64,000 nucleotides of DNA, from contig NZ_JACHZG010000001.1 in assembly GCF_014193425.1 (NCBI RefSeq), positions 1,488,001 through 1,552,000 of the forward strand. Reading direction: 5' to 3'. Source of the DNA: Microlunatus antarcticus (GTDB lineage: Bacteria > Actinomycetota > Actinomycetes > Propionibacteriales > Propionibacteriaceae). A model generated the notes under the pieces. The model did no database searches, was not told where the DNA came from, and worked only from the letters and a program-made list of their open reading frames with translations. The translations under genes were made by a program, and so were the position numbers. Shown here one piece after another: positions 1 to 64,000 of the stretch (position 1 is the stretch's first letter; each line of letters starts with the position of its first letter).

Positions 1-2
1 AC

Positions 3-929
3 GTGGTCGTCGACCTCAACGGGAAGGTGATCGAGCGTCGGACTACGAAGGGCAGCGGAGGGCGCCGCCCGATCACGGTGACGCAGCAGATGGCCGAGGA
101 GACCAGGCTGCTGCTGTCCGGAGCCGGGATCGATTCCGGCGATCTCCTAGGGGTCGGGGTGGCCGTCAAGGGACGCCAAGACAGCCCCTACCGCAAGCTT
201 CGGGCCGACCCGGATGCCGCGCAGTGGGAGCAGTTCGACCTCGAACACACTCTGGGCTCCGCGCTGGCCACCTCCGTCATCGTCGACAACGACTCGATCT
301 GCGCCGCCGTGGGGGAGTTCTGGATCGGGCGTCGGCCGCCGACCGACAATGTCGCCACGGTCTACATGACGGACGGGTTCGGACTGGGTCTGATGATCAG
401 GGGGGACGTCTACCGTGGTGCGTCGGGCAACGCCGGTCAGATATCCCATGTGCTCGTCGACCCGGACGGACCGCAGTGCGAGTGCGGACGCCACGGCTGC
501 CTCAACGCCATGGCGGGTGCGGTCCGCATCGTCGAGCTCGCGCGTGGCGACACCGACCTGCGTGCGTCGCTCCGGCTGGGACGCACCGGCGCCACGGTCC
601 GCCGCGACCACGAGAAGGTCGCTGCCGCGGCCGCACGGGAGCATCCAGCCGCGCGCCGTCTCATCGACGCCTCTGCCCAGCACCTAGCGTCCGTGCTGGT
701 CTCGCTCACGAACCTGATGGACCTGCACTCGATCGTCCTGGCGGGGCCGGGTTTCGCCGGCGTCGGCGAGATCTACGTCGATACCGCGGCCGAGCAGCTG
801 CGGCGTTTCAGCTATGTCGGACTCGTCCACGCGACCGAGGTGACCTTGTCCGAGACCGGTCCGGACTCGGCGGCTCTGGGGGCGGCCAGCCTGGTCCTAC
901 GGTCTCGGCTCGGGCCCAGTCGCTCCTAG
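3..929 (+). CDS. ROK-family transcriptional regulator/sugar kinase homologue (5' end outside window)
   Basis: ROK proteins are sugar kinases or sugar-responsive repressors. The reading frame is open to the window edge, so the true start lies upstream and any N-terminal winged helix is not visible. What is present is the actin-fold ROK core: VDNDSICAAVGE carries the usual ND pair, and CECGRHGCL is the zinc-binding CxCGxxGC signature preceded by SHVLVDPDG. The common GEIGH sequence appears here as GQISH. The position just ahead of a sugar-uptake operon and a palindromic operator (1049-1081) suggests a repressor rather than a kinase, but that is inferred from context. Confidence 0.85.
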   Translation: MVVDLNGKVIERRTTKGSGGRRPITVTQQMAEETRLLLSGAGIDSGDLLGVGVAVKGRQDSPYRKLRADPDAAQWEQFDLEHTLGSALATSVIVDNDSICAAVGEFWIGRRPPTDNVATVYMTDGFGLGLMIRGDVYRGASGNAGQISHVLVDPDGPQCECGRHGCLNAMAGAVRIVELARGDTDLRASLRLGRTGATVRRDHEKVAAAAAREHPAARRLIDASAQHLASVLVSLTNLMDLHSIVLAGPGFAGVGEIYVDTAAEQLRRFSYVGLVHATEVTLSETGPDSAALGAASLVLRSRLGPSRS

Positions 930-1043
930 ACCTGTTCGATGTGGCGGGAGCTGCGCGAGGTCTGAGACCCATGCACTGAACACCCGGACGGTCATCGACA
1001 GCTTCCTCGAATACCACGATCACCAGGGTCGACCGGGGAACCC

Positions 1044-1081
1044 TTGACATACTTCCTTTCTATACATTAGAAACATCGTAT
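1044..1081 (+). promoter_or_regulatory. Probable sigma70-type -35 box and palindromic operator ahead of the sugar operon
   Basis: A consensus TTGACA lies at 1044-1049. Downstream is a symmetric palindrome centred on base 1065: inner arms TTTCTA (1057-1062) and TAGAAA (1068-1073), outer arms ATAC (1049-1052) and GTAT (1078-1081). The AT-rich inner arms stand out in GC-rich sequence and cover the place where a -10 box (TTAGAA, 1067-1072, 17 bases from the -35) would sit. A repressor bound here would block transcription. The adjacent ROK gene is the obvious candidate. Confidence 0.6.
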
Positions 1082-1126
1082 CCAGTCGGCGACGAGGCCG
1101 AGGTGCAGAGAGCAAGGAGGCTCCTG

Positions 1127-1870
1127 GTGGGATCCCTTCAGGGCCGTGTCGCCCTGGTCACGGGCGGATCGCGTGGCATCGGGCGTGCGATCGTCGAGCG
1201 GCTGGCCGCAGACGGCGCCTCCGTCTTCTTCACCTACGCCGGTCGTGTCGACGAAGCGACGGCGTTAGTGGGGGAGCTCAGCACGCCGGAGCAGCCCTGC
1301 CGAACCGCCCAGTTACAGATCGAGTCCACCGATCAGGTGCGTCAGGTGTTCGCCGAGGTCATCGCGGTGCTCGGCGGGCTCGACATCGTCGTGCACAGCG
1401 CGTGCACCGACATCGTGCGCGCCGACGTCGCCGACATCACCGACGACGATTACCAAGTGATGGTTGACGGCAACCTGAAGGGCGGCCTTACCGTCCTGCA
1501 GGAGGCCGCGAGGCGCGTGAACGACGGCGGACGCATCATCAACATCTCTTCGCTGGACACGGCCAACCCGGCTGCTGGCAACGGGCTGTACGCGGCGAGC
1601 AAGGCAGCGGTCGAGCAGCTGGTAGCCATCGCCAGCAAGGAGCTCGGCAGCCGCGGGATCACCGCGAACACGGTGTCGCCGGGCGCCGTCGACACCGAGC
1701 GGTTGCGCGCGGACCGGACGCCGGACGAGCTGGCGGGTGCCATCGCGGCCACGCCGCTCGGCAGGCTCGGCCGGCCCCAGGACGTCGCGAGCGTCGTCGC
1801 GTTCCTCGCCGGGCCAGACGGCGGCTGGATCACCGGCCAGAACCTTCGCGCCGGCGGAGGCATCGCATGA
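1127..1870 (+). CDS. SDR-family NAD(P)-dependent oxidoreductase
   Basis: A classical short-chain dehydrogenase of 247 residues, the usual length. The nucleotide-binding TGGSRGIG sits near the N terminus, the catalytic Ser is in NISSLD, and Tyr/Lys are in YAASK. The NNAG motif is replaced by HSAC. The GTG at 1127 is preferred to the one at 1103 because a perfect AAGGAGG (1114-1120) lies 6 bases ahead of it and the upstream codons add nothing to the fold. It is the first gene after the operator and runs into the sugar-binding lipoprotein gene, so it may oxidise or reduce the imported sugar or its aglycone. Substrate unknown. Confidence 0.85.
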   Translation: MGSLQGRVALVTGGSRGIGRAIVERLAADGASVFFTYAGRVDEATALVGELSTPEQPCRTAQLQIESTDQVRQVFAEVIAVLGGLDIVVHSACTDIVRADVADITDDDYQVMVDGNLKGGLTVLQEAARRVNDGGRIINISSLDTANPAAGNGLYAASKAAVEQLVAIASKELGSRGITANTVSPGAVDTERLRADRTPDELAGAIAATPLGRLGRPQDVASVVAFLAGPDGGWITGQNLRAGGGIA

Positions 1871-1910
1871 GCACCTTCACCTCTCACCCATCGACCAGGA
1901 GCTGACCGCC

Positions 1911-3305
1911 ATGACCCCTTCGACCCGGGCAACGCCGCCTGCGGCAGGTACGCCTGCCCGTCGATCCCGCCGCATCGCCCGCAGGTCCCGCCTCGCGGCC
2001 GCCACCGTCGTGCTGGCGGTGACCTCACTGGTCACGGCAGCCTGCGGCGGGGGGGGAGGAGCGAGCTCGGCTAGCGACATGCAGACGATCACTTACTGGT
2101 CCCCGCCCCAGGCCGGTCAGTCCGAGAGCGGCACGAAGGCCCTTCTGCAACCACTGACCGACCAGTTCAAGGCCGAGACGGGCATCACCGTCAACGTCGA
2201 GGTCATCGACTGGAGCAGCCTGCTCTCCAAGCTCACTACGGCGATCGCCAGCAACACCGGTCCCGACGTCGCCTCGGGGGGCAACACGTGGAACGGCATC
2301 TATTCCGACACCGGCGGCGTCACTCCGTGGACCCCGCAGATGCTCGACCAGATCGGCGGGACCCAGCAGCTCGTACCGGCGTTCACCAAGGTGATGGGCT
2401 ACCCGGGCAAGGACCCGGTCTCCATCCCCATCGGCGGCGGAACCTGGCAGATGGTCTACAACAAGAAGATCCTGGCCGACGCCGGCATCACCGCGCCTCC
2501 GAAGACGTGGGACGAGTTCATCGCCGACGCCCAGAAGACGACCGACCCCGCGAAGGGCATCTGGGGCACCTCGGTCAACGTCGCGAACGTCTCCGACATG
2601 ACCACCTGGGAGTGGATCCTGATGCGCCAGCACGGGGGCGACTTCTTCGACGCCTCGACCGGCAAGGCGGCGGCCGACTCGCCCGCCAACGTCGAGGCCA
2701 TGCAGTTCTTCCTCGACTGGATGGGCAAGGACAAGATCATGTCGCCGCAGGCCGCGCAGTACAACGCGGCCCAGTCGGAGCAGGACTTCAACAACGGCAA
2801 GCTGGCCTTCCTGTTCACCCAGGGCCGCAGCAACGTGACGATGGACCAGTCGAAGTACGAGGCGGCCCTGCTGCCGATGCGGTCAGAGACCCCGCCCGCC
2901 GACCAGGCCGTCCAGTCCCACATCGCTGGGGAGAACGTCATCCTGTTCAGCTCCAGCAAGAAGCAGGACTCCTCGATCAAGTGGATCAAGTTCCTGCTGA
3001 GCACGAAGACCCAGATCACTAAGAACGTCAACAACGGCTCGATCCCCGTCACGCTCGACGCCGCCAAGGCGTCCGAGTTCAGCAAGTACAAGATCGACAA
3101 GATCGACATCGAGATCGCCGACAAGTACGCCCAGCCGCAGCAGATCAACTCCGACGACGGACCGCTGTCGCAGGCGTACACCCGCGCTATCGGTCAGCTC
3201 GCCGGCCAGGTCGCGACCGGCAAGCAGGTCGGGGCACCCGAGATCCAGTCCGCCCTCCAGGGGGTCCAGCAGGCAGCCCTCGCCCGGGAAGCCACCCAGA
3301 AGTGA
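1911..3305 (+). CDS. Extracellular sugar-binding lipoprotein of an ABC importer
   Basis: A 464-residue solute-binding protein of the carbohydrate (SBP type 1) class. The N terminus has an Arg-rich segment, a hydrophobic stretch and a lipobox ending TAAC followed by a Gly-rich linker, so it should be anchored to the outer face of the membrane. The start at ATG 1911 is set by an AGGAGCT-like site (1897-1903) and the signal peptide; the frame is open further upstream but that part overlaps the SDR gene. Two permease genes follow after a strong hairpin. No ATPase gene is in the operon, so a shared MsiK-type ATPase elsewhere probably energises uptake (known for actinobacterial sugar importers; inferred here). 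Confidence 0.9.
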   Translation: MTPSTRATPPAAGTPARRSRRIARRSRLAAATVVLAVTSLVTAACGGGGGASSASDMQTITYWSPPQAGQSESGTKALLQPLTDQFKAETGITVNVEVIDWSSLLSKLTTAIASNTGPDVASGGNTWNGIYSDTGGVTPWTPQMLDQIGGTQQLVPAFTKVMGYPGKDPVSIPIGGGTWQMVYNKKILADAGITAPPKTWDEFIADAQKTTDPAKGIWGTSVNVANVSDMTTWEWILMRQHGGDFFDASTGKAAADSPANVEAMQFFLDWMGKDKIMSPQAAQYNAAQSEQDFNNGKLAFLFTQGRSNVTMDQSKYEAALLPMRSETPPADQAVQSHIAGENVILFSSSKKQDSSIKWIKFLLSTKTQITKNVNNGSIPVTLDAAKASEFSKYKIDKIDIEIADKYAQPQQINSDDGPLSQAYTRAIGQLAGQVATGKQVGAPEIQSALQGVQQAALAREATQK

Positions 3306-3312
3306 CCGGACG

Positions 3313-3341
3313 CCGGTCGGGCGGCACAGCCGCCCGACCGG
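3313..3341 (+). terminator. Strong intercistronic stem-loop
   Basis: Thirteen-base perfect arms (CCGGTCGGGCGGC at 3313-3325, complement at 3329-3341) enclose an ACA loop just after the binding-protein stop. There is no T-tract. In sugar ABC operons such a hairpin usually stabilises the upstream mRNA or partly terminates transcription, giving more binding protein than permease. Confidence 0.7.
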
Positions 3342-3378
3342 CCGTCCCGATCCCACCGCAAAGGCCGGAGGAGAAGCA

Positions 3379-4359
3379 ATGGGCATGACCCAGGGAGCAG
3401 TTGTCCAAGAGCCGACGACGTCCACGCCCGGGCGGGCGAACGGGCTCGTCGCCAAGGTGCGAAGCGCACCGCCGGCCTACCGGCGCCGCGTCTTGTGGTA
3501 CCTGATGGCACCGGCAGTCCTCTGCGAGGCGCTGGTCTACGTCGTACCGATCCTGGTCGGCGTCTTTACCAGCTTCACGAAGGTCAACCAGTTCACGATC
3601 CGCGACTGGTTCAGGGCCCCGTTCATCGGCTTCGACAACTTCAAGCTGATCTTCGGATCGCCCGCGATCGGGGGGCCGATCCTGCGGTCCCTGCTGCTGA
3701 GCCTCGGCTACGTGGTCGCGGTGGTCGCCGTGAGCCTGTTCCTCGGATTTGTCGCCACGGTCTTCGTCCGCAGCCTGCGTCGCGGCCGCTTCTTCCAGAT
3801 CTTCTTCGTCTTGCCCTACGCGACGCCGCTCTACGCCGGTGTCCTGGCGTGGGACTTCGCGTTCCAGGGCAACGGGGCCGTCAACACCCTGCTGCACCAC
3901 GACCTCGGGATCACGGGCGACGTGCTCTACCTCCAAGACCCCTTCGCGTTCTCGAGCCTGGTGGTCACCGCGGTATGGCGCACCTGGCCGTTCGTGTTCT
4001 TGATGATGCTCGCCGCGACGTCGAACATCGCCACCGAGCTCTTCGAGGCGATCTCGGTCGACGGCGGCGGACGGTGGGCCGAGGTGCGCCACGTGATCCT
4101 GCCGCACGTCGCCTCCACGCTCGGGGTGCTCGCTCTGCTGCTGTTCGTGTGGAACTTCAACGACTTCGCTACACCGTTCGTCTTCTTCGGCCAGATCGCG
4201 CCGCAGTCGGGCAACTTGTTCCTGCTCAACACCTACACGACGACCTTCGTCAGCTTCGCCTACAGCGTCGGTGCCGCGATCACGCTGCTCGCGGTTATCG
4301 TCCTGGCGCTCTTCATCGTCGTCCCCTACGTCAAAATCACGCGATTCGGAGACCAGTGA
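3379..4359 (+). CDS. Sugar ABC transporter permease (MalF-type)
   Basis: A 326-residue integral membrane protein with about six hydrophobic segments. Near the C-terminal third is the EAA loop that docks on the ATPase: EAISVDGGGRWAEVRHVILP has the spaced E-A...D-G...I-LP pattern. The ATG at 3379 follows GGAGGAGAA with suitable spacing. Its stop overlaps the start of the next permease by one base, so the two are probably translationally coupled and form a heterodimeric channel. Confidence 0.9.
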   Translation: MGMTQGAVVQEPTTSTPGRANGLVAKVRSAPPAYRRRVLWYLMAPAVLCEALVYVVPILVGVFTSFTKVNQFTIRDWFRAPFIGFDNFKLIFGSPAIGGPILRSLLLSLGYVVAVVAVSLFLGFVATVFVRSLRRGRFFQIFFVLPYATPLYAGVLAWDFAFQGNGAVNTLLHHDLGITGDVLYLQDPFAFSSLVVTAVWRTWPFVFLMMLAATSNIATELFEAISVDGGGRWAEVRHVILPHVASTLGVLALLLFVWNFNDFATPFVFFGQIAPQSGNLFLLNTYTTTFVSFAYSVGAAITLLAVIVLALFIVVPYVKITRFGDQ

Positions 4360-5207
4360 TGAAGGACGTCCTCAGCTTTCGGGTCGCGCGGGTGGTCGTG
4401 CTGGCTGCCCTGTCGGTCTTCGTCCTGTTCCCGATCTACATCGCGTTCGTCACGGCGGCGACTCGCTTCGAAGACTTCTCCAACACCTTCCAGTGGTGGC
4501 CGCAGCATCCGGACCTCGGCGCGTTCGTCGACGTCTGGCACGAGACGCCTCTGGCCAAGTACTTCATGAACAGCATCATCGTCACCGTCGCGACGGTGGC
4601 CATCGCTATCCCGATCGCGCTCGCAGCGGCTTACGGCGTCAGCCGCTACCGCTTCCCCGGGCGGCAGGCCTTCTTGGCCGTCATCCTGTCCACGCAGATG
4701 TTCCCCGGCATCTTCTTCCTGATCCCGCTATTCCTGCTGCTCGTCAAGCTGCAGGGCCTGGTCGGCGTCCAGCTGGTCGGGTCCAGGCCAGCGCTGGTCC
4801 TGGTCTACCTCTCGTTCGCACTGCCGTTGTGCATCTGGGTCCTGGCGGGCTACTTCGCCTCCATCCCGAAAGACATCGAGGAGGCCGGCATGATCGACGG
4901 GTTGTCCGACGTCGGGGCCTTCGTCCGGCTCGTCCTGCCGTCCAACCTGGGGGCCGTGGTCGCCGTCGCCGTCTTCGCGACGGTGCTGTCCTGGAGCGAG
5001 GTCCTCTTCGCGTCCGTGCTCACGACGAACGCGACCCAGACGCTCGCGATCGGGCTGTCGGCGATCGTCGCGCAGCCCACCTCACCGATTCACTGGAACA
5101 ACATCATGGCGGCCTCGATCCTGGCCAGCCTCCCGATCGTGGTCGCCTTCTCGCTGGTCCAGAAGCGCTTCGTCCAGGGCCTCTCCAGCGGCGCGGTCAA
5201 GGGCTGA
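4359..5207 (+). CDS. Sugar ABC transporter permease (MalG-type)
   Basis: A 282-residue membrane protein starting MKDVLSFRVARVVV, with about six transmembrane segments and an EAA loop (EEAGMIDGLSDVGAFVRLVLP). The ATG at 4359 overlaps the TGA of the preceding permease. The open frame extends far upstream, but that part only shadows the first permease. It partners the preceding gene in carbohydrate uptake. Confidence 0.9.
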   Translation: MKDVLSFRVARVVVLAALSVFVLFPIYIAFVTAATRFEDFSNTFQWWPQHPDLGAFVDVWHETPLAKYFMNSIIVTVATVAIAIPIALAAAYGVSRYRFPGRQAFLAVILSTQMFPGIFFLIPLFLLLVKLQGLVGVQLVGSRPALVLVYLSFALPLCIWVLAGYFASIPKDIEEAGMIDGLSDVGAFVRLVLPSNLGAVVAVAVFATVLSWSEVLFASVLTTNATQTLAIGLSAIVAQPTSPIHWNNIMAASILASLPIVVAFSLVQKRFVQGLSSGAVKG

Positions 5208-5291
5208 CGCGGTCGGCCACCGTCCGACAGGCCCGCTGCCGGTCCTGAAGATCTATCCGCACGGCGGCCTGTGCCGCGTCCGCGAAAGGTT

Positions 5292-6695
5292 GTGAGCACC
5301 ATCTCCACCACCGCTGCACCCGAGCCCGTGACGTTCCCTGACGGCTTCGGCTGGGGCACCGCGACAGCGAGCTACCAAATCGAAGGAGCGGTCGGCGTCG
5401 ACGGGCGCTCACCCTCGGTCTGGGACACGTTCTCCCACACCCCCGGGATGATCACCGACGGCTCGAACGGTGACCGTGCCGACGACCACTACTACCGCTA
5501 CGCCGAGGACGTCGAGCTGATGGCCGACCTCGGCACGAGCTTCTACCGCTTCTCCTTCGCCTGGCCCCGGCTGCAGCCGGACGGCCACGGCAAGCTCAAC
5601 CCAGCCGGCCTCGCGTTCTACGACCGGCTCACCAACAAGCTGCTCGAGCGCGGCATCACCCCCTGGGTGACCCTCTACCACTGGGACCTCCCGCAGGTCC
5701 TCGAGGACGCCGGCGGCTGGCCCGTCCGCGACACGGCCCTGCGCTTCGCCGACTACTCCACCCAGGTGTTCGACGCGCTGAAGGACAAGGTCGAGCACTG
5801 GACGACGCTCAACGAACCCTTTTGCGCCGGCCTCCTGAGCTACGCCGCCGGCCAGCTCGCGCCAGGCCGCAACGAGCCGGTCGCCGGCATCCACGCGGTC
5901 CACCACCTGCTGCTGGGGCACGGCTTGGCGCTGCAGGCGATGCGTACCCAGGCCGGTCCGGAGCACCAGTTCGGTCTCACGCTGAACCTGTCGCCGGTCG
6001 CTGCGGCCACGGACAGCGAGGCGGACGCCGACGCGGCCCGGCGCATCGACGCCCTGTCCAACCGGCTCTTCCTCGACCCCATCCTGAAGGGCAGCTACCC
6101 CGAGGACCTCGTCGCGGATCTGGCTCCGCTGATGACCTTCGACCACGTCCAGGCTGGCGACCTCGAGCTCATCAGTCAGCCGATCGAGGCGCTGGGCATC
6201 AACTACTACATGAAGTACGTGGTCCGGGCCGGTCGGAACCACCGCTACCACGGGACGCCGTACGTCGGCTCCGGCGACGTCGAGTTCGTCGGCGCCGGGC
6301 TCCCGCGGTCAGCCCGCGGTTGGGAGATCAACCCCGACGGGCTCTACGAGCTGCTGACCCACGTGTCGAGCGCCTACGACGCACCACCGCTGTGGATCAC
6401 CGAGAACGGCATCGCCCTGGACGACGTCGTCGACGCCGACGGCGCAGTGCACGACCCGGACCGCATCGCCTACCTCGACGCCCACTTCCGGGCCGCGCAC
6501 CGCGCCATCACCGACGGGGTCGACCTGCGGGGCTACTTCATCTGGACGCTCACCGACAACTTCGAGTGGTCCTACGGGGAGTCGTCCCGCTTCGGCCTGG
6601 TGCACGTGGACTACGAGACGCAGGTCCGCACGCCCAAGGACAGTGCCGCCTGGTATGCGAAGGTCACGGCCGACAACGGCCTGGGAGAAGCATGA
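5292..6695 (+). CDS. Glycoside hydrolase family 1 beta-glucosidase
   Basis: A GH1 retaining glycosidase of about 467 residues, full length for the family and without a signal peptide, so cytoplasmic. The acid/base Glu is in TLNEPF (about residue 176) and the nucleophile in ITENG (about 371). The N-terminal FGWGTATASYQIEG and the C-terminal NFEWSYG aglycone-site region are intact. GTG at 5292 gives the typical short N terminus; GTG at 5271 is an in-frame alternative, and neither has a strong ribosome site. It should hydrolyse a beta-linked di- or oligosaccharide brought in by the adjacent ABC system, for example cellobiose (inferred). Confidence 0.92.
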   Translation: MSTISTTAAPEPVTFPDGFGWGTATASYQIEGAVGVDGRSPSVWDTFSHTPGMITDGSNGDRADDHYYRYAEDVELMADLGTSFYRFSFAWPRLQPDGHGKLNPAGLAFYDRLTNKLLERGITPWVTLYHWDLPQVLEDAGGWPVRDTALRFADYSTQVFDALKDKVEHWTTLNEPFCAGLLSYAAGQLAPGRNEPVAGIHAVHHLLLGHGLALQAMRTQAGPEHQFGLTLNLSPVAAATDSEADADAARRIDALSNRLFLDPILKGSYPEDLVADLAPLMTFDHVQAGDLELISQPIEALGINYYMKYVVRAGRNHRYHGTPYVGSGDVEFVGAGLPRSARGWEINPDGLYELLTHVSSAYDAPPLWITENGIALDDVVDADGAVHDPDRIAYLDAHFRAAHRAITDGVDLRGYFIWTLTDNFEWSYGESSRFGLVHVDYETQVRTPKDSAAWYAKVTADNGLGEA

Positions 6696-7090
6696 CCAAG
6701 GAGCAGCAGGCCGTCCGCGACCGCAACGTCGCCGCGGTCGAAGCCATGTACGAGAGCGAGCGTGTACGCGACCTCACGGCCTGGACGTCCCTGTGGCACC
6801 CGGAGGGTCGCCAGACCTTTCCTTTCGCCCAGGCCGCGACGGTCGAGGGGATCGAGCAGCTGACCGAGACGACGCGGCACAAGTTCGAGAGCCGGCCGCC
6901 GTACGCGATCCACGTCGTGACCGAGCCGTTCGAGGACCCCGCTCGGGTCCTGGCCCGGCTACGGCTGGAGACGCCGCAGGGGCAGCTTCTCGCCGTCATC
7001 TGGTGCGTTTTTCACCTCGACAAGGCCGGCCTCATCGTCGAGGTCGAGGAGATGCTCGACACCGCGAGCGCTACCCCGATCCCGGGCTGA
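6692..7090 (+). CDS. NTF2/SnoaL-like small protein
   Basis: A 132-residue protein with the nuclear-transport-factor-2-like pattern: an N-terminal helix (VAAVEAMYESERV), WTSLWHPEG, then alternating strands ending in ...AVIWCVFHLD and VEVEEML. The ATG overlaps the TGA of the glucosidase gene and follows GGGAGAAG, so it belongs to the sugar operon. Proteins of this fold act as ketosteroid-isomerase-like enzymes or small ligand binders. No catalytic assignment is possible. Confidence 0.75.
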   Translation: MTKEQQAVRDRNVAAVEAMYESERVRDLTAWTSLWHPEGRQTFPFAQAATVEGIEQLTETTRHKFESRPPYAIHVVTEPFEDPARVLARLRLETPQGQLLAVIWCVFHLDKAGLIVEVEEMLDTASATPIPG

Positions 7091-7092
7091 TC

Positions 7093-8116
7093 GTGAGCCG
7101 GTTCCCGGAAGCGCGTGGGCCCCACCTTCGCGGCGGACCCACGCTGCGCTGGGGCGTCCTCGCTCCGCGAGATCGCCAACGACTTCACGGCCACCGTCCT
7201 GGCGAACACAGACCCGACGATCTCGGCGGTGGGCTCGCGGTCGCGTCCGCGGGCCGAGCAGTTCGCGGCCAGGCACGGCATCCGCGGCGTGGCCGACTCC
7301 TACGAGGAGCTCGTCTCACGGGCCGACGTCGACATCGTCTACGGGGCGGCCCCGCACCGGCAGCACCATGCGCTGGCCATGCTCGCGATCGCAACCGGGA
7401 AGCACGTCCTCGTCGAGAAGCTGATCGAGATCTCGGCGCGAGAGGCCGAGGAGCTCGCTGGGGCGGCGCAGGCAGCGGGCGTGTTTGCCGCCGAGGCGAT
7501 GTGGACGCGCTATCTGCCGCAGTTCGACGTCCTGGCGCAGGTGCTCGACCGTGGTGACCTCGGCGAGGTGCGGCTCGCGACGGCCGATGTCGGCTGGCAG
7601 GTCGCTCCGGACGCCCCGCCTCGCTTCTTCGACCGGGAGAAGGGCGGCGGTGCGGCGCTCGACATGGGCGTCTACGGCTACTGGTTCGCGCACTTCGCGA
7701 TCGGGCAGGCAGAGACGGTGCGCGCCCTCGTCCAGACGCACGCGCCTCCGGGGTCGACGAGCAGTCCGTCGTCGCGATTGAGAGCGCCGGCGGTCGCCAG
7801 GCGAGCGTAAGCACGTCCATGGCGGTCATGAACTCAGGCCTTGCCACCGTCGTTGGGACGGCAGGAGCGGCTCGCTTCGTCCGACCGTTCGTCTCCCCGT
7901 CGAGCTTCGTCGTCGAGGTCGCCTCCGGCAGCCACCGGTGGGACGACACCACCGGGCTCACCCTGCGACAGGGGCTGGCGTGGCAGACGTGCGCCACCGC
8001 CGAGTACGTGGCGGACGGCCTCACGGACTCGCCCGTGCACAGCCTCGCCGACGCCGTTCACGTGCTGCGCGTGGATCGACGACGTGCGCGCTCAGTCGGG
8101 GTCAGCTCGACCCTAA
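7093..8116 (+). pseudogene. Gfo/Idh/MocA-family oxidoreductase, broken by three frame changes
   Basis: A sugar or inositol dehydrogenase-like gene that can only be read by changing frame three times. It starts at GTG 7093 and reads LRWGVLAP; at about 7165 it moves to the next frame (EIANDFTATVLANTD ... KHVLVEKL ... GGGAALDMGVYGY). At about 7740 it returns to the first frame (GVDEQSVVAIESAGG ...) and near 8070 it shifts again (WIDDVRAQSG) to stop at 8116. EKL is the conserved EKP position with P replaced by L. It ends the sugar operon. Either the gene has decayed or this stretch has sequencing errors; its neighbours are intact. Confidence 0.8.
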
Positions 8117-8219
8117 GATCAGCAGTTGAGGTGGTACAGCGCAGTCCCACCCCGAGCGCTAAACAGCCTTGCGGCTCGACCGCAGGGCTGCCGCCCGTCC
8201 ATCCAGGTGAAGGTCGCTC

Positions 8220-9491
8220 GTGCCCCCTCTGTCCTCTGCGCGCCGCTGGTGCGCGCTCCTCGCTCTCGCGCTCGGCGGCTTCGGGATCGGCGCCACCGAG
8301 TTCGTCGCGATGGGGCTGCTGCCCAACCTGGCCCACGACCTCCAACCCGGACTGTCGGCAGAGGCGCCCGACCTGGCGATCGCCCGCGCCGGCTGGTTGA
8401 TCACCGCGTACGCGCTCGGCGTCGTCGTCGGAGCCCCGATCTTCGCCGTGCTGTCGGTTCGGCTGCCCCGCAAGACCCTGCTCCTGATCCTGATGGCGGT
8501 GCTCGCGCTCGGCACGGTGGCCTCGGCGGTGCTTCCGAGCTTCGGCTTCGTCGTACTGGCCCGGTTCGTCGCCGCGCTGCCGCACGGCGCCTACTTCGGG
8601 GCGGCCGCGCTGGTCGCCGGGCGGATCATGGGTCCCGGCAACCAGGCCAAGGGCATCGCTTTCGTCCTGAGCGGCCTGACCCTGGCCAACGTGGTCGGCG
8701 TCCCCGTGATCACCCGGGTGGGTCAGCTCTACGGGTGGCGCACCGCCTACCTCGTCGTGGCGGCCCTGTTCCTGCTCACCCTTGTGGCCCTCAGCGTCGC
8801 CGTGCCCCCGCAGCCCCGCCCAGTCGGAGCCTCCGTGCGCGCGGAGCTGCGGGTCTTCCGGCGGCCGCAGCTGTGGCTGATGATGGGCGTGGCCGCTATC
8901 GGGTTCGGGGGCTTCTTCGCGGTCTACACCTACATCGCGGAGGTCGTCCAGGTCGAGGCGGGTCTGCCGCCGGCCTACGTGCCCTGGGTGCTGGCCGTCT
9001 TCGGCCTCGGGATGGTGGTCGGCAACCTCATCGGTGGCTGGGCCGCCGACCAGAATCTCCGCCGTACGGTCGTAGTCGGCTTTCCGGTCTTCCTTGCCGC
9101 GATGGCCTTCATGGGGCTCTTCGGTGACTCGCCCGGGGGAGTGTTCGTCGGCGCCTTCGTGGTGGGCGGCTCCAACATGCTCCTGATCCCCGCCGTGCAA
9201 ACCCGGCTGATCGCTGTCTCGGGGGAGGCCCAGCTGCTGGGCGCCGCCCTCGTGCACTCCGCGCTCAACGTCGCCAACAGCATTGGCGCGGCGCTCGGCG
9301 GCGTCGTCATCGCCGCCGGGCTCGGGTACCTCGCTCCCAGCTGGATCGGCGTCGGGCTCGGAGTCCTCGGGATCGTCCTCGCGCTGGCGAGCTTCACCTA
9401 CGAGGACCGCTCCCACCGTGCGGCCGCGCACCAGCGGGACCTGACCAGCACCAGCAGCGACCACCAGCCCGCCGGTGTCCGGGCAGAGTGA
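8220..9491 (+). CDS. MFS transporter, DHA1/AraJ-type efflux
   Basis: A 423-residue protein with twelve predicted hydrophobic segments. It begins with the family pattern GFGIGATEFVAMGLLP; the cytoplasmic loop 2-3 motif is RLPRKTLL. The closest recognisable group is the AraJ/CmlR-like drug:H+ antiporter-1 family, which exports sugars or antibiotics. The GTG start at 8220 follows a GAAGG. The Asp/Lys-rich C-terminal tail is cytoplasmic. It is co-directional with the sugar operon but about 100 bases beyond the broken dehydrogenase gene. Substrate unknown. Confidence 0.85.
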   Translation: MPPLSSARRWCALLALALGGFGIGATEFVAMGLLPNLAHDLQPGLSAEAPDLAIARAGWLITAYALGVVVGAPIFAVLSVRLPRKTLLLILMAVLALGTVASAVLPSFGFVVLARFVAALPHGAYFGAAALVAGRIMGPGNQAKGIAFVLSGLTLANVVGVPVITRVGQLYGWRTAYLVVAALFLLTLVALSVAVPPQPRPVGASVRAELRVFRRPQLWLMMGVAAIGFGGFFAVYTYIAEVVQVEAGLPPAYVPWVLAVFGLGMVVGNLIGGWAADQNLRRTVVVGFPVFLAAMAFMGLFGDSPGGVFVGAFVVGGSNMLLIPAVQTRLIAVSGEAQLLGAALVHSALNVANSIGAALGGVVIAAGLGYLAPSWIGVGLGVLGIVLALASFTYEDRSHRAAAHQRDLTSTSSDHQPAGVRAE

Positions 9492-9511
9492 CCCGCAGCG
9501 CCGTCGAACCG

Positions 9512-10114
9512 TCAACCTGAGAACGTCGCCGTGACGCTCGCGGTGTCGGTGATGGTGGCGATGTTCGTGAGGGCGAAGCCGACCGCCGCGGCCTGCCACT
9601 CGGTGCTGAGGCTCGAGGTGGCGTCCTCCACGAGCGTGACCTCGTAGCCGTGGTCCGCGGCGTCGCGCACCGTGTGCTCGACGGCCATGTTCGTCCACGC
9701 GCCAACGACGACAAGGCGCTGGACGCCGAGGTTGCGGAGCATGACGTCGATCTCGGTGCCGTTGAACAAGCTCATCCGGGTGCGGTCGAGGACGACGTCA
9801 CCGGGCTGGGGCACGAGCTCGTCCACGATCTCTGCACCCCAGCTGCCGATCTTGAACGTGTCGGGGGCCAGCATCTGGAAGATCGGCGCGTTGCCGCCGC
9901 CGAGGCCGGGGACCGGGTGGACGACGATGCGGCTGTGGAAGACCTGGATCTTGGCGTCGCGGGCGGCTGTCAGGATCGAGGCGATGTGGGGGATGACTTG
10001 CTGGGAGGTGGCGTGCTCGGCGGCGCCGAAGGAGGCGTAGGCGCCGTCGGGGTGCACGGTGTCGTTCTGCATGTCGATGACGAGGATCGCGGTAACGGGG
10101 GACTGATTGCTCAT
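9512..10114 (-). CDS. Isochorismatase-fold protein lacking catalytic Cys and Lys
   Basis: A 200-residue protein of the cysteine-hydrolase (isochorismatase-like) superfamily. The first catalytic Asp is present in VIDMQND. The lysine position (normally KxRxSAF) reads RTRMSLF and the cysteine position (normally TNxCVE) reads TNMAVE, so Lys becomes Arg and Cys becomes Ala. The rest of the Rossmann-like core, including the TxRDA-like TVRDAADHGY, is intact. True isochorismatases also lack the Cys, so another hydrolase activity or a non-catalytic role is possible. It is convergent with the MFS gene. Confidence 0.85.
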   Translation of the reverse strand: MSNQSPVTAILVIDMQNDTVHPDGAYASFGAAEHATSQQVIPHIASILTAARDAKIQVFHSRIVVHPVPGLGGGNAPIFQMLAPDTFKIGSWGAEIVDELVPQPGDVVLDRTRMSLFNGTEIDVMLRNLGVQRLVVVGAWTNMAVEHTVRDAADHGYEVTLVEDATSSLSTEWQAAAVGFALTNIATITDTASVTATFSG

Positions 10115-10209
10115 AGGTCTGCTTTCGTCGTGCTGGCCGACGCCTGGTGGCGTACGGCGGGGATGAGTGGGCGGCGCCGCGACCGTCCCGCGCTAGTAGA
10201 TCCGGCCCG

Positions 10210-10584
10210 TCACTGGTCGTGCGGGGACGGCCCGGCCGGAAGACCGGCGATCCAGTGCGCGAGGACGTCGACGTCGTTCCTGGTCATGCCGTGGCCGCCC
10301 GGAGTCTTGTGGGCGGTCAGCGCTGCTCCGGAGCTCTCGTGCAGGTAGGTCCACGAGCGGGCCTCGAGCTCGGTCGGGATGATGCGGTCGGCACTTCCCT
10401 GGACGATCAGGACTGGAAGTCCGGCCAGCCGGTCCAAGGTGGTCGGAAGGCCTGCGTCGAAGGGCAGGGTGGCGTGGAGCGTGCCCAGCCCCGCGTAGCG
10501 CGACGGTTCGGAGAGCGCCGCCAGCACCGCGTGCGCATCGACGTGGCGGGCGGGCGCCGCATGTCGTTGGTCGGGCCTTGTCAA
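10210..10584 (-). pseudogene. C-terminal remnant of an alpha/beta hydrolase
   Basis: A 124-residue frame that matches only the C-terminal half of a phospholipase/carboxylesterase-type alpha/beta hydrolase. It has LPVLIVQGSAD with the acid residue and GGHGM with the catalytic His, but no GxSxG nucleophile elbow. The only start is a TTG overlapping the stop of the lipoprotein gene upstream, and the N-terminal third has no hydrolase character. It is probably a truncated gene left at the end of the efflux operon. A coupled short protein cannot be ruled out. Confidence 0.55.
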
Positions 10585-11048
10585 CTTGCGGGTGTGGCAC
10601 CGGGAGCCGCTGGCTGCGAGGGCACGCTGATGCCGCAGGCCTTCAGTGCGGCCTGGACCTTGGTGTCGCTGAAGTCGATCCCGCCGCCACCTCCGCCTGG
10701 ACCGCCCGATGGTGCCCCGCTTGGCGCGGCTCCGCTAGGCATGCCGCTCGGCGGGGTCCCGTCGCCGGGACCGCCGTCGCTCGGCATCTCGCTGGGTGTG
10801 CCGCTCGGCCTGGTCACCTCGATGCCCGCGGCTTCGAGGCAGGCCTGGACCTGCTGCATCTGTGCTCCGCCCCCACCGCCGGGGCCGCCCGCCTGAGCGC
10901 TGGAGGTGGGGGACGCGGACGGGGTCGAGCTGCTTTCGGAACCTCCGCAGGCGCTGAGGCTGGCCGCCAGGGTGAGCAGCAGCGCACCACAGGTGACAGC
11001 GCGAGGAAAGCGGCGGGGCCGGGTGGCCGTATGGGTGCCGGTGGTCAT
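10581..11048 (-). CDS. Gly/Pro/Ser-rich lipoprotein of the efflux operon
   Basis: A 155-residue secreted lipoprotein: basic N terminus, hydrophobic segment, then a lipobox ending SAC at about residue 34. The body is a low-complexity Ser/Gly/Pro linker (repeated PSGMPSG, PSGAPSG) flanked by two short related modules, VQACLEAAGIEV and VQAALKACGISVP, each with one Cys. The two Cys could pair. It is the fifth gene after the MacA-like gene on the same strand and may serve the exporter outside the membrane. No known function. Confidence 0.75.
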   Translation of the reverse strand: MTTGTHTATRPRRFPRAVTCGALLLTLAASLSACGGSESSSTPSASPTSSAQAGGPGGGGGAQMQQVQACLEAAGIEVTRPSGTPSEMPSDGGPGDGTPPSGMPSGAAPSGAPSGGPGGGGGGIDFSDTKVQAALKACGISVPSQPAAPGATPAS

Positions 11049-11068
11049 GCTGAGCCTTTCGGTCGTGG

Positions 11069-11880
11069 TCAGGAGACGGTGACGCTGGTCGCGGTGACCG
11101 AGCCGTCGGAGGTGGTGGTGCCCGTGACGGCGACGGTGTCGCCGGCCTCGAGCGAGTTGTGGCCGTACGGCGCGGTGACGGTGGTGGTGCTGGTGATCAC
11201 GACGGTGTGTTTGGTGCCGCCCAGGTCGGTGACGACCAGCGACTTCGTACCGGAGGACGAGACGGTGCCGACGACCACGGGCGTGCTCGGGGCGGTGGAG
11301 CCGCCGCCCGACCTGCCGCCGGCCCCCGCCTGGTTGCCGGTCGACCCCGAGGCGGCACCACCTGGTAAAGCCTGACCGCTCGAGGTCCCGCCGGGCATGC
11401 CCTGGCCGCCGGTGCCTCCGTTCGGGAAGCCCTGTCCGCTGGCGCCGCCTGGCATGCCCTGGCCGACGGCGGAGTTGGCCGAGCCGAGCTGCTTCTCCAC
11501 CCAGACTCCGCCGAGCACGCCGAGGGCTAGTACGAGGGCGGCGATCAGCCCTACGGTCAGACGGCTTGGACCACGGCGTTCCTGGGGGAGGTAGTCCTCG
11601 TCGTCGAGGAAGCTGTCGCCTCCGTCGGGAACCGCGTCGTTGTGGTTGGTTCCCTCGCCGGCCCCCGAGGCCGACGCTGTGGAGTCATCCATGTAGTCCC
11701 CGGGCCAGAGGCGGATCCGGGTCTCCTCGTCCGGCTTGCCGTCGGACGACAGGATTGCGGTGGACGTGTCGGACGGGGTTGTGTTGTCCGAGGTGTCTGG
11801 CTGGGAGTTCATCAGCTCGCCCAGCGAGGTGTTGTCGGGGTGTCGTGACCAGCGCATGAGGTGGGCCTTCTTCTCGGGTG

Positions 11881-11884
<4 letters not shown>
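11069..11884 (-). CDS. Membrane-anchored Gly-rich protein with C-terminal OB-like (DUF5666-like) domain
   Basis: A 271-residue protein. The acidic cytoplasmic N terminus (about 110 residues) is followed by one transmembrane helix (LTVGLIAALVLALGVLGGVWV). A Gly-rich linker with repeats of GQGMPGG and GQALPGG comes next, then an outer beta-rich domain (VVVGTVSSSGTKSLVVTD ... AGDTVAVTGTT) that looks like the OB-type DUF5666 fold. The GTG start overlaps the stop of the permease gene (GTGA), so it is coupled to the exporter. It is likely an accessory part of the efflux complex; this is inference. Confidence 0.75.
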
Positions 11885-13175
<1,291 letters not shown>

Positions 13176-13179
<4 letters not shown>

Positions 13180-13943
13180 GAGGCTCTTCTTTCCATGTCG
13201 ACCTCGCTGGCGCGGTAGCGCGGCGGCAGCTCGTGCACGCCGGTTTGGCGCTCGTCGGAGGCGATCAGCCCGTCCCGCATGCGCAGCACCCGCTTGGCGT
13301 GGTGGGCGACCTCGTCCTCGTGGGTGATCACGACGATGGTGCGGCCGGCGGCGGACAGCTCGTCGAACAGGGCCAGGACCTCGACGGTGCTGCGCGAGTC
13401 CAGCGCACCGGTCGGCTCGTCGGCCAGCAGTAGCACGGGCTCGGACACGATGGCCCGCGCCACCGCTACGCGCTGCTGCTGCCCGCCGGAGAGCTGGGCG
13501 GGGGTGTGGTCGAGACGCCCGGCGAGGCCGACCTGCTCCAGCGCCACCCGCGCCCGGGCCCGGCGGTCTGCCTTCGAGACGCCTGCGTACGCGAGGGGCA
13601 GCTCGACGTTGCTCATCGCCGTGGTGCGGGCGATGAGGTTGAAGCTCTGGAAGACGAAGCCGATCTTGCGGTTGCGGATCAGCGACAGCTGCCGGTCCAC
13701 CAGCCGGCGGACGTCCACGCCGTCGAGGTGGTACGTGCCGCGCGACGGCATGTCGAGGCAGCCGATGATGTTCATCAGGCTCGACTTACCGGACCCGGAG
13801 GCGCCCATGATCGCGACGTAGTCGCCGCGTTCGACGTCGAGCGTGACGCCGGCGACGGCGTGCACCGCCGTTTCGCCCTCGCCGTAGGTCTTCGTCACCC
13901 GGTTGAGAGCGATGACCGGCCCGGCCGCACGTGCTCCGGTCAC
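13176..13943 (-). CDS. ABC transporter ATP-binding protein (MacB/LolD type)
   Basis: A 255-residue ATPase with all motifs: Walker A GASGSGKSS, Q-loop in VFQSFNL, signature LSGGQQQRVAVARA, Walker B LLLADEPTGALDS and the H-loop in ITHE. The GTG at 13943 overlaps the TGA of the adaptor gene, and the open frame further upstream is only a shadow of that gene. It powers the permease encoded directly downstream. Confidence 0.92.
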
Positions 13944-15523
13944 CGGGGGCCGCCGCCGCCGCCGACGCCGCCCAGTCCGCCGGCACCGGAGCTGGTGGTG
14001 GAGGTGGACGAGGCGGTCGTTGTCGTCGGGACGACCAGGGTGTCGCCCTCGGCGAGGCCGGAGCTGATCTCGGTGCCACTGGTCCCGACCAGGCCGGTCT
14101 CGACGACGACCGGGCTGTCGACGCCGTTGACCCGTCGCGTGACGGTGGTCCGATCGCCGGCGGTCGTGACTGCGCTGCTCGGTGCGACCAGGACGCCGGT
14201 AGCGGTGCCGGTGGTGATGGTCATGCTGGCGCTCTGCCCGATCCGCACCGCGGCGGCGTTTCCGTCGAGGGTGACGGTCACGGCGTAGGTGACGACGTTG
14301 TTGGTGACGGTGTCCTGGGTGGCGATCGCGGTGACGGTCCCGACCACGGTCGTGTCGGTCGCGGCGAAGACCACGGAGACCTTCTGGCCGACCTTGACCT
14401 TCGTGACGTCGGCCTCGGCCACCGACGCCTCGATCTGCTTCTTGTCGAGGTCGGTCAGCGTGACCAGTCCGGACGTGGTCGAGGTCGAGGTCGAGGAGGT
14501 GGAGGTCGTGCTGGAGCTGGAGGAGCTCGAGCTCGAGCTTGAGCTCGACGAGCCGGACGACTGGCCCTTGACCGCCGTGACGTCGGCGACCGTACCGGCG
14601 GCGGGGGCGCGGAGCACCGTCTCGTCGAGTGTGGTCTGGGCCTCGTCCACCGCGACCTGAGCGTTGTCGATCTGCACCTGGGCGGACTTGACCGCCCCGG
14701 CCCGCGCCGGTTGGGCGGCCACGTTCGCTGCAGCCACTTGCGAGCTGAGGGCCTTCTGAGCGGAGGCCACCTGACCTTCTTGGCTCTCGATGGCCTGCCG
14801 GTCCTTCAGCAGTGTGCTGTCGCGCGACTGCTTGGCCTGGGTCAGGGCGTTCCTGGCCGACGTAACCGCAGCCTCCGCGCTGTCGGTGCTGGCCGCCGTG
14901 TCGGTGGTGGTGGTCGTGACGGTCCCGGACGCGTCGGTGCTCGTCGTGCTGGTCTGTGCGTCTTTTGCGTCGTCGTAGGCGTCCTCGGCCTGGTCGACGG
15001 CATCCTCGGCGATGTCGACCGTCGTGGCCGTCTGTTTCTTGTCCAATGAGTAGGAGGCCTTGGCCTGCTTCAAACCGGTCCGCGCGTTCGCCAGCGAGGT
15101 GCGCGACGCGGCGATCGAGGCGTTGTTCTGAGCGAGCTCGTCGGCCGACTGGCCCTGGGTCGTGGTCTCGTACGATGCCTCGGCGGAGCGGAGCCCGTTC
15201 TTCGCGGTCTTGAGCGCCTGCTTCGCCGCCGTCTGGTCGATCTGGAGCAGCTTCTGGCCCTTGGTGACCTTCTGGCCTTCTTTCACGTAGATCTTGCGGA
15301 CGACCCCGGCCGAGCCTTCGAGCTCGACGCCGATGCTCGTGACGACCTCGGCGTTGCCGGTCGCGGTCACCGTCGAGGTGAGGTTGGCCTTGCTGACGAC
15401 GACGGTGCGGGCGGCCTGGGCCGTCGACTGCCCGGCCGAGCTCACCGAGAGGTAGGTGCCGAGGCCAGCCCCGACCAGAGCCACCCCCAGCACGCTGTTG
15501 ACGAACACGCGGCGGCGGTTCAT
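13940..15523 (-). CDS. MacA/HlyD-like efflux adaptor (membrane-fusion-type) protein
   Basis: A 527-residue adaptor with an N-terminal transmembrane anchor, a split biotinyl-lipoyl-like domain (GVVRKIYVKEGQKVTKGQ near residue 75) and a long Ala/Gln-rich alpha-hairpin (about residues 90-280). A polyserine tract (about 330-350) interrupts the region before the beta-barrel (VGQKVSVVFA). In monoderms such proteins hold the ABC exporter in contact with the cell wall. It is the first gene of the minus-strand operon and is divergent from the response regulator gene, with 138 bases between the two starts. Confidence 0.88.
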   Translation of the reverse strand: MNRRRVFVNSVLGVALVGAGLGTYLSVSSAGQSTAQAARTVVVSKANLTSTVTATGNAEVVTSIGVELEGSAGVVRKIYVKEGQKVTKGQKLLQIDQTAAKQALKTAKNGLRSAEASYETTTQGQSADELAQNNASIAASRTSLANARTGLKQAKASYSLDKKQTATTVDIAEDAVDQAEDAYDDAKDAQTSTTSTDASGTVTTTTTDTAASTDSAEAAVTSARNALTQAKQSRDSTLLKDRQAIESQEGQVASAQKALSSQVAAANVAAQPARAGAVKSAQVQIDNAQVAVDEAQTTLDETVLRAPAAGTVADVTAVKGQSSGSSSSSSSSSSSSSSTTSTSSTSTSTTSGLVTLTDLDKKQIEASVAEADVTKVKVGQKVSVVFAATDTTVVGTVTAIATQDTVTNNVVTYAVTVTLDGNAAAVRIGQSASMTITTGTATGVLVAPSSAVTTAGDRTTVTRRVNGVDSPVVVETGLVGTSGTEISSGLAEGDTLVVPTTTTASSTSTTSSGAGGLGGVGGGGGPR

Positions 15524-15617
15524 GGGCGGTCCTCACGATCGGGGCTGGCGAGGGGGCAGGGGATCACGTCGGGCACGGCAGCAACCATGGCCGGGCAACG
15601 TATGCGCCCGGCGTCGG

Positions 15618-15658
15618 TTCGGTGAGAGTTCGGTGAGAGCCGGCGCTCTCACCGAACT
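15618..15658. promoter_or_regulatory. Triple-box operator between the efflux operon and its two-component system
   Basis: Two head-to-tail copies of TTCGGTGAGAG (15618-15628 and 15629-15639) abut with an 11-base period. A third inverted copy completes a perfect 14-base-arm palindrome (15627-15640 with 15645-15658, four-base loop). Direct repeats with about 11-base spacing are the usual binding sites of OmpR/PhoB-family regulators. The location between divergent start codons suggests autoregulation and control of the MacA-like operon. Confidence 0.7.
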
Positions 15659-15661
15659 GAC

Positions 15662-16405
15662 ATGTGGGTGACGCACGCTAGGGGCGTGCAGGTTCCATCC
15701 GCCGCCGCCGGGGCCAAGATCCTCGTCGTCGACGACGCTGAGTCGATCACCGAGATGCTCCGGCTGAGCCTGCGGTTCGTCGGCTTCGAGGTGGCCACGG
15801 CCGGTTCCGGCTCCGAAGCACGCTCGGTCGCATCCCGCTTCCAGCCCGACCTCGTGATCCTCGACGTGATGCTGCCCGACACCGACGGCTTCACCCTGCT
15901 GCGCGAGCTACGGCGCGACCGCGACCTCCCGGTGCTGTTCCTGACGGCACGCGACGCCGTCGAGGACCGCGTCCGCGGCCTCACACTTGGGGCCGACGAC
16001 TACGTGACCAAGCCGTTCAGCCTCGAGGAGGTCGTGGCCAGGGTCGGCACCATCCTGCGCCGATCCCGCAGCACGGGCGAGCTCGACCCGGGTGAGACCC
16101 GGCTGACCTACGCCGATCTCGTCATGGACGAGGAGGGCCACCAGGTCTGGCGCCACGACGAGCTGGTCAACCTCTCGCCCACGGAGTTCGCGCTGCTCAG
16201 GTACCTGCTCCACAACTCAGGGCGTGTGCTGTCGCGAAGCCAGATCCTGCAGCACGTCTGGCACTACGACTTCAACGGCGACGGGTCAGTCGTGGACTCG
16301 TACATCCGCTACCTGCGGCGCAAGATCGATGTCTTCGACCCGCCGCTGGTCCAGACCGTGCGCGGTGTCGGCTACACGCTCCGTCTCGTGCGAAGCACAC
16401 CGTGA
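15662..16405 (+). CDS. OmpR-family response regulator
   Basis: A 247-residue regulator. The receiver domain has DD (ILVVDDAES), the phospho-acceptor Asp in LVILDVMLPDTDG, Thr in LFLTARD and Lys in DYVTKPFS. It is followed by a winged-helix DNA-binding domain with SPTEFALLRYLL and VDSYIRYLRRKID. The ATG at 15662 lies only four bases after the operator palindrome; GTG 15686 is an in-frame alternative nearer the receiver domain. It forms an operon with the kinase gene, overlapping by 4 bases, and probably regulates the divergent exporter. Confidence 0.92.
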   Translation: MWVTHARGVQVPSAAAGAKILVVDDAESITEMLRLSLRFVGFEVATAGSGSEARSVASRFQPDLVILDVMLPDTDGFTLLRELRRDRDLPVLFLTARDAVEDRVRGLTLGADDYVTKPFSLEEVVARVGTILRRSRSTGELDPGETRLTYADLVMDEEGHQVWRHDELVNLSPTEFALLRYLLHNSGRVLSRSQILQHVWHYDFNGDGSVVDSYIRYLRRKIDVFDPPLVQTVRGVGYTLRLVRSTP

Positions 16406-17850
16406 CCCTGTCGCTGCGAGCGCGGTTGATCCTCGGAATTGCACTGCTGCTCGCTTGCGGGTTGCTCGTCGCCGACGTGGCCGGGGTGCTGCTGCTCCGC
16501 TCTTACCTCGTGCAGCGCCTGGACCAGCAGCTGCTGGCGCCGGTCGGTGGACCGCCACGCGAGGGCCCGTCCGATCCGTGCTCCGCCCCAGCGGAGGGTG
16601 GCGCGGCCGAGCAGCAGCTGCCGACGACCTTCGTCATCACCGCGCTGGACACAACCGGTCAGATCCGTTGCCGACTGCCCAGCGACCTCGGTCCCAGCGA
16701 CAACGTCCCCGATCTGCGGCCGCTCGGACCAGCAGGGCTTGCCGCCGCCCAGTCCGACGGCATGATCCGAACGGTGCCCGGGACGGCGGGGGGCGCGGGC
16801 TGGCGTATCCGCGTGGTGCCGGCCGACGCTGGCGCGACCGTCATCGGCGTCTCCCAGGCCGAGGTGCAGGCCACCGTCCACCGGCTCGAGGCGGTCACGG
16901 CGGTGACGTCGCTGGTGATCCTGGCACTGGCGGTCAGCAGCGGGTTCATACTCGTGCGCGTAGGGCTGCGCCCGCTCACGGCCATCGAGGACACCGCCGA
17001 GGCGATCGCGGGCGGGGACCTCTCGCGTCGGGTCGACCCGGCCCCGCCGAAGACCGAGGTCGGACGGCTGGCGGCAGCGCTGAACACGATGCTGGCCCAG
17101 ATCGAACAAGCGTTCCACGACCGTTCCGAGAGCGAGGCCCGGTTGCGGAGGTTCGTCGCCGACGCCAGCCACGAGCTACGCACCCCGGTCGCCACCATCC
17201 GAGGTCACGCGGAGCTCTACCGGCAGGGCGTGGCGACCGGCCCCGAGGAGGTGGCTCTGCTGCTGAGCCGGATCGAGGCGGAGTCCGTTCGGATGGGTTC
17301 GCTCGTCGAAGATCTGCTGCTGCTCGCGCGGCTCGACTCCGCACGGCAGCTCGAGCGAGTTCCAGTCGACGTGCTATCCCTCGCTGCCGACGCCGTCGTC
17401 GACGCTCGAGCCCGACAGCCTGGCCGTCCGATCGTGCTGCAGCCGAGGATCGCGCCCCCATGGGCCGACGAACCACCGGTCGTCGACGGCGACGAAGCCC
17501 GGCTGCGCCAGGTCCTGGCCAACCTGCTGAGCAACACACTGCGGCACACGCCGCCGGCCGCGCCGGTCGAGGTACAGGTGGGCGTTATCACTGCGGAGGT
17601 GGTGTGCCGGGTCGTCGACCACGGACCCGGTCTTGAGCCCGAGGTCGCGGCCCGGGTCTTCGAGCGCTTCTACCGCGGGGACCCGGGACGAGTTCGCGAC
17701 ACCGGAGGCACCGGCCTCGGCTTGTCGATCGTGGCAGGCCTCGTCGACGCGCACGATGGCCGCGTCTGGCACGAGCCGACCCCCGGCGGAGGTAGCACCT
17801 TCGTCGTCAGCCTGCCGCTGAGGCCCAATAGTCACTCCACCGTCTCGTAG
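16402..17850 (+). CDS. Sensor histidine kinase
   Basis: A 482-residue kinase with a first transmembrane helix near the N terminus, an extracytoplasmic sensor of about 130 residues, and a second helix (TSLVILALAVSSGFILV). HAMP, a HisKA domain with DASHELRTPVATIRGH (phospho-His) and a HATPase domain with the N box NLLSNTLRHTP, DHGPGL and GTGLGLSIV follow. The GTG start overlaps the regulator stop. The layout resembles the TcrY/MprB-like actinobacterial kinases. The signal is unknown, but the partner exporter suggests envelope or antimicrobial stress. Confidence 0.92.
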   Translation: MTLSLRARLILGIALLLACGLLVADVAGVLLLRSYLVQRLDQQLLAPVGGPPREGPSDPCSAPAEGGAAEQQLPTTFVITALDTTGQIRCRLPSDLGPSDNVPDLRPLGPAGLAAAQSDGMIRTVPGTAGGAGWRIRVVPADAGATVIGVSQAEVQATVHRLEAVTAVTSLVILALAVSSGFILVRVGLRPLTAIEDTAEAIAGGDLSRRVDPAPPKTEVGRLAAALNTMLAQIEQAFHDRSESEARLRRFVADASHELRTPVATIRGHAELYRQGVATGPEEVALLLSRIEAESVRMGSLVEDLLLLARLDSARQLERVPVDVLSLAADAVVDARARQPGRPIVLQPRIAPPWADEPPVVDGDEARLRQVLANLLSNTLRHTPPAAPVEVQVGVITAEVVCRVVDHGPGLEPEVAARVFERFYRGDPGRVRDTGGTGLGLSIVAGLVDAHDGRVWHEPTPGGGSTFVVSLPLRPNSHSTVS

Positions 17851-17969
17851 GGCTCCCCGAAGGCGACGCCTCGGACTCGACGATCATGACCGGCAACCGA
17901 CAGGCTGTACCCGTCGGGCTCACACGCCGGAGGGTTGTAGGGGGAAGCACGAACCGAGGGGAGCACGAC

Positions 17970-18578
17970 GTGAGCACCGCGGCAGACGCAGCCCGCCGTT
18001 ACCAGTACATGCTGAGGACACCGGATCCGACCCAGATCGAGCAGGCCCATCAGCAGGCGTTCGCGGCCATGACCCCGAGCGAACGGGACGAGGTCCTGCA
18101 GGCACTGGCGAAGACCTCCGAGGTGCCGAGCGACGCCTCGCCGACGTCGCTTGCCCGGTCGGCGACCTGGCTCTAGGTGCAGCGGCCCGGCACGCTGCAG
18201 CAGATCCTCGGCGGCCAGTCATCGCTTGGCACGACTGTGCTGGCACCGCTAGCCGCAGGCTTCGTCGGCTCCGCTGCATGGAGCTCGGTCACCGGTCGTG
18301 ACGAGATGGGCGGACGACCTGGCCCCCTCGCGCGTTTATTCGGCTTCGGCTCGCGGGGCCGCCCCGGCGGTTACCTCGGCCAGGGTGGCGGGATGTTCGG
18401 TGACCAGGGCGGGGGTGGCACCTTCTTCGCGGGCATCGGCAGCCAAGGCGGTTTCTTCGGCGGCCCGGTTGGTGGAGGCAGGGGCGGAGGTTCCCGTGGC
18501 GGTCCGGGCGGTGGCGGGGGGCTTCTAGGCCGGTTGCTCGACGCTTCCGCGTCTCGTCAAGGGTCACCCGATCGGTGA
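17970..18578 (+). pseudogene. Conserved actinobacterial Gly-rich protein gene interrupted by an in-frame TAG
   Basis: The frame starts at GTG 17970 with a good GAGGGGAG site and encodes a helical N terminus (YQYMLRTPDPTQIEQAHQQA, then MTPSERDEVLQAL). A TAG at 18174-18176 splits it, and the same frame continues with VQRPGTLQQILGG, a hydrophobic segment and a Gly-rich tail (FGGPVGGGRGG). This gene type is known in actinobacteria, sometimes mislabelled as a cation-transporting ATPase, with the two parts joined. The stop sits where a sense codon is expected (ATWL-stop-VQRPG). Nonsense mutation is likelier than readthrough. Confidence 0.65.
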
Positions 18579-18669
18579 TCCGGGCGTCGGGGCGGTCGAC
18601 CTTGTTGACCACCACGATGATCGGCAGGTTCTTGGCCAGCGCCTTGCGCAGCACGAACCGGGTCTGTCC
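18570..18669 (-). pseudogene. typA: Fragment of a TypA/BipA-like translational GTPase gene
   Basis: About 33 codons on the minus strand read QTRFVLRKALAKNLPIIVVV then NKVDRPDARI. This is the segment of TypA/BipA around the G4 motif NKVD. Nothing of the rest of the 600-residue GTPase is present on either side, so it is a relic. It abuts the end of the Gly-rich pseudogene. Confidence 0.6.
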
Positions 18670-18730
18670 TTCGAGTCCATGACCCGCTTGTTGATGTCCT
18701 GGTTGGCGCGGCAGGTCCCGGACTACTACA

Positions 18731-19482
18731 GCAGTTGGCACCATCCTGCTCGCTCTGGGCCTGTTGACCACCGTCCTTGCTGTTGTGCAGCCGGAGACCT
18801 GAGGCTGGACCAGCCCGCTCACCCTGGGTGTGCTGATCGCCGGCCTCGCACTGATCGTCTGCTTCGTCCTCGTCGAGGACAGGATGTTGGTGCCGCTGCT
18901 GCCCATGACGCTGTTCCGGAACGCGAGTCCAAGCGTCGGAGTACTGCCCGTCGCGGCGAACTTCTTCGCACTCTTCGGGGTGACGTTCTTCTCTCGCTGT
19001 ACCTGCTCAACCTCCGTGGCGAGACTGGCCTCGCAGCTGGTGTGATGCTCCTGCCGCTCAGCGCTGTCTCGATCGTCTCCTCCCCGATCGGCGCGGCGCT
19101 GGTGAGCAGATTCGGTAACCGCATCCCCCTGGCCGAAGACCTCGGCCTCGTCGGGCTCTCGCTGTTCGCCCAGACCCGCGTCGGCGTCGACTCCCCGTAC
19201 GTCGGCATGGCGATTCCCTTCGTCGTTCTTGCTCTTGGCGTCGGCATGGTCATGACCGCCAGAGCCGAGGCGATCGTCGGGAATGCGCCCGTTGAGCTGG
19301 CTGGAGTCGAAGGCGGGCTGCAAGCGACCGCTTTGCAGCTGGGCGGCGTCCTCGGGACCGCTGTGCTGGCTGCTGTCGTCTCGTTGGGTGTCTCCAACAC
19401 CCTCGGAGTGGTCAGCTTCGACGGCTCGGACAACGTGGCGCAGGGCATCGTTCCCGAAGGGCTCGACGCCGCGACGTCCTGA
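18731..19482 (+). pseudogene. C-terminal part of an EmrB/QacA-type MFS transporter gene
   Basis: The transporter homology begins abruptly with AVGTILLALGLLTTVLAVV. An in-frame TGA (18800-18802) stands where a Trp is expected before GWTSPLTLG. The frame then reads VEDRMLVPLLPMTLFRN and shifts at about 18990 to LSLYLLNLRGETGLAAGVML, ending with VSLGVSNTLG. These are the last transmembrane helices of a 14-helix drug:H+ antiporter-2 protein. The first half is absent, and nonsense and frameshift lesions make it a pseudogene. Confidence 0.75.
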
Positions 19483-19899
19483 CCACCGCCGATGCCCTCG
19501 CCCTCGCCGACAAGGTCGCCGACAGCGTCCACATAATCGAGCTCGGCACGCCGCTGATCAAGCGGAGGGGCTGCGCGCGATCACCGCCACTAAGACAGCG
19601 CACCCGGACAAGATCGTCTTCGCCGACCTGAAGACGGCGGACGCCGGCGAGCTCGATCCCGACATCGCCTTCTCGGCAGGCGCAGATCTGGTCACCGTCC
19701 TCGGCGCCGCCGGCGACAGCACCATCATCAGTGCCGTGAAGGCCGCCCGTACGGCACGGCACGGGCATCGTCGTCGACCTCATCGGAGTCGCCGACAAGG
19801 CCACCCGCGCCACGAAGGTCACCGCGCTGGGCGTCGAGATGCACGCGGGTCTCGACGAGCAAGCCGAGGAAGGCTTCACCCTGGGCACCCGCGCGCGAC
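19475..19899 (+). pseudogene. 3-hexulose-6-phosphate synthase gene, frameshifted
   Basis: HPS condenses ribulose 5-phosphate with formaldehyde in the ribulose monophosphate pathway. The sequence starts within the first beta strand (DVLTTADALALADKV), continues IIELGTPLIK, loses one base near 19560, then reads AHPDKIVFADLKTADAGELD with the catalytic DxKxxD and GADLVTVLGAAGDSTI. It shifts again near 19755 to GIVVDLIGVADKATRA and MHAGLDEQAEEGF. The first codons and the C-terminal third are missing. It overlaps the end of the MFS relic, so the junction was made by rearrangement. Confidence 0.75.
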
Positions 19900-19964
19900 G
19901 CGCGAACTTCGGCCACCGAGTCTCGCTGGCCATGTCAGGCACGCGGACCGTCTTCTCCTGATAG

Positions 19965-20235
19965 GCCGCGTCCGGCACGGCCCTTCCCCCACCTCGGTCT
20001 GCAGGGCGTCGACCCGGCGAGGCAGGTCGGAAGAGGGACTCTGCGAGGTGACGTCCTTGCGGGCGAGCACGATGCTGATCGAGCCTTCGTCGACGCCGGG
20101 GATCTGCGCCACCGCTGCGGCCACGAGGTCGTCGAGCACGGCCTGGGTGTCGTCCTCGGCCTCCAGCGCGGGTGCCAGCTCGCTCAGGTGCTGCGCCAGC
20201 TCGTCCAGTACCGCCGCAGGTCCTGGCCCGCCCAT
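19965..20235 (-). pseudogene. N-terminal fragment of a GAF-domain (GAF-ANTAR-type) regulator gene
   Basis: Reading from ATG 20235 on the minus strand gives LDELAQHLSELAPALEAEDD, then IPGVDEGSISIV and LQTEVGEGPC, the start of actinobacterial GAF-ANTAR sensors. After GEGPC the similarity stops and the frame runs into the hps relic. The GAF core and the RNA-binding ANTAR domain are gone. Confidence 0.65.
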
Positions 20236-20500
20236 GGACTTGGTGGTATATGGCGCTGCTTCGCGCTGAGAAGAACGTGCTGCGGCCGTGTCTTCCCGTC
20301 TGCTCGTCCGCGCAGCGGACGAAGGACGTGACGACCTCGAGGCGCTGGCGGTTGTAGAGAAACCTAGCGTCTGCTAATACCGCGGGTGGTGGACCCCAGG
20401 ACGTGTTCTGCGGCGGAGGTGGATTTGTCCCTGCCAGTCCAGGCGCTTCCCCTCCGAGCTCTCGTCCTCGTGCTGAGGAGCTCCGCATGCTGGCCTCGAT
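20236..20500. other. Intergenic stretch with no supported gene
   Basis: No frame in these 265 bases has recognisable homology, a ribosome site or sustained actinobacterial codon bias. It separates the GAF fragment from the ANTAR-like gene, both on the minus strand. Confidence 0.5.
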
Positions 20501-21526
20501 CTAGCCGAGATCGTGCTCGGCAGGACCCGACGTGGGTCTGGGGTGCTGGGTCGCGTGAAGCGGCCGCTGTGCTGCCCGGGGCAGAACGGTGCTGGCTGAC
20601 GCGTGTGCGTTGTCGTTGAGCTCGGCTTGTGCTTGGGTGAGGCTGAGGCCGCGCTCTACTAGGACGCCGAGGGCGTGTTGGACCGCTGCGGAATCGTCCA
20701 GGCCGAAGACGCCGGGTCGGACAGGTGCGGTCGGCAGGGCCGGGTCCTGGTCCAGGTCGTCGGGTCGTACCCGGCCGGTGGCGAGCAGCGCGGCCGCCTC
20801 CTCGGCGAACGCCCCCGGGAGGTTGGCGTAGAACGTGACGACGGTCGCGGTCCCGGGAGTGAGCTGCTGACCGGTCAGGCGCAGCGCGGAGGCGACGTCG
20901 CCGGCCTCCAGGGTGTGCGGCACGAGGTTGATGTCCAGCGCGGTTCCGCCGTGTTCGTTGGGTTCGAGCGAGATGCTCATCCCGAGCATGGAGGGCACGA
21001 CTCGAGTCAGGTCCTCCAGCAGCGCAAGAGCGCGCCCGGGGTCGATGTCGAGGTGACGCAGCCCGGTCAGCAGGGCGATGTCGACCCGTGCGGGCGACGC
21101 CAGCGCGTCCAGGTCGAGCGGAGGGGTCTGCGGGATGCGTCGGGCACGGGTCGAGAGCGTCGAACCAGGGGTGTCGTCCGTCTGGTCGGGGAGCAGGGTC
21201 CGGGCAGCTGCTAGGTCGGTGACGTCGTCTTGGCGACCCAGCTGGGTGATCAAGGTGCGTGCGGCGTGCGCGGTCATCGTGTAGCGGCTCATCAGCACCC
21301 CGACCGCCAGGTGGACGGCGGCATGGGAGTGCAATGACTCGACCAGCAACGCAGTCGTCTCTGCGACGCCCAGCAGCGAGGCGGCCTCGATCAGCGGCGA
21401 GGCGGGGTCGACATCGGCTGCCGGCAAGGGGCTCGGGTGCAGGAAGAAGCTGCCGTCGGGCCTGTCTGTGCCTGAGGGGGCTCCGCTGGGCGGTCGTGGG
21501 ACGGGAGGTGTCGAAGAAGAAGCCAC
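20501..21526 (-). CDS. Protein with two ANTAR-like helical segments
   Basis: A protein of about 341 residues from GTG 21526. Two segments resemble the three-helix ANTAR RNA-binding domain: AVHLAVGVLMSRYTMTAHAA in the N-terminal third and AVQHALGVLVERGLSLTQAQ near the C terminus. Between them lies a middle domain (MLGMSISLEPNEHGGTALDI, LRLTGQQLTPGTATVVTFYA) like a degenerate GAF sensor. ANTAR proteins act as antiterminators. The start is uncertain: the frame is open to 21670, but that part overlaps the broken MFS gene. Codon use is normal, so the gene may be functional. Confidence 0.6.
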   Translation of the reverse strand: MASSSTPPVPRPPSGAPSGTDRPDGSFFLHPSPLPAADVDPASPLIEAASLLGVAETTALLVESLHSHAAVHLAVGVLMSRYTMTAHAARTLITQLGRQDDVTDLAAARTLLPDQTDDTPGSTLSTRARRIPQTPPLDLDALASPARVDIALLTGLRHLDIDPGRALALLEDLTRVVPSMLGMSISLEPNEHGGTALDINLVPHTLEAGDVASALRLTGQQLTPGTATVVTFYANLPGAFAEEAAALLATGRVRPDDLDQDPALPTAPVRPGVFGLDDSAAVQHALGVLVERGLSLTQAQAELNDNAHASASTVLPRAAQRPLHATQHPRPTSGPAEHDLG

Positions 21527-21591
21527 GTGCTGACCTGACGCCTGATGGTCCTGGGGACGAGTGGCGGCGAGTTCCCCCGTGAGTGCGTGCT

Positions 21592-22454
21592 GTCCCACTG
21601 CCCAACAACACGACACGTTCACCAACCCGACGGCGCAGTGGCCTGACCAGCACCGCTCCAACCACACCATCCAGGCACGGAAGCCCGAGAGCGAGCCCGT
21701 ACTGGAACGGTGTAAAGGCTAGGTCGCGGAGCATCAGCACCGCGAGCAGCGGCGTGCTCGCAGTGATGCAACCACCGAAGACCAGTGAGTTCACGAACAG
21801 TGCCCGCAGTACTGGCTTGCGTCGGACGTAGCTCCAACCCGCCGTCACCTCGACCAGCCAACGCTTCGTCGGCTGACGGGTAGGGGGCGGAGGTTCGCGG
21901 TAGCGCAGTGCACGGATCCCGAGAGCGGACAGCAAGTAGCTCACCGCGTCGATCGCTACGCCGACAGTGGCGCCGAGCAGCCCGATGAGCAGCCCGCCAA
22001 GCGCCGGCCCGACAGTGTTCACCGACCACATCGACCCCTCAAGCCGCGCCATGGCTCTAGGGCGATCCTTTGGCGTCACGAACGCTTTGAGGTGGGCCCC
22101 GCTAGCTGCGGCGAACACGATCGTTGCTGACACCTCAACTGCAGCGACGACGCAGAGCTGGGCGAAGCTCAGCACGCCGGCAGCCCAGCCCGCCGGAACA
22201 CTGGCCAACGCCACGAACCGAGTCAGGTCGGCACCGACCATCACTGGTCGCTTGTGGTGGTACTCCACCCACGGTCCCAACGGAATCGTGATCACCGCCG
22301 CTGCCAGCCCGGCAGCGGCGGCCAGCATCGCGACCTGACCAGACGAGGCGTGCAGCAGAAGAATCGCAACCAGCGGCAGCGCACCCGTGCCGATAGCGCT
22401 GCCCAACTCGCTCAAGGTGTACGCGCCCCAGAACACCCGGAAGTCGCGACCCAC
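21592..22454 (-). pseudogene. MFS transporter gene truncated after about 287 codons
   Basis: From GTG 22454 the protein begins MGRDFRVFWGAYTLSELGSA and shows MFS helices 1-8, with WVEYHHKRPVMVGADLTRF as the loop 2-3 motif. The transporter similarity ends at about 21592 (RRRVGERVVLLGSG). The frame then runs on for over 400 codons without homology, antisense-like, through the ANTAR-like gene. The last four helices are missing, so the gene has lost its 3' end to the rearrangement that placed the ANTAR-like gene here. Confidence 0.7.
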
Positions 22455-22514
22455 CCCCGAAACCCTAGAACTCCACCACCGCTTAGACCTCCGACACGGA
22501 CAGGGCTGTCGCAC

Positions 22515-22600
22515 ACGACGGTCGGGTTGCGTGCTCCGTAGGACGGTCGGCTTGCGTGCTCCGTACGACGGTCACCACACGTGCTCCGCACGATGGTCCG
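22515..22600. repeat. Degenerate copies of the 25-bp tandem repeat
   Basis: Three full diverged copies (22515-22539, 22540-22564, 22565-22589) and part of a fourth match the unit of the perfect array at 22901-23375, on the other side of the small gene. The half ending GTGCTCCG is best conserved; the third copy has CACCACAC in place of GGCTTGCG. Confidence 0.85.
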
Positions 22601-22822
22601 CTAGCGGAGGGGTCCTCTACTCGGATGGAAGTAGACCGTCATGGATGGCCAGGAATCGCCCTCGTCGTCTAGCTCGCTGTGGAACGCGATGTCCTGCACC
22701 TCGACCTCCCCCAGCTCTGCGATCGAGTCCGCCACCCGCCGCAGGAGCGCTGCCACGTCGCCCTGTGTTGGCCCACTCGGATTGGACTGACTGAAGTGAG
22801 CGATGGTGGAAGAGTCCGTCAC
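22601..22822 (-). CDS. Small conserved protein of unknown function
   Basis: A 73-residue protein from GTG 22822: a polar N terminus (HFSQSNPSGPTQGDV), a helix ALLRRVADSIAELGEVEVQD and a strand-rich end (WPSMTVYFHP). Similar small proteins occur in actinobacteria, but I know no function. It is enclosed by repeat copies on both sides, and its stop codon lies in a degenerate copy. The longer open frame upstream is an artefact of the tandem repeat. Confidence 0.65.
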   Translation of the reverse strand: MTDSSTIAHFSQSNPSGPTQGDVAALLRRVADSIAELGEVEVQDIAFHSELDDEGDSWPSMTVYFHPSRGPLR

Positions 22823-22900
22823 TGACCCATCGTCCCGCGGCAGCCGACTTTGGGCGCGACGACCGCACTCCTCACGGAGGCATCGCTGACGTCTACCCGT

Positions 22901-23385
22901 ACGAGGGTCGGCTTGCGTGCTCCGCACGAGGGTCGGCTTGCGTGCTCCGCACGAGGGTCGGCTTGCGTGCTCCGCACGAGGGTCGGCTTGCGTGCTCCGC
23001 ACGAGGGTCGGCTTGCGTGCTCCGCACGAGGGTCGGCTTGCGTGCTCCGCACGAGGGTCGGCTTGCGTGCTCCGCACGAGGGTCGGCTTGCGTGCTCCGC
23101 ACGAGGGTCGGCTTGCGTGCTCCGCACGAGGGTCGGCTTGCGTGCTCCGCACGAGGGTCGGCTTGCGTGCTCCGCACGAGGGTCGGCTTGCGTGCTCCGC
23201 ACGAGGGTCGGCTTGCGTGCTCCGCACGAGGGTCGGCTTGCGTGCTCCGCACGAGGGTCGGCTTGCGTGCTCCGCACGAGGGTCGGCTTGCGTGCTCCGC
23301 ACGAGGGTCGGCTTGCGTGCTCCGCACGAGGGTCGGCTTGCGTGCTCCGCACGAGGGTCGGCTTGCGTGCTCCGCACGACGGTCG
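22901..23385. repeat. Array of 19 perfect 25-bp tandem repeats
   Basis: The unit begins ACGAGGGTCGG and ends GCGTGCTCCGC. It is repeated without a single change from 22901 to 23375 (475 bases, 19 units), followed by a partial unit with one change (23376-23385). There are no spacers, so it is not a CRISPR array. Because 25 is not a multiple of three, all three frames of each strand read through as 25-codon periodic peptides; these are not genes. The perfect identity points to recent expansion by slippage or recombination. Confidence 0.95.
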
Positions 23386-24003
23386 ATGAACGACGATGAT
23401 CGGCGCCTGCAGGACCGACGGCTTGCGGAGAGTGCGGCGGCCGGAAGATCAGCGAGCCACGATCATCGGCCCGATGATCACCCAGCAGACCAGGCCGAGG
23501 CCGAGCATGACCTCGGCCAGCAGGGCCTGTCCGAACTCGGCCGCTCCGGCTGAGGCGACCAGGCCTCCGGCGACGGTCGGCAGGAAGTAGCCAGGGTGCA
23601 GACGGTCGATGTCGGTGCCGCCGCGCATCCAGAAGCTGGTCAACCAGGCCCCGAGGAGCACGATCCCGACCACGAGGACGTCGATGACGACGGTCGCCGT
23701 GACCTGGAAGTAGGGGGCGATGCCTCCGGCGGCGAGCAGCACCGGGGTGATGAACGCCAACGACGCGAACGGTCCGGCCGTCATGTCCCGCAGGTCGCGA
23801 CCGAGCGCCCCGCGGACGCTGAGGGCGTAGCGGAGGTAAACGATGCACGAGGCCAACCAGGCCAGGGCAGCGATCGCGAACAAGACGTCACTCACCTCGT
23901 GCGGTGCGAGGTCGAAGCGCACCGCGACCCGCCAGGCGGTGGCCAGACCGGCCAACCCGAAGCCGATGCCGAAGATGTTCAGCGGAACGCGAGCTACTGA
24001 CAC
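23386..24003 (-). pseudogene. TDT-family (TehA-like) transporter gene, frameshifted and truncated
   Basis: From GTG 24003, five bases after a strong AGGGAGGAG site, comes a membrane protein with seven or so helices (IFGIGFGLAGLATAW, GFASLAF-like GPFASLAFITPVLLAAGG, LHPGYFLPTVAGGLVAS) typical of tellurite-resistance/dicarboxylate transporters. The frame stops at 23449 after GPMIVAR. The next frame continues with SLIFRPPHSP, the expected family sequence, so one base change broke it. The remaining C-terminal third is replaced by the tandem-repeat array. The intact open part encodes 184 residues. Confidence 0.7.
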
Positions 24004-24091
24004 GCGAGCTCCTCCCTTGGTGGAGTGGTGAACCTCGGTGATGGAGCGAGCCACGGCACGTCCGGCGGCCTGGGACGTGCCGCGGTCGAGG

Positions 24092-24910
24092 TCAGCGGGC
24101 GCGGGCTGCGGAGATGATGACGTTCGTGACGGTGCCGGGCCTGGCGACCATGGACAGGTGCGGGGCCTTGACCCGGGTCACGTGGGCGTCGGCACGCTTG
24201 GCCATCACCTCCTGCTCGGCGGGCGGGATGACCTGGTCGGCAGTACCGATGACGTCCCACGAGGGGATGGACTTCCAGGCGGGGGCGCCGGACGCTTCGC
24301 TCAGCGTGCCGGCGGCCAACGGCCGCTGGCCGGCAGCGAGCTGCGCGGCCTTGGTCCTTGAGATGCCGGCGGCGAAGATCTCGGGGAAGAGTTCCTGCTT
24401 GACGTAGAGGTCGACGTTGCCGCCTCCGTCGGGGATGGGAACGATGTTGAAGACCGTGGTCGGGTCCGCGACGGCGAGGCGGGAGCCCGGCTTCGCAGCC
24501 GTGAGCTGGTTGAGGGTCTCGCCCTGGTCGGGGACGAAGGCGTCGACGTAGACGAGGGACTTGACCTGCGCGTTCCCGGTGGCGGCGTTGCTGATCAACG
24601 CGCCGCCGTAGGAGTGCCCGACGAGGACGATCGGGCCCTTGACCGTGGCGAGGTAGGCCTTGAGTTAGGTCGAGTCGCTGGCCAGCCCGCGCAGCGGGTT
24701 GGGGACGACGTCGACGGTGTAGCCGCGTCGCTGCAGTCGTTGTGTCACGCCGGACCAGCTGGAGCCGTCGGCCCAGGCGCCGTGCACGAGCACGACGGTG
24801 GGCTTCGAGGTGTGGCCGTGGCCGGTCTGGGCTGCGGTGGCGCTGGGGACGGTCGTGAGCAAGCTCGCGGCCACGGCGGCGGTCAGGATGATTTTGCTGC
24901 GGTGCTTCAT
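24092..24910 (-). pseudogene. Secreted alpha/beta hydrolase gene split by an in-frame TAA
   Basis: ATG 24910 starts a signal peptide (KIILTAAVAASLLTTVPSAT-A) followed by VVLVHGAWADGSSW (oxyanion region). A TAA at 24665-24667 lies where Tyr is expected (DST-stop-LKAYLATVKGP). The same frame then continues with the nucleophile motif GHSYGGAL, VYVDAFVPDQGE, the acid region SWDVIGTADQVIPP and the His in APHLSM. Without the stop this is a complete 272-residue hydrolase of the EstA/haloperoxidase-like type. A single C-to-A-type change explains the lesion. Confidence 0.8.
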
Positions 24911-25150
24911 GGGTGGGTCTTTCTGTGGTGGGTCTGACGGGAGACGCTGGGCTACGGCCGCTGGGAGAACTCGCCCAGCACCACATGGCGTGCTGGGGGG
25001 ATCAGGGGACCACCCGCGGATCGTCTTCCAGTTCCCGTGCTGGAGGTCTCTCACCGCCCCAGGCCACGTCAGGCGCCGGCGCCGGCGCGGTGTACGCGAG
25101 TAGCGACGGGCATGCCGGAGTCGGACCACCACCCGGCGGGTGCGGCTGTC

Positions 25151-25450
25151 TCACCGCGGGACCAGCTTCGTGAGGATTGCCAGGAGGTCGTCGCGGTCTA
25201 CGTCGGTGCCTTGCCTGCTGCTCCAGCGCTGCAGCACGCCCACGAGCTCGCGCAGCGTCCGGGACTCGTCGAGGACGCGCTGCGGGGACCAGTGCTCGAC
25301 GAACGTCTCCTGCGCAGGGGAGAGTCCGGTGTCCATCGACCACGAGGGCCAGCAGAAGAACTTCTTCGAGTTCGCCTGGGCGACTTCGGCCTGCTGCTCC
25401 TGTTCGCTGATCCGTGCGAAGAGGTCCCGGACCCCGAAGTCGATCTTCAT
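25151..25450 (-). CDS. Small protein resembling DUF6221
   Basis: About 99 residues from ATG 25450: an N-terminal helix with EQEQQAEVA, a central aromatic part (FFCWPSWSMD), HWSPQRVLDESRTLRELV and a C-terminal LLAILTKLV. The spacing of the early Glu/Gln cluster and the H-x-PxRVL-E helix resembles the actinobacterial DUF6221 family, often on mobile elements. The frame is open up to 25597, but those extra 49 residues lack character and no ribosome site decides the start. Function unknown. Confidence 0.5.
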   Translation of the reverse strand: MKIDFGVRDLFARISEQEQQAEVAQANSKKFFCWPSWSMDTGLSPAQETFVEHWSPQRVLDESRTLRELVGVLQRWSSRQGTDVDRDDLLAILTKLVPR

Positions 25451-26703
25451 CTGGGTGACGGATCGCGCGGACCTGCCTGGGCGCCCGACGTCGCGCACCA
25501 GCCGGACGGGCGGAGCGGGTCGCTCGCCGGGGCATGCCGGCTCCACGGCGTTCATGAGCTCGGACGGTGGCTCGATCGCGCTGGCAGAGCCGGGCACGAG
25601 TGGCCTTTCGGGTCGAGAGCGGAACCTAACAGAGATTGCCGATGCGGCTCGATGACCCCGGCACTGTCTATCTCCTCTCTAACCTCGCTGCTTAGAGCTG
25701 CGGGAGCCCGCAGAGCGGGACGAGAAGCGCGAAGCGGGAGACGGGGCTTGACCGGGTGCCTTAGCGAGGTGACGGTTCAACGGACGATGGGCGGCGCGAC
25801 GTCGTGAGCGGCCCGTCGAGCACGTACTCGGTCGGTCTCAAGGACCGAGTTCCGGGTGGTGCAGGTCATCGCTCGAGACGCGGCCGCGAGAGTGGCGCGG
25901 CGTCAGGTGCTCCTGTGCGGCTGTTACCAACCGCCCTCAGTGAAAGCCGTCGTAGTCGGAAAGTCAACCAATTCCAGCCCACATTTGATCTCCCCTACGC
26001 ACCCCACGCAGCCGGGTTCCCGCTCGCGGAGGGTTGCGCGTGGCGTGGCCGCCAACCGCTGGCCACCTGCCGTGGCTACGCCAGCGTGCTCTGCGCACGC
26101 TCACCTCGACACGGTATCGAGGCGGCCGCATGGACCGGGAACTAGACGTTGGAGGACCGCGCAAAGTTGGCGTGCCCGTCCGTAACGGGGACTGCATGCT
26201 CGATGGCGCCGGCCCGCCTAAGGTGTTTTCCGAGGCCAATCTTTTTGGCGCTGACTAGAGCTGCTCTGGCTTTCCGCGGACGGCTCCCCGCTACGATCAT
26301 CGATCGGCGTGATTCTGCCGGTCGACGGAGTCGGCAGCGATGTACGTCTCAAAACGCTTTTCGTCGGTGGTGACGTCACACCGCTTAGCACCGCGGACAA
26401 AACTCAGCGCCGTGCCGCTCGCCGCCATTCACGCATTTGGACCGCATGGTTGGAGCCGCCGCAACGTGGCCGGTGCCGCGGGCCACGAGGCACGTCTGGC
26501 TGCGGACCGAGGGCAACTCCGGCTTATTGCATTGGATGAGACTTTCACGTCAGACCGCCGCTGCTTCCGGCCGGCGCAGCGGGTCTCGCACCCCTCTCCC
26601 TGCGCTAGGAGCGTAACGGGGTAGTAAGCCGCTGACTAGGGGTCTTGACGCGGACATTGCGTCAGGTGCACGATCCTTGCGTCTACTTCTTGGGGGGTCT
26701 GGC
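25451..26703. other. 1.25-kb region without a convincing gene
   Basis: All frames here are short, with poor codon bias and no recognisable domain; base composition is less GC-rich than the flanks, especially at 26210-26420. A hairpin with 8-base arms lies at 25826-25850 and another at 25698-25713. The region separates the decayed chromosomal part from the recombinase cluster and may contain the left end of the mobile element, but I see no clear end repeat. Confidence 0.5.
26646..26664. promoter_or_regulatory. Inverted repeat ahead of the recombinase operon
   Basis: TGACGC (26646-26651) and GCGTCA (26659-26664) flank seven bases, 40 bases before the recombinase start. TTGACG at 26645 could be a -35 box. 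It may be the operator of the small HTH protein in the same operon or a recombinase site. Confidence 0.35.
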
Positions 26704-27801
26704 GTGGCTGAGGGCGGGTTTGGTGAGGTCTCGGCCTTGGCGTTAGTGCCGTCGTCGGTGCGGCACCTGCACCCGGAAGAGGTGGTGTGGGAGGCGATGA
26801 TGACGGGCTGGGCGGCGCAGATGCGGTCGCGGGCTTTGTCGGTGTCGACGGTGGAACCGCGGCTGTCGGGCGTGCGCCGGTTCATGACGTTCAGCGGTGA
26901 GTATCCGTGGCGCTGGTCGCCCGACGACGTCGACGCCTGGTCGGCGGAGCTGCTGGGCCGGCGCGTCGCCCGGTCCACGTTGCGGGGCTACCAGGCGGGT
27001 CTGAGGTTGTTCTGCGACTACCTGGTCGACGCGCGCTACGGGTGGGGCGAGCGGTGCCTGGAGCTGTTCGGGACCCACCCGGTCCAGGTGTGCCACGAGT
27101 GGAACACGATGCGCCACGTGGTCGACGTCGAGGCCCGCCCCGCCGTGCGACCGCTGACCCGAGAGGAGGTGCAGCGGCTGTTCGACCACGCCGACGACCA
27201 GGTCGAGGCGGTACGTCGGTTGGGCCGGAAGGGGTGGCAGGCGGCGTGGCGAGACGCGGCGCTGTTCAAGGTGATCTACGGGTTCGGGCTGCGCCGCCGG
27301 GAGGCGGTGATGCTCGACACCGTTGACTTCCACCGCAATGCCGTAGCGCCGGAGTTCGGCGCGTTCGCGATCTGCCAGGTCCGCTACGGCAAAGCGATGC
27401 GCGGCAGCCCGCCGCGGCGCCGTTCGGTTCTGGGGGCGTGGCCGTGGACGACGACGGTGCTGGCGGAGTACGTCGAGCAGATCCGTCCGCTCTACGCCAC
27501 CGCTCGGGGTCCGGCGCTGTGGCCGACCGAGCGGGGCGGGAGGGTATCGGTGGACTACGTGACCCGCCGGTTCGCGGAGTACCGCGACGCGGCCGGGCTG
27601 CCGGCGGAGCTGCACCCGCACTGCCTGCGCCACTCCTACGTCACCCACCTGATCGAAGACGGGTGGGACCCGACGTTCGTGCAGCACCAGGTCGGCCACA
27701 TCTGGGGCTCGACGACAGCGCTCTACAGCGGGGTGTCGGGCGACTTCAAGAACCAAACCCTGCGGGCCACCTTGGACCGGCTCACCGGAGGCGGGTCGTG
27801 A
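26704..27801 (+). CDS. Tyrosine recombinase, first gene of a three-gene recombination module
   Basis: A 365-residue phage-integrase-family protein. An N-terminal SAM-like core-binding domain (VEPRLSGVRRFMTF ...) precedes a catalytic domain with Arg in YGFGLRRREAV, HPHCLRHSYVTH (HxxR), VGHIWGST and the nucleophile Tyr in ALYSGV, so it should be active. GTG 26704 follows TTGGGGGG; the frame is open to 26677. Its stop overlaps the start of the HTH gene (GTGA). The order recombinase, small HTH protein, large zinc-finger protein is a recurring actinobacterial mobile module, comparable with the TnpABC set of Tn554-type elements. Confidence 0.9.
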   Translation: MAEGGFGEVSALALVPSSVRHLHPEEVVWEAMMTGWAAQMRSRALSVSTVEPRLSGVRRFMTFSGEYPWRWSPDDVDAWSAELLGRRVARSTLRGYQAGLRLFCDYLVDARYGWGERCLELFGTHPVQVCHEWNTMRHVVDVEARPAVRPLTREEVQRLFDHADDQVEAVRRLGRKGWQAAWRDAALFKVIYGFGLRRREAVMLDTVDFHRNAVAPEFGAFAICQVRYGKAMRGSPPRRRSVLGAWPWTTTVLAEYVEQIRPLYATARGPALWPTERGGRVSVDYVTRRFAEYRDAAGLPAELHPHCLRHSYVTHLIEDGWDPTFVQHQVGHIWGSTTALYSGVSGDFKNQTLRATLDRLTGGGS

Positions 27802-28154
27802 TCCGCCGCGAGGTCGGCTACACGTGGCGGCTGCGGCAGGTGATGGCCGCGCACGGGCTGTTCTCCACCACCGACCTCGCGCCATTGCTGGTCGAGCGGG
27901 GCGTCGAGCTGTCCGCCGCGCAGGTCTACCGGCTGGTCACCGCCCCACCGGAACGGCTGAACATGCAGGTCCTCGCCGCAGTCTGCGACGCCCTAGGTTG
28001 CACGCCGAACGACTTGATCGAGCCCACCGCGGACGACACCACACTGACGGCGCCCCGCCGGCGGCGCGGCCAGGCCGCGGAGGACCCAGCAGCCGCGGCG
28101 GACGAGGCTCCGCCGCAGCGGCCCACTCGCGTCCGGGTCGTCCCACCAGCCTGA
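27798..28154 (+). CDS. Small XRE/Cro-type helix-turn-helix protein
   Basis: A 118-residue protein with an N-terminal HTH (RLRQVMAAHGLFSTTDLAPL, then LSAAQVYRLVTAPPERLN and LAAVCDALGCTPNDLIEP), followed by a basic, Ala/Pro-rich disordered tail. The GTG overlaps the recombinase stop. It lies between the two recombinase-type genes, where it may regulate the module or help assemble the recombination complex. Confidence 0.8.
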   Translation: MIRREVGYTWRLRQVMAAHGLFSTTDLAPLLVERGVELSAAQVYRLVTAPPERLNMQVLAAVCDALGCTPNDLIEPTADDTTLTAPRRRRGQAAEDPAAAADEAPPQRPTRVRVVPPA

Positions 28155-28156
28155 CC

Positions 28157-30844
28157 GTGGGCACCGCTGAGGTTGGCGCGGACGTCAGCGCCACAGCTAC
28201 GGAAGACGACGCCGGGCTGGTCCGCATTCTGCGCGTCGTCGCGGTGGTCGACCCGGCACTCGACACCGGCGTTGTGCGGGCGGTGGTCGGTCGGGTCGTG
28301 GCCACTCGGTCGGCGCGCCTCCGGGTCGCTCGCGAGCTCGAGGCCCAGCCAGGGCTGCTGACGTCGGGCCGGCCGGGCGGCTGCATAGCGACGCACCAAC
28401 TGGTTGTTGCGCTGGCGGCAGCCGACTCGACTTCGGTCCGAGCCCCGCACTGCACCCTGTGCCGCCGGGTGACGGACTTGCCGGTAGGGCTTGACGGGGG
28501 CGGTCGGGCCTGCAGCGCCTGCCACGACCGGCTGCTGGCGCAGCACTGCTCGGGCTGCGGCGAGGCGCGCCGGGTCGGCTGGCGCCGGGCCGACGGGGTC
28601 CGGGTCTGCCTGCCGTGCCACAACCGGCAGCGAGCCATCCACGCCAAGGTCGGATGCTGCCCAGCCTGCGGGTCGACATGCCTGCTCAGCCGAACCCGAA
28701 CGGACGGAATACGGATCTGTAGGGCCTGCGACCGCCGCGAACTCGCCGAGTGGACCCGCGGCTGGCTCGCCCACTTCCGCCGCGATCGTGGGTCGCGAGT
28801 GCCCGGGGTCGCGCAGGCCAACGACAAGACCCGGACCGCGCTGATCCTGACCGCGGTTACCGCCGCCGACCCCGCCCTGCCCAAGCAGGCCGCGCGGGAC
28901 GCACTCGCGCGCGTCGCACCCACCCCGCAGGCCCGGGGGTGGCTGGCCCGGGATCTGACCAGACACCCGGACGTGCTGAGCTCAGGCCGGCCCGAGGGAT
29001 CAGGTGCGATGCAGCGGCTGATCAGCGAGTTGCTCGCCGCCGGCTCGACCGGCGTCCGGGCACCGCACTGCACGCTGTGTCGCCGGATCCGGCCGCTGCC
29101 GGTCTCACTAAGCGGTGGCGGGCGCGTCTGCGGGCCCTGCCGCGACCGGCTCACCGCGACCCTCTGCCCGGGCTGCGGACACCGCCGCCGAGCCGCCGTG
29201 CGCAGCCCTGATGGCGCGACGCTGTGCACGGTCTGCGCCCGGCGTGACCCGTCCCGTTGGGAGCCGTGTGTTCGGTGCGGGCGGCGACGTCCGGTGGTGC
29301 GCCGCACCGCGGCCGGCCCCTACTGCGGACCGTGCCGTCCCGAACCGACCGATCTGCCGTGCACCGAGTGCGGCCGCGACGATGTCACCCGCCGACCCCA
29401 CGCCGGGAGGGTGTTGTGCCGACGCTGCGCCGTCGCCCCGGCCCGCATCTGCGACGTCTGCGGACTCACCAGGCTTCGGGTCAAGCCCGACCCGGGCTGC
29501 CCCCGCTGCGCAAGTCACACCACCAGGAGCTGCCCAGTCTGCGGTGACACCTGGTTCGCCTACGGCGGCATTACTTGTTACCGCTGCCGGCTGCAGCAAC
29601 GACTCGCCCACCTCACCGAAGGCGCCGACCCTGGCCGCGTCGAGCAGCTCCAACCCTTCTTGCGTGGCCTGGAACGGACTGACGACCCGCGCCGCGGCCT
29701 CGACTGGCTCTACCGCAGCCGCACCGCTCAACGACTGCTTGACGACCTGCTCCACGCCCGCCAACCCGTGCAGCACGCCACCCTCGACGCCGTGAACGTG
29801 GGCAGGCAGAAGCGGTCGACCTCGGTGGAGCACCTACGCACCCTGCTCGTCGCCAGCACTGTCCTGCCCAAACGCGACGAGCCGATGCACCGACTCGAGC
29901 ACGACATCGACCAGCTGCTGGCCGACAGCGACCCGGCCGACCGTACGGTGCTGCAGCAGTGGGCGCTGTGGCATGTGTTGCCCCGCGCGAGACGACGGGT
30001 CGAGACCGGCCAGCCCAGCGGCTCCGTCCTCGCCCGCGCCCGGTCCACGATCATCACTATGTGCCGCTTGGCGGCTTGGCTGCGTCAGCACGACAGCAGC
30101 CTCGCCGCACTCGCACAGGCCCCGCTCGATGAGTGGGCGGCCGACCACCTCGACAGCGTCGCCGAACTCGGCTCGTTCCTGCGCTGGGCCGCCCGGCGCG
30201 GCCACGTTCCGCGCGGCCTGCGACCACCTGAACAGCGGCCACGCACCGTCCGGCTGCACTCGAGCCAGGACGAGCTCTACGCCGCCGCCCGACGTTGCCT
30301 CACCGACCAGAGCATCCCGCCCGGTCACCGCCTAGCCGCAGGCCTCGTCATCCTCTATGGCCAGCCCCTCACCCGGATCTGCCGGCTACGCACCAGCGAC
30401 CTGCACCTCGACCCCGACGGCACCGTCACCCTGCGGCTCGGCCGGACCCCCGTCGTCTTGGTACCACCGCTGGCCGACGCCGCCCGCAGCCTGGTCCAGA
30501 CACCCGCGCACGGCGCGGCCCGGACCGGCATCGGCACCGGCTTCGCAACCAAGACCGACTGGCTTTTCCCGGGACTACCGCTCACCCGCCACCTCGGCCC
30601 AACGGCGCTGGCCGAGCGGATCCACCCGCTGCTGCCCGGAAACTTGCGAGGGCACCGCAACACCGCGCTGCTCACGCTGGCCCGCGACGTCCCACCTGTG
30701 GTTCTCGCCGACCTCCTCGGACTACACCCAGGCACCGTCGAACGCTGGCGCGCACTAGCCGGAGGCAACCTGGCCTTCTACACCGCGGCCCGCCTCCGCA
30801 ACACCGCCAGGCCGATGTTGCCCCCAGCCGCGTCGCCCGAATAG
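28157..30844 (+). CDS. Large zinc-finger recombinase-like protein with an internal duplication
   Basis: An 895-residue protein. Residues about 18-160 and 222-360 are tandem copies of one module (...VVDPAL/TAADPAL..., LxSGRPxG, RAPHCTLCRR, GGGRxCxxC). Eighteen CxxC pairs in all form a long series of zinc ribbons to about residue 480. The C-terminal part (about 560-895) has a tyrosine-recombinase-like fold (LVILYGQPLTRICRLRTSDL, RGHRNTALLTLA, LAFYTAARL), but the first Arg and the first His of the usual R-HxxR-H-Y set appear replaced, so it may be a non-catalytic partner of the upstream recombinase. GTG 28157 is chosen, two bases after the HTH stop. Confidence 0.8.
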   Translation: MGTAEVGADVSATATEDDAGLVRILRVVAVVDPALDTGVVRAVVGRVVATRSARLRVARELEAQPGLLTSGRPGGCIATHQLVVALAAADSTSVRAPHCTLCRRVTDLPVGLDGGGRACSACHDRLLAQHCSGCGEARRVGWRRADGVRVCLPCHNRQRAIHAKVGCCPACGSTCLLSRTRTDGIRICRACDRRELAEWTRGWLAHFRRDRGSRVPGVAQANDKTRTALILTAVTAADPALPKQAARDALARVAPTPQARGWLARDLTRHPDVLSSGRPEGSGAMQRLISELLAAGSTGVRAPHCTLCRRIRPLPVSLSGGGRVCGPCRDRLTATLCPGCGHRRRAAVRSPDGATLCTVCARRDPSRWEPCVRCGRRRPVVRRTAAGPYCGPCRPEPTDLPCTECGRDDVTRRPHAGRVLCRRCAVAPARICDVCGLTRLRVKPDPGCPRCASHTTRSCPVCGDTWFAYGGITCYRCRLQQRLAHLTEGADPGRVEQLQPFLRGLERTDDPRRGLDWLYRSRTAQRLLDDLLHARQPVQHATLDAVNVGRQKRSTSVEHLRTLLVASTVLPKRDEPMHRLEHDIDQLLADSDPADRTVLQQWALWHVLPRARRRVETGQPSGSVLARARSTIITMCRLAAWLRQHDSSLAALAQAPLDEWAADHLDSVAELGSFLRWAARRGHVPRGLRPPEQRPRTVRLHSSQDELYAAARRCLTDQSIPPGHRLAAGLVILYGQPLTRICRLRTSDLHLDPDGTVTLRLGRTPVVLVPPLADAARSLVQTPAHGAARTGIGTGFATKTDWLFPGLPLTRHLGPTALAERIHPLLPGNLRGHRNTALLTLARDVPPVVLADLLGLHPGTVERWRALAGGNLAFYTAARLRNTARPMLPPAASPE

Positions 30845-30902
30845 GAGCGGTGACCAGAGCCGGCCGGAACAGCCGGGCGACCCCTGGTCGAACTTGACGT
30901 GA

Positions 30903-32183
30903 TCAGGCCGGATGACGCACGAAGCTCAAGATTTTCGGCCAGGCGTCCGCACGGGCTTGCTCGTTTGCGGTCGGTGTGCTGCCGTAGGTGGGGTCGGCAC
31001 CGGGTGCGGGGGGCGCCAGCGGTTCGTAGGGCATCGGCAGGTCAACGGCGTGACCGGCGTCGGGGTAATGAAGTGCCAAACGCGGGAACCGGGTGTGGTG
31101 CTGCTGCAGCCGCTGCTGGATGGCGTCGCTGTACTTGCAGGAGTTCCAGAGCAGGTCCGCGCCGCCGCAGAGGGTCAGGACCGGACCGTTGACCTTCTCG
31201 AAGGCGATCGCGGCCGACGGGTGGTCCGTGGGTACCGAGGTGCCGTACTGCTTTGTGTAGGGCACCGGTCGGCCGTTGCGAAGCCACGCCGCCCCGGGAC
31301 ACGGTTGGTGGGTGCTCGGCACGTAGGCGCAGTTCGCGGCTGACGACGGGGACAGGTCGAGCAGTCCGTGGACCAGGTCGGGCCGTGCTGCGGCAATCAG
31401 ACCTGCCGCCTCGCTGCCGCGCGATGCGCCCGAGATCCAAATCCGGTCCGGGTCGACCTCGGGTTGAGCACGCAGCCAACGCAAGGGTGTGTCGAAGTAC
31501 TCCAGCGGGATGTTCTGCAGCTGGGATGGCAGGCCAGGTGCCTCGAAGTAGGCGACTGACAGGGCGGGGATGCCTCGGGCAGCGAGGATGGTTGCGTCGA
31601 ATGACGGGTCGCCGCCTTCGGAACCGCCCAGGACGAGGACGGCAGGCCCTCGCTGGACCCCGGCAGGCTTCACATAGGTGCCGACGAAACCGTCCGCCGC
31701 CACCGTGAAGGTCCGGGTCGTCGGCGGCTGGGTCCACATCGTTCGTTCCAGCGAACCGCTGGCCACGCTGCGGCCGCCCTGCTCGACGTCGACATCGAAC
31801 GTGGCCGCACCGGTCGTCGGCCAGCGGTAGCCGTCCTCCGCGGGCGACGGGCTCATGACGCTGAACAAGCCCATTCCCCACGCCTGGAGGTAAGCGTCCG
31901 TGGGTGGGGCGAGCGTCGGGTCGACCGTCCCGGTCGCGTCGGCCACGAACGACGCTTGAGATGTCCAGGTCGTGCCGCGCGCGTCGACGGAGCGCAGCAC
32001 CAAGTCGACAAGAGATCCTGGTTTCAGGTGCGAGACCCGCAGCGCCGCCGGTTCGTCCATCCTGGTGGCCGCCGGCGTCACCGTCAGCTGCACCGCCGGG
32101 GCTGATCCGGTGCATCCCACCCCAAGCACGAGGACGAGCAGCATCGAGTAGACCAACCCCACCTTCCGGGCACCAACAGCCAC
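30903..32183 (-). CDS. Secreted lipoprotein of the acyl-CoA thioester hydrolase/BAAT family
   Basis: A protein of about 426 residues. A hydrophobic segment ending in the lipobox GVGC is followed by a beta-sandwich N-terminal thioesterase/amino-acid N-acyltransferase domain, and then a BAAT C-terminal alpha/beta hydrolase. The latter has GSEGG (oxyanion), the nucleophile in ISGASRGSEA, the acid in LCGGADLLWNS and His in PDAGHAVDLP. Bacterial members carry Ser or Cys at the nucleophile; here it is Ser. GTG 32183 gives a proper signal peptide; the frame is open to 32282. The substrate outside the cell is unknown. It is convergent with the recombinase module. Confidence 0.8.
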   Translation of the reverse strand: MAVGARKVGLVYSMLLVLVLGVGCTGSAPAVQLTVTPAATRMDEPAALRVSHLKPGSLVDLVLRSVDARGTTWTSQASFVADATGTVDPTLAPPTDAYLQAWGMGLFSVMSPSPAEDGYRWPTTGAATFDVDVEQGGRSVASGSLERTMWTQPPTTRTFTVAADGFVGTYVKPAGVQRGPAVLVLGGSEGGDPSFDATILAARGIPALSVAYFEAPGLPSQLQNIPLEYFDTPLRWLRAQPEVDPDRIWISGASRGSEAAGLIAAARPDLVHGLLDLSPSSAANCAYVPSTHQPCPGAAWLRNGRPVPYTKQYGTSVPTDHPSAAIAFEKVNGPVLTLCGGADLLWNSCKYSDAIQQRLQQHHTRFPRLALHYPDAGHAVDLPMPYEPLAPPAPGADPTYGSTPTANEQARADAWPKILSFVRHPA

Positions 32184-32303
32184 CTGACGCAAGACGTCCC
32201 CCTCGACGAGCTGGCACTTGATGCTGACGCTACCTTCGGCCACCGTCCGGCTTGAAAGACCCACGCATCGTCGTGCTCGCACATCGAAGAGTTAGCGTGG
32301 GGC

Positions 32304-32558
32304 GTGGCGAGAACGCGTGCTCAGCAGCGACAGCGCACCTCTCGTCGCAGCACCTTCGCCGGGCTCGGCGGCATCGCCATGATCGCCCTGGGGGTCGTGC
32401 TCACGCTCGCCCACGTGGCCGGGAACATCATCCCGACAATCCTGGCGCTCCTCGGCATGGGAACCCTCATCGCCGGCATCTCAACCGGAACTCTGCTGGT
32501 CCTCGAGAACTTTCGATACCGACGCGACCAGTCCTACTACGACGACGACGAGAACTGA
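32304..32558 (+). CDS. Small membrane protein
   Basis: An 84-residue protein: an Arg/Gln-rich N terminus, two hydrophobic segments (FAGLGGIAMIALGVVLTLA and IPTILALLGMGTLIAGIS) and an acidic end (YYDDDEN). The start is GTG 32304, divergent from the BAAT-type lipoprotein gene with about 120 bases between starts. No family recognised. Confidence 0.6.
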   Translation: MARTRAQQRQRTSRRSTFAGLGGIAMIALGVVLTLAHVAGNIIPTILALLGMGTLIAGISTGTLLVLENFRYRRDQSYYDDDEN

Positions 32559-32735
32559 GCCGCCACAATCCACACCCGCCGTCCCGTCAAGTAGCAGCAG
32601 GTCAACCAAGGTTCCGACAGCCGTACCCGGAAGCATTCACGGCATACGAGTAAGCCGGTTCACCAGTAAACTCCGGCTCGTCCATTGCAGAGTTTTAGCG
32701 CCCGCGGATAATCCTCGGCGAGCCGCGCCTATGGC

Positions 32736-33305
32736 TTACAACTGTGACGACGACGAGTGCGAATCGAGGGTCCACCCGGCTCTGTCTATGATCTCTTTCG
32801 CCGCTTCTTCGGTAGATCGAGCATTTGTAGCGACGAGGAAGTCTCTTATCTGTGTCAGGTCGGTCCTCCGGTTGTACATATCAACGAAGTTGAGCAATCT
32901 CGTCTGCCAGTACTCGCCGCCGGCGGCTTCTCGCTCAGTCACGCGGTGTCTTAGAACGGCCTCCGGTGCGGTCAGCTCACACACGAGGAAGCGCGCAGCA
33001 GGGACGGCTGCTCTCAAGTCGTCGCGCTCCTGCTCATTAGCTATCAGGCTTGGGATAATGACCTTGAGCGGCCTTTTGGCGGTGTAGTTCGGCCACACTC
33101 CGCGGAGATTGTCTCGGACGAAGGCTCGGCCACGGTGCGGGTAGACGCGATCGAGGTCGTCCAGATCAATCACAGCGTGAGCGACGTCCGCCCGCCGCAA
33201 GATCTCGGATACGGATCTTGACAAAGTCGTCTTACCAGAACCCGGACTACCGTGCAACACCAAAACTTCGACGCCCTCGCCGCCGGTCATCTGCCGAATA
33301 TCCAC
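32736..33305 (-). CDS. P-loop kinase-like AAA protein
   Basis: A 189-residue P-loop protein: Walker A HGSPGSGKTTL, a following VIDLDDLDRVYP like the substrate-binding/Walker B region of small-molecule kinases, VIIPSLIANEQERDDL, and an Arg-rich lid (RHRVTEREAAGGEYW). It resembles shikimate/gluconate/chloramphenicol-phosphotransferase-type kinases. It lies among accessory genes of the mobile region. Substrate unknown. Confidence 0.75.
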   Translation of the reverse strand: MDIRQMTGGEGVEVLVLHGSPGSGKTTLSRSVSEILRRADVAHAVIDLDDLDRVYPHRGRAFVRDNLRGVWPNYTAKRPLKVIIPSLIANEQERDDLRAAVPAARFLVCELTAPEAVLRHRVTEREAAGGEYWQTRLLNFVDMYNRRTDLTQIRDFLVATNARSTEEAAKEIIDRAGWTLDSHSSSSQL

Positions 33306-33508
33306 GTTCGCTACCTAACCAGATGCGATCGTTGCCGCGCCGACGAGGAGGGTGCGGTGCGCCTGCCGGTGCGGTCCTTTGTGGCGGCAAGAGACCCGCG
33401 AGGGCGTCCGAAGCGAGGATGGGCGTGCCGAGACGCCATCACGCGGCTACATGCGGCGCCGGGTGCGCGCACACCAGCCTTGTCAGACCAGCCGGTCATC
33501 ATCAGACG

Positions 33509-34204
33509 ATGAAGCTTTGGGACCACACCGCACCAGAGATCGTCGCCATGCCCGACGACGCCCTCGGCATGCTCGTTCTCGAAGACTTCGGCGGCGGCTG
33601 GAACGTGGGCAACTACTTCAACGGAGTCTCCCAGCAGCACGCTGGCGCCTGGGCGACTCCAGGACTGCCCGAACGACTCGCCGATGCCTGGGCCTGGCTC
33701 GAAGCCCAAGGCCTCATCGGACCCCACCCCACCCAGGGGAGCAGCCCCAACGCAAGGCGCATGACCAAGGCCGGCGCCGAGGCCCTCAAGACCGGCCTCG
33801 CACGCGTGAAGGCGGGAAGGCGGCTCGACGTCGACCTTCACCCCCGGCTCCAATGGACGGTCCGCCGGCAGTTCCTAATGGGGGAACAGGAGCTCGCGGC
33901 CTTCGCCGCCCTCCGAGAGGTTGAGATCCGCGTCCGCGCCCTCAGCAACTTCCCCGACGATCTCGTCGGCGTCAGCCTCATGGCGGCCGCGTTCAAGCCC
34001 AAAACCGGACCACTCGCCGAGCCCCAAGCCGAAGGCGGCGAACAAGAAGCAACGATGGCGCTCTTTCGCGGCGCCATCGGCACCTTTAAGAACCCGTCCT
34101 CCCACCGAGCGGTCGACTACGCCGATCCGGTCCTCGCCGCCGAGGTCATCTTCCTAGCCGACCTCCTGATGAGGCTCCTCGACCGCGTCGAGGCTCGCCT
34201 CTGA
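33509..34204 (+). CDS. TIGR02391-family protein
   Basis: A 231-residue protein from ATG 33509. The C-terminal half has the TIGR02391 (Ymh-like) pattern: DLHPRLQW, REVEIRVRALSNFP, GVSLMAAAF, LFRGAIGTFKNPSSHR and ADLLMRLLDRVE. Members are frequent on mobile elements and some sit in abortive-infection contexts, but no activity is established to my knowledge. The N-terminal half contains AWAWLEAQGLIGP, like a winged-helix wing. No Shine-Dalgarno is obvious. Confidence 0.75.
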   Translation: MKLWDHTAPEIVAMPDDALGMLVLEDFGGGWNVGNYFNGVSQQHAGAWATPGLPERLADAWAWLEAQGLIGPHPTQGSSPNARRMTKAGAEALKTGLARVKAGRRLDVDLHPRLQWTVRRQFLMGEQELAAFAALREVEIRVRALSNFPDDLVGVSLMAAAFKPKTGPLAEPQAEGGEQEATMALFRGAIGTFKNPSSHRAVDYADPVLAAEVIFLADLLMRLLDRVEARL

Positions 34205-34285
34205 CCCTCTGGTTCACACCCGGGTGAAGGAGCATTCACGCCAGTCGAACAAGACGGTCCACCACTAGGGCCGCACAGCGCGCCG

Positions 34286-34465
34286 GTGCAGGGACTGGTC
34301 CTGGAGTGGCGCCGGCACGGCTACCGGTGGTGGGCCAGCGTCCTTACGGTCACGGTCGACGAGTACAACCGGCCTCGCCAGGAAGTTCGGTGGGTGGAGG
34401 TCGAGCGGCTGACTCCCGTGCGGAGCGACCCGAACGACGGCGGACGGGTCCGCCACTTCGGCTGA
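34286..34465 (+). CDS. Very small conserved protein at the head of the conjugation operon
   Basis: A 59-residue frame from GTG 34286: VQGLVLEWRRHGYRWWASVL, then VEVERLTPVRSDPNDGG. Proteins with this E-W-R-R-x-G-Y-R-W and ERLTPxRSDPN pattern recur just ahead of transfer genes in actinobacterial integrative elements. Strong codon bias supports it. Function unknown; the fold looks like a short beta-sheet. Confidence 0.65.
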   Translation: MQGLVLEWRRHGYRWWASVLTVTVDEYNRPRQEVRWVEVERLTPVRSDPNDGGRVRHFG

Positions 34466-34620
34466 CACGCCGCGGGCTCCCAACTGATCGCCCGTTCTCG
34501 ACGCCGAGTCGGGCCTCGCCGGGGGAACGAGGGGAACTCGGCCCTGACCAGCGGTTTCGCCCCGTTCCCTCTCCGACCGCTCCCTGTTCCCCCCTCATGT
34601 AGGTCGAGAGGAGGGTGACG

Positions 34621-35478
34621 TTGCCACCCCAGATTTCTGCCATCGAGCAGGAGCGAGGGGAGTGTGCGGTGAGTGTGGCAATCGAGCTCGGCCTAGGCGC
34701 CGGGCTAGCGAGCAGGGCGATGGTGGCTGCTGGGGAACGTTGGCCGCTGTGGTCCGCAGCAGACGAGCTGTTGGCGGGCCCAACGGGCGTGACCGACCTG
34801 TCGAGCTGGCTGGCGGCGGCAGAGGCGCAGGATGCCGACCGGGTGCTGCACGCCCTGGTCCGGCGCGGGTCGCCGACTGGCGGCGACGAGCTGCTGGCCG
34901 TCGACGTTGTGACCTGGGCGCTGCTTCCGGGGGCTCGAGCGTTAGCCCGTCGACTGCGCACCGTCTCGGCGGACGTCGACCAGCTCGTCGCGGCCCAGCT
35001 GTGGTTGGAGGTGCGGACGTTCCCGTGGCCGCGACTCCACAAGGTCGCTGCGAACGTCTTGTCGAACACCCGCGCCCACGTCCTTGCCGCCGACCTGCCG
35101 ACGTCCGCCGGACGGTCACGTGGCCGGCTCGAGTACCGGCTCGTCGACCCGCACAGCGCTCTGTGGCACGGGGTCTGGGCAACGGGCGAAGGAGCGCAGC
35201 CCGACGTGGCCGAGGAACTCCGAGAGGTGCTCGCCGACGCGACCGCGACCGGGGTGCTGGCGGTGGCGGACCACGAGCTGCTCCAGGTCCTGGTCGAGCA
35301 GGCACACAGGGTGGGCGGTGGTGCTCAGCGCGGGAAGGGTGGGCTGCTCGCCGACCGAGTGGTGGACCGGGTTGTCGGGGAGACGGGCCTGTCGCCTGCG
35401 ACGGTGCGGAGGCGCGTACGCCGCTCGGTCATGGCGATCGCCGACGCGCAGCGCACCGGCCTGATCGAGGCCGCATGA
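34621..35478 (+). CDS. Conjugation-operon protein with C-terminal helix-turn-helix
   Basis: A protein of about 285 residues, helical throughout, with Ala-rich modules (ADELLAGPTGVTDLSSWLAA, ADRVLHALVRRGSPTGGDEL). It ends in an HTH-like segment LLADRVVDRVVGETGLSPATVRRR, like the DNA-binding end of sigma factors or resolvases. The GTG at 34615 is directly abutted by GAGGAGG (34608-34614), so TTG 34621, six bases further, is the better start. It is followed with a 4-base overlap by the next gene. It may regulate or initiate transfer; this is inferred. Confidence 0.65.
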   Translation: MPPQISAIEQERGECAVSVAIELGLGAGLASRAMVAAGERWPLWSAADELLAGPTGVTDLSSWLAAAEAQDADRVLHALVRRGSPTGGDELLAVDVVTWALLPGARALARRLRTVSADVDQLVAAQLWLEVRTFPWPRLHKVAANVLSNTRAHVLAADLPTSAGRSRGRLEYRLVDPHSALWHGVWATGEGAQPDVAEELREVLADATATGVLAVADHELLQVLVEQAHRVGGGAQRGKGGLLADRVVDRVVGETGLSPATVRRRVRRSVMAIADAQRTGLIEAA

Positions 35479-35768
35479 ACACCGGCAGCGCGAGGCCGGG
35501 CGGCTTCGGGACCGGCGACGAGGACGGCCCCGCGCGGGTCGACGCGGCGTTGCGGCAGACCGTGGCGCTGCTCGAGCTGGTCCGCCAGGAAGAGGCGCTG
35601 CTGGGTTGGTTGAACGACTGCGTGACCCAGCTCCGCGCGATCCAGCGGGCCCGGGCCCACCTGCTCGAGGTCACCGACGTCGAGCTCGCCGAAGCACAGG
35701 ACCTCGCCGCGGCTCACGTCGACGATCCTCATCGGAGTTCGGCGTCGTCGAGGGAGGCCGGGCTGTGA
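35475..35768 (+). CDS. Short helical protein of the transfer operon
   Basis: A 97-residue protein whose ATG overlaps the preceding stop. The middle is a long amphipathic helix (RQTVALLELVRQEEALLGWL, then LRAIQRARAHLLEV) that may form a coiled coil; the ends are polar and disordered. The next gene starts at its stop codon. No family recognised. Confidence 0.6.
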   Translation: MNTGSARPGGFGTGDEDGPARVDAALRQTVALLELVRQEEALLGWLNDCVTQLRAIQRARAHLLEVTDVELAEAQDLAAAHVDDPHRSSASSREAGL

Positions 35769-36049
35769 TGGAGCTGGGTCTGGCCTTGCTGGAGACGTGT
35801 CCGGTGGCGCCGGCGGGGGCGCAGCGCTACGTGGACCAGATCACCGGGTACGTGCAGTGGGGCGTGAAGGTGATGTTCGTCGTCGCGCTGGTCGTCTCGA
35901 TCGGCGCGATCGTCGCGGGTCGGCTTTTCTCGATGCCGCAGTCCTCGAAGCTCGGCGTGGTCAGCATCGTCGTCGTCTTCCTCTGCGCGATCGCCTACCT
36001 TGTGCTGCCTGGCATGCTGCAGTCGATCCTCGGCTCCGGGTGCATCTGA
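35768..36049 (+). CDS. VirB2/TrbC-like small membrane protein of the type IV secretion system
   Basis: A 93-residue protein with a short N terminus containing one Cys, then two hydrophobic segments (VKVMFVVALVVSIGAIVAG and LGVVSIVVVFLCAIAYLVL) joined by a small polar loop. This is the shape of VirB2/TrbC pilin-like subunits. GTG 35765 is an in-frame alternative start. It is followed directly by the large polytopic protein gene. Confidence 0.65.
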   Translation: MELGLALLETCPVAPAGAQRYVDQITGYVQWGVKVMFVVALVVSIGAIVAGRLFSMPQSSKLGVVSIVVVFLCAIAYLVLPGMLQSILGSGCI

Positions 36050-36080
36050 TGGCCACGTCGAACACCGGCCTGCCGCCGCG

Positions 36081-37400
36081 GTGGCCGAACTTGTGGTGCT
36101 GTGGGTGCTCCCGGTGACGCCGTGGGACCCGGCGACGGGCCTGACCGGCGGCCTGGCGGCGCAGGCGTGGCAGGTCGCGATGCTCGGGCTGTGGAACGCC
36201 GGGCTATGGCTCCTCGGCCTGGTGCTTCACATCGAGGACGCCCTCCTGACCCCGGACCTGCGCGGCGACGGGCCGGTCGGGGAGGCGTACGCGCTGACGT
36301 TCTGGATGGCCGCGGCGCTGGGCGTGGTGATGCTCCTCGCGCAGCTGCTGGTGGCGTTGCTGCGCCGCGACGCGCACAGCCTGGGAGCGGCGCTGCTGGG
36401 CTGCGCCAAGTTCGTCGTCGTCTGGGCCGGCTGGGTCGGTTGGGCCACTGCGGTGGTCGCCGTGTGCGGCGGCTTGACCCGGGCGGTGCTGCGCAGCCTG
36501 CTGCACGTGTCGTCGTTCTCCGGCTGGCATCCGTCTCTCCGGATCTCCCCGGAGCAGGCGGTCGACGTCACGGTCGCGACGGTCCTGGGGCTGCTCGGGA
36601 TGGTCTTGTGGTTGGCCGCGCTCGGACACGTGCTGGTGATGCTCGGCCGTGCGGTCATGCTGCTGGTCCTGGCCGCGACGACCCCGATCGCGGCGGCGGG
36701 CCTGGTCGGTGAGCTGGGCCGGGCCTGGTTCTGGCGCAGCGTCCGCTGGTTCCACGCGGCCGCGCTGACCCCGCTGCTGATGGCGCTGCTCCTCGGCGTC
36801 GGCGTCCAGACCACGAACGGCGTGACCGACGGGCTGTCGGACGGCACTGCGCGGGCGGTCGGTGGTGCGCTGCCCGGGGTGCTGCTGATCCTGACGTCCT
36901 GCTTCGCGCCGTTGGCGCTGTTCCGGCTGCTGTCGTTCGTCGACCCCGCCACCCCAGCCGGTGCTTCGTTCCGCCAGGCGGTGATGTCGGCGGTTCAGGC
37001 GGGCCAGCTCCTCGGCGCACCAGGCCGCTGGCCCTCGACGCTGAACGACCAGGCCCCCGACAGCACATCGCCCGCGACGTCTAGCTCGTCCGGAGCCGCT
37101 GGGGACGACACGGTCGGCGACCGCCGCAGCGACGCCGAGCGTGGCCTCCAGTCGGCGTCGACGTCACCGGCTGACCAGGGCAGGCCGGGGTGGGCCGAGG
37201 GTGCCGGATCGGCTCCAGGTCCGGCAGACGCCGCTGGCGCCCCTCCCGGTCCTGGACCCGTGAACGCTTCCTCGGATTCACCCGATGGCGAGCGACCACC
37301 GGCTGCGACCCACAGCCCGGCACCACCCTCCGGTGCGGCGGGTGGGGCGGGCTCGGCTGTGGCCGGGGAGGCCGGTGCGCTGCCGGTCGTCCCGGTATGA
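36081..37400 (+). CDS. VirB6/TrbL-like polytopic membrane protein
   Basis: A protein of about 439 residues with seven or eight hydrophobic segments in the first 300 residues (VVMLLAQLLVALL, FVVVWAGWVGWATAVVAVCG, LLGMVLWLAALGHVLVML, VMLLVLAATTPIAAAGLVG) and a long disordered Ser/Gly/Pro tail. This is the layout of VirB6/TrbL inner-membrane channel proteins. The start is uncertain: GTG 36081 or GTG 36114. An ATG at 36049 opens a different frame of only 22 codons. It sits between the pilin-like and SCO6880-type genes. Confidence 0.7.
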   Translation: MAELVVLWVLPVTPWDPATGLTGGLAAQAWQVAMLGLWNAGLWLLGLVLHIEDALLTPDLRGDGPVGEAYALTFWMAAALGVVMLLAQLLVALLRRDAHSLGAALLGCAKFVVVWAGWVGWATAVVAVCGGLTRAVLRSLLHVSSFSGWHPSLRISPEQAVDVTVATVLGLLGMVLWLAALGHVLVMLGRAVMLLVLAATTPIAAAGLVGELGRAWFWRSVRWFHAAALTPLLMALLLGVGVQTTNGVTDGLSDGTARAVGGALPGVLLILTSCFAPLALFRLLSFVDPATPAGASFRQAVMSAVQAGQLLGAPGRWPSTLNDQAPDSTSPATSSSSGAAGDDTVGDRRSDAERGLQSASTSPADQGRPGWAEGAGSAPGPADAAGAPPGPGPVNASSDSPDGERPPAATHSPAPPSGAAGGAGSAVAGEAGALPVVPV

Positions 37401-37410
37401 GGAGCGCGCA

Positions 37411-38991
37411 GTGACGGGGCGGGTGTACCGCGATTACCAGCGCGACCGGGTCGGCTGGTTCTTCGGCCTGACCGGCACCCAGCTCGGGCTGCTGACCGCA
37501 GGGTCGTTACCCGTGTTCTGGGCGGCACACGTCGGCTGGTGGTCGGCCGCCTTCGCCACGCTCGTCGGCTGGGTCGGGCTTGTGGTCCTCGTCGTCGTGC
37601 CCGTACGCGGCCGCAGCGCGGTCAGCTGGGCCGCGGCCTCCCTCGCACACGAGGTCGGGCACCTGCTCGGGTGGACGCGGTGGACCAGCCGTCTCGCAGA
37701 CGGTCGCGCGACAGCACCCAAGCTGCCGGACCTGCCGGCGCCACTCGACGCGCTGCGGGTGCACGAAGCGACGTCGGCCGGGCCGGGCGGCGACCTGGCG
37801 GTGGTCGAGGACCCGTCGAGGCGGACCTGGACGGTGGTCGCTCGGCTCCAGCACGCCGGGCTCGACTGGCTCACCAGCGAGGAGCAGGACCAACGCGCCG
37901 CCGGGCTGGCGGCACTGCTCGACGCGGCTTGTCGGACCGAACTGGTCAGCGAGGTGCAGGTCCTCGTCCGGGCCTGCCCGGAGGACGGCGCTGAGCGGGA
38001 GCACTGGCTCACCGAGCACCGCACCCACACCCCCAATGCCGATGTCACGACGGGTGCTGCCGCGACGAGGCTGAGCAGGTCCGTGCACGACGACCTACGC
38101 CGACACCTCACATCGGCCGCCACCCAGACCGAGACCTTCCTGGTCCTCGTCCTGCCCGAGACGAGACTGCGGCGGCAGGCCCGCCAGGACAGCCACGCGC
38201 GTGGGGCTCGCAGCAGCGCCAACCCCCTCGAGACTCGTCTGCAGCTGCTCACCGCAGCCGCCAGGGAGATCGGCCAGCAGGCGACCGCGTACCTCGGGGT
38301 CAACGACGTCCGCTGGCTGGACCCGTCGATGCTGGCACAGGCGTGCCGCGCCGGTTTCCACCTCGACGCCGGAGTTGCCCTCGCCGACGCGCAGGCGGCG
38401 GCCCGGACCGGCACGTCAGAGGTGGAGGCCGAGGTTCCGTGGGCGGCGGCCGGCCCAGCGCACGCCGAGGCCAGGCCGCGCTCGTACCTCCACGACGCGT
38501 GGCAGTCGGCGTCGGTGTCGGTCCTCCTCCCGCCCCGCGGGGCGGTCCTCGGCGCCCTCGCACCCGTGCTGGCTCCGGGCGTGGCGGGGGAACGGCGGTG
38601 CCTGCTGGTCGCGTTCCCGGTGATGACGGCGACGGTGGCCGACCGGGTCACCGCGTCGCGGGAATGGGCCGCAGATCTGGGCGACGGACTCCGCACCCGC
38701 GCCGGCGTCCGCCCCCGCGCGAAGACCCGCGCCGACCACGCCACCGCCCGTGGCGTCGACGCCAAGCTCGTCGCCGGCGCCGCCTTGTGCCGGCCCTACG
38801 CGATCGCTACCACCACCATCCCCACCGGGCAGGCAAAGGCGGCGATGGGCGAGGCAACCCGGCGGCTCGAGGCGGCCGTGCGGCGGGCCGGGTACGCCGC
38901 GCAGCGGCTCGACCTCGCCCACGACACCGCGTTCGCCGCGGGCTGCCTGCCCCTCGGCCACACCTTCACCCGCACCGGGAGCACCTCATGA
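37411..38991 (+). CDS. SCO6880-family conjugation protein
   Basis: A 526-residue protein from GTG 37411, six bases after AGGAG. After a short basic N terminus come two hydrophobic segments (LGLLTAGSLPVFWAAHVGWW and FATLVGWVGLVVLVVV), like VirB3/PrgI proteins. A large cytoplasmic domain follows, with HEVGHLLG, WTVVARLQHAGLDWLTSEEQ and YLGVNDVRWLDPSML. This matches the SCO6880 group in actinobacterial conjugative elements, which pairs with the following VirB4 ATPase. The gene overlaps that ATPase gene by 4 bases. Confidence 0.8.
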   Translation: MTGRVYRDYQRDRVGWFFGLTGTQLGLLTAGSLPVFWAAHVGWWSAAFATLVGWVGLVVLVVVPVRGRSAVSWAAASLAHEVGHLLGWTRWTSRLADGRATAPKLPDLPAPLDALRVHEATSAGPGGDLAVVEDPSRRTWTVVARLQHAGLDWLTSEEQDQRAAGLAALLDAACRTELVSEVQVLVRACPEDGAEREHWLTEHRTHTPNADVTTGAAATRLSRSVHDDLRRHLTSAATQTETFLVLVLPETRLRRQARQDSHARGARSSANPLETRLQLLTAAAREIGQQATAYLGVNDVRWLDPSMLAQACRAGFHLDAGVALADAQAAARTGTSEVEAEVPWAAAGPAHAEARPRSYLHDAWQSASVSVLLPPRGAVLGALAPVLAPGVAGERRCLLVAFPVMTATVADRVTASREWAADLGDGLRTRAGVRPRAKTRADHATARGVDAKLVAGAALCRPYAIATTTIPTGQAKAAMGEATRRLEAAVRRAGYAAQRLDLAHDTAFAAGCLPLGHTFTRTGSTS

Positions 38992-40433
38992 AAACCGCCC
39001 TCGACGGCCCCGTGGCTGCACAACCGACTCAGAGCAGGAGCGGGGGTGCGTCTGCCCGGCCGCGGTCGGGGTGGCTGCGGGTGCGGCCGGCGGTGTCGCG
39101 GTGGCGGATGACGTCGGACCAGGCGCCGGTCCTGTGGCCGCTGCTCGGCACCCAAGCGCCACCCGCGACCGGCGCGCTGATGGGGTGGGACCTCGCCTCG
39201 GGCGGGCTGTTCCACGCTGACCCGACCGGCTGGGTCCTCGACCCCCACATCCCGGTCGCGAATCCGAACGTCTTCGTCTTCGGCAAGCCCGGCCGCGGCA
39301 AGTCGGCCACCATCAAGGCCCTCGTCCTGCGCCTCCTCGACCTGGGCCACCGCACCCTCGTCCTCGGCGACCCGAAGGACGAGTACGCCCCGCTGTGCCG
39401 CGCTCTCGACGTCGAACCCGTCGAGCTCGGCCCCGGCCTGCCCGCCCGGCTCAACCCGTACGACACGCTCGCCCACCGACCCGAGAACCACACCGACGTC
39501 GACGCCCTCCTGGGCCGGTGGGTGCGGCTCACCGCCGGATTGGTCGGCGCCGCCCGCCGCAGCGGAGGCAGAGCGCCCGTCACGCCGACCGACACCACCG
39601 TCATCGCCCACGCGCTGCGCGACCTGACCGGCACCGACCGCGCTGCAACTCGTCTGGCGCCGGTGACCGTGCCGGCGCTATGGCAGCGACTCGCCCAGCC
39701 GACCCAGCAGCTAGTCGACGCCTGCTGCTACGCCGACGCCCGGCACTTCCTCGACGAGACCCGGCTGCTGCGCGACTCCCTCGGCCAGCTCGTCACCGGC
39801 ACCCTCGCCGGCCTGTTCGACGCCCCCTCCACCGTCCACCTCGACCCCGACACCCCCATCCAGAGCCTCTCCCTCGCAAGGCTGTCCGCAGCCGGCGACG
39901 ACGCCGTCGGCATCGCCCTGCTCTGCCTCAACGCCTGGGCCGCCGGCACCACACCTGCAGCCGAAGCAGCAGGCGGGCGAGCACGGTTGGTGGTGCGGGA
40001 CGAGGCGTGGAAGCAGCTGCGTCTCGGCGTCGACGCAGTGGCCGCGTTCGACGCCGACCTGCGCCTGTCCCGCTCCACAGGCGACATCCAGATCGCCGTC
40101 GCCCACAAGCCGTCCGACCTGCTCACCGCCGGCGACACCGGCAGCCAGGCCGCCGAGATCGCCCGCGACCTGCTCCACCTCACCGACATCCGCATCCTGC
40201 ACGGCCAGGACCCCGCCACCGCCGACGACCTCGACCACCTCCTCGGCCTTGGACCCATCGCTCGCGACGCCGTCACGGGCTGGGCCATGCACGGCACCGG
40301 CCGCGCCCTGTGGTGCCTCGGCCCCCAGCTCCACCGCGTCCAGACCGTCCTCCACCCCCTCGAAGAACGGCTTTACGACACCAACCACCAGCTCCGCCAG
40401 AACCTTCAACGAAACGACAGGACCTACGGATGA
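38988..40433 (+). CDS. VirB4/TraC-like conjugation ATPase
   Basis: A 481-residue P-loop ATPase: Walker A FGKPGRGKSATIKAL, LVLGDPKDEYAPL, and Walker B RLVVRDEAWKQLR, with the usual ALCRALD/LNPYD sequences between. VirB4 enzymes energise substrate transfer and pilus assembly. It is short because the N-terminal part of VirB4 is provided by the upstream SCO6880-type protein. ATG 38988 overlaps the preceding stop. Confidence 0.88.
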   Translation: MKTALDGPVAAQPTQSRSGGASARPRSGWLRVRPAVSRWRMTSDQAPVLWPLLGTQAPPATGALMGWDLASGGLFHADPTGWVLDPHIPVANPNVFVFGKPGRGKSATIKALVLRLLDLGHRTLVLGDPKDEYAPLCRALDVEPVELGPGLPARLNPYDTLAHRPENHTDVDALLGRWVRLTAGLVGAARRSGGRAPVTPTDTTVIAHALRDLTGTDRAATRLAPVTVPALWQRLAQPTQQLVDACCYADARHFLDETRLLRDSLGQLVTGTLAGLFDAPSTVHLDPDTPIQSLSLARLSAAGDDAVGIALLCLNAWAAGTTPAAEAAGGRARLVVRDEAWKQLRLGVDAVAAFDADLRLSRSTGDIQIAVAHKPSDLLTAGDTGSQAAEIARDLLHLTDIRILHGQDPATADDLDHLLGLGPIARDAVTGWAMHGTGRALWCLGPQLHRVQTVLHPLEERLYDTNHQLRQNLQRNDRTYG

Positions 40434-40996
40434 CCCGCCTGCTCGCCCTGCTCGCCGTCCTCGCGGCGCTGCTCCTGGGACTGCCCGTCGCTGCCGCTCT
40501 CGCCCTCAGCGCCGCCTCGAACTTCCCGCCTGCCAGCTCCACCGACGGGACGGCAGGCATCGGTCGAAGCGCAGACGTCTCGGCGTCCGGTGCCGCGACG
40601 CGGGTGCTGCGCTGGGCCGACAGCCACGCCGGCGACCGGTACCGGATGGGCGCGAACGGCCCCCACGCCTGGGACTGCTCCAGCTTCACCCAGGCCGCCT
40701 GGGCCAAGGCCGGGGTCCGGCTGCCGCGGATCGCTCAGGACCAGCGCGACTGGCTCGCCGACGGCCACGGCACCCGCATCCCACCCGGCCACGAACAGGC
40801 CGGCGACCTGATCTTCTGGGACTCCTACCTCGGCCCCCGCACCATCGGCCACGTCGTCCTCGTCCACGACCCCCAGCGACGCACGACCATCGAGGCCCAC
40901 AACACCCGCCTCGGCGTCGGCCACTTCACCTACCAACCCCGCCACCACCGCTACGAGATCTGGCGACCCGACCTCGCCGCCACGGCCACAACGTGA
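40430..40996 (+). CDS. NlpC/P60 peptidoglycan endopeptidase of the transfer system
   Basis: A 188-residue secreted hydrolase. The N-terminal signal or anchor helix (RLLALLAVLAALLLGLPVAA) is followed by an NlpC/P60 domain with the Cys in WDCSSFTQAAW, His in GHVVLVHD and a third polar residue in IEAHN. Such enzymes open the cell wall locally so that the conjugation channel can pass (the role of VirB1/TraG-type hydrolases). It overlaps both neighbours by 4 bases. Confidence 0.88.
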   Translation: MTRLLALLAVLAALLLGLPVAAALALSAASNFPPASSTDGTAGIGRSADVSASGAATRVLRWADSHAGDRYRMGANGPHAWDCSSFTQAAWAKAGVRLPRIAQDQRDWLADGHGTRIPPGHEQAGDLIFWDSYLGPRTIGHVVLVHDPQRRTTIEAHNTRLGVGHFTYQPRHHRYEIWRPDLAATATT

Positions 40997-41502
40997 GCCA
41001 GCGCGAACGGCGCCAGAACCCGTACCCCTGGACCTGGGAACCCGCCGCCCTCGTCACCGCCGTCCTCGCACTCGTCGTCGTGGTCGGTCTACAAGCGGGC
41101 CGTTCCCTGGCCAACGGTCTGTCTGTCGGGACCTGGCAGGTCGCGCCCACCGAGACCTGGGTGGCGACGGCTCCCGGCCTGCTCGCTGGGCACGCGGCAG
41201 CCGGGCTCGTTCCCGTACCGGACCCGGTCGCGTCACCTGCGCTTCTGTGGGTCGTGACTGGGTTGGTCGAGCTGGTTCTGCTCGCGAACGCTATCTACGG
41301 CGTCCGGTGGGGGTGGAACCGGGGGAACCCGTGGCGTCCCCGCGGCTTCGCCGACCCGGCCGACATCGACCGGATCCTCGGGCTGCACCGGCTCCGTCGG
41401 ACAGCGCACCTCATCCGGCCCGACCTTCACGGTGTGACGCCGCCGGCAACTCAGCAATCGGCGCAACAAGCAGATGAACAGGTCACCCAGGAGTCGAGAT
41501 GA
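40993..41502 (+). CDS. Membrane protein preceding the coupling protein
   Basis: A 169-residue protein with two hydrophobic segments (LVTAVLALVVVVGLQAG; LLWVVTGLVELVLLANAIYG) and a cytoplasmic end GFADPADIDRILGLHRLRRT followed by RPDL. This ending is typical of the short protein encoded just before actinobacterial VirD4-like coupling proteins. It is probably the membrane-anchoring half of a split coupling protein (inferred). Overlaps of 4 bases on both sides. Confidence 0.7.
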   Translation: MSQRERRQNPYPWTWEPAALVTAVLALVVVVGLQAGRSLANGLSVGTWQVAPTETWVATAPGLLAGHAAAGLVPVPDPVASPALLWVVTGLVELVLLANAIYGVRWGWNRGNPWRPRGFADPADIDRILGLHRLRRTAHLIRPDLHGVTPPATQQSAQQADEQVTQESR

Positions 41503-42956
41503 CAACGGAGACGTCCCCAACAGGCGGCGGGCGGTCGGGGCGCCCGAGGCGCGCGACAGAGGTTCGGAGGCGGGGCAGGTTCGACCCGACCCAGGTCGGC
41601 TGGCGCCTGGGTCGTGCGTCGACCCCCGACACCGGGCAGGCGCTTTGGGTGCCGTGGGACCGCACGGTTGGGGTCCTCGGCCCTCAGGGCAGCGGCAAGA
41701 CCCTCGACCTGCTCGTCCCTGCCCTTCTCGACGCCCCCGGAGCAGCGCTGGTCACCACGACGAAGCCCGATGACCTCTACCTGAGTTGGACACACCGCAG
41801 CCGCAACTCGCTCGGCGGCCTAGACCGGCCCTGCGTCGTCGCCGACCCGTTCGGGCTGGCCCAGCACCTGACCCCGCTCGTCTGGGACCCCATCGCCGGG
41901 TGCGGCGACCCATGGGTCGCGCAACGCCGCGCTCACGCCTTCTGCGCCGGCCTCGGTGCCGGCGACAGCACCGGAGGAGGGACCAGCGACGCCTCCCGCT
42001 TCTACACCGCCGAAGCGGCCAAGGTCACGGCCGCCTTCCTTCACGCCGCCGCCCTCGCCGGACATACCCTCGACCAGCTCCTGCGCTGGGTCGCCGACCC
42101 CACCGCCGCTGTCGAACCCGTCCACATCCTGCGCCGCCACCCTGGCGCGGCACCCCAGTGGCACGGCCTGCTCCATGCCGCCCTGCACGGCGACGAACGC
42201 ACCGCCGCGAACACCGCCACCACCGTCCAGCAGGCTCTCGGGCTGTTCTTCCAGCCCGCCCTCCGCGCGCGCTGCACCCCCACGCCTGACCGTCCCGCCA
42301 CCGACCTCGACGACCTCGTCCGGCGGCGGGGGACCGTCTACCTCCTCGGCCGCGACGACCCCTACGCCCCTGCCACACCTCTGCTCACCGCGATCGCCGA
42401 AGACGTCCTCGACACCGCACTCCGACACGCCAACTCGAGCCCACACGGACGGTTGTGCCCACCGCTGCTCGCCTGCCTCGACGAGCTCCCCTCCATCGCG
42501 CCGCTGCCCACCCTGCAGACGCGGATGGCGAACGAACGGGCCCTTGGCATCTCGTTCATCTGGGCTGCGCAGACCTACACCCAGCTCGTCACCCGATTCG
42601 GTGACACCGGCGCCCTGACCTTGCTCGGCCTCACCAACGTCCTCGCCGTGTTCGGCGGCACCAGCGACCCCATCCTCACCCGTCGTCTGACCGACCTTGC
42701 CGGACATACCCGCACCCCCCGCACCAGCTGGAGCCACGGACCCACCCGCAACGGGACCACCAGCAGCGACGACCTTCCCACCCTGACCGCCGACGAGATC
42801 CGCCTCTTGCCACCCGGGCGAGCCCTCGTCTTCGCCGACCAGGCCCGTCCCCTCATCGCCCGCCTCGAACGCTGCACCAACGGACCCCGCGGCCGTCAGC
42901 TTCTCGCCGACCAGACCCAGCTCCGACGACGGCCCGGGCAGGCCGGGGACGCCTGA
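41499..42956 (+). CDS. VirD4/TraG-type coupling ATPase
   Basis: A 485-residue ATPase with no transmembrane segment of its own: Walker A LGPQGSGKTLDLLVPALL, ALVTTTKPDDLY, WDPIAGCGDP, Walker B LLACLDELPSIAPL, and ISFIWAAQTYTQL (sensor-like). Coupling proteins bring the relaxase-bound DNA to the secretion channel. Membrane anchoring is probably supplied by the preceding small membrane protein. It is the functional copy; a broken second coupling protein lies at 57232-57904. Confidence 0.88.
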   Translation: MTTETSPTGGGRSGRPRRATEVRRRGRFDPTQVGWRLGRASTPDTGQALWVPWDRTVGVLGPQGSGKTLDLLVPALLDAPGAALVTTTKPDDLYLSWTHRSRNSLGGLDRPCVVADPFGLAQHLTPLVWDPIAGCGDPWVAQRRAHAFCAGLGAGDSTGGGTSDASRFYTAEAAKVTAAFLHAAALAGHTLDQLLRWVADPTAAVEPVHILRRHPGAAPQWHGLLHAALHGDERTAANTATTVQQALGLFFQPALRARCTPTPDRPATDLDDLVRRRGTVYLLGRDDPYAPATPLLTAIAEDVLDTALRHANSSPHGRLCPPLLACLDELPSIAPLPTLQTRMANERALGISFIWAAQTYTQLVTRFGDTGALTLLGLTNVLAVFGGTSDPILTRRLTDLAGHTRTPRTSWSHGPTRNGTTSSDDLPTLTADEIRLLPPGRALVFADQARPLIARLERCTNGPRGRQLLADQTQLRRRPGQAGDA

Positions 42957-43489
42957 TGACGACCGAGTCGCCGCACCCTGACCCCGGCCACGCCGCGTTC
43001 GGCGATCCGCCTGCGCGACTTCCACTCGTCAGACCTTCACTCCCGTACGCCGTCACATCGTTCCCGCCACCTGGCGACCTGCTAGCCGCGGTGCTGCTCG
43101 AGTGGGACGCAATCGAGGTCACCGGCGCACCCAGCCCGCCGGACCTGCCTAGACCATGGGAACCGGCCACCTGCAGTCCGCCCGGACTGCACGGAGAGCT
43201 CGTCACGTGGTTGAGCGACGTCGCCGACTGGGTCAACACCCAGCACACCTGGAACCCGGACACCGCCATCCCGGCCTGCTGGGGCTACCACCCGCACCTC
43301 GTCCACGACCTCGCAGTCCTCGCCGACCACCGCCGCCGCGCCGGCAACGAGCCCAGCAGCCTGCTCCTCGAGCAATGGCACCGCATCATCCTGCCGTCGT
43401 TCCTCGATCGCATGCGGCTTGCCATTGGGCAACGCTGCGCAGCCGGTCATCAGACGCCGTACACCACCGAACTACCGGCCGACGCGTAG
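42956..43489 (+). CDS. Conserved protein at the end of the transfer operon
   Basis: A 177-residue protein rich in Pro and Trp in its first half, then CWGYHPHLVHDLAVLADHRR and LEQWHRIILPSFLDRMRLAI. Proteins with this W-x-HPhLVHdLAvLAd...WHR pattern recur at the end of actinobacterial transfer operons; their role is unknown. The ATG overlaps the coupling-protein stop by one base. Confidence 0.65.
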   Translation: MTTESPHPDPGHAAFGDPPARLPLVRPSLPYAVTSFPPPGDLLAAVLLEWDAIEVTGAPSPPDLPRPWEPATCSPPGLHGELVTWLSDVADWVNTQHTWNPDTAIPACWGYHPHLVHDLAVLADHRRRAGNEPSSLLLEQWHRIILPSFLDRMRLAIGQRCAAGHQTPYTTELPADA

Positions 43490-43776
43490 AGCCGTGCATG
43501 CCCGCTTCGCCCCACAGGACAACATCGGCTGTGCAGGCGGCGCCTTGGAGGCGCGGACGTAGCGCACGAAGCATCTCGCCGAGCTCCCAGACGCGGGACG
43601 CATACCAGTGGCGAACTCGCCGAGTTGCAGGCGTCAGCCGCAGCCCCGTCCGCGACAGTTGCCCAGGCGCGACCAGGGCTTGCGACCCCGACATCCGTCG
43701 CCTTCCCCGGCCCGAGAACGCGGCCATCCGACTTAAAGCGCGTGCCACTCCCTCCGTTTTACCCCAGAGTGGATCC

Positions 43777-44706
43777 ATGGACGCTGAGCTGTGGACCCGC
43801 CTGCGCCTGTCGCTGCAGCGCGCCATGTGGGAATCCGTCACGTCGGACCTTCGAGGCGTCGCCATCGCCTTGGACGACGCCGAACGGCCTGCGTTCAGGG
43901 TCCGGTTCTTGTACGCCGGCGCGGTCGGTGATCTTCAGGAGGAGCTCGTGTCCCTCGTGGAGACCTACCTCGTTTCCGACTTCAACGAGGTCCCCGACAG
44001 CCTGACCACATCCTTCTCCGTCATACCCCACGCCGCGCGGGAGTTGGAGGAAGGCGAGCACTGGTTCTTCCTGCGCTGGGAACCCGAAGCGGAAGAGAGC
44101 GTGAGACCGGGGCACACGCGCCGCGCCACTGCCGCAGAAGGACATGGAACCTACGAGTCGGGCACTGGCGACAGGGAGGCTTTGACGTCGGGGACCATCG
44201 AGATAGACGACTGGCTTGCCCGCCAGCGGAACCTTCTCGAGGCGTTGGTCGGCGTCACTGTGACGTCATGGGACGGCGTCGAGATGGCCATTCGAGAAGA
44301 CTCGGGGGATGGGCCTCAGTTCACCGACCCGCAGGTCCGGTTCCTCCAGCTCGCCTGGCTCCGCCTCCGCTCTGGACCGGATGAACAGACCATCGGTGTC
44401 TATCAAGGCGACGGCTGGTTCGGCCTCTGCGTCGAAGCAGCCGGCCGGCCGTCGCCACAGGACTGCTACGGCATCATGCGGTGGCGCGCCCTCGATCTGC
44501 CAGTGGGCCGCATCGACGGCGTCAAGATCGACTTCGATGAGGGCACCCTCGCCCGGATCACCCTGACCATCGACGGACGCGATCTGCTGCTGGTGGCGGG
44601 AGAGGTCTGCGAGACCCTCGACGGCAGGCTCGAGGTGCACCGGCTCGACGAGTCGGTGCTCGTGTTCCGGGACCCCGTCGAAGCCGAGAAGGTTCACTGG
44701 ATGTGA
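43777..44706 (+). CDS. Two-part protein with an immunity-like N-terminal domain
   Basis: A 309-residue acidic protein. The first 105 residues (RVRFLYAGAVGDLQEELVSL, VETYLVSDFNEVPDSL, EHWFFLRWEPE) resemble small polymorphic-toxin immunity proteins. After a Gly/Glu-rich linker, the second part (about 150-309) is beta-rich (LVGVTVTSWDGVEMAI, TIGVYQGDGWFGLC, GRIDGVKIDFDEGTL). No toxin gene is adjacent. It lies 288 bases after the transfer operon and may be element cargo. The assignment is tentative. Confidence 0.5.
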   Translation: MDAELWTRLRLSLQRAMWESVTSDLRGVAIALDDAERPAFRVRFLYAGAVGDLQEELVSLVETYLVSDFNEVPDSLTTSFSVIPHAARELEEGEHWFFLRWEPEAEESVRPGHTRRATAAEGHGTYESGTGDREALTSGTIEIDDWLARQRNLLEALVGVTVTSWDGVEMAIREDSGDGPQFTDPQVRFLQLAWLRLRSGPDEQTIGVYQGDGWFGLCVEAAGRPSPQDCYGIMRWRALDLPVGRIDGVKIDFDEGTLARITLTIDGRDLLLVAGEVCETLDGRLEVHRLDESVLVFRDPVEAEKVHWM

Positions 44707-44822
44707 TGAGGTCCAGCTTTCGTGGCTTCTGTCGCGCTCCCGGCGGCGGTCTCGGTGTCTGACGCCGGCGGAGCCCAAGACGGCTCCAAGTGCCCGCAAT
44801 CGCCCGCTGCCGAGGAGATCCG

Positions 44823-45659
44823 GTGACTGAGCTCGCCCCCGGGACACACGTCGTGTATCCGAACCCCCTGGCCCCCTGGTGCTCGCACCGCGGCGTCGTC
44901 TACGACGTCAACCGTGATGACAGCTACGACGTCAAGTCGTACGGCGGCCTCGACGTCCTGCACATGCCTCTCGAGGACCTCCACGTCGTCCCGGTCCCGA
45001 CCGGCCGGGTCGAGATCGGCACCCACGTCGTCGCCATGTCCGTCGAGTACCCACCCGACATGGCGCCCGACCCGTACGCCCGCCACGCCGTCGGCGTCGC
45101 CGTCAGCGTCGGCTCGACCCACGTCAGGGTGCGGTCCGACCAGCAGGACGAGGGCATCGATGAGCTTCCCGTCGACGCCGTGTTCGCCCTCCCCGCCGCT
45201 GAGACATACGTGCCCAGCGATGGCGACGAGGTCTTTCTCTCCGTCCGCGGCGACGGCAGCGACGAGGATGGCGAGACCAACCCCGTCCACGGCAACGTCT
45301 TGGCCGTCTCCGCCTCCGGAGAGGCGCTGGTCCTCACCGTGTTGGGCCAGCGGATGGTGGATCCGGCGCTCCTGGCCGTTGACGACCGAGTTGAGCCCGG
45401 AACATGGGTCGTGCTCTCTGACGGAGAGACCGGCGCCGTGACGCGCTGCGAGCTGTTCCGCACGGACAACCGCCGACACGCGTGGGGGTACACGTACACG
45501 GTCGCCTCCCCAGTTGGGCGGAGCCAGGAGTTCAAGGTGTGGTCCGGAGAGCAGTTCGACGGCTTCCTCGTCGCCAGCATCGAATCCGAGCGCATTCCCA
45601 GCACGGTGCTGCCGCTCGGCAGCACCAGCGAGCTCACTGCCCGCCCAGTCCGCACCTGA
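44823..45659 (+). CDS. Unknown protein made of repeated SH3/Tudor-like modules
   Basis: A 278-residue acidic protein from GTG 44823, five bases after GAGGAG. It looks like four beta-barrel modules in a row, each opening with G-[TD]-x-V-[VF]: GTHVVYP, GTHVVAM, GDEVFLS and GTWVVLS, each followed by V/I-rich strands and turns. No catalytic motif and no known family. A stem-loop follows the stop. It may bind protein or nucleic acid; the neighbours give no further hint. Confidence 0.55.
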   Translation: MTELAPGTHVVYPNPLAPWCSHRGVVYDVNRDDSYDVKSYGGLDVLHMPLEDLHVVPVPTGRVEIGTHVVAMSVEYPPDMAPDPYARHAVGVAVSVGSTHVRVRSDQQDEGIDELPVDAVFALPAAETYVPSDGDEVFLSVRGDGSDEDGETNPVHGNVLAVSASGEALVLTVLGQRMVDPALLAVDDRVEPGTWVVLSDGETGAVTRCELFRTDNRRHAWGYTYTVASPVGRSQEFKVWSGEQFDGFLVASIESERIPSTVLPLGSTSELTARPVRT

Positions 45660-45671
45660 GGGACCTCGCAG

Positions 45672-45696
45672 CGCATACCAGCTCTGCCGGTATGCG
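45672..45696 (+). terminator. Stem-loop after the Tudor-like gene
   Basis: CGCATACC (45672-45679) pairs perfectly with GGTATGCG (45689-45696) around a nine-base loop, 12 bases after the stop. There is no T-run, as is common in high-GC organisms. It could end transcription in both directions between the convergent genes. Confidence 0.5.
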
Positions 45697-45789
45697 TGTC
45701 TGATCTTGGTCAGAACTGTCCACGTTGTTCCTCCGCTGATACTCGTCCTTGCTGATCGTGGCGCGGTGACCCGACTGTGAGCCGAGCGC

Positions 45790-46560
45790 TTATCTCGGGT
45801 CGACGAATCGTGCGTCTCGGGCGAGTACGGCTTCGGGTGGTCCGGCTGCCCGAAGAACCACGTCGAAGACTCGGGCGGGGTCGGCCGCGTAATGAGCGCT
45901 GAACCAAGCCATGTTCGCCTCGACAACTACCCATCCCGGGCTGGGTTGGCTGACCCAGGCGACATCGACCACAACGGCGCTCGGAAGGTTGTGAGCATGC
46001 CCGTCAAGCAGGTCGTCTACGAAGCGGTGAAGGGACGGACGTGCGTCGGGGTCGAGCTGCCGGGCGTCGGGGTGACCGCGGATCCGGTAGCTAGACGAGG
46101 CGTGGACGGCGCCGTCCAGGATCCAGAACCGGTACTCATCCGTCATCGTCACCAGGTCACTGATGAGCAGCGGCTCGTCCTCCGGCAAGGTCGGCAGCTC
46201 GTAGCCGAAGTACGGACCAGGTTCGAAGCCCTTCTCTCGGGGCATCTTGACGAATAGCTGTTCCTGCAAGCCGTAAGCCTCGAGTGCAGGCACGAGCTGG
46301 ACCTGTCGCCGCAGGAAACGCTCGGGAAGGGTGGCCAGCCAGTCGTCGTGGGGCTCAAGGAGCGCGAGCGGGGACTGGCGCTGGACGTGGGCGGCGAGAC
46401 GAGGACCTCCGAACAGATGTAGCTGGCCCGAGGTGGGTACCAGCGGAAGGTCCCTACCGAGTACGACGGGGAGCACGTCGAAACCTCTGCTGGCTGCCTC
46501 GTCGCTGAGTGCTCGAACTGTGGACGTGACCGACGCAGGAACGATGAATGTGCCGCCCAT
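45790..46560 (-). CDS. ATP-grasp-domain protein (DUF4343-like)
   Basis: A 256-residue protein from ATG 46560, which follows GGAGG by five bases. The C-terminal two thirds have the ATP-grasp pattern: QLFVKMPREKGFEPGPYF, EPLLISDLVTMTDEYRFWIL, a loop with SSYRIRGHP, and VVVDVAWVSQPSPGWVVVEANMAWFSA with the metal-binding E-x-N. ATP-grasp enzymes ligate amines to activated carboxylates, and this subgroup is often found in peptide-modification or phage/mobile contexts. No precursor peptide gene is evident nearby. Confidence 0.75.
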   Translation of the reverse strand: MGGTFIVPASVTSTVRALSDEAASRGFDVLPVVLGRDLPLVPTSGQLHLFGGPRLAAHVQRQSPLALLEPHDDWLATLPERFLRRQVQLVPALEAYGLQEQLFVKMPREKGFEPGPYFGYELPTLPEDEPLLISDLVTMTDEYRFWILDGAVHASSSYRIRGHPDARQLDPDARPSLHRFVDDLLDGHAHNLPSAVVVDVAWVSQPSPGWVVVEANMAWFSAHYAADPARVFDVVLRAAGPPEAVLARDARFVDPR

Positions 46561-46892
46561 CTCATCCTCCGGCTCTGGAGCTCTCGAAGAGCCACGGCGG
46601 TAGTGGTCCAATTAAGCGTCGCGGCCCAGTTTCGAAGGACTGGACTAACTGGTCGACTCATCGTCGGGCTGCCCCGCGGTGATCGCGTTACGCGTGTGAC
46701 GAACCATCCACGCGTCTGCGAAGACTAGATGAATGGTCGAGTCGCGTCGACCAGATTGACGCGACCTATCGACAGATGCCTGCTGGTCGAGGACCTGAGT
46801 TCCGGTGCGGCGCGTCAACGACTCGGCCGCCTGGTCATCGCGCCGAGGCCCGGGGGACGCCGGCCGAGCCTCGGCACAGATGAGTTGCTGTT

Positions 46893-47237
46893 TCAGCCGT
46901 TGGCCTTCTCGTACGCTTCGCGAACGTCTGTGGAGACGCGTCCTCGGCTGGACACCTCGTAGCCGTTGTCCTGCGCCCAGGCGCGGATGTCGCTCGTAGT
47001 CGGTGCGTTGTCGCTGTCGACAGGCTGGGCTACGGCTGTGTTGACGGTTCGCTTGCGACGGCCACCGGTGCGGCGGGCGACGGCGACCCATTGGGCGAGC
47101 GCATCTCGTAGCCCTTGGGCGTTGTCGGTGGAGAGGTCGACCTCGTACTCGACGCCGTCGAGGCCGAACATGACGGTCTCGTCAGCTTCGGAGCCGTCGA
47201 GGTCGTCTTCGAGGATCACTTGTACCCGCTGTGCCAT
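46893..47237 (-). CDS. lsr2: Lsr2-family nucleoid-associated protein
   Basis: A 114-residue protein. The N-terminal dimerisation domain (AQRVQVILEDDLDGSEADET, VEYEVDLSTDNAQGLRDAL) is followed by a basic linker and a C-terminal DNA-binding domain (IRAWAQDNGYEVSSRGRVST) with an SRGR core, close to the RGR AT-hook-like loop of Lsr2. It ends with VREAYEKAN, as family members do. ATG 47237 follows AAAGGAAG. An element-borne Lsr2 probably silences element genes or competes with the host copy. The frame continues upstream to 47399 but without family similarity. Confidence 0.92.
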   Translation of the reverse strand: MAQRVQVILEDDLDGSEADETVMFGLDGVEYEVDLSTDNAQGLRDALAQWVAVARRTGGRRKRTVNTAVAQPVDSDNAPTTSDIRAWAQDNGYEVSSRGRVSTDVREAYEKANG

Positions 47238-47708
47238 TGTGCTTCCTTTCATCACGCTTTCCTGACTAGACGAGGGTAACGCCTGAAGTCTCCTCTGCCG
47301 CTTGCCTCCACGAATGAGGACGACGACGGCGCAACAATTCATGCGGCAGCGCAAGGAGTAGGGATCCATCCCGAGACGTTGAAGAAGGTCGTATTCCATA
47401 GCAGAGTTTGACGTTCGACTTTCCGCACCTGTACTTCAGCCGCGGGCCGACCAGGCTGGTGCTAGCGGGATTGGTCGAGCCTCGAGGCAGCGTTGACGCG
47501 CTCAGACTGCCCGCGGCGATTCGCGCAAGCGGCACGTCTTGCTGCCGAGCTTCACTGACGCGCCCAAACCGAGGGGACCAATGGGTGACGGCGAGTGGCG
47601 CCTTCAAGTACGGCTGCGGGCTGTTCGAGCTCAAAAGAGCTACCGAGTGGTGAGTCTTGGCAGCTCGCCCTCGATGGATGCCGTTCGGCGGCTTCTTGGG
47701 GTCGGGGG
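47238..47708. other. 471-bp intergenic region, no gene seen
   Basis: It lies between the start of the lsr2-like gene and the 3' end of the relaxase gene, both on the minus strand. It should carry the lsr2 promoter. Frames here are antisense-like and have no homology. Confidence 0.5.
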
Positions 47709-50700
47709 TCACCTGGTGCGGCCCTGGACAGGTCCCGATGGCTGACCAGCGTTTCCCACATCTTCCAAGTGAGTCTCGCGCTGATCGAGGGTGGTCGCGG
47801 GTCGGCGTGTGGCGGGTGATGGACGTAGCAGGTCGAGTCGTTCCCCAACCCGACCCTCTCGTGTCGGCGGCTGAGAGTCGTTCTGGACGTGGTGGAGGAG
47901 TTGTTCGCGCAGCCAGGTGGGATCGAGGTGGTGCTTGTGGGTGAGCATGTCGACCGAGGTCGCCCAAGTGCGCGGCGGGCGGGCGGCGGCGATGCGCAGG
48001 AACCAGTCGATCTGTTCACGAACAGCCTGCCCGGGACTTGTGCGCAGGTGGTCTGCGAGAGGGCCGGCGTTGGCCAGCACGGCTCGGACGCTTGCGGCGC
48101 CGTGACGGCGGTAGAGCTCGGCGGGATCGGCCGATGCGGGTAGCTGAGCAAATCGCGGGTCGAGATTGGCGTGCGTGAGGGTCCAGAAGGCGCGCTCGGC
48201 TGCTGCGGCTCCTGCGGTGTCGGGGTCAGGGGCGAGGATCGGGTCCATCCGGAGATGGCCGATTAGCGCGGCTTGCTGGTCGGTGAGGGCGGTGCCGAGG
48301 GTGGCGACGCCGGTGTGGCGGTCACCGTCGGCGAGGCTGATGGCGATGGCGTCGAGTGGTCCCTCGACCAGCACGGGAACTCGTGCAGCGCTGCCCGTGC
48401 GGGTGAGCTCGTTGTCGTCGACAGGGCGTTGAGCTCGTCCCCGGCCGAGCAGATGGGCGCCGTAGAGGTGGTGACTCTTGCTGTAGAGGGCGGTGGTCGG
48501 GGTGTTCAGATACTTCGGTTCGGTGGGTGTGCCTGGCCGGTCGTGGCGTCGGGCGACGAAGCCGACGAGGTCGCCGTCGGTGTCGTGGATGGGCAGGACG
48601 AGTCGGTCGCGGAACAGGTCGATCAGGTTCCCGTGGCTCGTGTGGCGGGCCACGCCGGCGTCGAGCATGTCCTGGTCGGTAACGCCACGGGTGCGGAGGT
48701 GGTCGATGAGGTGGGTCCAGCCGGCTGGTGCGTGGCCGGGGGAGAAGCGGGCGTCGTCGGCAAGGTCCTTGCCGCACCGTTCGGTGAGGTATCGCGCAGA
48801 CCAGGACCCGGCGTACCGGCTGCGGTAGTAGTGCAGCGTCAGCTCGTTGACCTTCAGCAGTTCCGCTCGACGCTCGGGCGCCAGCTCGACAGAAGGGCGC
48901 TCGGGTACGGGTGCCGGTTGGCCGAGGCGGAGCATGCCAGCCACAAGAAGAGCCAGATCCACCCGGTGCTGCGCTGTGACCATCCTCGCCGGTGCCGGGC
49001 CCTCGGGTATCCGCGTGGTGTTGTCGGACTGGTTGGCCGGTCGTCGCTCGAGCGCCTTGATGGCCTCGGGCGAAAGGTGTCGTTGCAGGCGCCACCACAA
49101 GGCCGCGGAGGGGTAGTCGTCGGGTAATGGCTTCTCGTCGAGCGCTGCTTGCAGCGCCGGTCTGACGGCGACGTCTTGACGCGTGAGAGAGGCGAGGTGG
49201 CGTTCGAGCTGTGGCCGGTAGGGGTCGGTCCCCGGCCGGGCGAATGGCGACAGCAGCGGTTCGGCATGGTCGGTTGCGGCGACTCCAGACGCAACCTCGA
49301 GGTGGTGATACCAGGGTTGCGTGGACGGGTCGGTCGGAGGTGCTCCGAGCGGGCTGGGGTCGTTCGTAGGGATTCGGTGGCTCGCTCGCCAGACGGCGAT
49401 GTCGCCGACGACATCGGGATTTGCGTCTTCCGGGAGGGCGTTGGTCCACGCTGGCCGGACGTACGCGCTGTTGGTTCGAACCGCTTCGGCGAGGTCGCGG
49501 ACGAGGGTGCTGCGGGCGGTGAGATAGGCACCGAAGGTCGGGTGCTCGAGGAGGCGTTCCGGCACCGGGGGCAGCCAGGGCAGCGGACCACCGGCTGGCG
49601 ATGCCTGGCCGCTAAGGATGCGGCGGTGCAGGACAGCCGCCCGGTCGTGGGCGGGCCTGTCCGGGTCGTCGAGGAGTTGGAGCGCGACGGCGACGGCGAG
49701 GGTGAGCTGGTGTGCGGGGTCGTGGCCGTAGGTGGCGTCGAGAAGAAGCTGGGATCGCAGTGTGGGCCACGCGGGTTCGTCGGTCAGGCCGGGGACGAGT
49801 CGCTGGGCTGTCGTCGTGAGGTGGAGGTCGACTTCGGGTGGGGTGGTGTGTTCGGCGGCGAGGCGGAGGCTGTCGCGGTAGCGGTCTATCTCGTCGGGGA
49901 GCCGGAGCGTGGGGTCGTGCAGGTCCTCGCGGTAGCCGGTGGCGGATTGGTCGTCGCCGTCACGGGTGACGATCTGCTCCAGCATCTGCGTCGCGGTCCG
50001 AGATGGTGCCGCGTCGGGCCCGGTCGGCTCGCGGGTGCCGGCGTCGGGGTCGAGCTGGAGGTAGACGTGGTTCGCGGACCTGCCTCGGGTGAGGAGTGTG
50101 TACAGCTGCGCGCGGGTTTCTTGGCCGGTGATCAGGCCGTGGACGGTGTCGCACGTGGAGCCTTGCGCGGCGTGGATGGTGCTGGCGTAGCCGAGCTCGA
50201 CCGACTCCGTGACATAGGGGGCGGGGAGCGTGACCTTCCGGTCGCCGTTCATGGTTCGTACGGTGAGCCTTCCGTCGCGGTGGACATGATTGACCCTCCA
50301 CCGGTCGCCGTTGCGGACCCACCGCGACCCTGACCTGAGGCGTCGGTCGTTCGTCCTGGTGATGACCGTGTCGCCGACGCTGGCGTGGTTGTGGTCCGCG
50401 AGGACCACCTCGCGCACGTCCGACGCGGATGTTGGAGCTGTCGAGAGGCGTGTGGCGCGGGCGCGTGCGTTCAGGTCAGCGGCGAGGTCGCGGGTCGGGG
50501 CGAGCATCAGGCTGTCGCGACCCTCGGCCCGGTCGGTGGTCCAGGCGGCGAACAGCTGGTCGGCTGCGGTCGTGGTGTCGCCGACGTGGATGCGGTGTTC
50601 GTCGAGGTAGAAGCCGATCGCCTCGGGGCGCCCCTCGCGCAGCGCCAGCGACGCGGCCGCCTCCGCTGCATCACTGAAGCGGACGACGTCGTCGAGCCGA

Positions 50701-52889
50701 ACCGCCCCATGCCGCGCCGCCAGGTCGCGGAGGACACCGCCAGCGCCGACAGCAGCAAGCTGCTGGTCATCGCCGACCAGCCGCACTGAACCCCCGACCT
50801 TCAGCACGTAAGAGATTGCGCGGGCCAGGCTCGGGCTGTCGGCCAGCCCGGCCTCGTCGACCACGACCAACGAACGAGGGCCCAGCTCACTCACCCAGGC
50901 CGGTCGCGGCGCGTCGAGATGGTCGAGGGCCCAGACGAGCTTGGCGAGGGTGTCGGTCGGCCCGTCCAGCTGCTCGGCGAGGACGCCGGCCGCCGCGGCG
51001 GACGGGGCCAGTCCGACCACGTTCCCTCCGGCCGACACCCACGCCTGAGCCAGCACCCGCAGGGCGGTGGTCTTGCCGGTCCCGGCCGGAGCCAGGGCCA
51101 GCTGCACCCGCCGCCCTGAACCGGCCAGCTCCCGCACAAGCCCGACCTGACCCGGGTTCAACGCCGGCCCCTCCAACGCTGCCTGACTGAGAGCCAGCTC
51201 GACCGTTGCTGTGTCGACCCGCCGGCCGTCATGCCGCGCTCCGGCGGCAACAATCTCGTCTTCCGCCGTCAGCACGCGCGAGGACGTCCACCGGTGCGTT
51301 CCGACGACCTCGTACACCGACGACCCGTCCGACCGCTGCAGCTCCACTGGCACTGGTAGGCCTGGGGGTCCCATCAGGGGAACGCAGCGATTGATCGCGT
51401 CGCCGACCACGAGGTCCACGACATGGCCCGCCATGTCGGGGGTGACATCGAGGGTGCGAACCTGCCGCTGCGCCTCGGCCTGCAGGTGCCACACATTCCA
51501 CGTCGCTCGTTCGGCCTCAAGAACCGCGACGAGCTGTCCGGCGGTCTGGGCGATCCAAGCTCCGTCGACGGGTGGGCCGACCTCTAGTCGGGGAGCAAGG
51601 GCCCGGAAGACCATCGAGTCCACGACAGCCCGGCCGCCCAGCAGCTGATCTGCCTGCGCGGCCCACGCCGTGCGCTGCTCGTCGAGGCTGCGGGGCTCGT
51701 GCTTCGCCGGTCGTGTCTCGAGGGTCGCCTGCTGGGCCAGCGCCCACGCCTCGCGACGCGTCGGCGGCCGCCCGGTCTGCTGCTGGAAGTCACGCGCGAG
51801 CTCGGCCCGGCGCACGTCGATGTCGCGCCGCCGCGACGACCAACCCTCGAGCAGTCGCCCGTCGACGCCGACCACCTCCCGCACCGGACGCCGTCCTCGA
51901 TCACCGGACTCTCCGGTCAACCGGGAAGCGAAGCGCAGGCCGAGTCGTTCCCCCAGGTGACGTTCCACCGCCGTGTTGTACGTCTCCGACGCCGCAACGG
52001 TCGCGGCGTAGAGGACGCGCCCGTCGATTGCGAGCCACTTGCCCTGGCGGGTTTGCACCTTGTTCGCGACCGCCACGTGGGTGTGCAGGTCCGGATCCCC
52101 CGCACGAGAGTCGCGGTGAGTGAACGCCGCACCCACCAGACCGGTCACCTCAACCTGACGTACCCCCCGCGCACCCTCACGCGAGAACAACGCCCGCGTC
52201 TCGACCAACCGCAAGGCGTCCCCGACCGCCGCGCGATGGCATCGCTCGATCTCCGCAGCGACAGCCGGGGGAGCGACCGCCCACAAAGCCGACACCGACT
52301 TCACCGGTGAGAACGTCAGGTCGAACCCCGACACGGGCTGCGCAGGACTCGCCGACCACCGCGCCACCGCGGACGACAGCTCCCGTGCATCCGACGGAGC
52401 CCGACCGTGTTGACGCTCGAACCACTCCGCCGCGACCTTCGACACTGCCGCCGCCCGCCCGGTCTGAGGCGACGTCGGTGGTTCACCGGAGGAAGAACGG
52501 CGCGCCGCGAGGCGCCGCGACACTTCCGCCTCGAACGCGGTGTCGGAGGTTGACCGAACCCGGAACGGTGCGCCGAGATGGCCAGCCTTCGCCGACTCCG
52601 ATAAGGACGCTCCGGCCGCCGCGGCTGTCGCGACACGTGATTCCGCGAGGGGGTGCAGGCCCTGGCCGAACAAGGACCGCATCTGCTCGGCCTCGACCAC
52701 CTGTCCGGCTGTGAGTCCGTCTACGCCGGCCAGGCCAGACCCGACCCACAGCCCCGGCGTCTCGCCTCGCTCGGAGTAGTACGACGCCAGAGGCGCCCGG
52801 CCAGCGTGCGTCGCGTCCTGGCGCGCGACCTGTCGGGTCAGGTACTCGTAACCCGACCCCGCCCACAACTTGTGCAGCGACAACGTCAC
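47709..52889 (-). CDS. MobF-type relaxase fused to helicase and DnaG/TOPRIM-like primase
   Basis: A 1726-residue transfer initiator. Residues 1 to about 430 are a TrwC-type relaxase: candidate catalytic tyrosines in SGYEYLTRQ at the N terminus and the metal-binding histidines in DPDLHTHVAVANK (about 268). A RecD/TraI-like helicase follows with Walker A LAPAGTGKTTALRVL (about 600), VVDEAGLADSP (Walker B) and a C-terminal YASTIHAAQGSTCDTV. Residues about 1345-1600 are a DnaG-type catalytic region (YLTERCGKDL, DRLVLPIHDTDGDLVGFVAR, TOPRIM LVEGPLDAIAISLADGDRH). Nicking, unwinding and priming in one chain would let it start replication of the transferred strand. GTG start. Confidence 0.9.
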   Translation of the reverse strand: MTLSLHKLWAGSGYEYLTRQVARQDATHAGRAPLASYYSERGETPGLWVGSGLAGVDGLTAGQVVEAEQMRSLFGQGLHPLAESRVATAAAAGASLSESAKAGHLGAPFRVRSTSDTAFEAEVSRRLAARRSSSGEPPTSPQTGRAAAVSKVAAEWFERQHGRAPSDARELSSAVARWSASPAQPVSGFDLTFSPVKSVSALWAVAPPAVAAEIERCHRAAVGDALRLVETRALFSREGARGVRQVEVTGLVGAAFTHRDSRAGDPDLHTHVAVANKVQTRQGKWLAIDGRVLYAATVAASETYNTAVERHLGERLGLRFASRLTGESGDRGRRPVREVVGVDGRLLEGWSSRRRDIDVRRAELARDFQQQTGRPPTRREAWALAQQATLETRPAKHEPRSLDEQRTAWAAQADQLLGGRAVVDSMVFRALAPRLEVGPPVDGAWIAQTAGQLVAVLEAERATWNVWHLQAEAQRQVRTLDVTPDMAGHVVDLVVGDAINRCVPLMGPPGLPVPVELQRSDGSSVYEVVGTHRWTSSRVLTAEDEIVAAGARHDGRRVDTATVELALSQAALEGPALNPGQVGLVRELAGSGRRVQLALAPAGTGKTTALRVLAQAWVSAGGNVVGLAPSAAAAGVLAEQLDGPTDTLAKLVWALDHLDAPRPAWVSELGPRSLVVVDEAGLADSPSLARAISYVLKVGGSVRLVGDDQQLAAVGAGGVLRDLAARHGAVRLDDVVRFSDAAEAAASLALREGRPEAIGFYLDEHRIHVGDTTTAADQLFAAWTTDRAEGRDSLMLAPTRDLAADLNARARATRLSTAPTSASDVREVVLADHNHASVGDTVITRTNDRRLRSGSRWVRNGDRWRVNHVHRDGRLTVRTMNGDRKVTLPAPYVTESVELGYASTIHAAQGSTCDTVHGLITGQETRAQLYTLLTRGRSANHVYLQLDPDAGTREPTGPDAAPSRTATQMLEQIVTRDGDDQSATGYREDLHDPTLRLPDEIDRYRDSLRLAAEHTTPPEVDLHLTTTAQRLVPGLTDEPAWPTLRSQLLLDATYGHDPAHQLTLAVAVALQLLDDPDRPAHDRAAVLHRRILSGQASPAGGPLPWLPPVPERLLEHPTFGAYLTARSTLVRDLAEAVRTNSAYVRPAWTNALPEDANPDVVGDIAVWRASHRIPTNDPSPLGAPPTDPSTQPWYHHLEVASGVAATDHAEPLLSPFARPGTDPYRPQLERHLASLTRQDVAVRPALQAALDEKPLPDDYPSAALWWRLQRHLSPEAIKALERRPANQSDNTTRIPEGPAPARMVTAQHRVDLALLVAGMLRLGQPAPVPERPSVELAPERRAELLKVNELTLHYYRSRYAGSWSARYLTERCGKDLADDARFSPGHAPAGWTHLIDHLRTRGVTDQDMLDAGVARHTSHGNLIDLFRDRLVLPIHDTDGDLVGFVARRHDRPGTPTEPKYLNTPTTALYSKSHHLYGAHLLGRGRAQRPVDDNELTRTGSAARVPVLVEGPLDAIAISLADGDRHTGVATLGTALTDQQAALIGHLRMDPILAPDPDTAGAAAAERAFWTLTHANLDPRFAQLPASADPAELYRRHGAASVRAVLANAGPLADHLRTSPGQAVREQIDWFLRIAAARPPRTWATSVDMLTHKHHLDPTWLREQLLHHVQNDSQPPTREGRVGERLDLLRPSPATRRPATTLDQRETHLEDVGNAGQPSGPVQGRTR

Positions 52890-53360
52890 GCACCCCGAAG
52901 GCCGCCAACGCCTCGCCCACGCTCACCTCAACGGCGCCAGGCAGTCGGAGTGCAAGAGGTGTGTAGGAGTTCCTCGCTCAGCGTCACTCCGGCTGATCTG
53001 GACGAGGCGCGTGGTTGCCAGCCCTCGGGAGAGACGTCGACCCGACGTACCGGAGGACGCATATTCGCCATAACTCAAGCAGGTGTTCGCATGGTCGGAG
53101 GACCCGACCGGCTAGAGGTACATGAATGGGGCAGGACACCTCGTGCCCGGTAGGAAGCACCCATCTCAATGGGGCTCCAGCGTCTCAGCAAGGGGTCAGC
53201 GGCGGGCGTCTCGAGAGGTCGGTCCCCCTGCCGGACCATCGGCCTCCGGCTCGACGGACCGTCAGATAACGTCCTTTATCTACCCGTCCGCGGCGTCGTG
53301 CCCGCGCTGTAGCCCGCAGATCCATCGAAGATTCGGGTTCAGTGCGGCGCAGTGCCGGCA
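52890..53360. other. 471-bp non-coding region upstream of the relaxase gene, possible oriT
   Basis: MobF relaxases usually act at an origin of transfer near their own gene. This stretch has no gene and contains an inverted repeat AGATAA/TTATCT (53264-53269 and 53276-53281, six-base loop) in a locally AT-rich spot. No nic consensus can be named, so the oriT idea rests on position and this repeat. Confidence 0.35.
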
Positions 53361-53561
53361 TCAGCTGCCGGGAGGCGGGGTGTCTCGCCGCTTCCTGTCC
53401 GCGTCGGAGAACTCGCCGTTGATGATCCGGTCAGCCATGCTTCTTGCGTCTAACTCGTTCTCGTAGCCCTGCCCGCCGTCGGTCGCCACGACCTCGCCGT
53501 TCACGGTGAGGTTCCAGGCCCACTTGTCGTCTTTGCGCTTGTACACCAGTCGCTTAGCCAC
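53361..53561 (-). CDS. DUF1508 (YegP-like) small protein
   Basis: A 66-residue protein from GTG 53561: KRLVYKRKDDKWAWNLTVNG, then GEVVATDGGQGYEN and DARSMADRIINGEF. It has the W-x-W/strand and G-x-Y pattern of one DUF1508 repeat, a small alpha/beta fold of unknown function often duplicated in enterobacterial YegP. A GGAGC precedes the start closely. It lies between the relaxase and the TIR operon. Confidence 0.75.
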   Translation of the reverse strand: MAKRLVYKRKDDKWAWNLTVNGEVVATDGGQGYENELDARSMADRIINGEFSDADRKRRDTPPPGS

Positions 53562-53768
53562 GCTCCGACTGTGCCACAGGCCGCGCCTACGGGGCAGTAG
53601 TCTGCACCTCGCCGACAGCCAAGAGGTGCGGCCGGAGCCGCACACGCCGCCCGGGTGGTGGTTGTGAGGGCGATAAGCCCTAGCGACTCGCTGACCGCAT
53701 GCTTGGCCGTTGGACAGGCGCGGCACGCCCCGAAGGGGAGTTCTCAGTAGCGGCTGAGTTGGAGCGCT

Positions 53769-53822
53769 GTTCTCCCGCACGTAACTAGCCGGGCGATCCG
53801 GCAGTGGGACGTGCGGGAGAAC
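53769..53822. terminator. Long nested stem-loop ending the TIR operon
   Basis: GTTCTCCCGCACGT (53769-53782) pairs perfectly with 53809-53822. The 26-base interior contains a second stem GCCGG/CCGGC (53788-53802). It begins one base after the stop codon of the minus-strand TIR gene, as expected for a terminator. Confidence 0.7.
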
Positions 53823-53823
53823 C

Positions 53824-54609
53824 TCAGCCGATCCGGACCGGAGAGTCCTCGACGCGCCGGCGGACGCTGTGGTTCACCCGCAGGCCGTGGGCCCGCAAAT
53901 CGGCAGCGAACTCGCGAAGCCGTACCCGCGAAGATGACGGTTCACCAATACTGAAAGTTAGCGTCCGCCCACGCGGGCTCTGTACGCGCAAGGTGGTGTG
54001 AGAGTTAGTCCGAACCCGCCAACCTTGGGCTGCAGCATCAGCACAGATCCGCTGAATCTCGTAGTGCAGCACCTGCGCGTGGTCCGCTCCAGTAGCCGAG
54101 CCCACGGCTGAACCTGAGCCGGGGTCAGACCGGGTCCCCAGAGCGTGGACGCGCTCGAGAATCTGTGTGGCGGCCGTGCCCACGGCAGCGCGATGGTTGC
54201 CGCCGGGCCGGGGCCGGTAGGGAATATAGGTCAGGCCGAGTAGGTCGGTCGGGAGCTGCATCGAAACGGTGGTGTCGGCGATCAGGTAGGTGCGCTGCCG
54301 GCCTAGGACGCCGACGAACAAGCCGAGTTCCAAGATCACGTTGTCCCGAGGCGAGGCAGCGCGATCACCACGCTTTTCCGAGATGTCATCGGGAGTAGCG
54401 ACTATGACGGCGAAGTCGATGCGTCGAGCGGCGTCCACCAGCCCCTCGATCGTGTACTGCGACGGCAGAATGGCACCCTGCGTCCACAGCTCGACGTCGC
54501 ACTCGCCGGACGACTCCAGCTCGGCCTGAAGGTTGCGGCAGACGTCAATCGCCTCCGACGACGACGCGACGAAGATCTGGGGCCGTCGTTCGCTGGGCAC
54601 TGAGCTCAC
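53824..54609 (-). CDS. TIR-like nucleotide-binding protein with a HicA-like C-terminal domain
   Basis: A 261-residue protein. Residues about 10-165 match the TIR-like nucleotide-binding family (PF10137 type): PQIFVASSSEAIDVC, VELWTQGAILPSQYTIEGL, DFAVIVATPDD, and SPRDNVILELGLFVGVLGRQ with the expected catalytic Glu, then LPTDLLGLTYIPY. Such domains hydrolyse NAD+ in several antiphage systems. Residues about 180-250 (ADAAAQGWRVRTNSHTTLRV, QSPRGRTLTFSIGEPSSSRV, REFAADLRAHGL) look like the HicA-type RNA-binding/ribonuclease fold with its His retained. I know of no such fusion. It is the last gene of a three-gene operon, three bases after the Pro-rich gene. Confidence 0.75.
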   Translation of the reverse strand: MSSVPSERRPQIFVASSSEAIDVCRNLQAELESSGECDVELWTQGAILPSQYTIEGLVDAARRIDFAVIVATPDDISEKRGDRAASPRDNVILELGLFVGVLGRQRTYLIADTTVSMQLPTDLLGLTYIPYRPRPGGNHRAAVGTAATQILERVHALGTRSDPGSGSAVGSATGADHAQVLHYEIQRICADAAAQGWRVRTNSHTTLRVQSPRGRTLTFSIGEPSSSRVRLREFAADLRAHGLRVNHSVRRRVEDSPVRIG

Positions 54610-54611
54610 GG

Positions 54612-54854
54612 CTAGGAGCTCTTCTTGGGTACCCGGGGCGGGGTGGGAGGTGGCTTGGTCCCGCGACGCTCAGGGACTGTTGGCGAGGGGCGCGAAGGGG
54701 GCGTTGGCCGTTGCGGTGCAGGCTGCTGCGGGGGGGGCCCGCCGCCGGTGACGGCGACGTTCGGCGACGGCCTGGTCGGCGGTGCCGGCCGCGCCGGCTG
54801 TACCGGAGCGGATGGCGGGGCTGGCTCTTGGCGGGCCTTGTTCTTGTCGGACAC
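54612..54854 (-). CDS. Short Pro-rich protein between the membrane and TIR genes
   Basis: An 80-residue basic, disordered protein from GTG 54854 (SDKNKARQEPAPPSAPVQP, then repeated PPSRPSPT/PPTRPSPN motifs, ending KKSS). It starts 14 bases after the stop of the membrane-protein gene and ends two bases before the TIR gene. It may tether the TIR protein to the membrane protein, in the manner of a PxxP linker. No homology is recognised and composition alone supports it, but the spacing fits an operon. Confidence 0.5.
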   Translation of the reverse strand: MSDKNKARQEPAPPSAPVQPARPAPPTRPSPNVAVTGGGPPPQQPAPQRPTPPSRPSPTVPERRGTKPPPTPPRVPKKSS

Positions 54855-54867
54855 GTGCGCCCTGTCG

Positions 54868-55434
54868 CTAGAAGATGATGACGACGGCCCAGAAGGCAAC
54901 CTCTGCGGCTATTGCGATGATCGCGACCTCCAGCAGCAGCCACAAGTTCTTGAGCTTGGTGTCATTCTCTCTGAGATCGTCGGTGATGAAGTACGCCAGG
55001 TCTCGGCGCATCTCGTTGATAGTTGCTGGGGGATCGGCCTCGACGTAGTCGATGAGGAGCTTGTGCCCGTCGGTCCGCCACTTCCACTCGCGCGGCCACA
55101 AGATCAGGACGGCGGACACGACCACAACGCCAAGGGCGACGAGCGCCAAGCCAACGAACAGGCGGTCCGACCACCCCTGGTTGATGCGCAGCGCGGACGT
55201 GCTGAGCAACGAAGTCCCTAGCGCGGCTGCTGCGACCAGGGTGGCCGCTCTCGAGCGGAGCTCGTTCAAGCCGGCCTGCTGCTGGGACAATCCACGTAGG
55301 ACCTGCTCTAAGACGAGCGAGATTCGCGGATCTGCGCTACTGGTCCGATCGAGGTCGGAGGTCGGGGTACCACTCGGCGGGGCGCTGACCGGTTCGAGTG
55401 GCTGGGCGTACCGTCGTCGTCGCCACATGATCAC
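54868..55434 (-). CDS. Three-helix membrane protein, first gene of the TIR operon
   Basis: A 188-residue protein: a basic N terminus (MWRRRRYAQ), an amphipathic helix (VLEQVLRGLSQQQAGLNELR), two hydrophobic helices (SRAATLVAAAALGTSLLS and FVGLALVALGVVVVSAVLIL), a cytoplasmic middle and a last helix (LWLLLEVAIIAIAAEVAFW). The overall shape resembles the small membrane effectors found with nucleotide-signalling and NADase defence genes (SLATT/PycTM-like), but no motif makes that certain. GTG 55434 or ATG 55428 is the start. It leads the operon with the Pro-rich and TIR genes. Confidence 0.65.
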   Translation of the reverse strand: MIMWRRRRYAQPLEPVSAPPSGTPTSDLDRTSSADPRISLVLEQVLRGLSQQQAGLNELRSRAATLVAAAALGTSLLSTSALRINQGWSDRLFVGLALVALGVVVVSAVLILWPREWKWRTDGHKLLIDYVEADPPATINEMRRDLAYFITDDLRENDTKLKNLWLLLEVAIIAIAAEVAFWAVVIIF

Positions 55435-55773
55435 CCGGATAGCGAAGCACCCCGGTCACCGTGATGCCCACCGACCCAGCTCTTACGGGACACACACCTG
55501 TGATTCTCTGTGTTATCGCGGGTGACAGAACCCTGTCCTGGCGAGCCCCGAGTACGACACTTGGGGTGCGACGCGACTCGGGGCGCTCCGTCGACCTGGG
55601 TGTGCTCCGCTTATGGTCGGTCGTCCTCGTCGTTCCATGCCGATGGCGGGCAGTCCAGCGTCCGCCCCTCAGTCGTGTCTGGCCAGTGCTAGCCTGGCTC
55701 CTGCTCGGGGCAGTAGTCCTGAGAAGTGGACCCGAGACCCTTCCGGACGGTTGTGGCGCTCGGGTTTCCGCGC

Positions 55774-56307
55774 TTACTCGACGTGTTCGACGTGCGCGAC
55801 GACGTCGCTGCAGGCCTCGCGCCAGCGGCCGCCTTGGGGCCAGGCCCACGCAACCGCGTCTGGGATGGCCAGCAGAGGTTCGTTCACGACTTTGCCGTGG
55901 GTATAGGTCAATCCTGTGTAGCCGACCTGGTTGAGCTTGCGTGCGATGGTGTGCCGATCGACGTGGGCGATGGAGTCGTCGCGGTCGAGGCAGAGGTTCG
56001 CGTGCCCCTGTTCGGCGATGTCCTCGACCAGCCGCTCGAGGCAGCGAAGCCGAGCCTCGCGCTCGCTGTTGTGAGTTCCTTTGGAGGCGAAGTACACGTT
56101 CACCGCGACGTCGATCGCGGCAACCGCTCGCAGGATGGTCCGCTGCCGGCCTGCTCCTTCTTTCACCATGTGGAGGCCGTGCTGTCCGGGAAGGTAGAGG
56201 TCTTGAATCGTCCTGCGTGCCGTAGCCAGGTTGCCCGGTACGACAGTGGCGGCGATGAGCACGAAGTCCCGCCGCTTGCTCTCGTCAACGAAGACGTGCG
56301 CTGACAC
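55774..56307 (-). CDS. DUF3800-like protein (RNase H fold)
   Basis: A 177-residue protein from GTG 56307. The N terminus HVFVDESKRRDFVLIAATVV is the DUF3800 pattern with the first acidic pair (DE). Further acidic residues follow in LCLDRDDSIAHVDR and in IPDAVAWAW, placed like the RNase H catalytic set. DUF3800 proteins are common in mobile and defence regions, and nuclease activity is suspected. It is upstream of, and on the same strand as, the TIR operon, 340 bases away. Confidence 0.7.
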   Translation of the reverse strand: MSAHVFVDESKRRDFVLIAATVVPGNLATARRTIQDLYLPGQHGLHMVKEGAGRQRTILRAVAAIDVAVNVYFASKGTHNSEREARLRCLERLVEDIAEQGHANLCLDRDDSIAHVDRHTIARKLNQVGYTGLTYTHGKVVNEPLLAIPDAVAWAWPQGGRWREACSDVVAHVEHVE

Positions 56308-56409
56308 CGCGGTGACCCCTGCTCTTTGACTCGGTGATTGAGACCCGTCCGAGGTCTGGCTCGCGCTCGTTGTCGCCCGCCAGGCCACACCTACTGGCCT
56401 TGCGCGTTT

Positions 56410-57165
56410 CTACCTGTTATCCGGGTGGGTCTGGGCCGCCGCGACGGCCATCAGCTCGTCGACGGAGAGCAGGTAGGCGTCGCGCCGGCCTGACCACGGA
56501 CGCCCGGCTCTGATGCGGCGGTACTCCGCGAGCATTCTCAGGTACCGCTCAAGGGTGGGGGAGTGAGAATTTCCCCCGGTGGGGCCGTTGATGAAGTCAA
56601 CCTGCTCAGACCAGCGGTCATTGGCGACAAGGTGCCGGACGTAGTCCGCCATCTGCCCCTCGAGGGGGTCGTTGTGGTCAAAGCCCCCGAAGCGCAGGTC
56701 CTCGACCAGCTCTTCGCCAGCCGGTTTACCGGCCTTCTCAAGTTCGGAGAGGCTGTAACGCGCGATCCGGAACATGTCAAGGATATCCATCACCCGCTTG
56801 CAATCGCGGTTGCTGAGCTCGGCCGAGATGCCGGCGAACTCGACCCAGTACTCCTGCGTGTAACCCTTCTCCAACACCTCCGCGCGCTCGAGCTGGTAGG
56901 CCGCATCGCCGTCGACGTCGTTCGCGTCCTCGGGCAGCACCCTGGCCAGGATCCGGTGCAGCAGGGAGAGCGTGCGGCGGTCATGCAGGCTGAGCGATTC
57001 AGGAACAGGAACCTCCGAGGTCGCGTCGTCGTCGGCGCGCACCTTGACGACCTGCTCGCGGATCAGGTCGCGCACGAAGTCGCTCACGGTGACGCGCTCA
57101 GCGTCGGCGCGTTGCTGCAGGGCCTCACGTGTGTCGTCATCAAGCCGAACAGTGATCGTGGGCAA
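56410..57165 (-). CDS. YfbU-family protein with an N-terminal ribbon-helix-helix domain
   Basis: A 251-residue protein. TTG 57165 is chosen because AAGGAG lies four bases ahead and the protein then begins PTITVRLDDDTREALQQRAD, an intact ribbon-helix-helix DNA-binding domain. Residues about 75-230 are a YfbU domain: SLHDRRTLSLLHRILARVLP, YQLERAEVLEKGYTQEY, VMDILDMFRIARYSL, FDHNDPLEGQMADYVRHLV. YfbU itself has no fixed role, although the E. coli protein has been linked to cell death. The fusion suggests an autoregulated toxin-like or stress protein (inferred). Confidence 0.85.
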   Translation of the reverse strand: MPTITVRLDDDTREALQQRADAERVTVSDFVRDLIREQVVKVRADDDATSEVPVPESLSLHDRRTLSLLHRILARVLPEDANDVDGDAAYQLERAEVLEKGYTQEYWVEFAGISAELSNRDCKRVMDILDMFRIARYSLSELEKAGKPAGEELVEDLRFGGFDHNDPLEGQMADYVRHLVANDRWSEQVDFINGPTGGNSHSPTLERYLRMLAEYRRIRAGRPWSGRRDAYLLSVDELMAVAAAQTHPDNR

Positions 57166-57231
57166 GAGGCTCCTTGTAATACGACACCCGCGCAGCGGCT
57201 TACTCGAATACGGTAACACAAGGTTGCTTCG

Positions 57232-57904
57232 TCAGGTGCAGACAACGGTGACTGGCTGGCCGACGCAGGCGACGGCGAGCAGCATCAGAAAGGTGAGGTT
57301 TTTGGCCTCGATGTCGATGTCGAAGTCGGCGTCGACCTTGGTCCCGGCAGGACGGGCAGACGTGAAGAACTGTGCGGCGAGCCGCTCGGCCCTGGCCTCG
57401 GACAGCGTCGGTCCAGTGATGTAGGGCAGCGGGTCCCAGTGCCGCACGGCTACGTCGCCGGCGACGCCCTGGGCGTCGAAGACCCATAGGTTGACCGTGG
57501 GCGGCGAGCAGCGCGGCGATCGCCTAGGCGGTCGTGTACTGCGTCCGGGGGCCAGCGACGAGGATGGCCATGTCCTCCCAGTCCGTGTGCAGCATCGCCT
57601 TGCCGGCGATCGCGCGCTCGAGCGGCAGGTCGGGACTCTCGGGTGCCGAGTCTGGCGGGCGTGGGGGCCGAGCCTGCTGCGGTTGGGGTGCGCCAGGTCG
57701 CGGCCGCGGCCCATGTGCTGCGCGGACAGGCCGGGCCGCATCCGTTTGTCGGCGGCCTTGCCCTTCGGGCCACTGGCGACCTGTCGTTCCTGCAGCAGAG
57801 ATGACCACCGCAAGCGCCAGTTCGTACCAAAGCAGGGCAGCAGCTTGAGCTCGGCTGAAAGGGTTCGTGTGCTGACGGGATCGCGTCGCCAGGCGCGCGA
57901 GCAA
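57232..57904 (-). pseudogene. Broken second VirD4/TraG-like coupling protein gene
   Basis: Two frames together give the coupling-protein pattern: GKAMLHTDWEDMAILVAGPR, then a damaged Walker A (TQYTTA in place of TGKTT) and an in-frame TAG. After a frame change come VNLWVFDAQGVAGDVAVRHW-DPL and a C-terminal LTFLMLLAVACVGQPVTVV. The N-terminal part is also scrambled over frames, and the ATPase core after Walker A is deleted. It is the remnant of another conjugative element, next to the tRNA fragment. Confidence 0.7.
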
Positions 57905-58093
57905 GCCGAGTAGATCCCCGTGGGTGTTCGATTACTCCACGCCTGGGGGCGAGCAGGACTCACGAGGACGCAAGGCGGTGCGGAACATGGACAACAATCG
58001 ACAGATGTAGATCGGAGTATCGTCCCTTGTCATGACGGGTTTTGCAGACTCTCGGCCACTGTCGAAAGACGTCGAAAGAGGCGCTGAATCGCG

Positions 58094-58135
58094 CTCTCAA
58101 GGCGGTAGCGCGGGTTCGAATCCCGTCGGGGCTAC
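58094..58135 (+). repeat. 3' part of a tRNA-Glu(CTC) gene: probable attachment-site remnant
   Basis: The 42 bases begin at the anticodon loop (CTCTCAA, anticodon CTC), continue with the 3' anticodon stem GGCGG, the variable region, a perfect T-arm GCGGGTTCGAATCCCGT and the 3' acceptor strand CGGGGCTAC. The 5' half of a tRNA is not upstream: no D-arm or matching acceptor strand is seen. Integrative elements that use tRNA genes duplicate exactly this 3' end. An intact tRNA-Glu gene is not in the window. Confidence 0.75.
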
Positions 58136-58668
58136 TTCTGATTGGTTCTCACCAGGGCAAGCGCCCGGAGAGAACATAAGTACGGCGCCCAAGCGGCCCG
58201 TGCCCGCCGGGCTTGCGACAAACAGCCGGTGCAGCGTCCTTCGCTCCGGCATGAGCGGGGTCTACGAGCTCGAGTCGTCACTTCCCTCACGCAGCAAGGC
58301 TTCCTTCGATGTGGCCGCTCGGCACGCTCCGCCCTGGCGTGACAACAGCAGGACGTCCCAGGCGCGCAGCACACCGTGGACGAACCGGTAGTCGCTGAAT
58401 GGCTGCTGCTCGTCACCGAGATCAGACGTGCGGTGGGCGGATCCCCCTTGGTCCTCGAGCAGCCCCTGATCGTTCACCCCGGCCAGCGCCACTGGCTGGA
58501 CGAGGACGAACGGCTCCTGTTCGTGCAGGAACTCGGTGGTAAGACACGGTCGTACCCCTGCTGGTTCGCGACGGGGCCCGACGCATCTCGCTGACCACCA
58601 CGGCACCTCGGTGGAAGACCGCTTCCGGGCGACAGGGCTCAGGAGGGGGAGAGCTCACGCACTCGTGG
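58136..58668. other. 533 bp with at most one weak small ORF
   Basis: The only candidate is a plus-strand frame at 58376-58594 (about 72 residues: EPVVAEWLLLVTEIRRAVGG, LDEDERLLFVQELGG). It has fair codon bias but no ribosome site and no recognised family. The rest looks non-coding. It separates the element scar from the flavin monooxygenase gene. Confidence 0.35.
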
Positions 58669-59799
58669 CTAGGACAGAACGCGCTGGAACAGTCCGGCTA
58701 CCGAGCCCGGTGCGTCGGCGCCGAAGAACAGCATCAGGTTGGACGCGCTCGCCCGGGCGAAGGTCTCGCTACGCCAGAAGAGGTCGCGCTCGTACGCGCT
58801 GATCGCCGCCTCGGTGTCGTCAGGTGACGCGATGATCGCGCGGGCGAGCTCGGCGCCGTCGAGCAGGGCGAGGTTCGCACCCTCGCCGGCGAAGGGCGAC
58901 ATGAGGTGGGCGGCGTCACCGACCAGGGTCACGCCGGGCGTCCGGGCCCAGCTGATCCCCACGGGGAGGGCGTGGATCGCTCGAACGGTCGGGGCTGCGT
59001 CAGACTCGGTCACCAGGGTGCGCAACGGTGGCGCCCAGTCCGCGAACGCGGTCGCGATCTCGGCTCTTCCGCCTTCCGGGTCGTCGAGGTCGATCGAGGC
59101 CAGCCAGTCGGCCGACCGGGTCACGGCTGCGTAGGTGGTCAGGCTGCCGTTCGCGTGCCGGTGCGAGATGACCGCCTGACCCGGGGAGGGCGCGATGAGC
59201 GTTCCGTCTCCGACGAGCGCAGCGGCGGCCGGGTACCGGCCGGATCCGTCGGCCAGCGTGGTCTCGATGAAGGTGACCCCGCTGTAGTCGGGACGTGCGT
59301 CGGTGAGCTGGGGGCGCACCCGTGACCACGCACCGTCAGCGCCCACCAGCACCTCGGTGACGATGCGGTGGCCGTTGGCGAACTGCAGCTCGTGGTGCCC
59401 CTCGCTCGTGGTGCTGATGGAGGTGAGCTTGTGGCCCCAACGGATCACGCCAAGCGGCAGCGAGTCGACCAGCATGCGTCGGAGGTCGCCCCGATCGATC
59501 TCCGGGCGGGTCCCGTCCGTGCTGCCGGGGTGGTCGAGGAGCACGTTGCCGGCCTTGTCCACGACCCGCTTGGCGTCCTCGTTCGGGCGGACCAGAGCCA
59601 GGAACGCGTCCCACAGTCCTGCCGCGCGCACGGCCAGCTGACCGTTGTACTCGTGGAGGTCGAGCAATCCACCTTGGGCTCGTGAGCCGATCGAGGTCTC
59701 GGCCTCGTACACCACGACCTCGAGGCCCTGCATGCTCAAGATGCGAGCGGTGACGAGGCCGCCGAGGCCAGCGCCGATGACGATGATGGGTGAAGACAC
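58669..59799 (-). CDS. TetX-like FAD-dependent monooxygenase
   Basis: A 376-residue class A flavin monooxygenase: dinucleotide fold VIGAGLGGLVTAR, GGLLDLHEYNGQLAVRAAGL (the TetX-type substrate/FAD region), RPEIDRGDLRRML, LVGADGAWSRVR and GDAAHLMSPFAGEGANLALL (FAD-binding). Length and motif order match TetX, which hydroxylates tetracyclines, but many environmental homologues oxidise other aromatics. Resistance cannot be concluded. It is a single gene with 224 bases to its upstream neighbour, and no regulator is adjacent in a divergent position. Confidence 0.85.
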   Translation of the reverse strand: MSSPIIVIGAGLGGLVTARILSMQGLEVVVYEAETSIGSRAQGGLLDLHEYNGQLAVRAAGLWDAFLALVRPNEDAKRVVDKAGNVLLDHPGSTDGTRPEIDRGDLRRMLVDSLPLGVIRWGHKLTSISTTSEGHHELQFANGHRIVTEVLVGADGAWSRVRPQLTDARPDYSGVTFIETTLADGSGRYPAAAALVGDGTLIAPSPGQAVISHRHANGSLTTYAAVTRSADWLASIDLDDPEGGRAEIATAFADWAPPLRTLVTESDAAPTVRAIHALPVGISWARTPGVTLVGDAAHLMSPFAGEGANLALLDGAELARAIIASPDDTEAAISAYERDLFWRSETFARASASNLMLFFGADAPGSVAGLFQRVLS

Positions 59800-60023
59800 G
59801 ACAGCGCTCCTGATCTGGAGCTCGCGAGCGAGCCCCGAGCGTGGCCACGGAGGCCACTGCTGGAGACGCTGACCCAGGTCGGGTGACCTCGGGTTGCAGG
59901 CGACGGCCGCACAAGACGCCGTCTATTTTCGCGACGTGATCACTTTACACATCGGTGGTCAGGTGACGAAGGGACCGAGGACGACCTGCCGGCTGCGGTC
60001 CGACCGTCGGTCGGTGTGCCTCC

Positions 60024-61085
60024 TCAGCCGCTCGCGTCCGCCGCGCGGTAGGCCACCAGCCAGAGCGCCAGCTGCAGGTCGGTGCGACCGCGCCCCAGGC
60101 GCAGGTCGACGCCGGTGAGCTCGGTGATCCGGTCGAGCCGGTAGTAGAGCGTCGTGCGGTGCACGTGCAGCTGCTCCGCCGCAGCCGCCACGTCGCCGCC
60201 GAGGTCGAGGACCGTACGGGCCGTCTGCAGCAGGTCCGTCCTCGGCAGACCCGCGAGCGTCTCCGCGGCGGGGTGGATCGCCGCGGCCGACAGGTCGTCC
60301 GGCGCGTCGACGACGAGCCGCCAGGCGCCGAGGGCGTCCCAGGACACCGGGTCGAGGGCGGCTCCGGCGCGGACCGCTCGCAGGGTCGCGCGAGCGCGGC
60401 GTACGGACTCGGCGAGGTCGACGAGGGGGAGCGGGGTCCCGCTGGTGGCCGGGTGCGCGCGTGCACCGGCGACGTGCGCCCGGAGCCCGTCGGGCAGGAC
60501 CCAGCCGCCGCGTCGCGGGGTCGCGTCGACCTGCACCCGCGCGTCGGGCGGTAGCTGTTCGAGCTGGGCGAGCTCGCGCGCCACCTCGACGTCGCGACCG
60601 TCGAGCAGCCGCCGGAGGAGCTGGTCCCGACGGCGCGCGACGTCGCGCTGGGAGACCTCGGCCCGCGCCAGGACCTCCGCGGCCCGCTCGGCGCAGGCGA
60701 CGATCGCCGGGAAGTCACCGGGCGTCACGCGGTCGTCGGGGTCGAGCACCCAGAGCAGCCCCAGCAGCTCGTCGCCCCGGTGCACGGGCATGCACCAGCG
60801 CGCCCACATGTCGAGCTCGGGGATGCCCGGGGTGTGGACCGGGGCCACGGCGTGGGCGAGGTCGAACGTCTTGACCGCCCGGGCGACGGCCGTGTCGACG
60901 CGCCGGTTGAGGATCGTGCGGACGCGCGTCCCGTCCACGGGTCCACGGGTGGACCACCAGACCGGGCGCTGCCGACGGTCCTCGACCAGGACCGACAGGT
61001 CGAGGCGGACGGCCAGCCGGTCGACCGCCAGCTGGACGTCCTCGTGCCCGTCGGGCTCCGGGGTCGTCGCGGCCGTCGTCTGCAT
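60024..61085 (-). CDS. PucR-family transcriptional regulator
   Basis: A 353-residue regulator: an N-terminal GAF-like sensing part (DLSVLVEDRRQRPVWWSTRG, WARWCMPVHRGDELLGLLWV), a middle domain, and a C-terminal PucR HTH (DVAAAAEQLHVHRTTLYYRL, then RITELTGVDLRLGRGRTDLQ). PucR proteins control purine, amine or sugar catabolism. It is divergent from the small ANTAR gene and the ribose-type ABC importer genes and probably regulates them (inferred from position). Confidence 0.88.
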   Translation of the reverse strand: MQTTAATTPEPDGHEDVQLAVDRLAVRLDLSVLVEDRRQRPVWWSTRGPVDGTRVRTILNRRVDTAVARAVKTFDLAHAVAPVHTPGIPELDMWARWCMPVHRGDELLGLLWVLDPDDRVTPGDFPAIVACAERAAEVLARAEVSQRDVARRRDQLLRRLLDGRDVEVARELAQLEQLPPDARVQVDATPRRGGWVLPDGLRAHVAGARAHPATSGTPLPLVDLAESVRRARATLRAVRAGAALDPVSWDALGAWRLVVDAPDDLSAAAIHPAAETLAGLPRTDLLQTARTVLDLGGDVAAAAEQLHVHRTTLYYRLDRITELTGVDLRLGRGRTDLQLALWLVAYRAADASG

Positions 61086-61281
61086 GGGAGCCTCACCCTA
61101 GGCCGCGCTCTTCGACGGGTGTCGAAGACGGGCGCGGGTCCGACGGGAGGGATCTGGACTCACGAGCCTCTTGCCGGTCGGGATCCAGACCATTTACGCT
61201 GTAAGCGGCTAGGGAGCAGCCGTGGGTGCCTGGTGGTGTCGCACCCGCCGCTTGCCGTCCCGACGAAGCAGCGAGGTGGTC

Positions 61282-61626
61282 ATGCCACGACCCCGGCGGC
61301 ACGAAGGTGTCCGCGACCGGCTCCAGCCGGCTCCCCGTCCCGGCTCGCCGTCGGCGGGCGCCCACCCCGACGACCGGTTCCAGGACCGGAGCGTGGTGGA
61401 CCAGGCGGTCGGGATGCTGATGGCCTACTACGGGGTGTCCGCGCCGACGGCGGCCGCAGCGCTCCGCGGGTGGGCCGCGAGCGCCGACCTGCCGCTCGTG
61501 CACATGGCGGCCGGCGTCGTCGAGGCCGGTTCGCAGCCGAGCCTCCACCCCTTCGGCACCCTGCGCCGGATCCTGCGCGACTACGCCCTCGACGTCGACT
61601 CGACCGCCCCGCCGGAGCACGGCTGA
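61282..61626 (+). CDS. Small ANTAR-domain protein
   Basis: A 114-residue protein from ATG 61282, after GAGGTGG. After a basic, Pro-rich start comes an ANTAR-like three-helix region: DRSVVDQAVGMLMAYYGVSA, AALRGWAASADLPLVHMA. The usual second-helix sequence is recognisable. ANTAR proteins bind tandem hairpins in leader RNAs and prevent termination. It lies just ahead of the sugar importer and could act on its leader. Confidence 0.7.
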   Translation: MPRPRRHEGVRDRLQPAPRPGSPSAGAHPDDRFQDRSVVDQAVGMLMAYYGVSAPTAAAALRGWAASADLPLVHMAAGVVEAGSQPSLHPFGTLRRILRDYALDVDSTAPPEHG

Positions 61627-61756
61627 GGGCCCGACGCGCCTGCTGATCTTGTGGACCGGGCTCAATCGTGCCCGTGTCGCAACCCCAAGATCATTGACAG
61701 CACCACTGTTATGCGTGAGGTTCGAGGTGCACACCCACCTCGAGAGATCTGAGTCG

Positions 61757-63304
61757 ATGACGACTACCACCGATCCGAGCGCCTCGGCCCCGGCCCAGGC
61801 CCACGACGTCCTCTTCCGCGCCACGGGGGTGAAGAAGCACTACCCGGGCGTGAAGGCTCTCGACGGCGTGGACCTCGAGGGCTACGCCGGTGAGGTGCTC
61901 GCGGTCTGCGGTGCGAACGGCGCCGGCAAGTCGACCTTCGCCAAGCTCCTGGCCGGCGTCCAGCCCCTCACCGAGGGCGAGATCCAGATCGCCGGCTTCC
62001 CGCACCCGGTGCGCAACGCGGCCGAGGCCGAGCAGGCCGGCGTCCTGATGATGTTCCAGGAGCCGCTGATCATCGACGACTTCACCGTCGGCGAGAACGT
62101 CTGGCTCTACAAGCTCCGCGAGGGCCGCGACATCCGCCCCTGGGCGACGAAGGTCGACGCCAACAGCGACGAGACGCGGCAGGTGCTGGCGAAGGTCGGC
62201 CTCGGCGGTCTGCGCACCAGCCAGCTCGCGCGCGACCTGGGTCCCGGTCAGCGGCAGATGCTGTCGCTGAGCCGCGCCGAGGTGACGACGCACAAGATCA
62301 TGATCCTGGACGAGACCACGGCCTCGACCAGCGAGGAGCACTTCAACGACATCCTCGACCTGGTCAAGCGGGAGCGCGAGGCCGGGACGCACATCATGTT
62401 CGTCAGCCACCGGCTGAACGAGGTCTTCGCGATGTCGGACCGGATCGCGGTGCTGCGCAACGGCCTGCTCGTCGACGTCCTCAAGACCTCCGAGACCAAC
62501 CCGGACGAGATCGCCACGCTGATGATCGGTCAGGCCCTCAAGGCCCTCGACCGCCCCAAGCCCGCCCAGACCGAGGGCAAGCAGCCCCTGGTCTCGGTCC
62601 GTGACCTGCACGGCGGCACGGCCGCGGGAGTGTCGTTCGACGTCTTCCCGGGCGAGGTCGTGGGCCTGTACGGGCTCGTCGGCAGCGGTCGGTCGTCCGT
62701 CGGGCGCACGATCACCGGGCAGAAGAAGGCCGCGAGCGGCACGATCGAGATCCGCGGCGAGCAGGTCCAGCTCAACTCGCCCGGTGCCGCGCTCGAGAAG
62801 TCCGTGGTCTACCTGACCGAGGACCGTCGCCTCGAGGGCTTCGTGAAGGACTTCGACAACGGCGAGAACATGAGCCTCGTCGTCCTCCCCAAGTGGTCGA
62901 AGGGCGGCGTCATCGACTCCAAGAAGGAGCGTAGCCGGGTCCGGGAGCTCATCAGCGAGTTCCAGGTCAAGGGCGGGCCGAAGACGTACACGAGCTCGTT
63001 GTCGGGTGGCAACCAGCAGAAGGTCGTCATCGCCAAGTGGCTCGAGTCCGACCCCGACTTCGTCGTGCTGGACGAGCCGACCAAGGGCATCGACGTCGGC
63101 GCCCGCGCCAACATCTACGAGATCATCCACAGCGTGGCGGCCCGCGACAAGGGCGTCCTGGTGATCTCCAGCGAGGCCGAGGAGCTGCTCTCGCTCTGCC
63201 ACCGCATCCTCGTGATGCGCAACGGCCAGATCGTCGCGGAGTTCGACCCGGCCGAGGCGGACACCGACGACCTCATCCGCACCGCCCTCACGCACCAGGA
63301 CTGA
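61757..63304 (+). CDS. Ribose/sugar ABC importer ATP-binding protein (RbsA/MglA type)
   Basis: A 515-residue protein with two fused ATPase domains. The first has Walker A CGANGAGKST, an atypical signature DLGPGQRQMLSLS and Walker B ILDETTAS, where the usual EPTA is ETTA. The second has a degenerate Walker A (GLVGSGRSSVGRT), signature LSGGNQQKV and Walker B VVLDEPTKGIDVGA. This asymmetry is normal for the CUT2 class. ATG 61757 is followed by a short polar start. The permease gene follows 94 bases downstream. Confidence 0.92.
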   Translation: MTTTTDPSASAPAQAHDVLFRATGVKKHYPGVKALDGVDLEGYAGEVLAVCGANGAGKSTFAKLLAGVQPLTEGEIQIAGFPHPVRNAAEAEQAGVLMMFQEPLIIDDFTVGENVWLYKLREGRDIRPWATKVDANSDETRQVLAKVGLGGLRTSQLARDLGPGQRQMLSLSRAEVTTHKIMILDETTASTSEEHFNDILDLVKREREAGTHIMFVSHRLNEVFAMSDRIAVLRNGLLVDVLKTSETNPDEIATLMIGQALKALDRPKPAQTEGKQPLVSVRDLHGGTAAGVSFDVFPGEVVGLYGLVGSGRSSVGRTITGQKKAASGTIEIRGEQVQLNSPGAALEKSVVYLTEDRRLEGFVKDFDNGENMSLVVLPKWSKGGVIDSKKERSRVRELISEFQVKGGPKTYTSSLSGGNQQKVVIAKWLESDPDFVVLDEPTKGIDVGARANIYEIIHSVAARDKGVLVISSEAEELLSLCHRILVMRNGQIVAEFDPAEADTDDLIRTALTHQD

Positions 63305-63398
63305 CCACGCCGGACCGGTCGTCCCCTCGCGGACGACCCCGGCCGTACGACCCACGGCTCGACCCGCACCTGCTTCACCGACGAAGGAGTCTTCACAG

Positions 63399-64000
63399 AT
63401 GACCGCCACGGCAACAGCCCCGGCCCCGGCAGCCCCGCCGGAGGCCCGCCAGGGGAGCCCGGTGCTCGACTGGCTCAAGAGCCAGTACGCCCTCTACATC
63501 CTGGTCGCGCTGCTGCTGGTGGCGACCATCACCCGCGGCTCGATCTTCTGGGGCGGCACCAACCTCACCAACCTGCTGCTGCAGATGTCGATCATCGGCG
63601 TGGTCACCCTCGCCGAGCTGATCGTCGTCCTCACGGGCGGCATCGACATCAGCGTGGGCTCCGCCCTCGGCCTCGCCGCGGTCATCGCGGCCGGCCTCTT
63701 CGGCGGTCCCTCGGTCTTCCTCGGCCTCGTCGTCGCCATCATCATCGGCGGCATCGTCGGCGCGGTGAACGGCTGGCTGGTCGCCTTCCGCGGTCTCGAG
63801 CCCTTCATCGTCACCCTGGGCATGCTGGCCCTCGCCCGGGGCCTCGTCTACGCGTACGGCAACGGGATCCCGATCAACCCGACCGCGGCCTCGAGCTACG
63901 CCACGCTGGGCCAGACCACGATCATCGGCATCCCGCTGCTGGCGATCATCTGGCTGGTCATGGTGGCGCTGATCGCCTTCCTGCTCTACCGCACTGTCTG
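63399..64000 (+). CDS. Ribose-type ABC importer permease (RbsC-like), 3' end outside window
   Basis: The first 200 residues of a CUT2 permease from ATG 63399, with GAAGGAG (63383-63389) nine bases ahead. After a Pro/Ala-rich start come hydrophobic helices (YILVALLLVATIT, LLQMSIIGVVTLAELIVVL), the family motif TGGIDISVGSALGLAAV, VNGWLVAFRGLEPFIVTLGM and LALARGLVY. The frame is still open at the window end. It pairs with the RbsA-type ATPase; the sugar-binding protein gene is presumably next. Confidence 0.92.
   Translation, partial: MTATATAPAPAAPPEARQGSPVLDWLKSQYALYILVALLLVATITRGSIFWGGTNLTNLLLQMSIIGVVTLAELIVVLTGGIDISVGSALGLAAVIAAGLFGGPSVFLGLVVAIIIGGIVGAVNGWLVAFRGLEPFIVTLGMLALARGLVYAYGNGIPINPTAASSYATLGQTTIIGIPLLAIIWLVMVALIAFLLYRTV

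Follow-up and report, generated by a model that had tools for sequence, protein, structure and literature searches.

The question raised by this locus is whether three closely spaced genes on the minus strand of the window (the whole stretch of Microlunatus antarcticus DNA that was analysed, 64,000 nucleotides) constitute a single antiphage system and, if not, what the TIR–HicA-like protein encoded by the last of them works with. The earlier note had described these genes as a candidate operon, and the three ORFs were confirmed at 55434-54868, 54854-54612, and 54609-53824. The features that enter the argument are the following.

54868..55434, minus strand: membrane protein, no family; separate module
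54612..54854, minus strand: Pro-rich protein, GTG start aligned with the start of the homologue in G098, a congener of the window; separate module
53824..54609, minus strand: TIR–HicA-like gene, 261 aa, GTG start, TGA stop
54217..54579, minus strand: TIR domain of the CAP12/Pycsar type, residues 11-131 of the TIR–HicA-like protein
53827..54087, minus strand: HicA-like C-terminal domain, approximately residues 175-261, with invariant arginines and a variable HicA-type His
53718..53823, minus strand: conserved noncoding element, probable structured RNA, directly after the stop codon; found in 4/4 loci
53769..53822, minus strand: hairpin P1 (GTTCTCCCGCACGT / ACGTGCGGGAGAAC), sequence variable, pairing kept
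53756..53767, minus strand: invariant 12-nt motif GCGCTCCAACTC, identical in 4/4 loci
53743..53758, minus strand: hairpin P2 (CTCAG...CTGAG; CTCGG...CCGAG in the genomes G287 and G447), with a rival helix predicted in the window
53718..53724, minus strand: invariant GCCGCGC closing the element

The TIR domain and its HicA-like tail

The assignment of the last gene product to the PF10137-type TIR-like proteins, made in the earlier note, is borne out by a match above the curated cut-off (E 1.5e-27; 96.4 bits against 24.7). The best PDB sequence matches are PycTIR (8jsj, 4.2e-22) and entries for CD-NTase-associated protein 12 (7un8, 4.8e-19), and the PADLOC effector models match the protein at up to 7.8e-48. 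The 7UN8 structure is that of SfSTING, the active site of which is described as R78, N80, the catalytic E84, and D110 (PMC9402430). In the PDB alignment, these residues correspond to R88, N90, E94, and D122 of the window protein, on the assumption that the PDB chain is offset by 8 residues, as deduced from the alignment itself. All four residues are invariant in 4/4 full-length TIR–HicA-like proteins, so the catalytic Glu is kept, as had been claimed. Judging by sequence, the window TIR domain belongs to the CAP12/Pycsar NADase type, retains the active-site residues, and is presumably an active NADase.

The same TIR subtype, in which the catalytic Glu and the residues near it are conserved, is found in PycTIR of Pycsar and in Cap12/TIR-STING of CBASS, and the differences lie in the partner domains. 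PycTIR is described as carrying an N-terminal cNMP-binding domain (PMC11224242), whereas the window TIR domain is itself N-terminal and its partner is HicA-like; TIR-STING is described with a STING domain (PMC9402430), the place of which is taken here by the HicA-like domain. Neither a CD-NTase nor a pyrimidine cyclase was found among the scanned neighbours in the window or among the annotated genes of locus L002, or in the part of the G287 and G447 neighbourhoods that was scanned. Thus, no adjacent cyclase of the kind that defines CBASS and Pycsar was seen, and the tail is neither a STING domain nor a CNBD.

Full-length TIR–HicA-like relatives are rare, with four members known including that of the window. 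The others are encoded on the Curtobacterium plasmid NZ_CP126282.1 (51% identity), in G287 (47%; another family of the same order as the window), and in G447 (50%; another family of the same class). The genome searches with the TIR protein or its tail covered overlapping samples of 198, 391, 394, and 396 genomes. The first protein search gave 11/198 genomes at E 0.001 before rows were dropped, namely a plain TIR protein (L003), two TIR proteins with another C-terminal part (L004, L005), L006-L008, which were also left out, and L009-L012, apparently chance matches judging from translation in a single frame. In the subsequent samples, the matches comprised 4/391 genomes (no related ORF was seen in G361, and G178 was left out), 5/394 (G707 and G711 encode standalone HicA-like proteins, and in G211 no related ORF was seen), and 2/396 (G789, again a standalone HicA-like protein). 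Two scans of genome contigs, one with the whole protein (348 pattern matches) and one with the tail (209), turned up no relative, and neither did two viral scans with protein queries. Searches in the genera around G447 and G287 gave 1/3 and 1/15 genomes, both already-known members. In L004 and L005 (G108 and G097, congeners of the window), a CAP12-type TIR domain is fused to another, uncharacterised C-terminal domain that is closely alike in both.

The last ~85 residues of the window protein match no Pfam family above the cut-off, and PF07927 (HicA_toxin) gives no match to the tail even at E 10. Genome profile searches with the tail, however, reach short standalone ORFs in G707 (1.2e-6), G711 (4.6e-7), and G789 (3.1e-4). 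These three, two proteins from plasmids, and three from phages make up a set of eight standalone HicA-like proteins, with which the four tails align in a single hhalign comparison at 97.6% probability and E 3e-12. PF07927 is the best Pfam family for 6/8 of the standalone proteins, at values of 3.6e-4 to 0.058 that are all below the cut-off, and is not matched by the G711 and G707 proteins (L039, L040). Of the phage records that match the G789 protein (L044), 13/17 are labelled HicA-like toxin and 4/17 hypothetical protein. The window tail itself matches none of the phage records and, among plasmids, only that of Curtobacterium; the PHROG family phrog_2089 is matched by L044 (6.9e-13), L039 (1.3e-4), and, weakly, the window tail (0.012), and PDB searches with the tail profiles give best E values of 0.2 and 0.97. 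Through this indirect chain of profile comparisons, the tail is homologous to HicA-like proteins, so the resemblance to HicA suggested in the earlier note was right as homology; together with the PF10137 and PDB matches, the comparison also supports the description of the protein as a TIR effector with a HicA-like tail.

According to reviews (PMC11594946, PMC7180214), HicA adopts a dsRBD-like fold and has a catalytic His that is conserved. Although the domain of the window protein is homologous by profile comparison to HicA toxins and to HicA-like proteins (phrog_2089), it is fused to TIR, and the HicA-type His is lost in 3/4 members, the corresponding position being H/E/P/V. The supposed retention of this His is therefore not a feature of the family. 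Conserved in the four tails are, instead, R208, R228, R232, R239, R244, R250, and R251. Because the His is present in just 1/4 members and the arginines are kept, the tail looks like a catalytically dead RNA-binding module. RNA cleavage by the tail was rejected on the same ground, and with it the suggestion that the protein could attack RNA is disfavoured, whereas RNA sensing or binding is plausible and has a concrete candidate ligand adjoining the gene. No HicB-type partner was found among the scanned window neighbours or annotated in L002. Compared with the window, the tail is conserved better than the whole protein in Curtobacterium (60% over 78 residues, or 56% over a longer stretch, vs 51%) and in G287 (54 vs 47%), and less well in G447 (47 vs 50%).

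Behind each of the standalone HicA-like ORFs (L039 801-1073, L040 1450-1740, and L044 1486-1773) stands a gene whose product has, by eye, an HTH-like segment at its C-terminus; the partner protein in L039 has a weak HTH_17 match. This pairing is an unnamed HicA-like toxin-antitoxin type.

The membrane and Pro-rich genes

In the window, 2 nt separate the stop codon of the Pro-rich gene from the start of the TIR gene, and this tight spacing favours a three-gene system in which a membrane sensor and a Pro-rich adaptor would serve the TIR–HicA-like effector. The three genes are, however, not co-conserved within the stretches compared. In tblastn searches at E 0.1, the membrane and Pro-rich pair (window and G098 versions) was absent from the 10.5-13 kb surrounding each of the three remaining TIR–HicA-like genes (0/3; L002, L025, L042), and the TIR–HicA-like protein found no match in the 12 kb around the G098 pair (L027). 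Since each occurs without the other, the pair and the TIR gene are two separate modules, adjacent to each other in the window, with one other pair known (G098). The three-gene operon was accordingly rejected; the co-conservation expected in the earlier note failed when checked, the sensor and adaptor roles that it proposed are left unsupported by the same comparisons, and we give a system of this kind almost no credence.

G098 has homologues of both pair genes (50% identity for the membrane protein; 59% over 64 aligned positions for the Pro-rich protein, L014 1988-2233), and there the pair is preceded by genes of the XRE and ImmA/IrrE (PF06114) types. The membrane-protein search gave 4/198 genomes, among which G053 and G071 (L015, L016) had no Pro-rich match, and no match among plasmids. 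The window pair (55434-54612) possibly belongs with a G098-type operon, a separate regulated defence module. That operon (L014 422-2233) consists of the XRE gene (capH-like, 8.3e-5), the ImmA/IrrE gene (capP-like, 3.7e-9), and the genes for the membrane and Pro-rich proteins.

Of the two families named in the earlier note, YfbU was recovered, in a protein at 56410-57219 that joins a ribbon-helix-helix domain to a YfbU domain (RHH_1 3.3e-7, YfbU 2.9e-39), and DUF3800 was not, the ORF at 55774-56388 having no Pfam support at E 1. A small DUF1508-like gene (53361-53561; 3.1e-4, just below the cut-off) lies downstream of the noncoding element in the window, and on the Curtobacterium plasmid, DUF2188 genes stand on both sides of a HicA gene. 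The window also contains an ORF of 1726 aa (47709-52889) that by eye is of the TrwC/TraA relaxase type and suggests a conjugative element. In G447 (L042), an AAA-like ATPase (a weak match) and an unknown protein are encoded at 3181-5575, upstream of the TIR–HicA-like gene, and a tyrosine-recombinase-like ORF was recognised by eye at 11018-12259.

The noncoding element after the stop codon

The same order of parts follows the stop codon in 4/4 loci: P1, GCGCTCCAACTC, P2, and GCCGCGC. The 12-nt motif lies 44-57 nt past the stop codon in all four, and GCCGCGC lies 16-25 nt past P2. The element was first noticed as a sequence that the Curtobacterium plasmid has in common with the window; protein search later led to the genes in G287 and G447, and the element is present in 2/2. 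In the window, the arms of P1 (53822-53809 and 53782-53769) form 14 bp, and equal stability was reached in 0/500 mononucleotide shuffles, which confirms the strong stem-loop reported after the last gene.

The pairing is retained while the sequence of the hairpins changes. In the first 10 positions of P1, all four sequences pair at 8/10 (38/40 cells), with exchanges among U-A, C-G, and G-C pairs, and P2 follows the consensus CTCRG...CYGAG, in which A-U is exchanged for G-C. In alignment A11, which was model-fitted, 95.5% of the P1 and P2 cells are paired, against 41-66% when the partner is slid by 1-3 columns. The covariation score of A11 is 0.379 vs 0.238 in shuffles, a value reached by 8/500; pairs changed on both sides were matched by 48/500 shuffles and pair types by 235/500, neither of which is striking. 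At the same time, the synonymous sites of the TIR gene are saturated, with 2/51 fourfold sites invariant in the four genes and a longest identical run of 6 nt. Therefore, the identity over 12 nt and the paired flanks are not a residue of recent common descent. The element is under constraint and is probably a structured RNA.

Folding in context gives P1 a probability of at least 0.91 in 4/4 loci. P2 reaches at least 0.99 in three loci; for the window, the prediction instead puts its 5' strand in a helix with the last part of the coding region, at the stop codon (CGGCTGAG; p 0.98). The P1 region of G447 is no more stable than shuffles (101/500) and, folded alone, takes another form. Folding does not point to one strand, the sense strand being more stable in 1/4 loci and the antisense in 3/4. 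Extension of the element beyond GCCGCGC was rejected, as alignments gave no convincing common structure; the 262-nt downstream stretch is unusually stable in the window (z -6.44) and its Curtobacterium counterpart is not (z -0.83).

A covariance model of the four elements (R1) gives one match per TIR–HicA-like locus, downstream of the gene. Against 391 genomes of the order, R1 found 2 genomes, both matches adjoining the TIR gene, and no copy elsewhere; both sequences are in the model, so these matches arise by construction and the scan, run with stricter filters at the cost of weak matches, speaks only to absence elsewhere. R1 had no match at the plain TIR locus (L003), at the two loci with another C-terminal part (L004, L005), at the G098 pair, or at the three standalone HicA-like loci. 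Rfam assigned no family to the element in three copies (window, L022, L038) and gave only chance-level matches elsewhere. DNA searches with the element returned one weak unrelated match among plasmids and none among phages; of two viral pattern scans, one found nothing and the looser one 9 matches, 0 with hairpins by eye. A 21-nt pattern from the window and Curtobacterium, with 3 mismatches allowed, misses G287, where the core was seen by eye. A second exact copy of the 12-mer in the window, without the flanks, lies on the minus strand (first base 49685) inside the ORF 47709-52889, against an expected chance count of 0.009 under an order-2 Markov model.

Hidden coding sequence was rejected as an explanation of the element. 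By eye, the 12-mer does not stand in the same frame relative to the gene in window and Curtobacterium as it does in G287 and G447; read as codons, it (ALQL, or TALQL with flank) would have invariant third positions, yet the synonymous sites of the gene are saturated. The gene listings of the four loci reveal no other common neighbour, so the protein and the element are the minimal unit.

A putative immune enzyme with a candidate RNA partner

The presence of the conserved 3' element at all four genes suggests an immune enzyme under the control of its own RNA. The most likely explanation, with a probability of roughly 0.55, is a one-gene system in which a TIR effector has a cognate RNA of its own; the HicA-like domain would bind this RNA, which would most likely serve as antitoxin or sensor. 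The core of this claim is the functional RNA partner, and the antitoxin direction, its less certain half, is put forward tentatively. We are similarly cautious about the more specific version, an RNA-controlled immune NADase in which TIR is joined to a dead HicA domain that reads a dedicated 3' structured RNA, as antitoxin or tripwire; it is possible and falls short of even odds. RNA binding, NADase activity, and a role in defence are what we infer for the protein. Against the RNA-partner reading count the small number of members (just four), the failure of P2 to appear in the predicted fold of the window, the ordinary stability of the G447 P1 region, the unremarkable counts of pair types and of pairs changed on both sides, and the strand, on which the four loci disagree.

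The position of the element, which begins at the stop codon, would also fit autoregulation through the 3'-UTR, with the HicA-like domain restricting synthesis of the protein or stability of its mRNA by binding the end of that transcript, and an unrelated signal activating TIR. The pairing of CGGCTGAG with the 5' strand of P2 points the same way, but this helix is predicted in the window alone and, by eye, is possible with a bulge in G447 and not in the other two loci, so that we regard autoregulation as doubtful. Hairpins past stop codons are common terminators, and the element might just control 3'-end formation or mRNA stability, leaving the HicA-like domain to sense RNA of phage or host origin directly. 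Such a role leaves the invariant 12-mer and the second hairpin beyond P1 unexplained, and neither of the two terminator-like sites from a consensus scan is at P1, both lying elsewhere on the + strand. Direct sensing, for which the reported RNA binding of dsRBD-type folds (PMC7180214) can be cited, is thus unlikely as the account of this locus. It seems still less probable that the element is a DNA site moving together with the gene, for example an attachment site, a recombination site, or the end of a cassette. The hairpins could form cruciforms, folding favours neither strand consistently, the genes are few and their locations dissimilar, and in G447, the tyrosine-recombinase-like ORF lies ~4 kb downstream; however, in the 391 genomes, R1 detected the element only beside the TIR gene, the 9 viral pattern matches lack the hairpins by eye, and no recombinase common to the four loci appears in the gene listings.

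Under the preferred reading, a TIR effector with its own RNA, the element would be transcribed together with the TIR–HicA-like gene, and the HicA-like domain would bind the RNA, keeping the protein inactive. Infection might then deplete or alter the RNA, through host shut-off or phage RNases, whereupon the TIR domains would assemble and destroy NAD+, leading to abortive infection. This course is modelled on RNA-antitoxin systems (AbiF/RCd22 and type III toxin-antitoxin). The sign could also be the opposite, with the RNA as an activating scaffold.

In AbiF/RCd22 and type III toxin-antitoxin systems, a protein gene is described beside a conserved structured noncoding RNA (PMC12373285), and here the putative RNA adjoins the gene in 4/4 loci. 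In those systems, however, the RNA is described as lying upstream, with repeated motifs, and beside another protein family (PMC12373285). The window system has, in contrast, a single downstream element (one R1 match per locus, rather than RNA repeats upstream of a toxin) and a TIR NADase-type protein. Swarozyc is likewise described as a TIR-like NADase in phage defence, an activity that is a prediction for the window protein, but it is reported to assemble with the phage portal and belongs to DUF4062, whereas the window TIR is PF10137 (PMC13174449). Among the literature matches listed, a set that leaves most subscription papers outside its coverage, there were no TIR–HicA proteins and no TIR with an associated RNA. 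The parts are thus of known kinds, and the TIR–HicA-like combination and the element appear to be new.

TIR NADases are described as being switched on by cyclic nucleotides (PMC11224242, PMC9402430), and short Argonautes as working with TIR-domain NADases (PMC10474274). A TIR protein tied to its own structured RNA, if confirmed, would represent a new switch for these enzymes and would show an RNase toxin domain converted into an RNA sensor. Damage to RNA metabolism during infection would, in that case, be turned directly into NAD+ loss, and the element offers a short, well-defined candidate RNA with an invariant motif.
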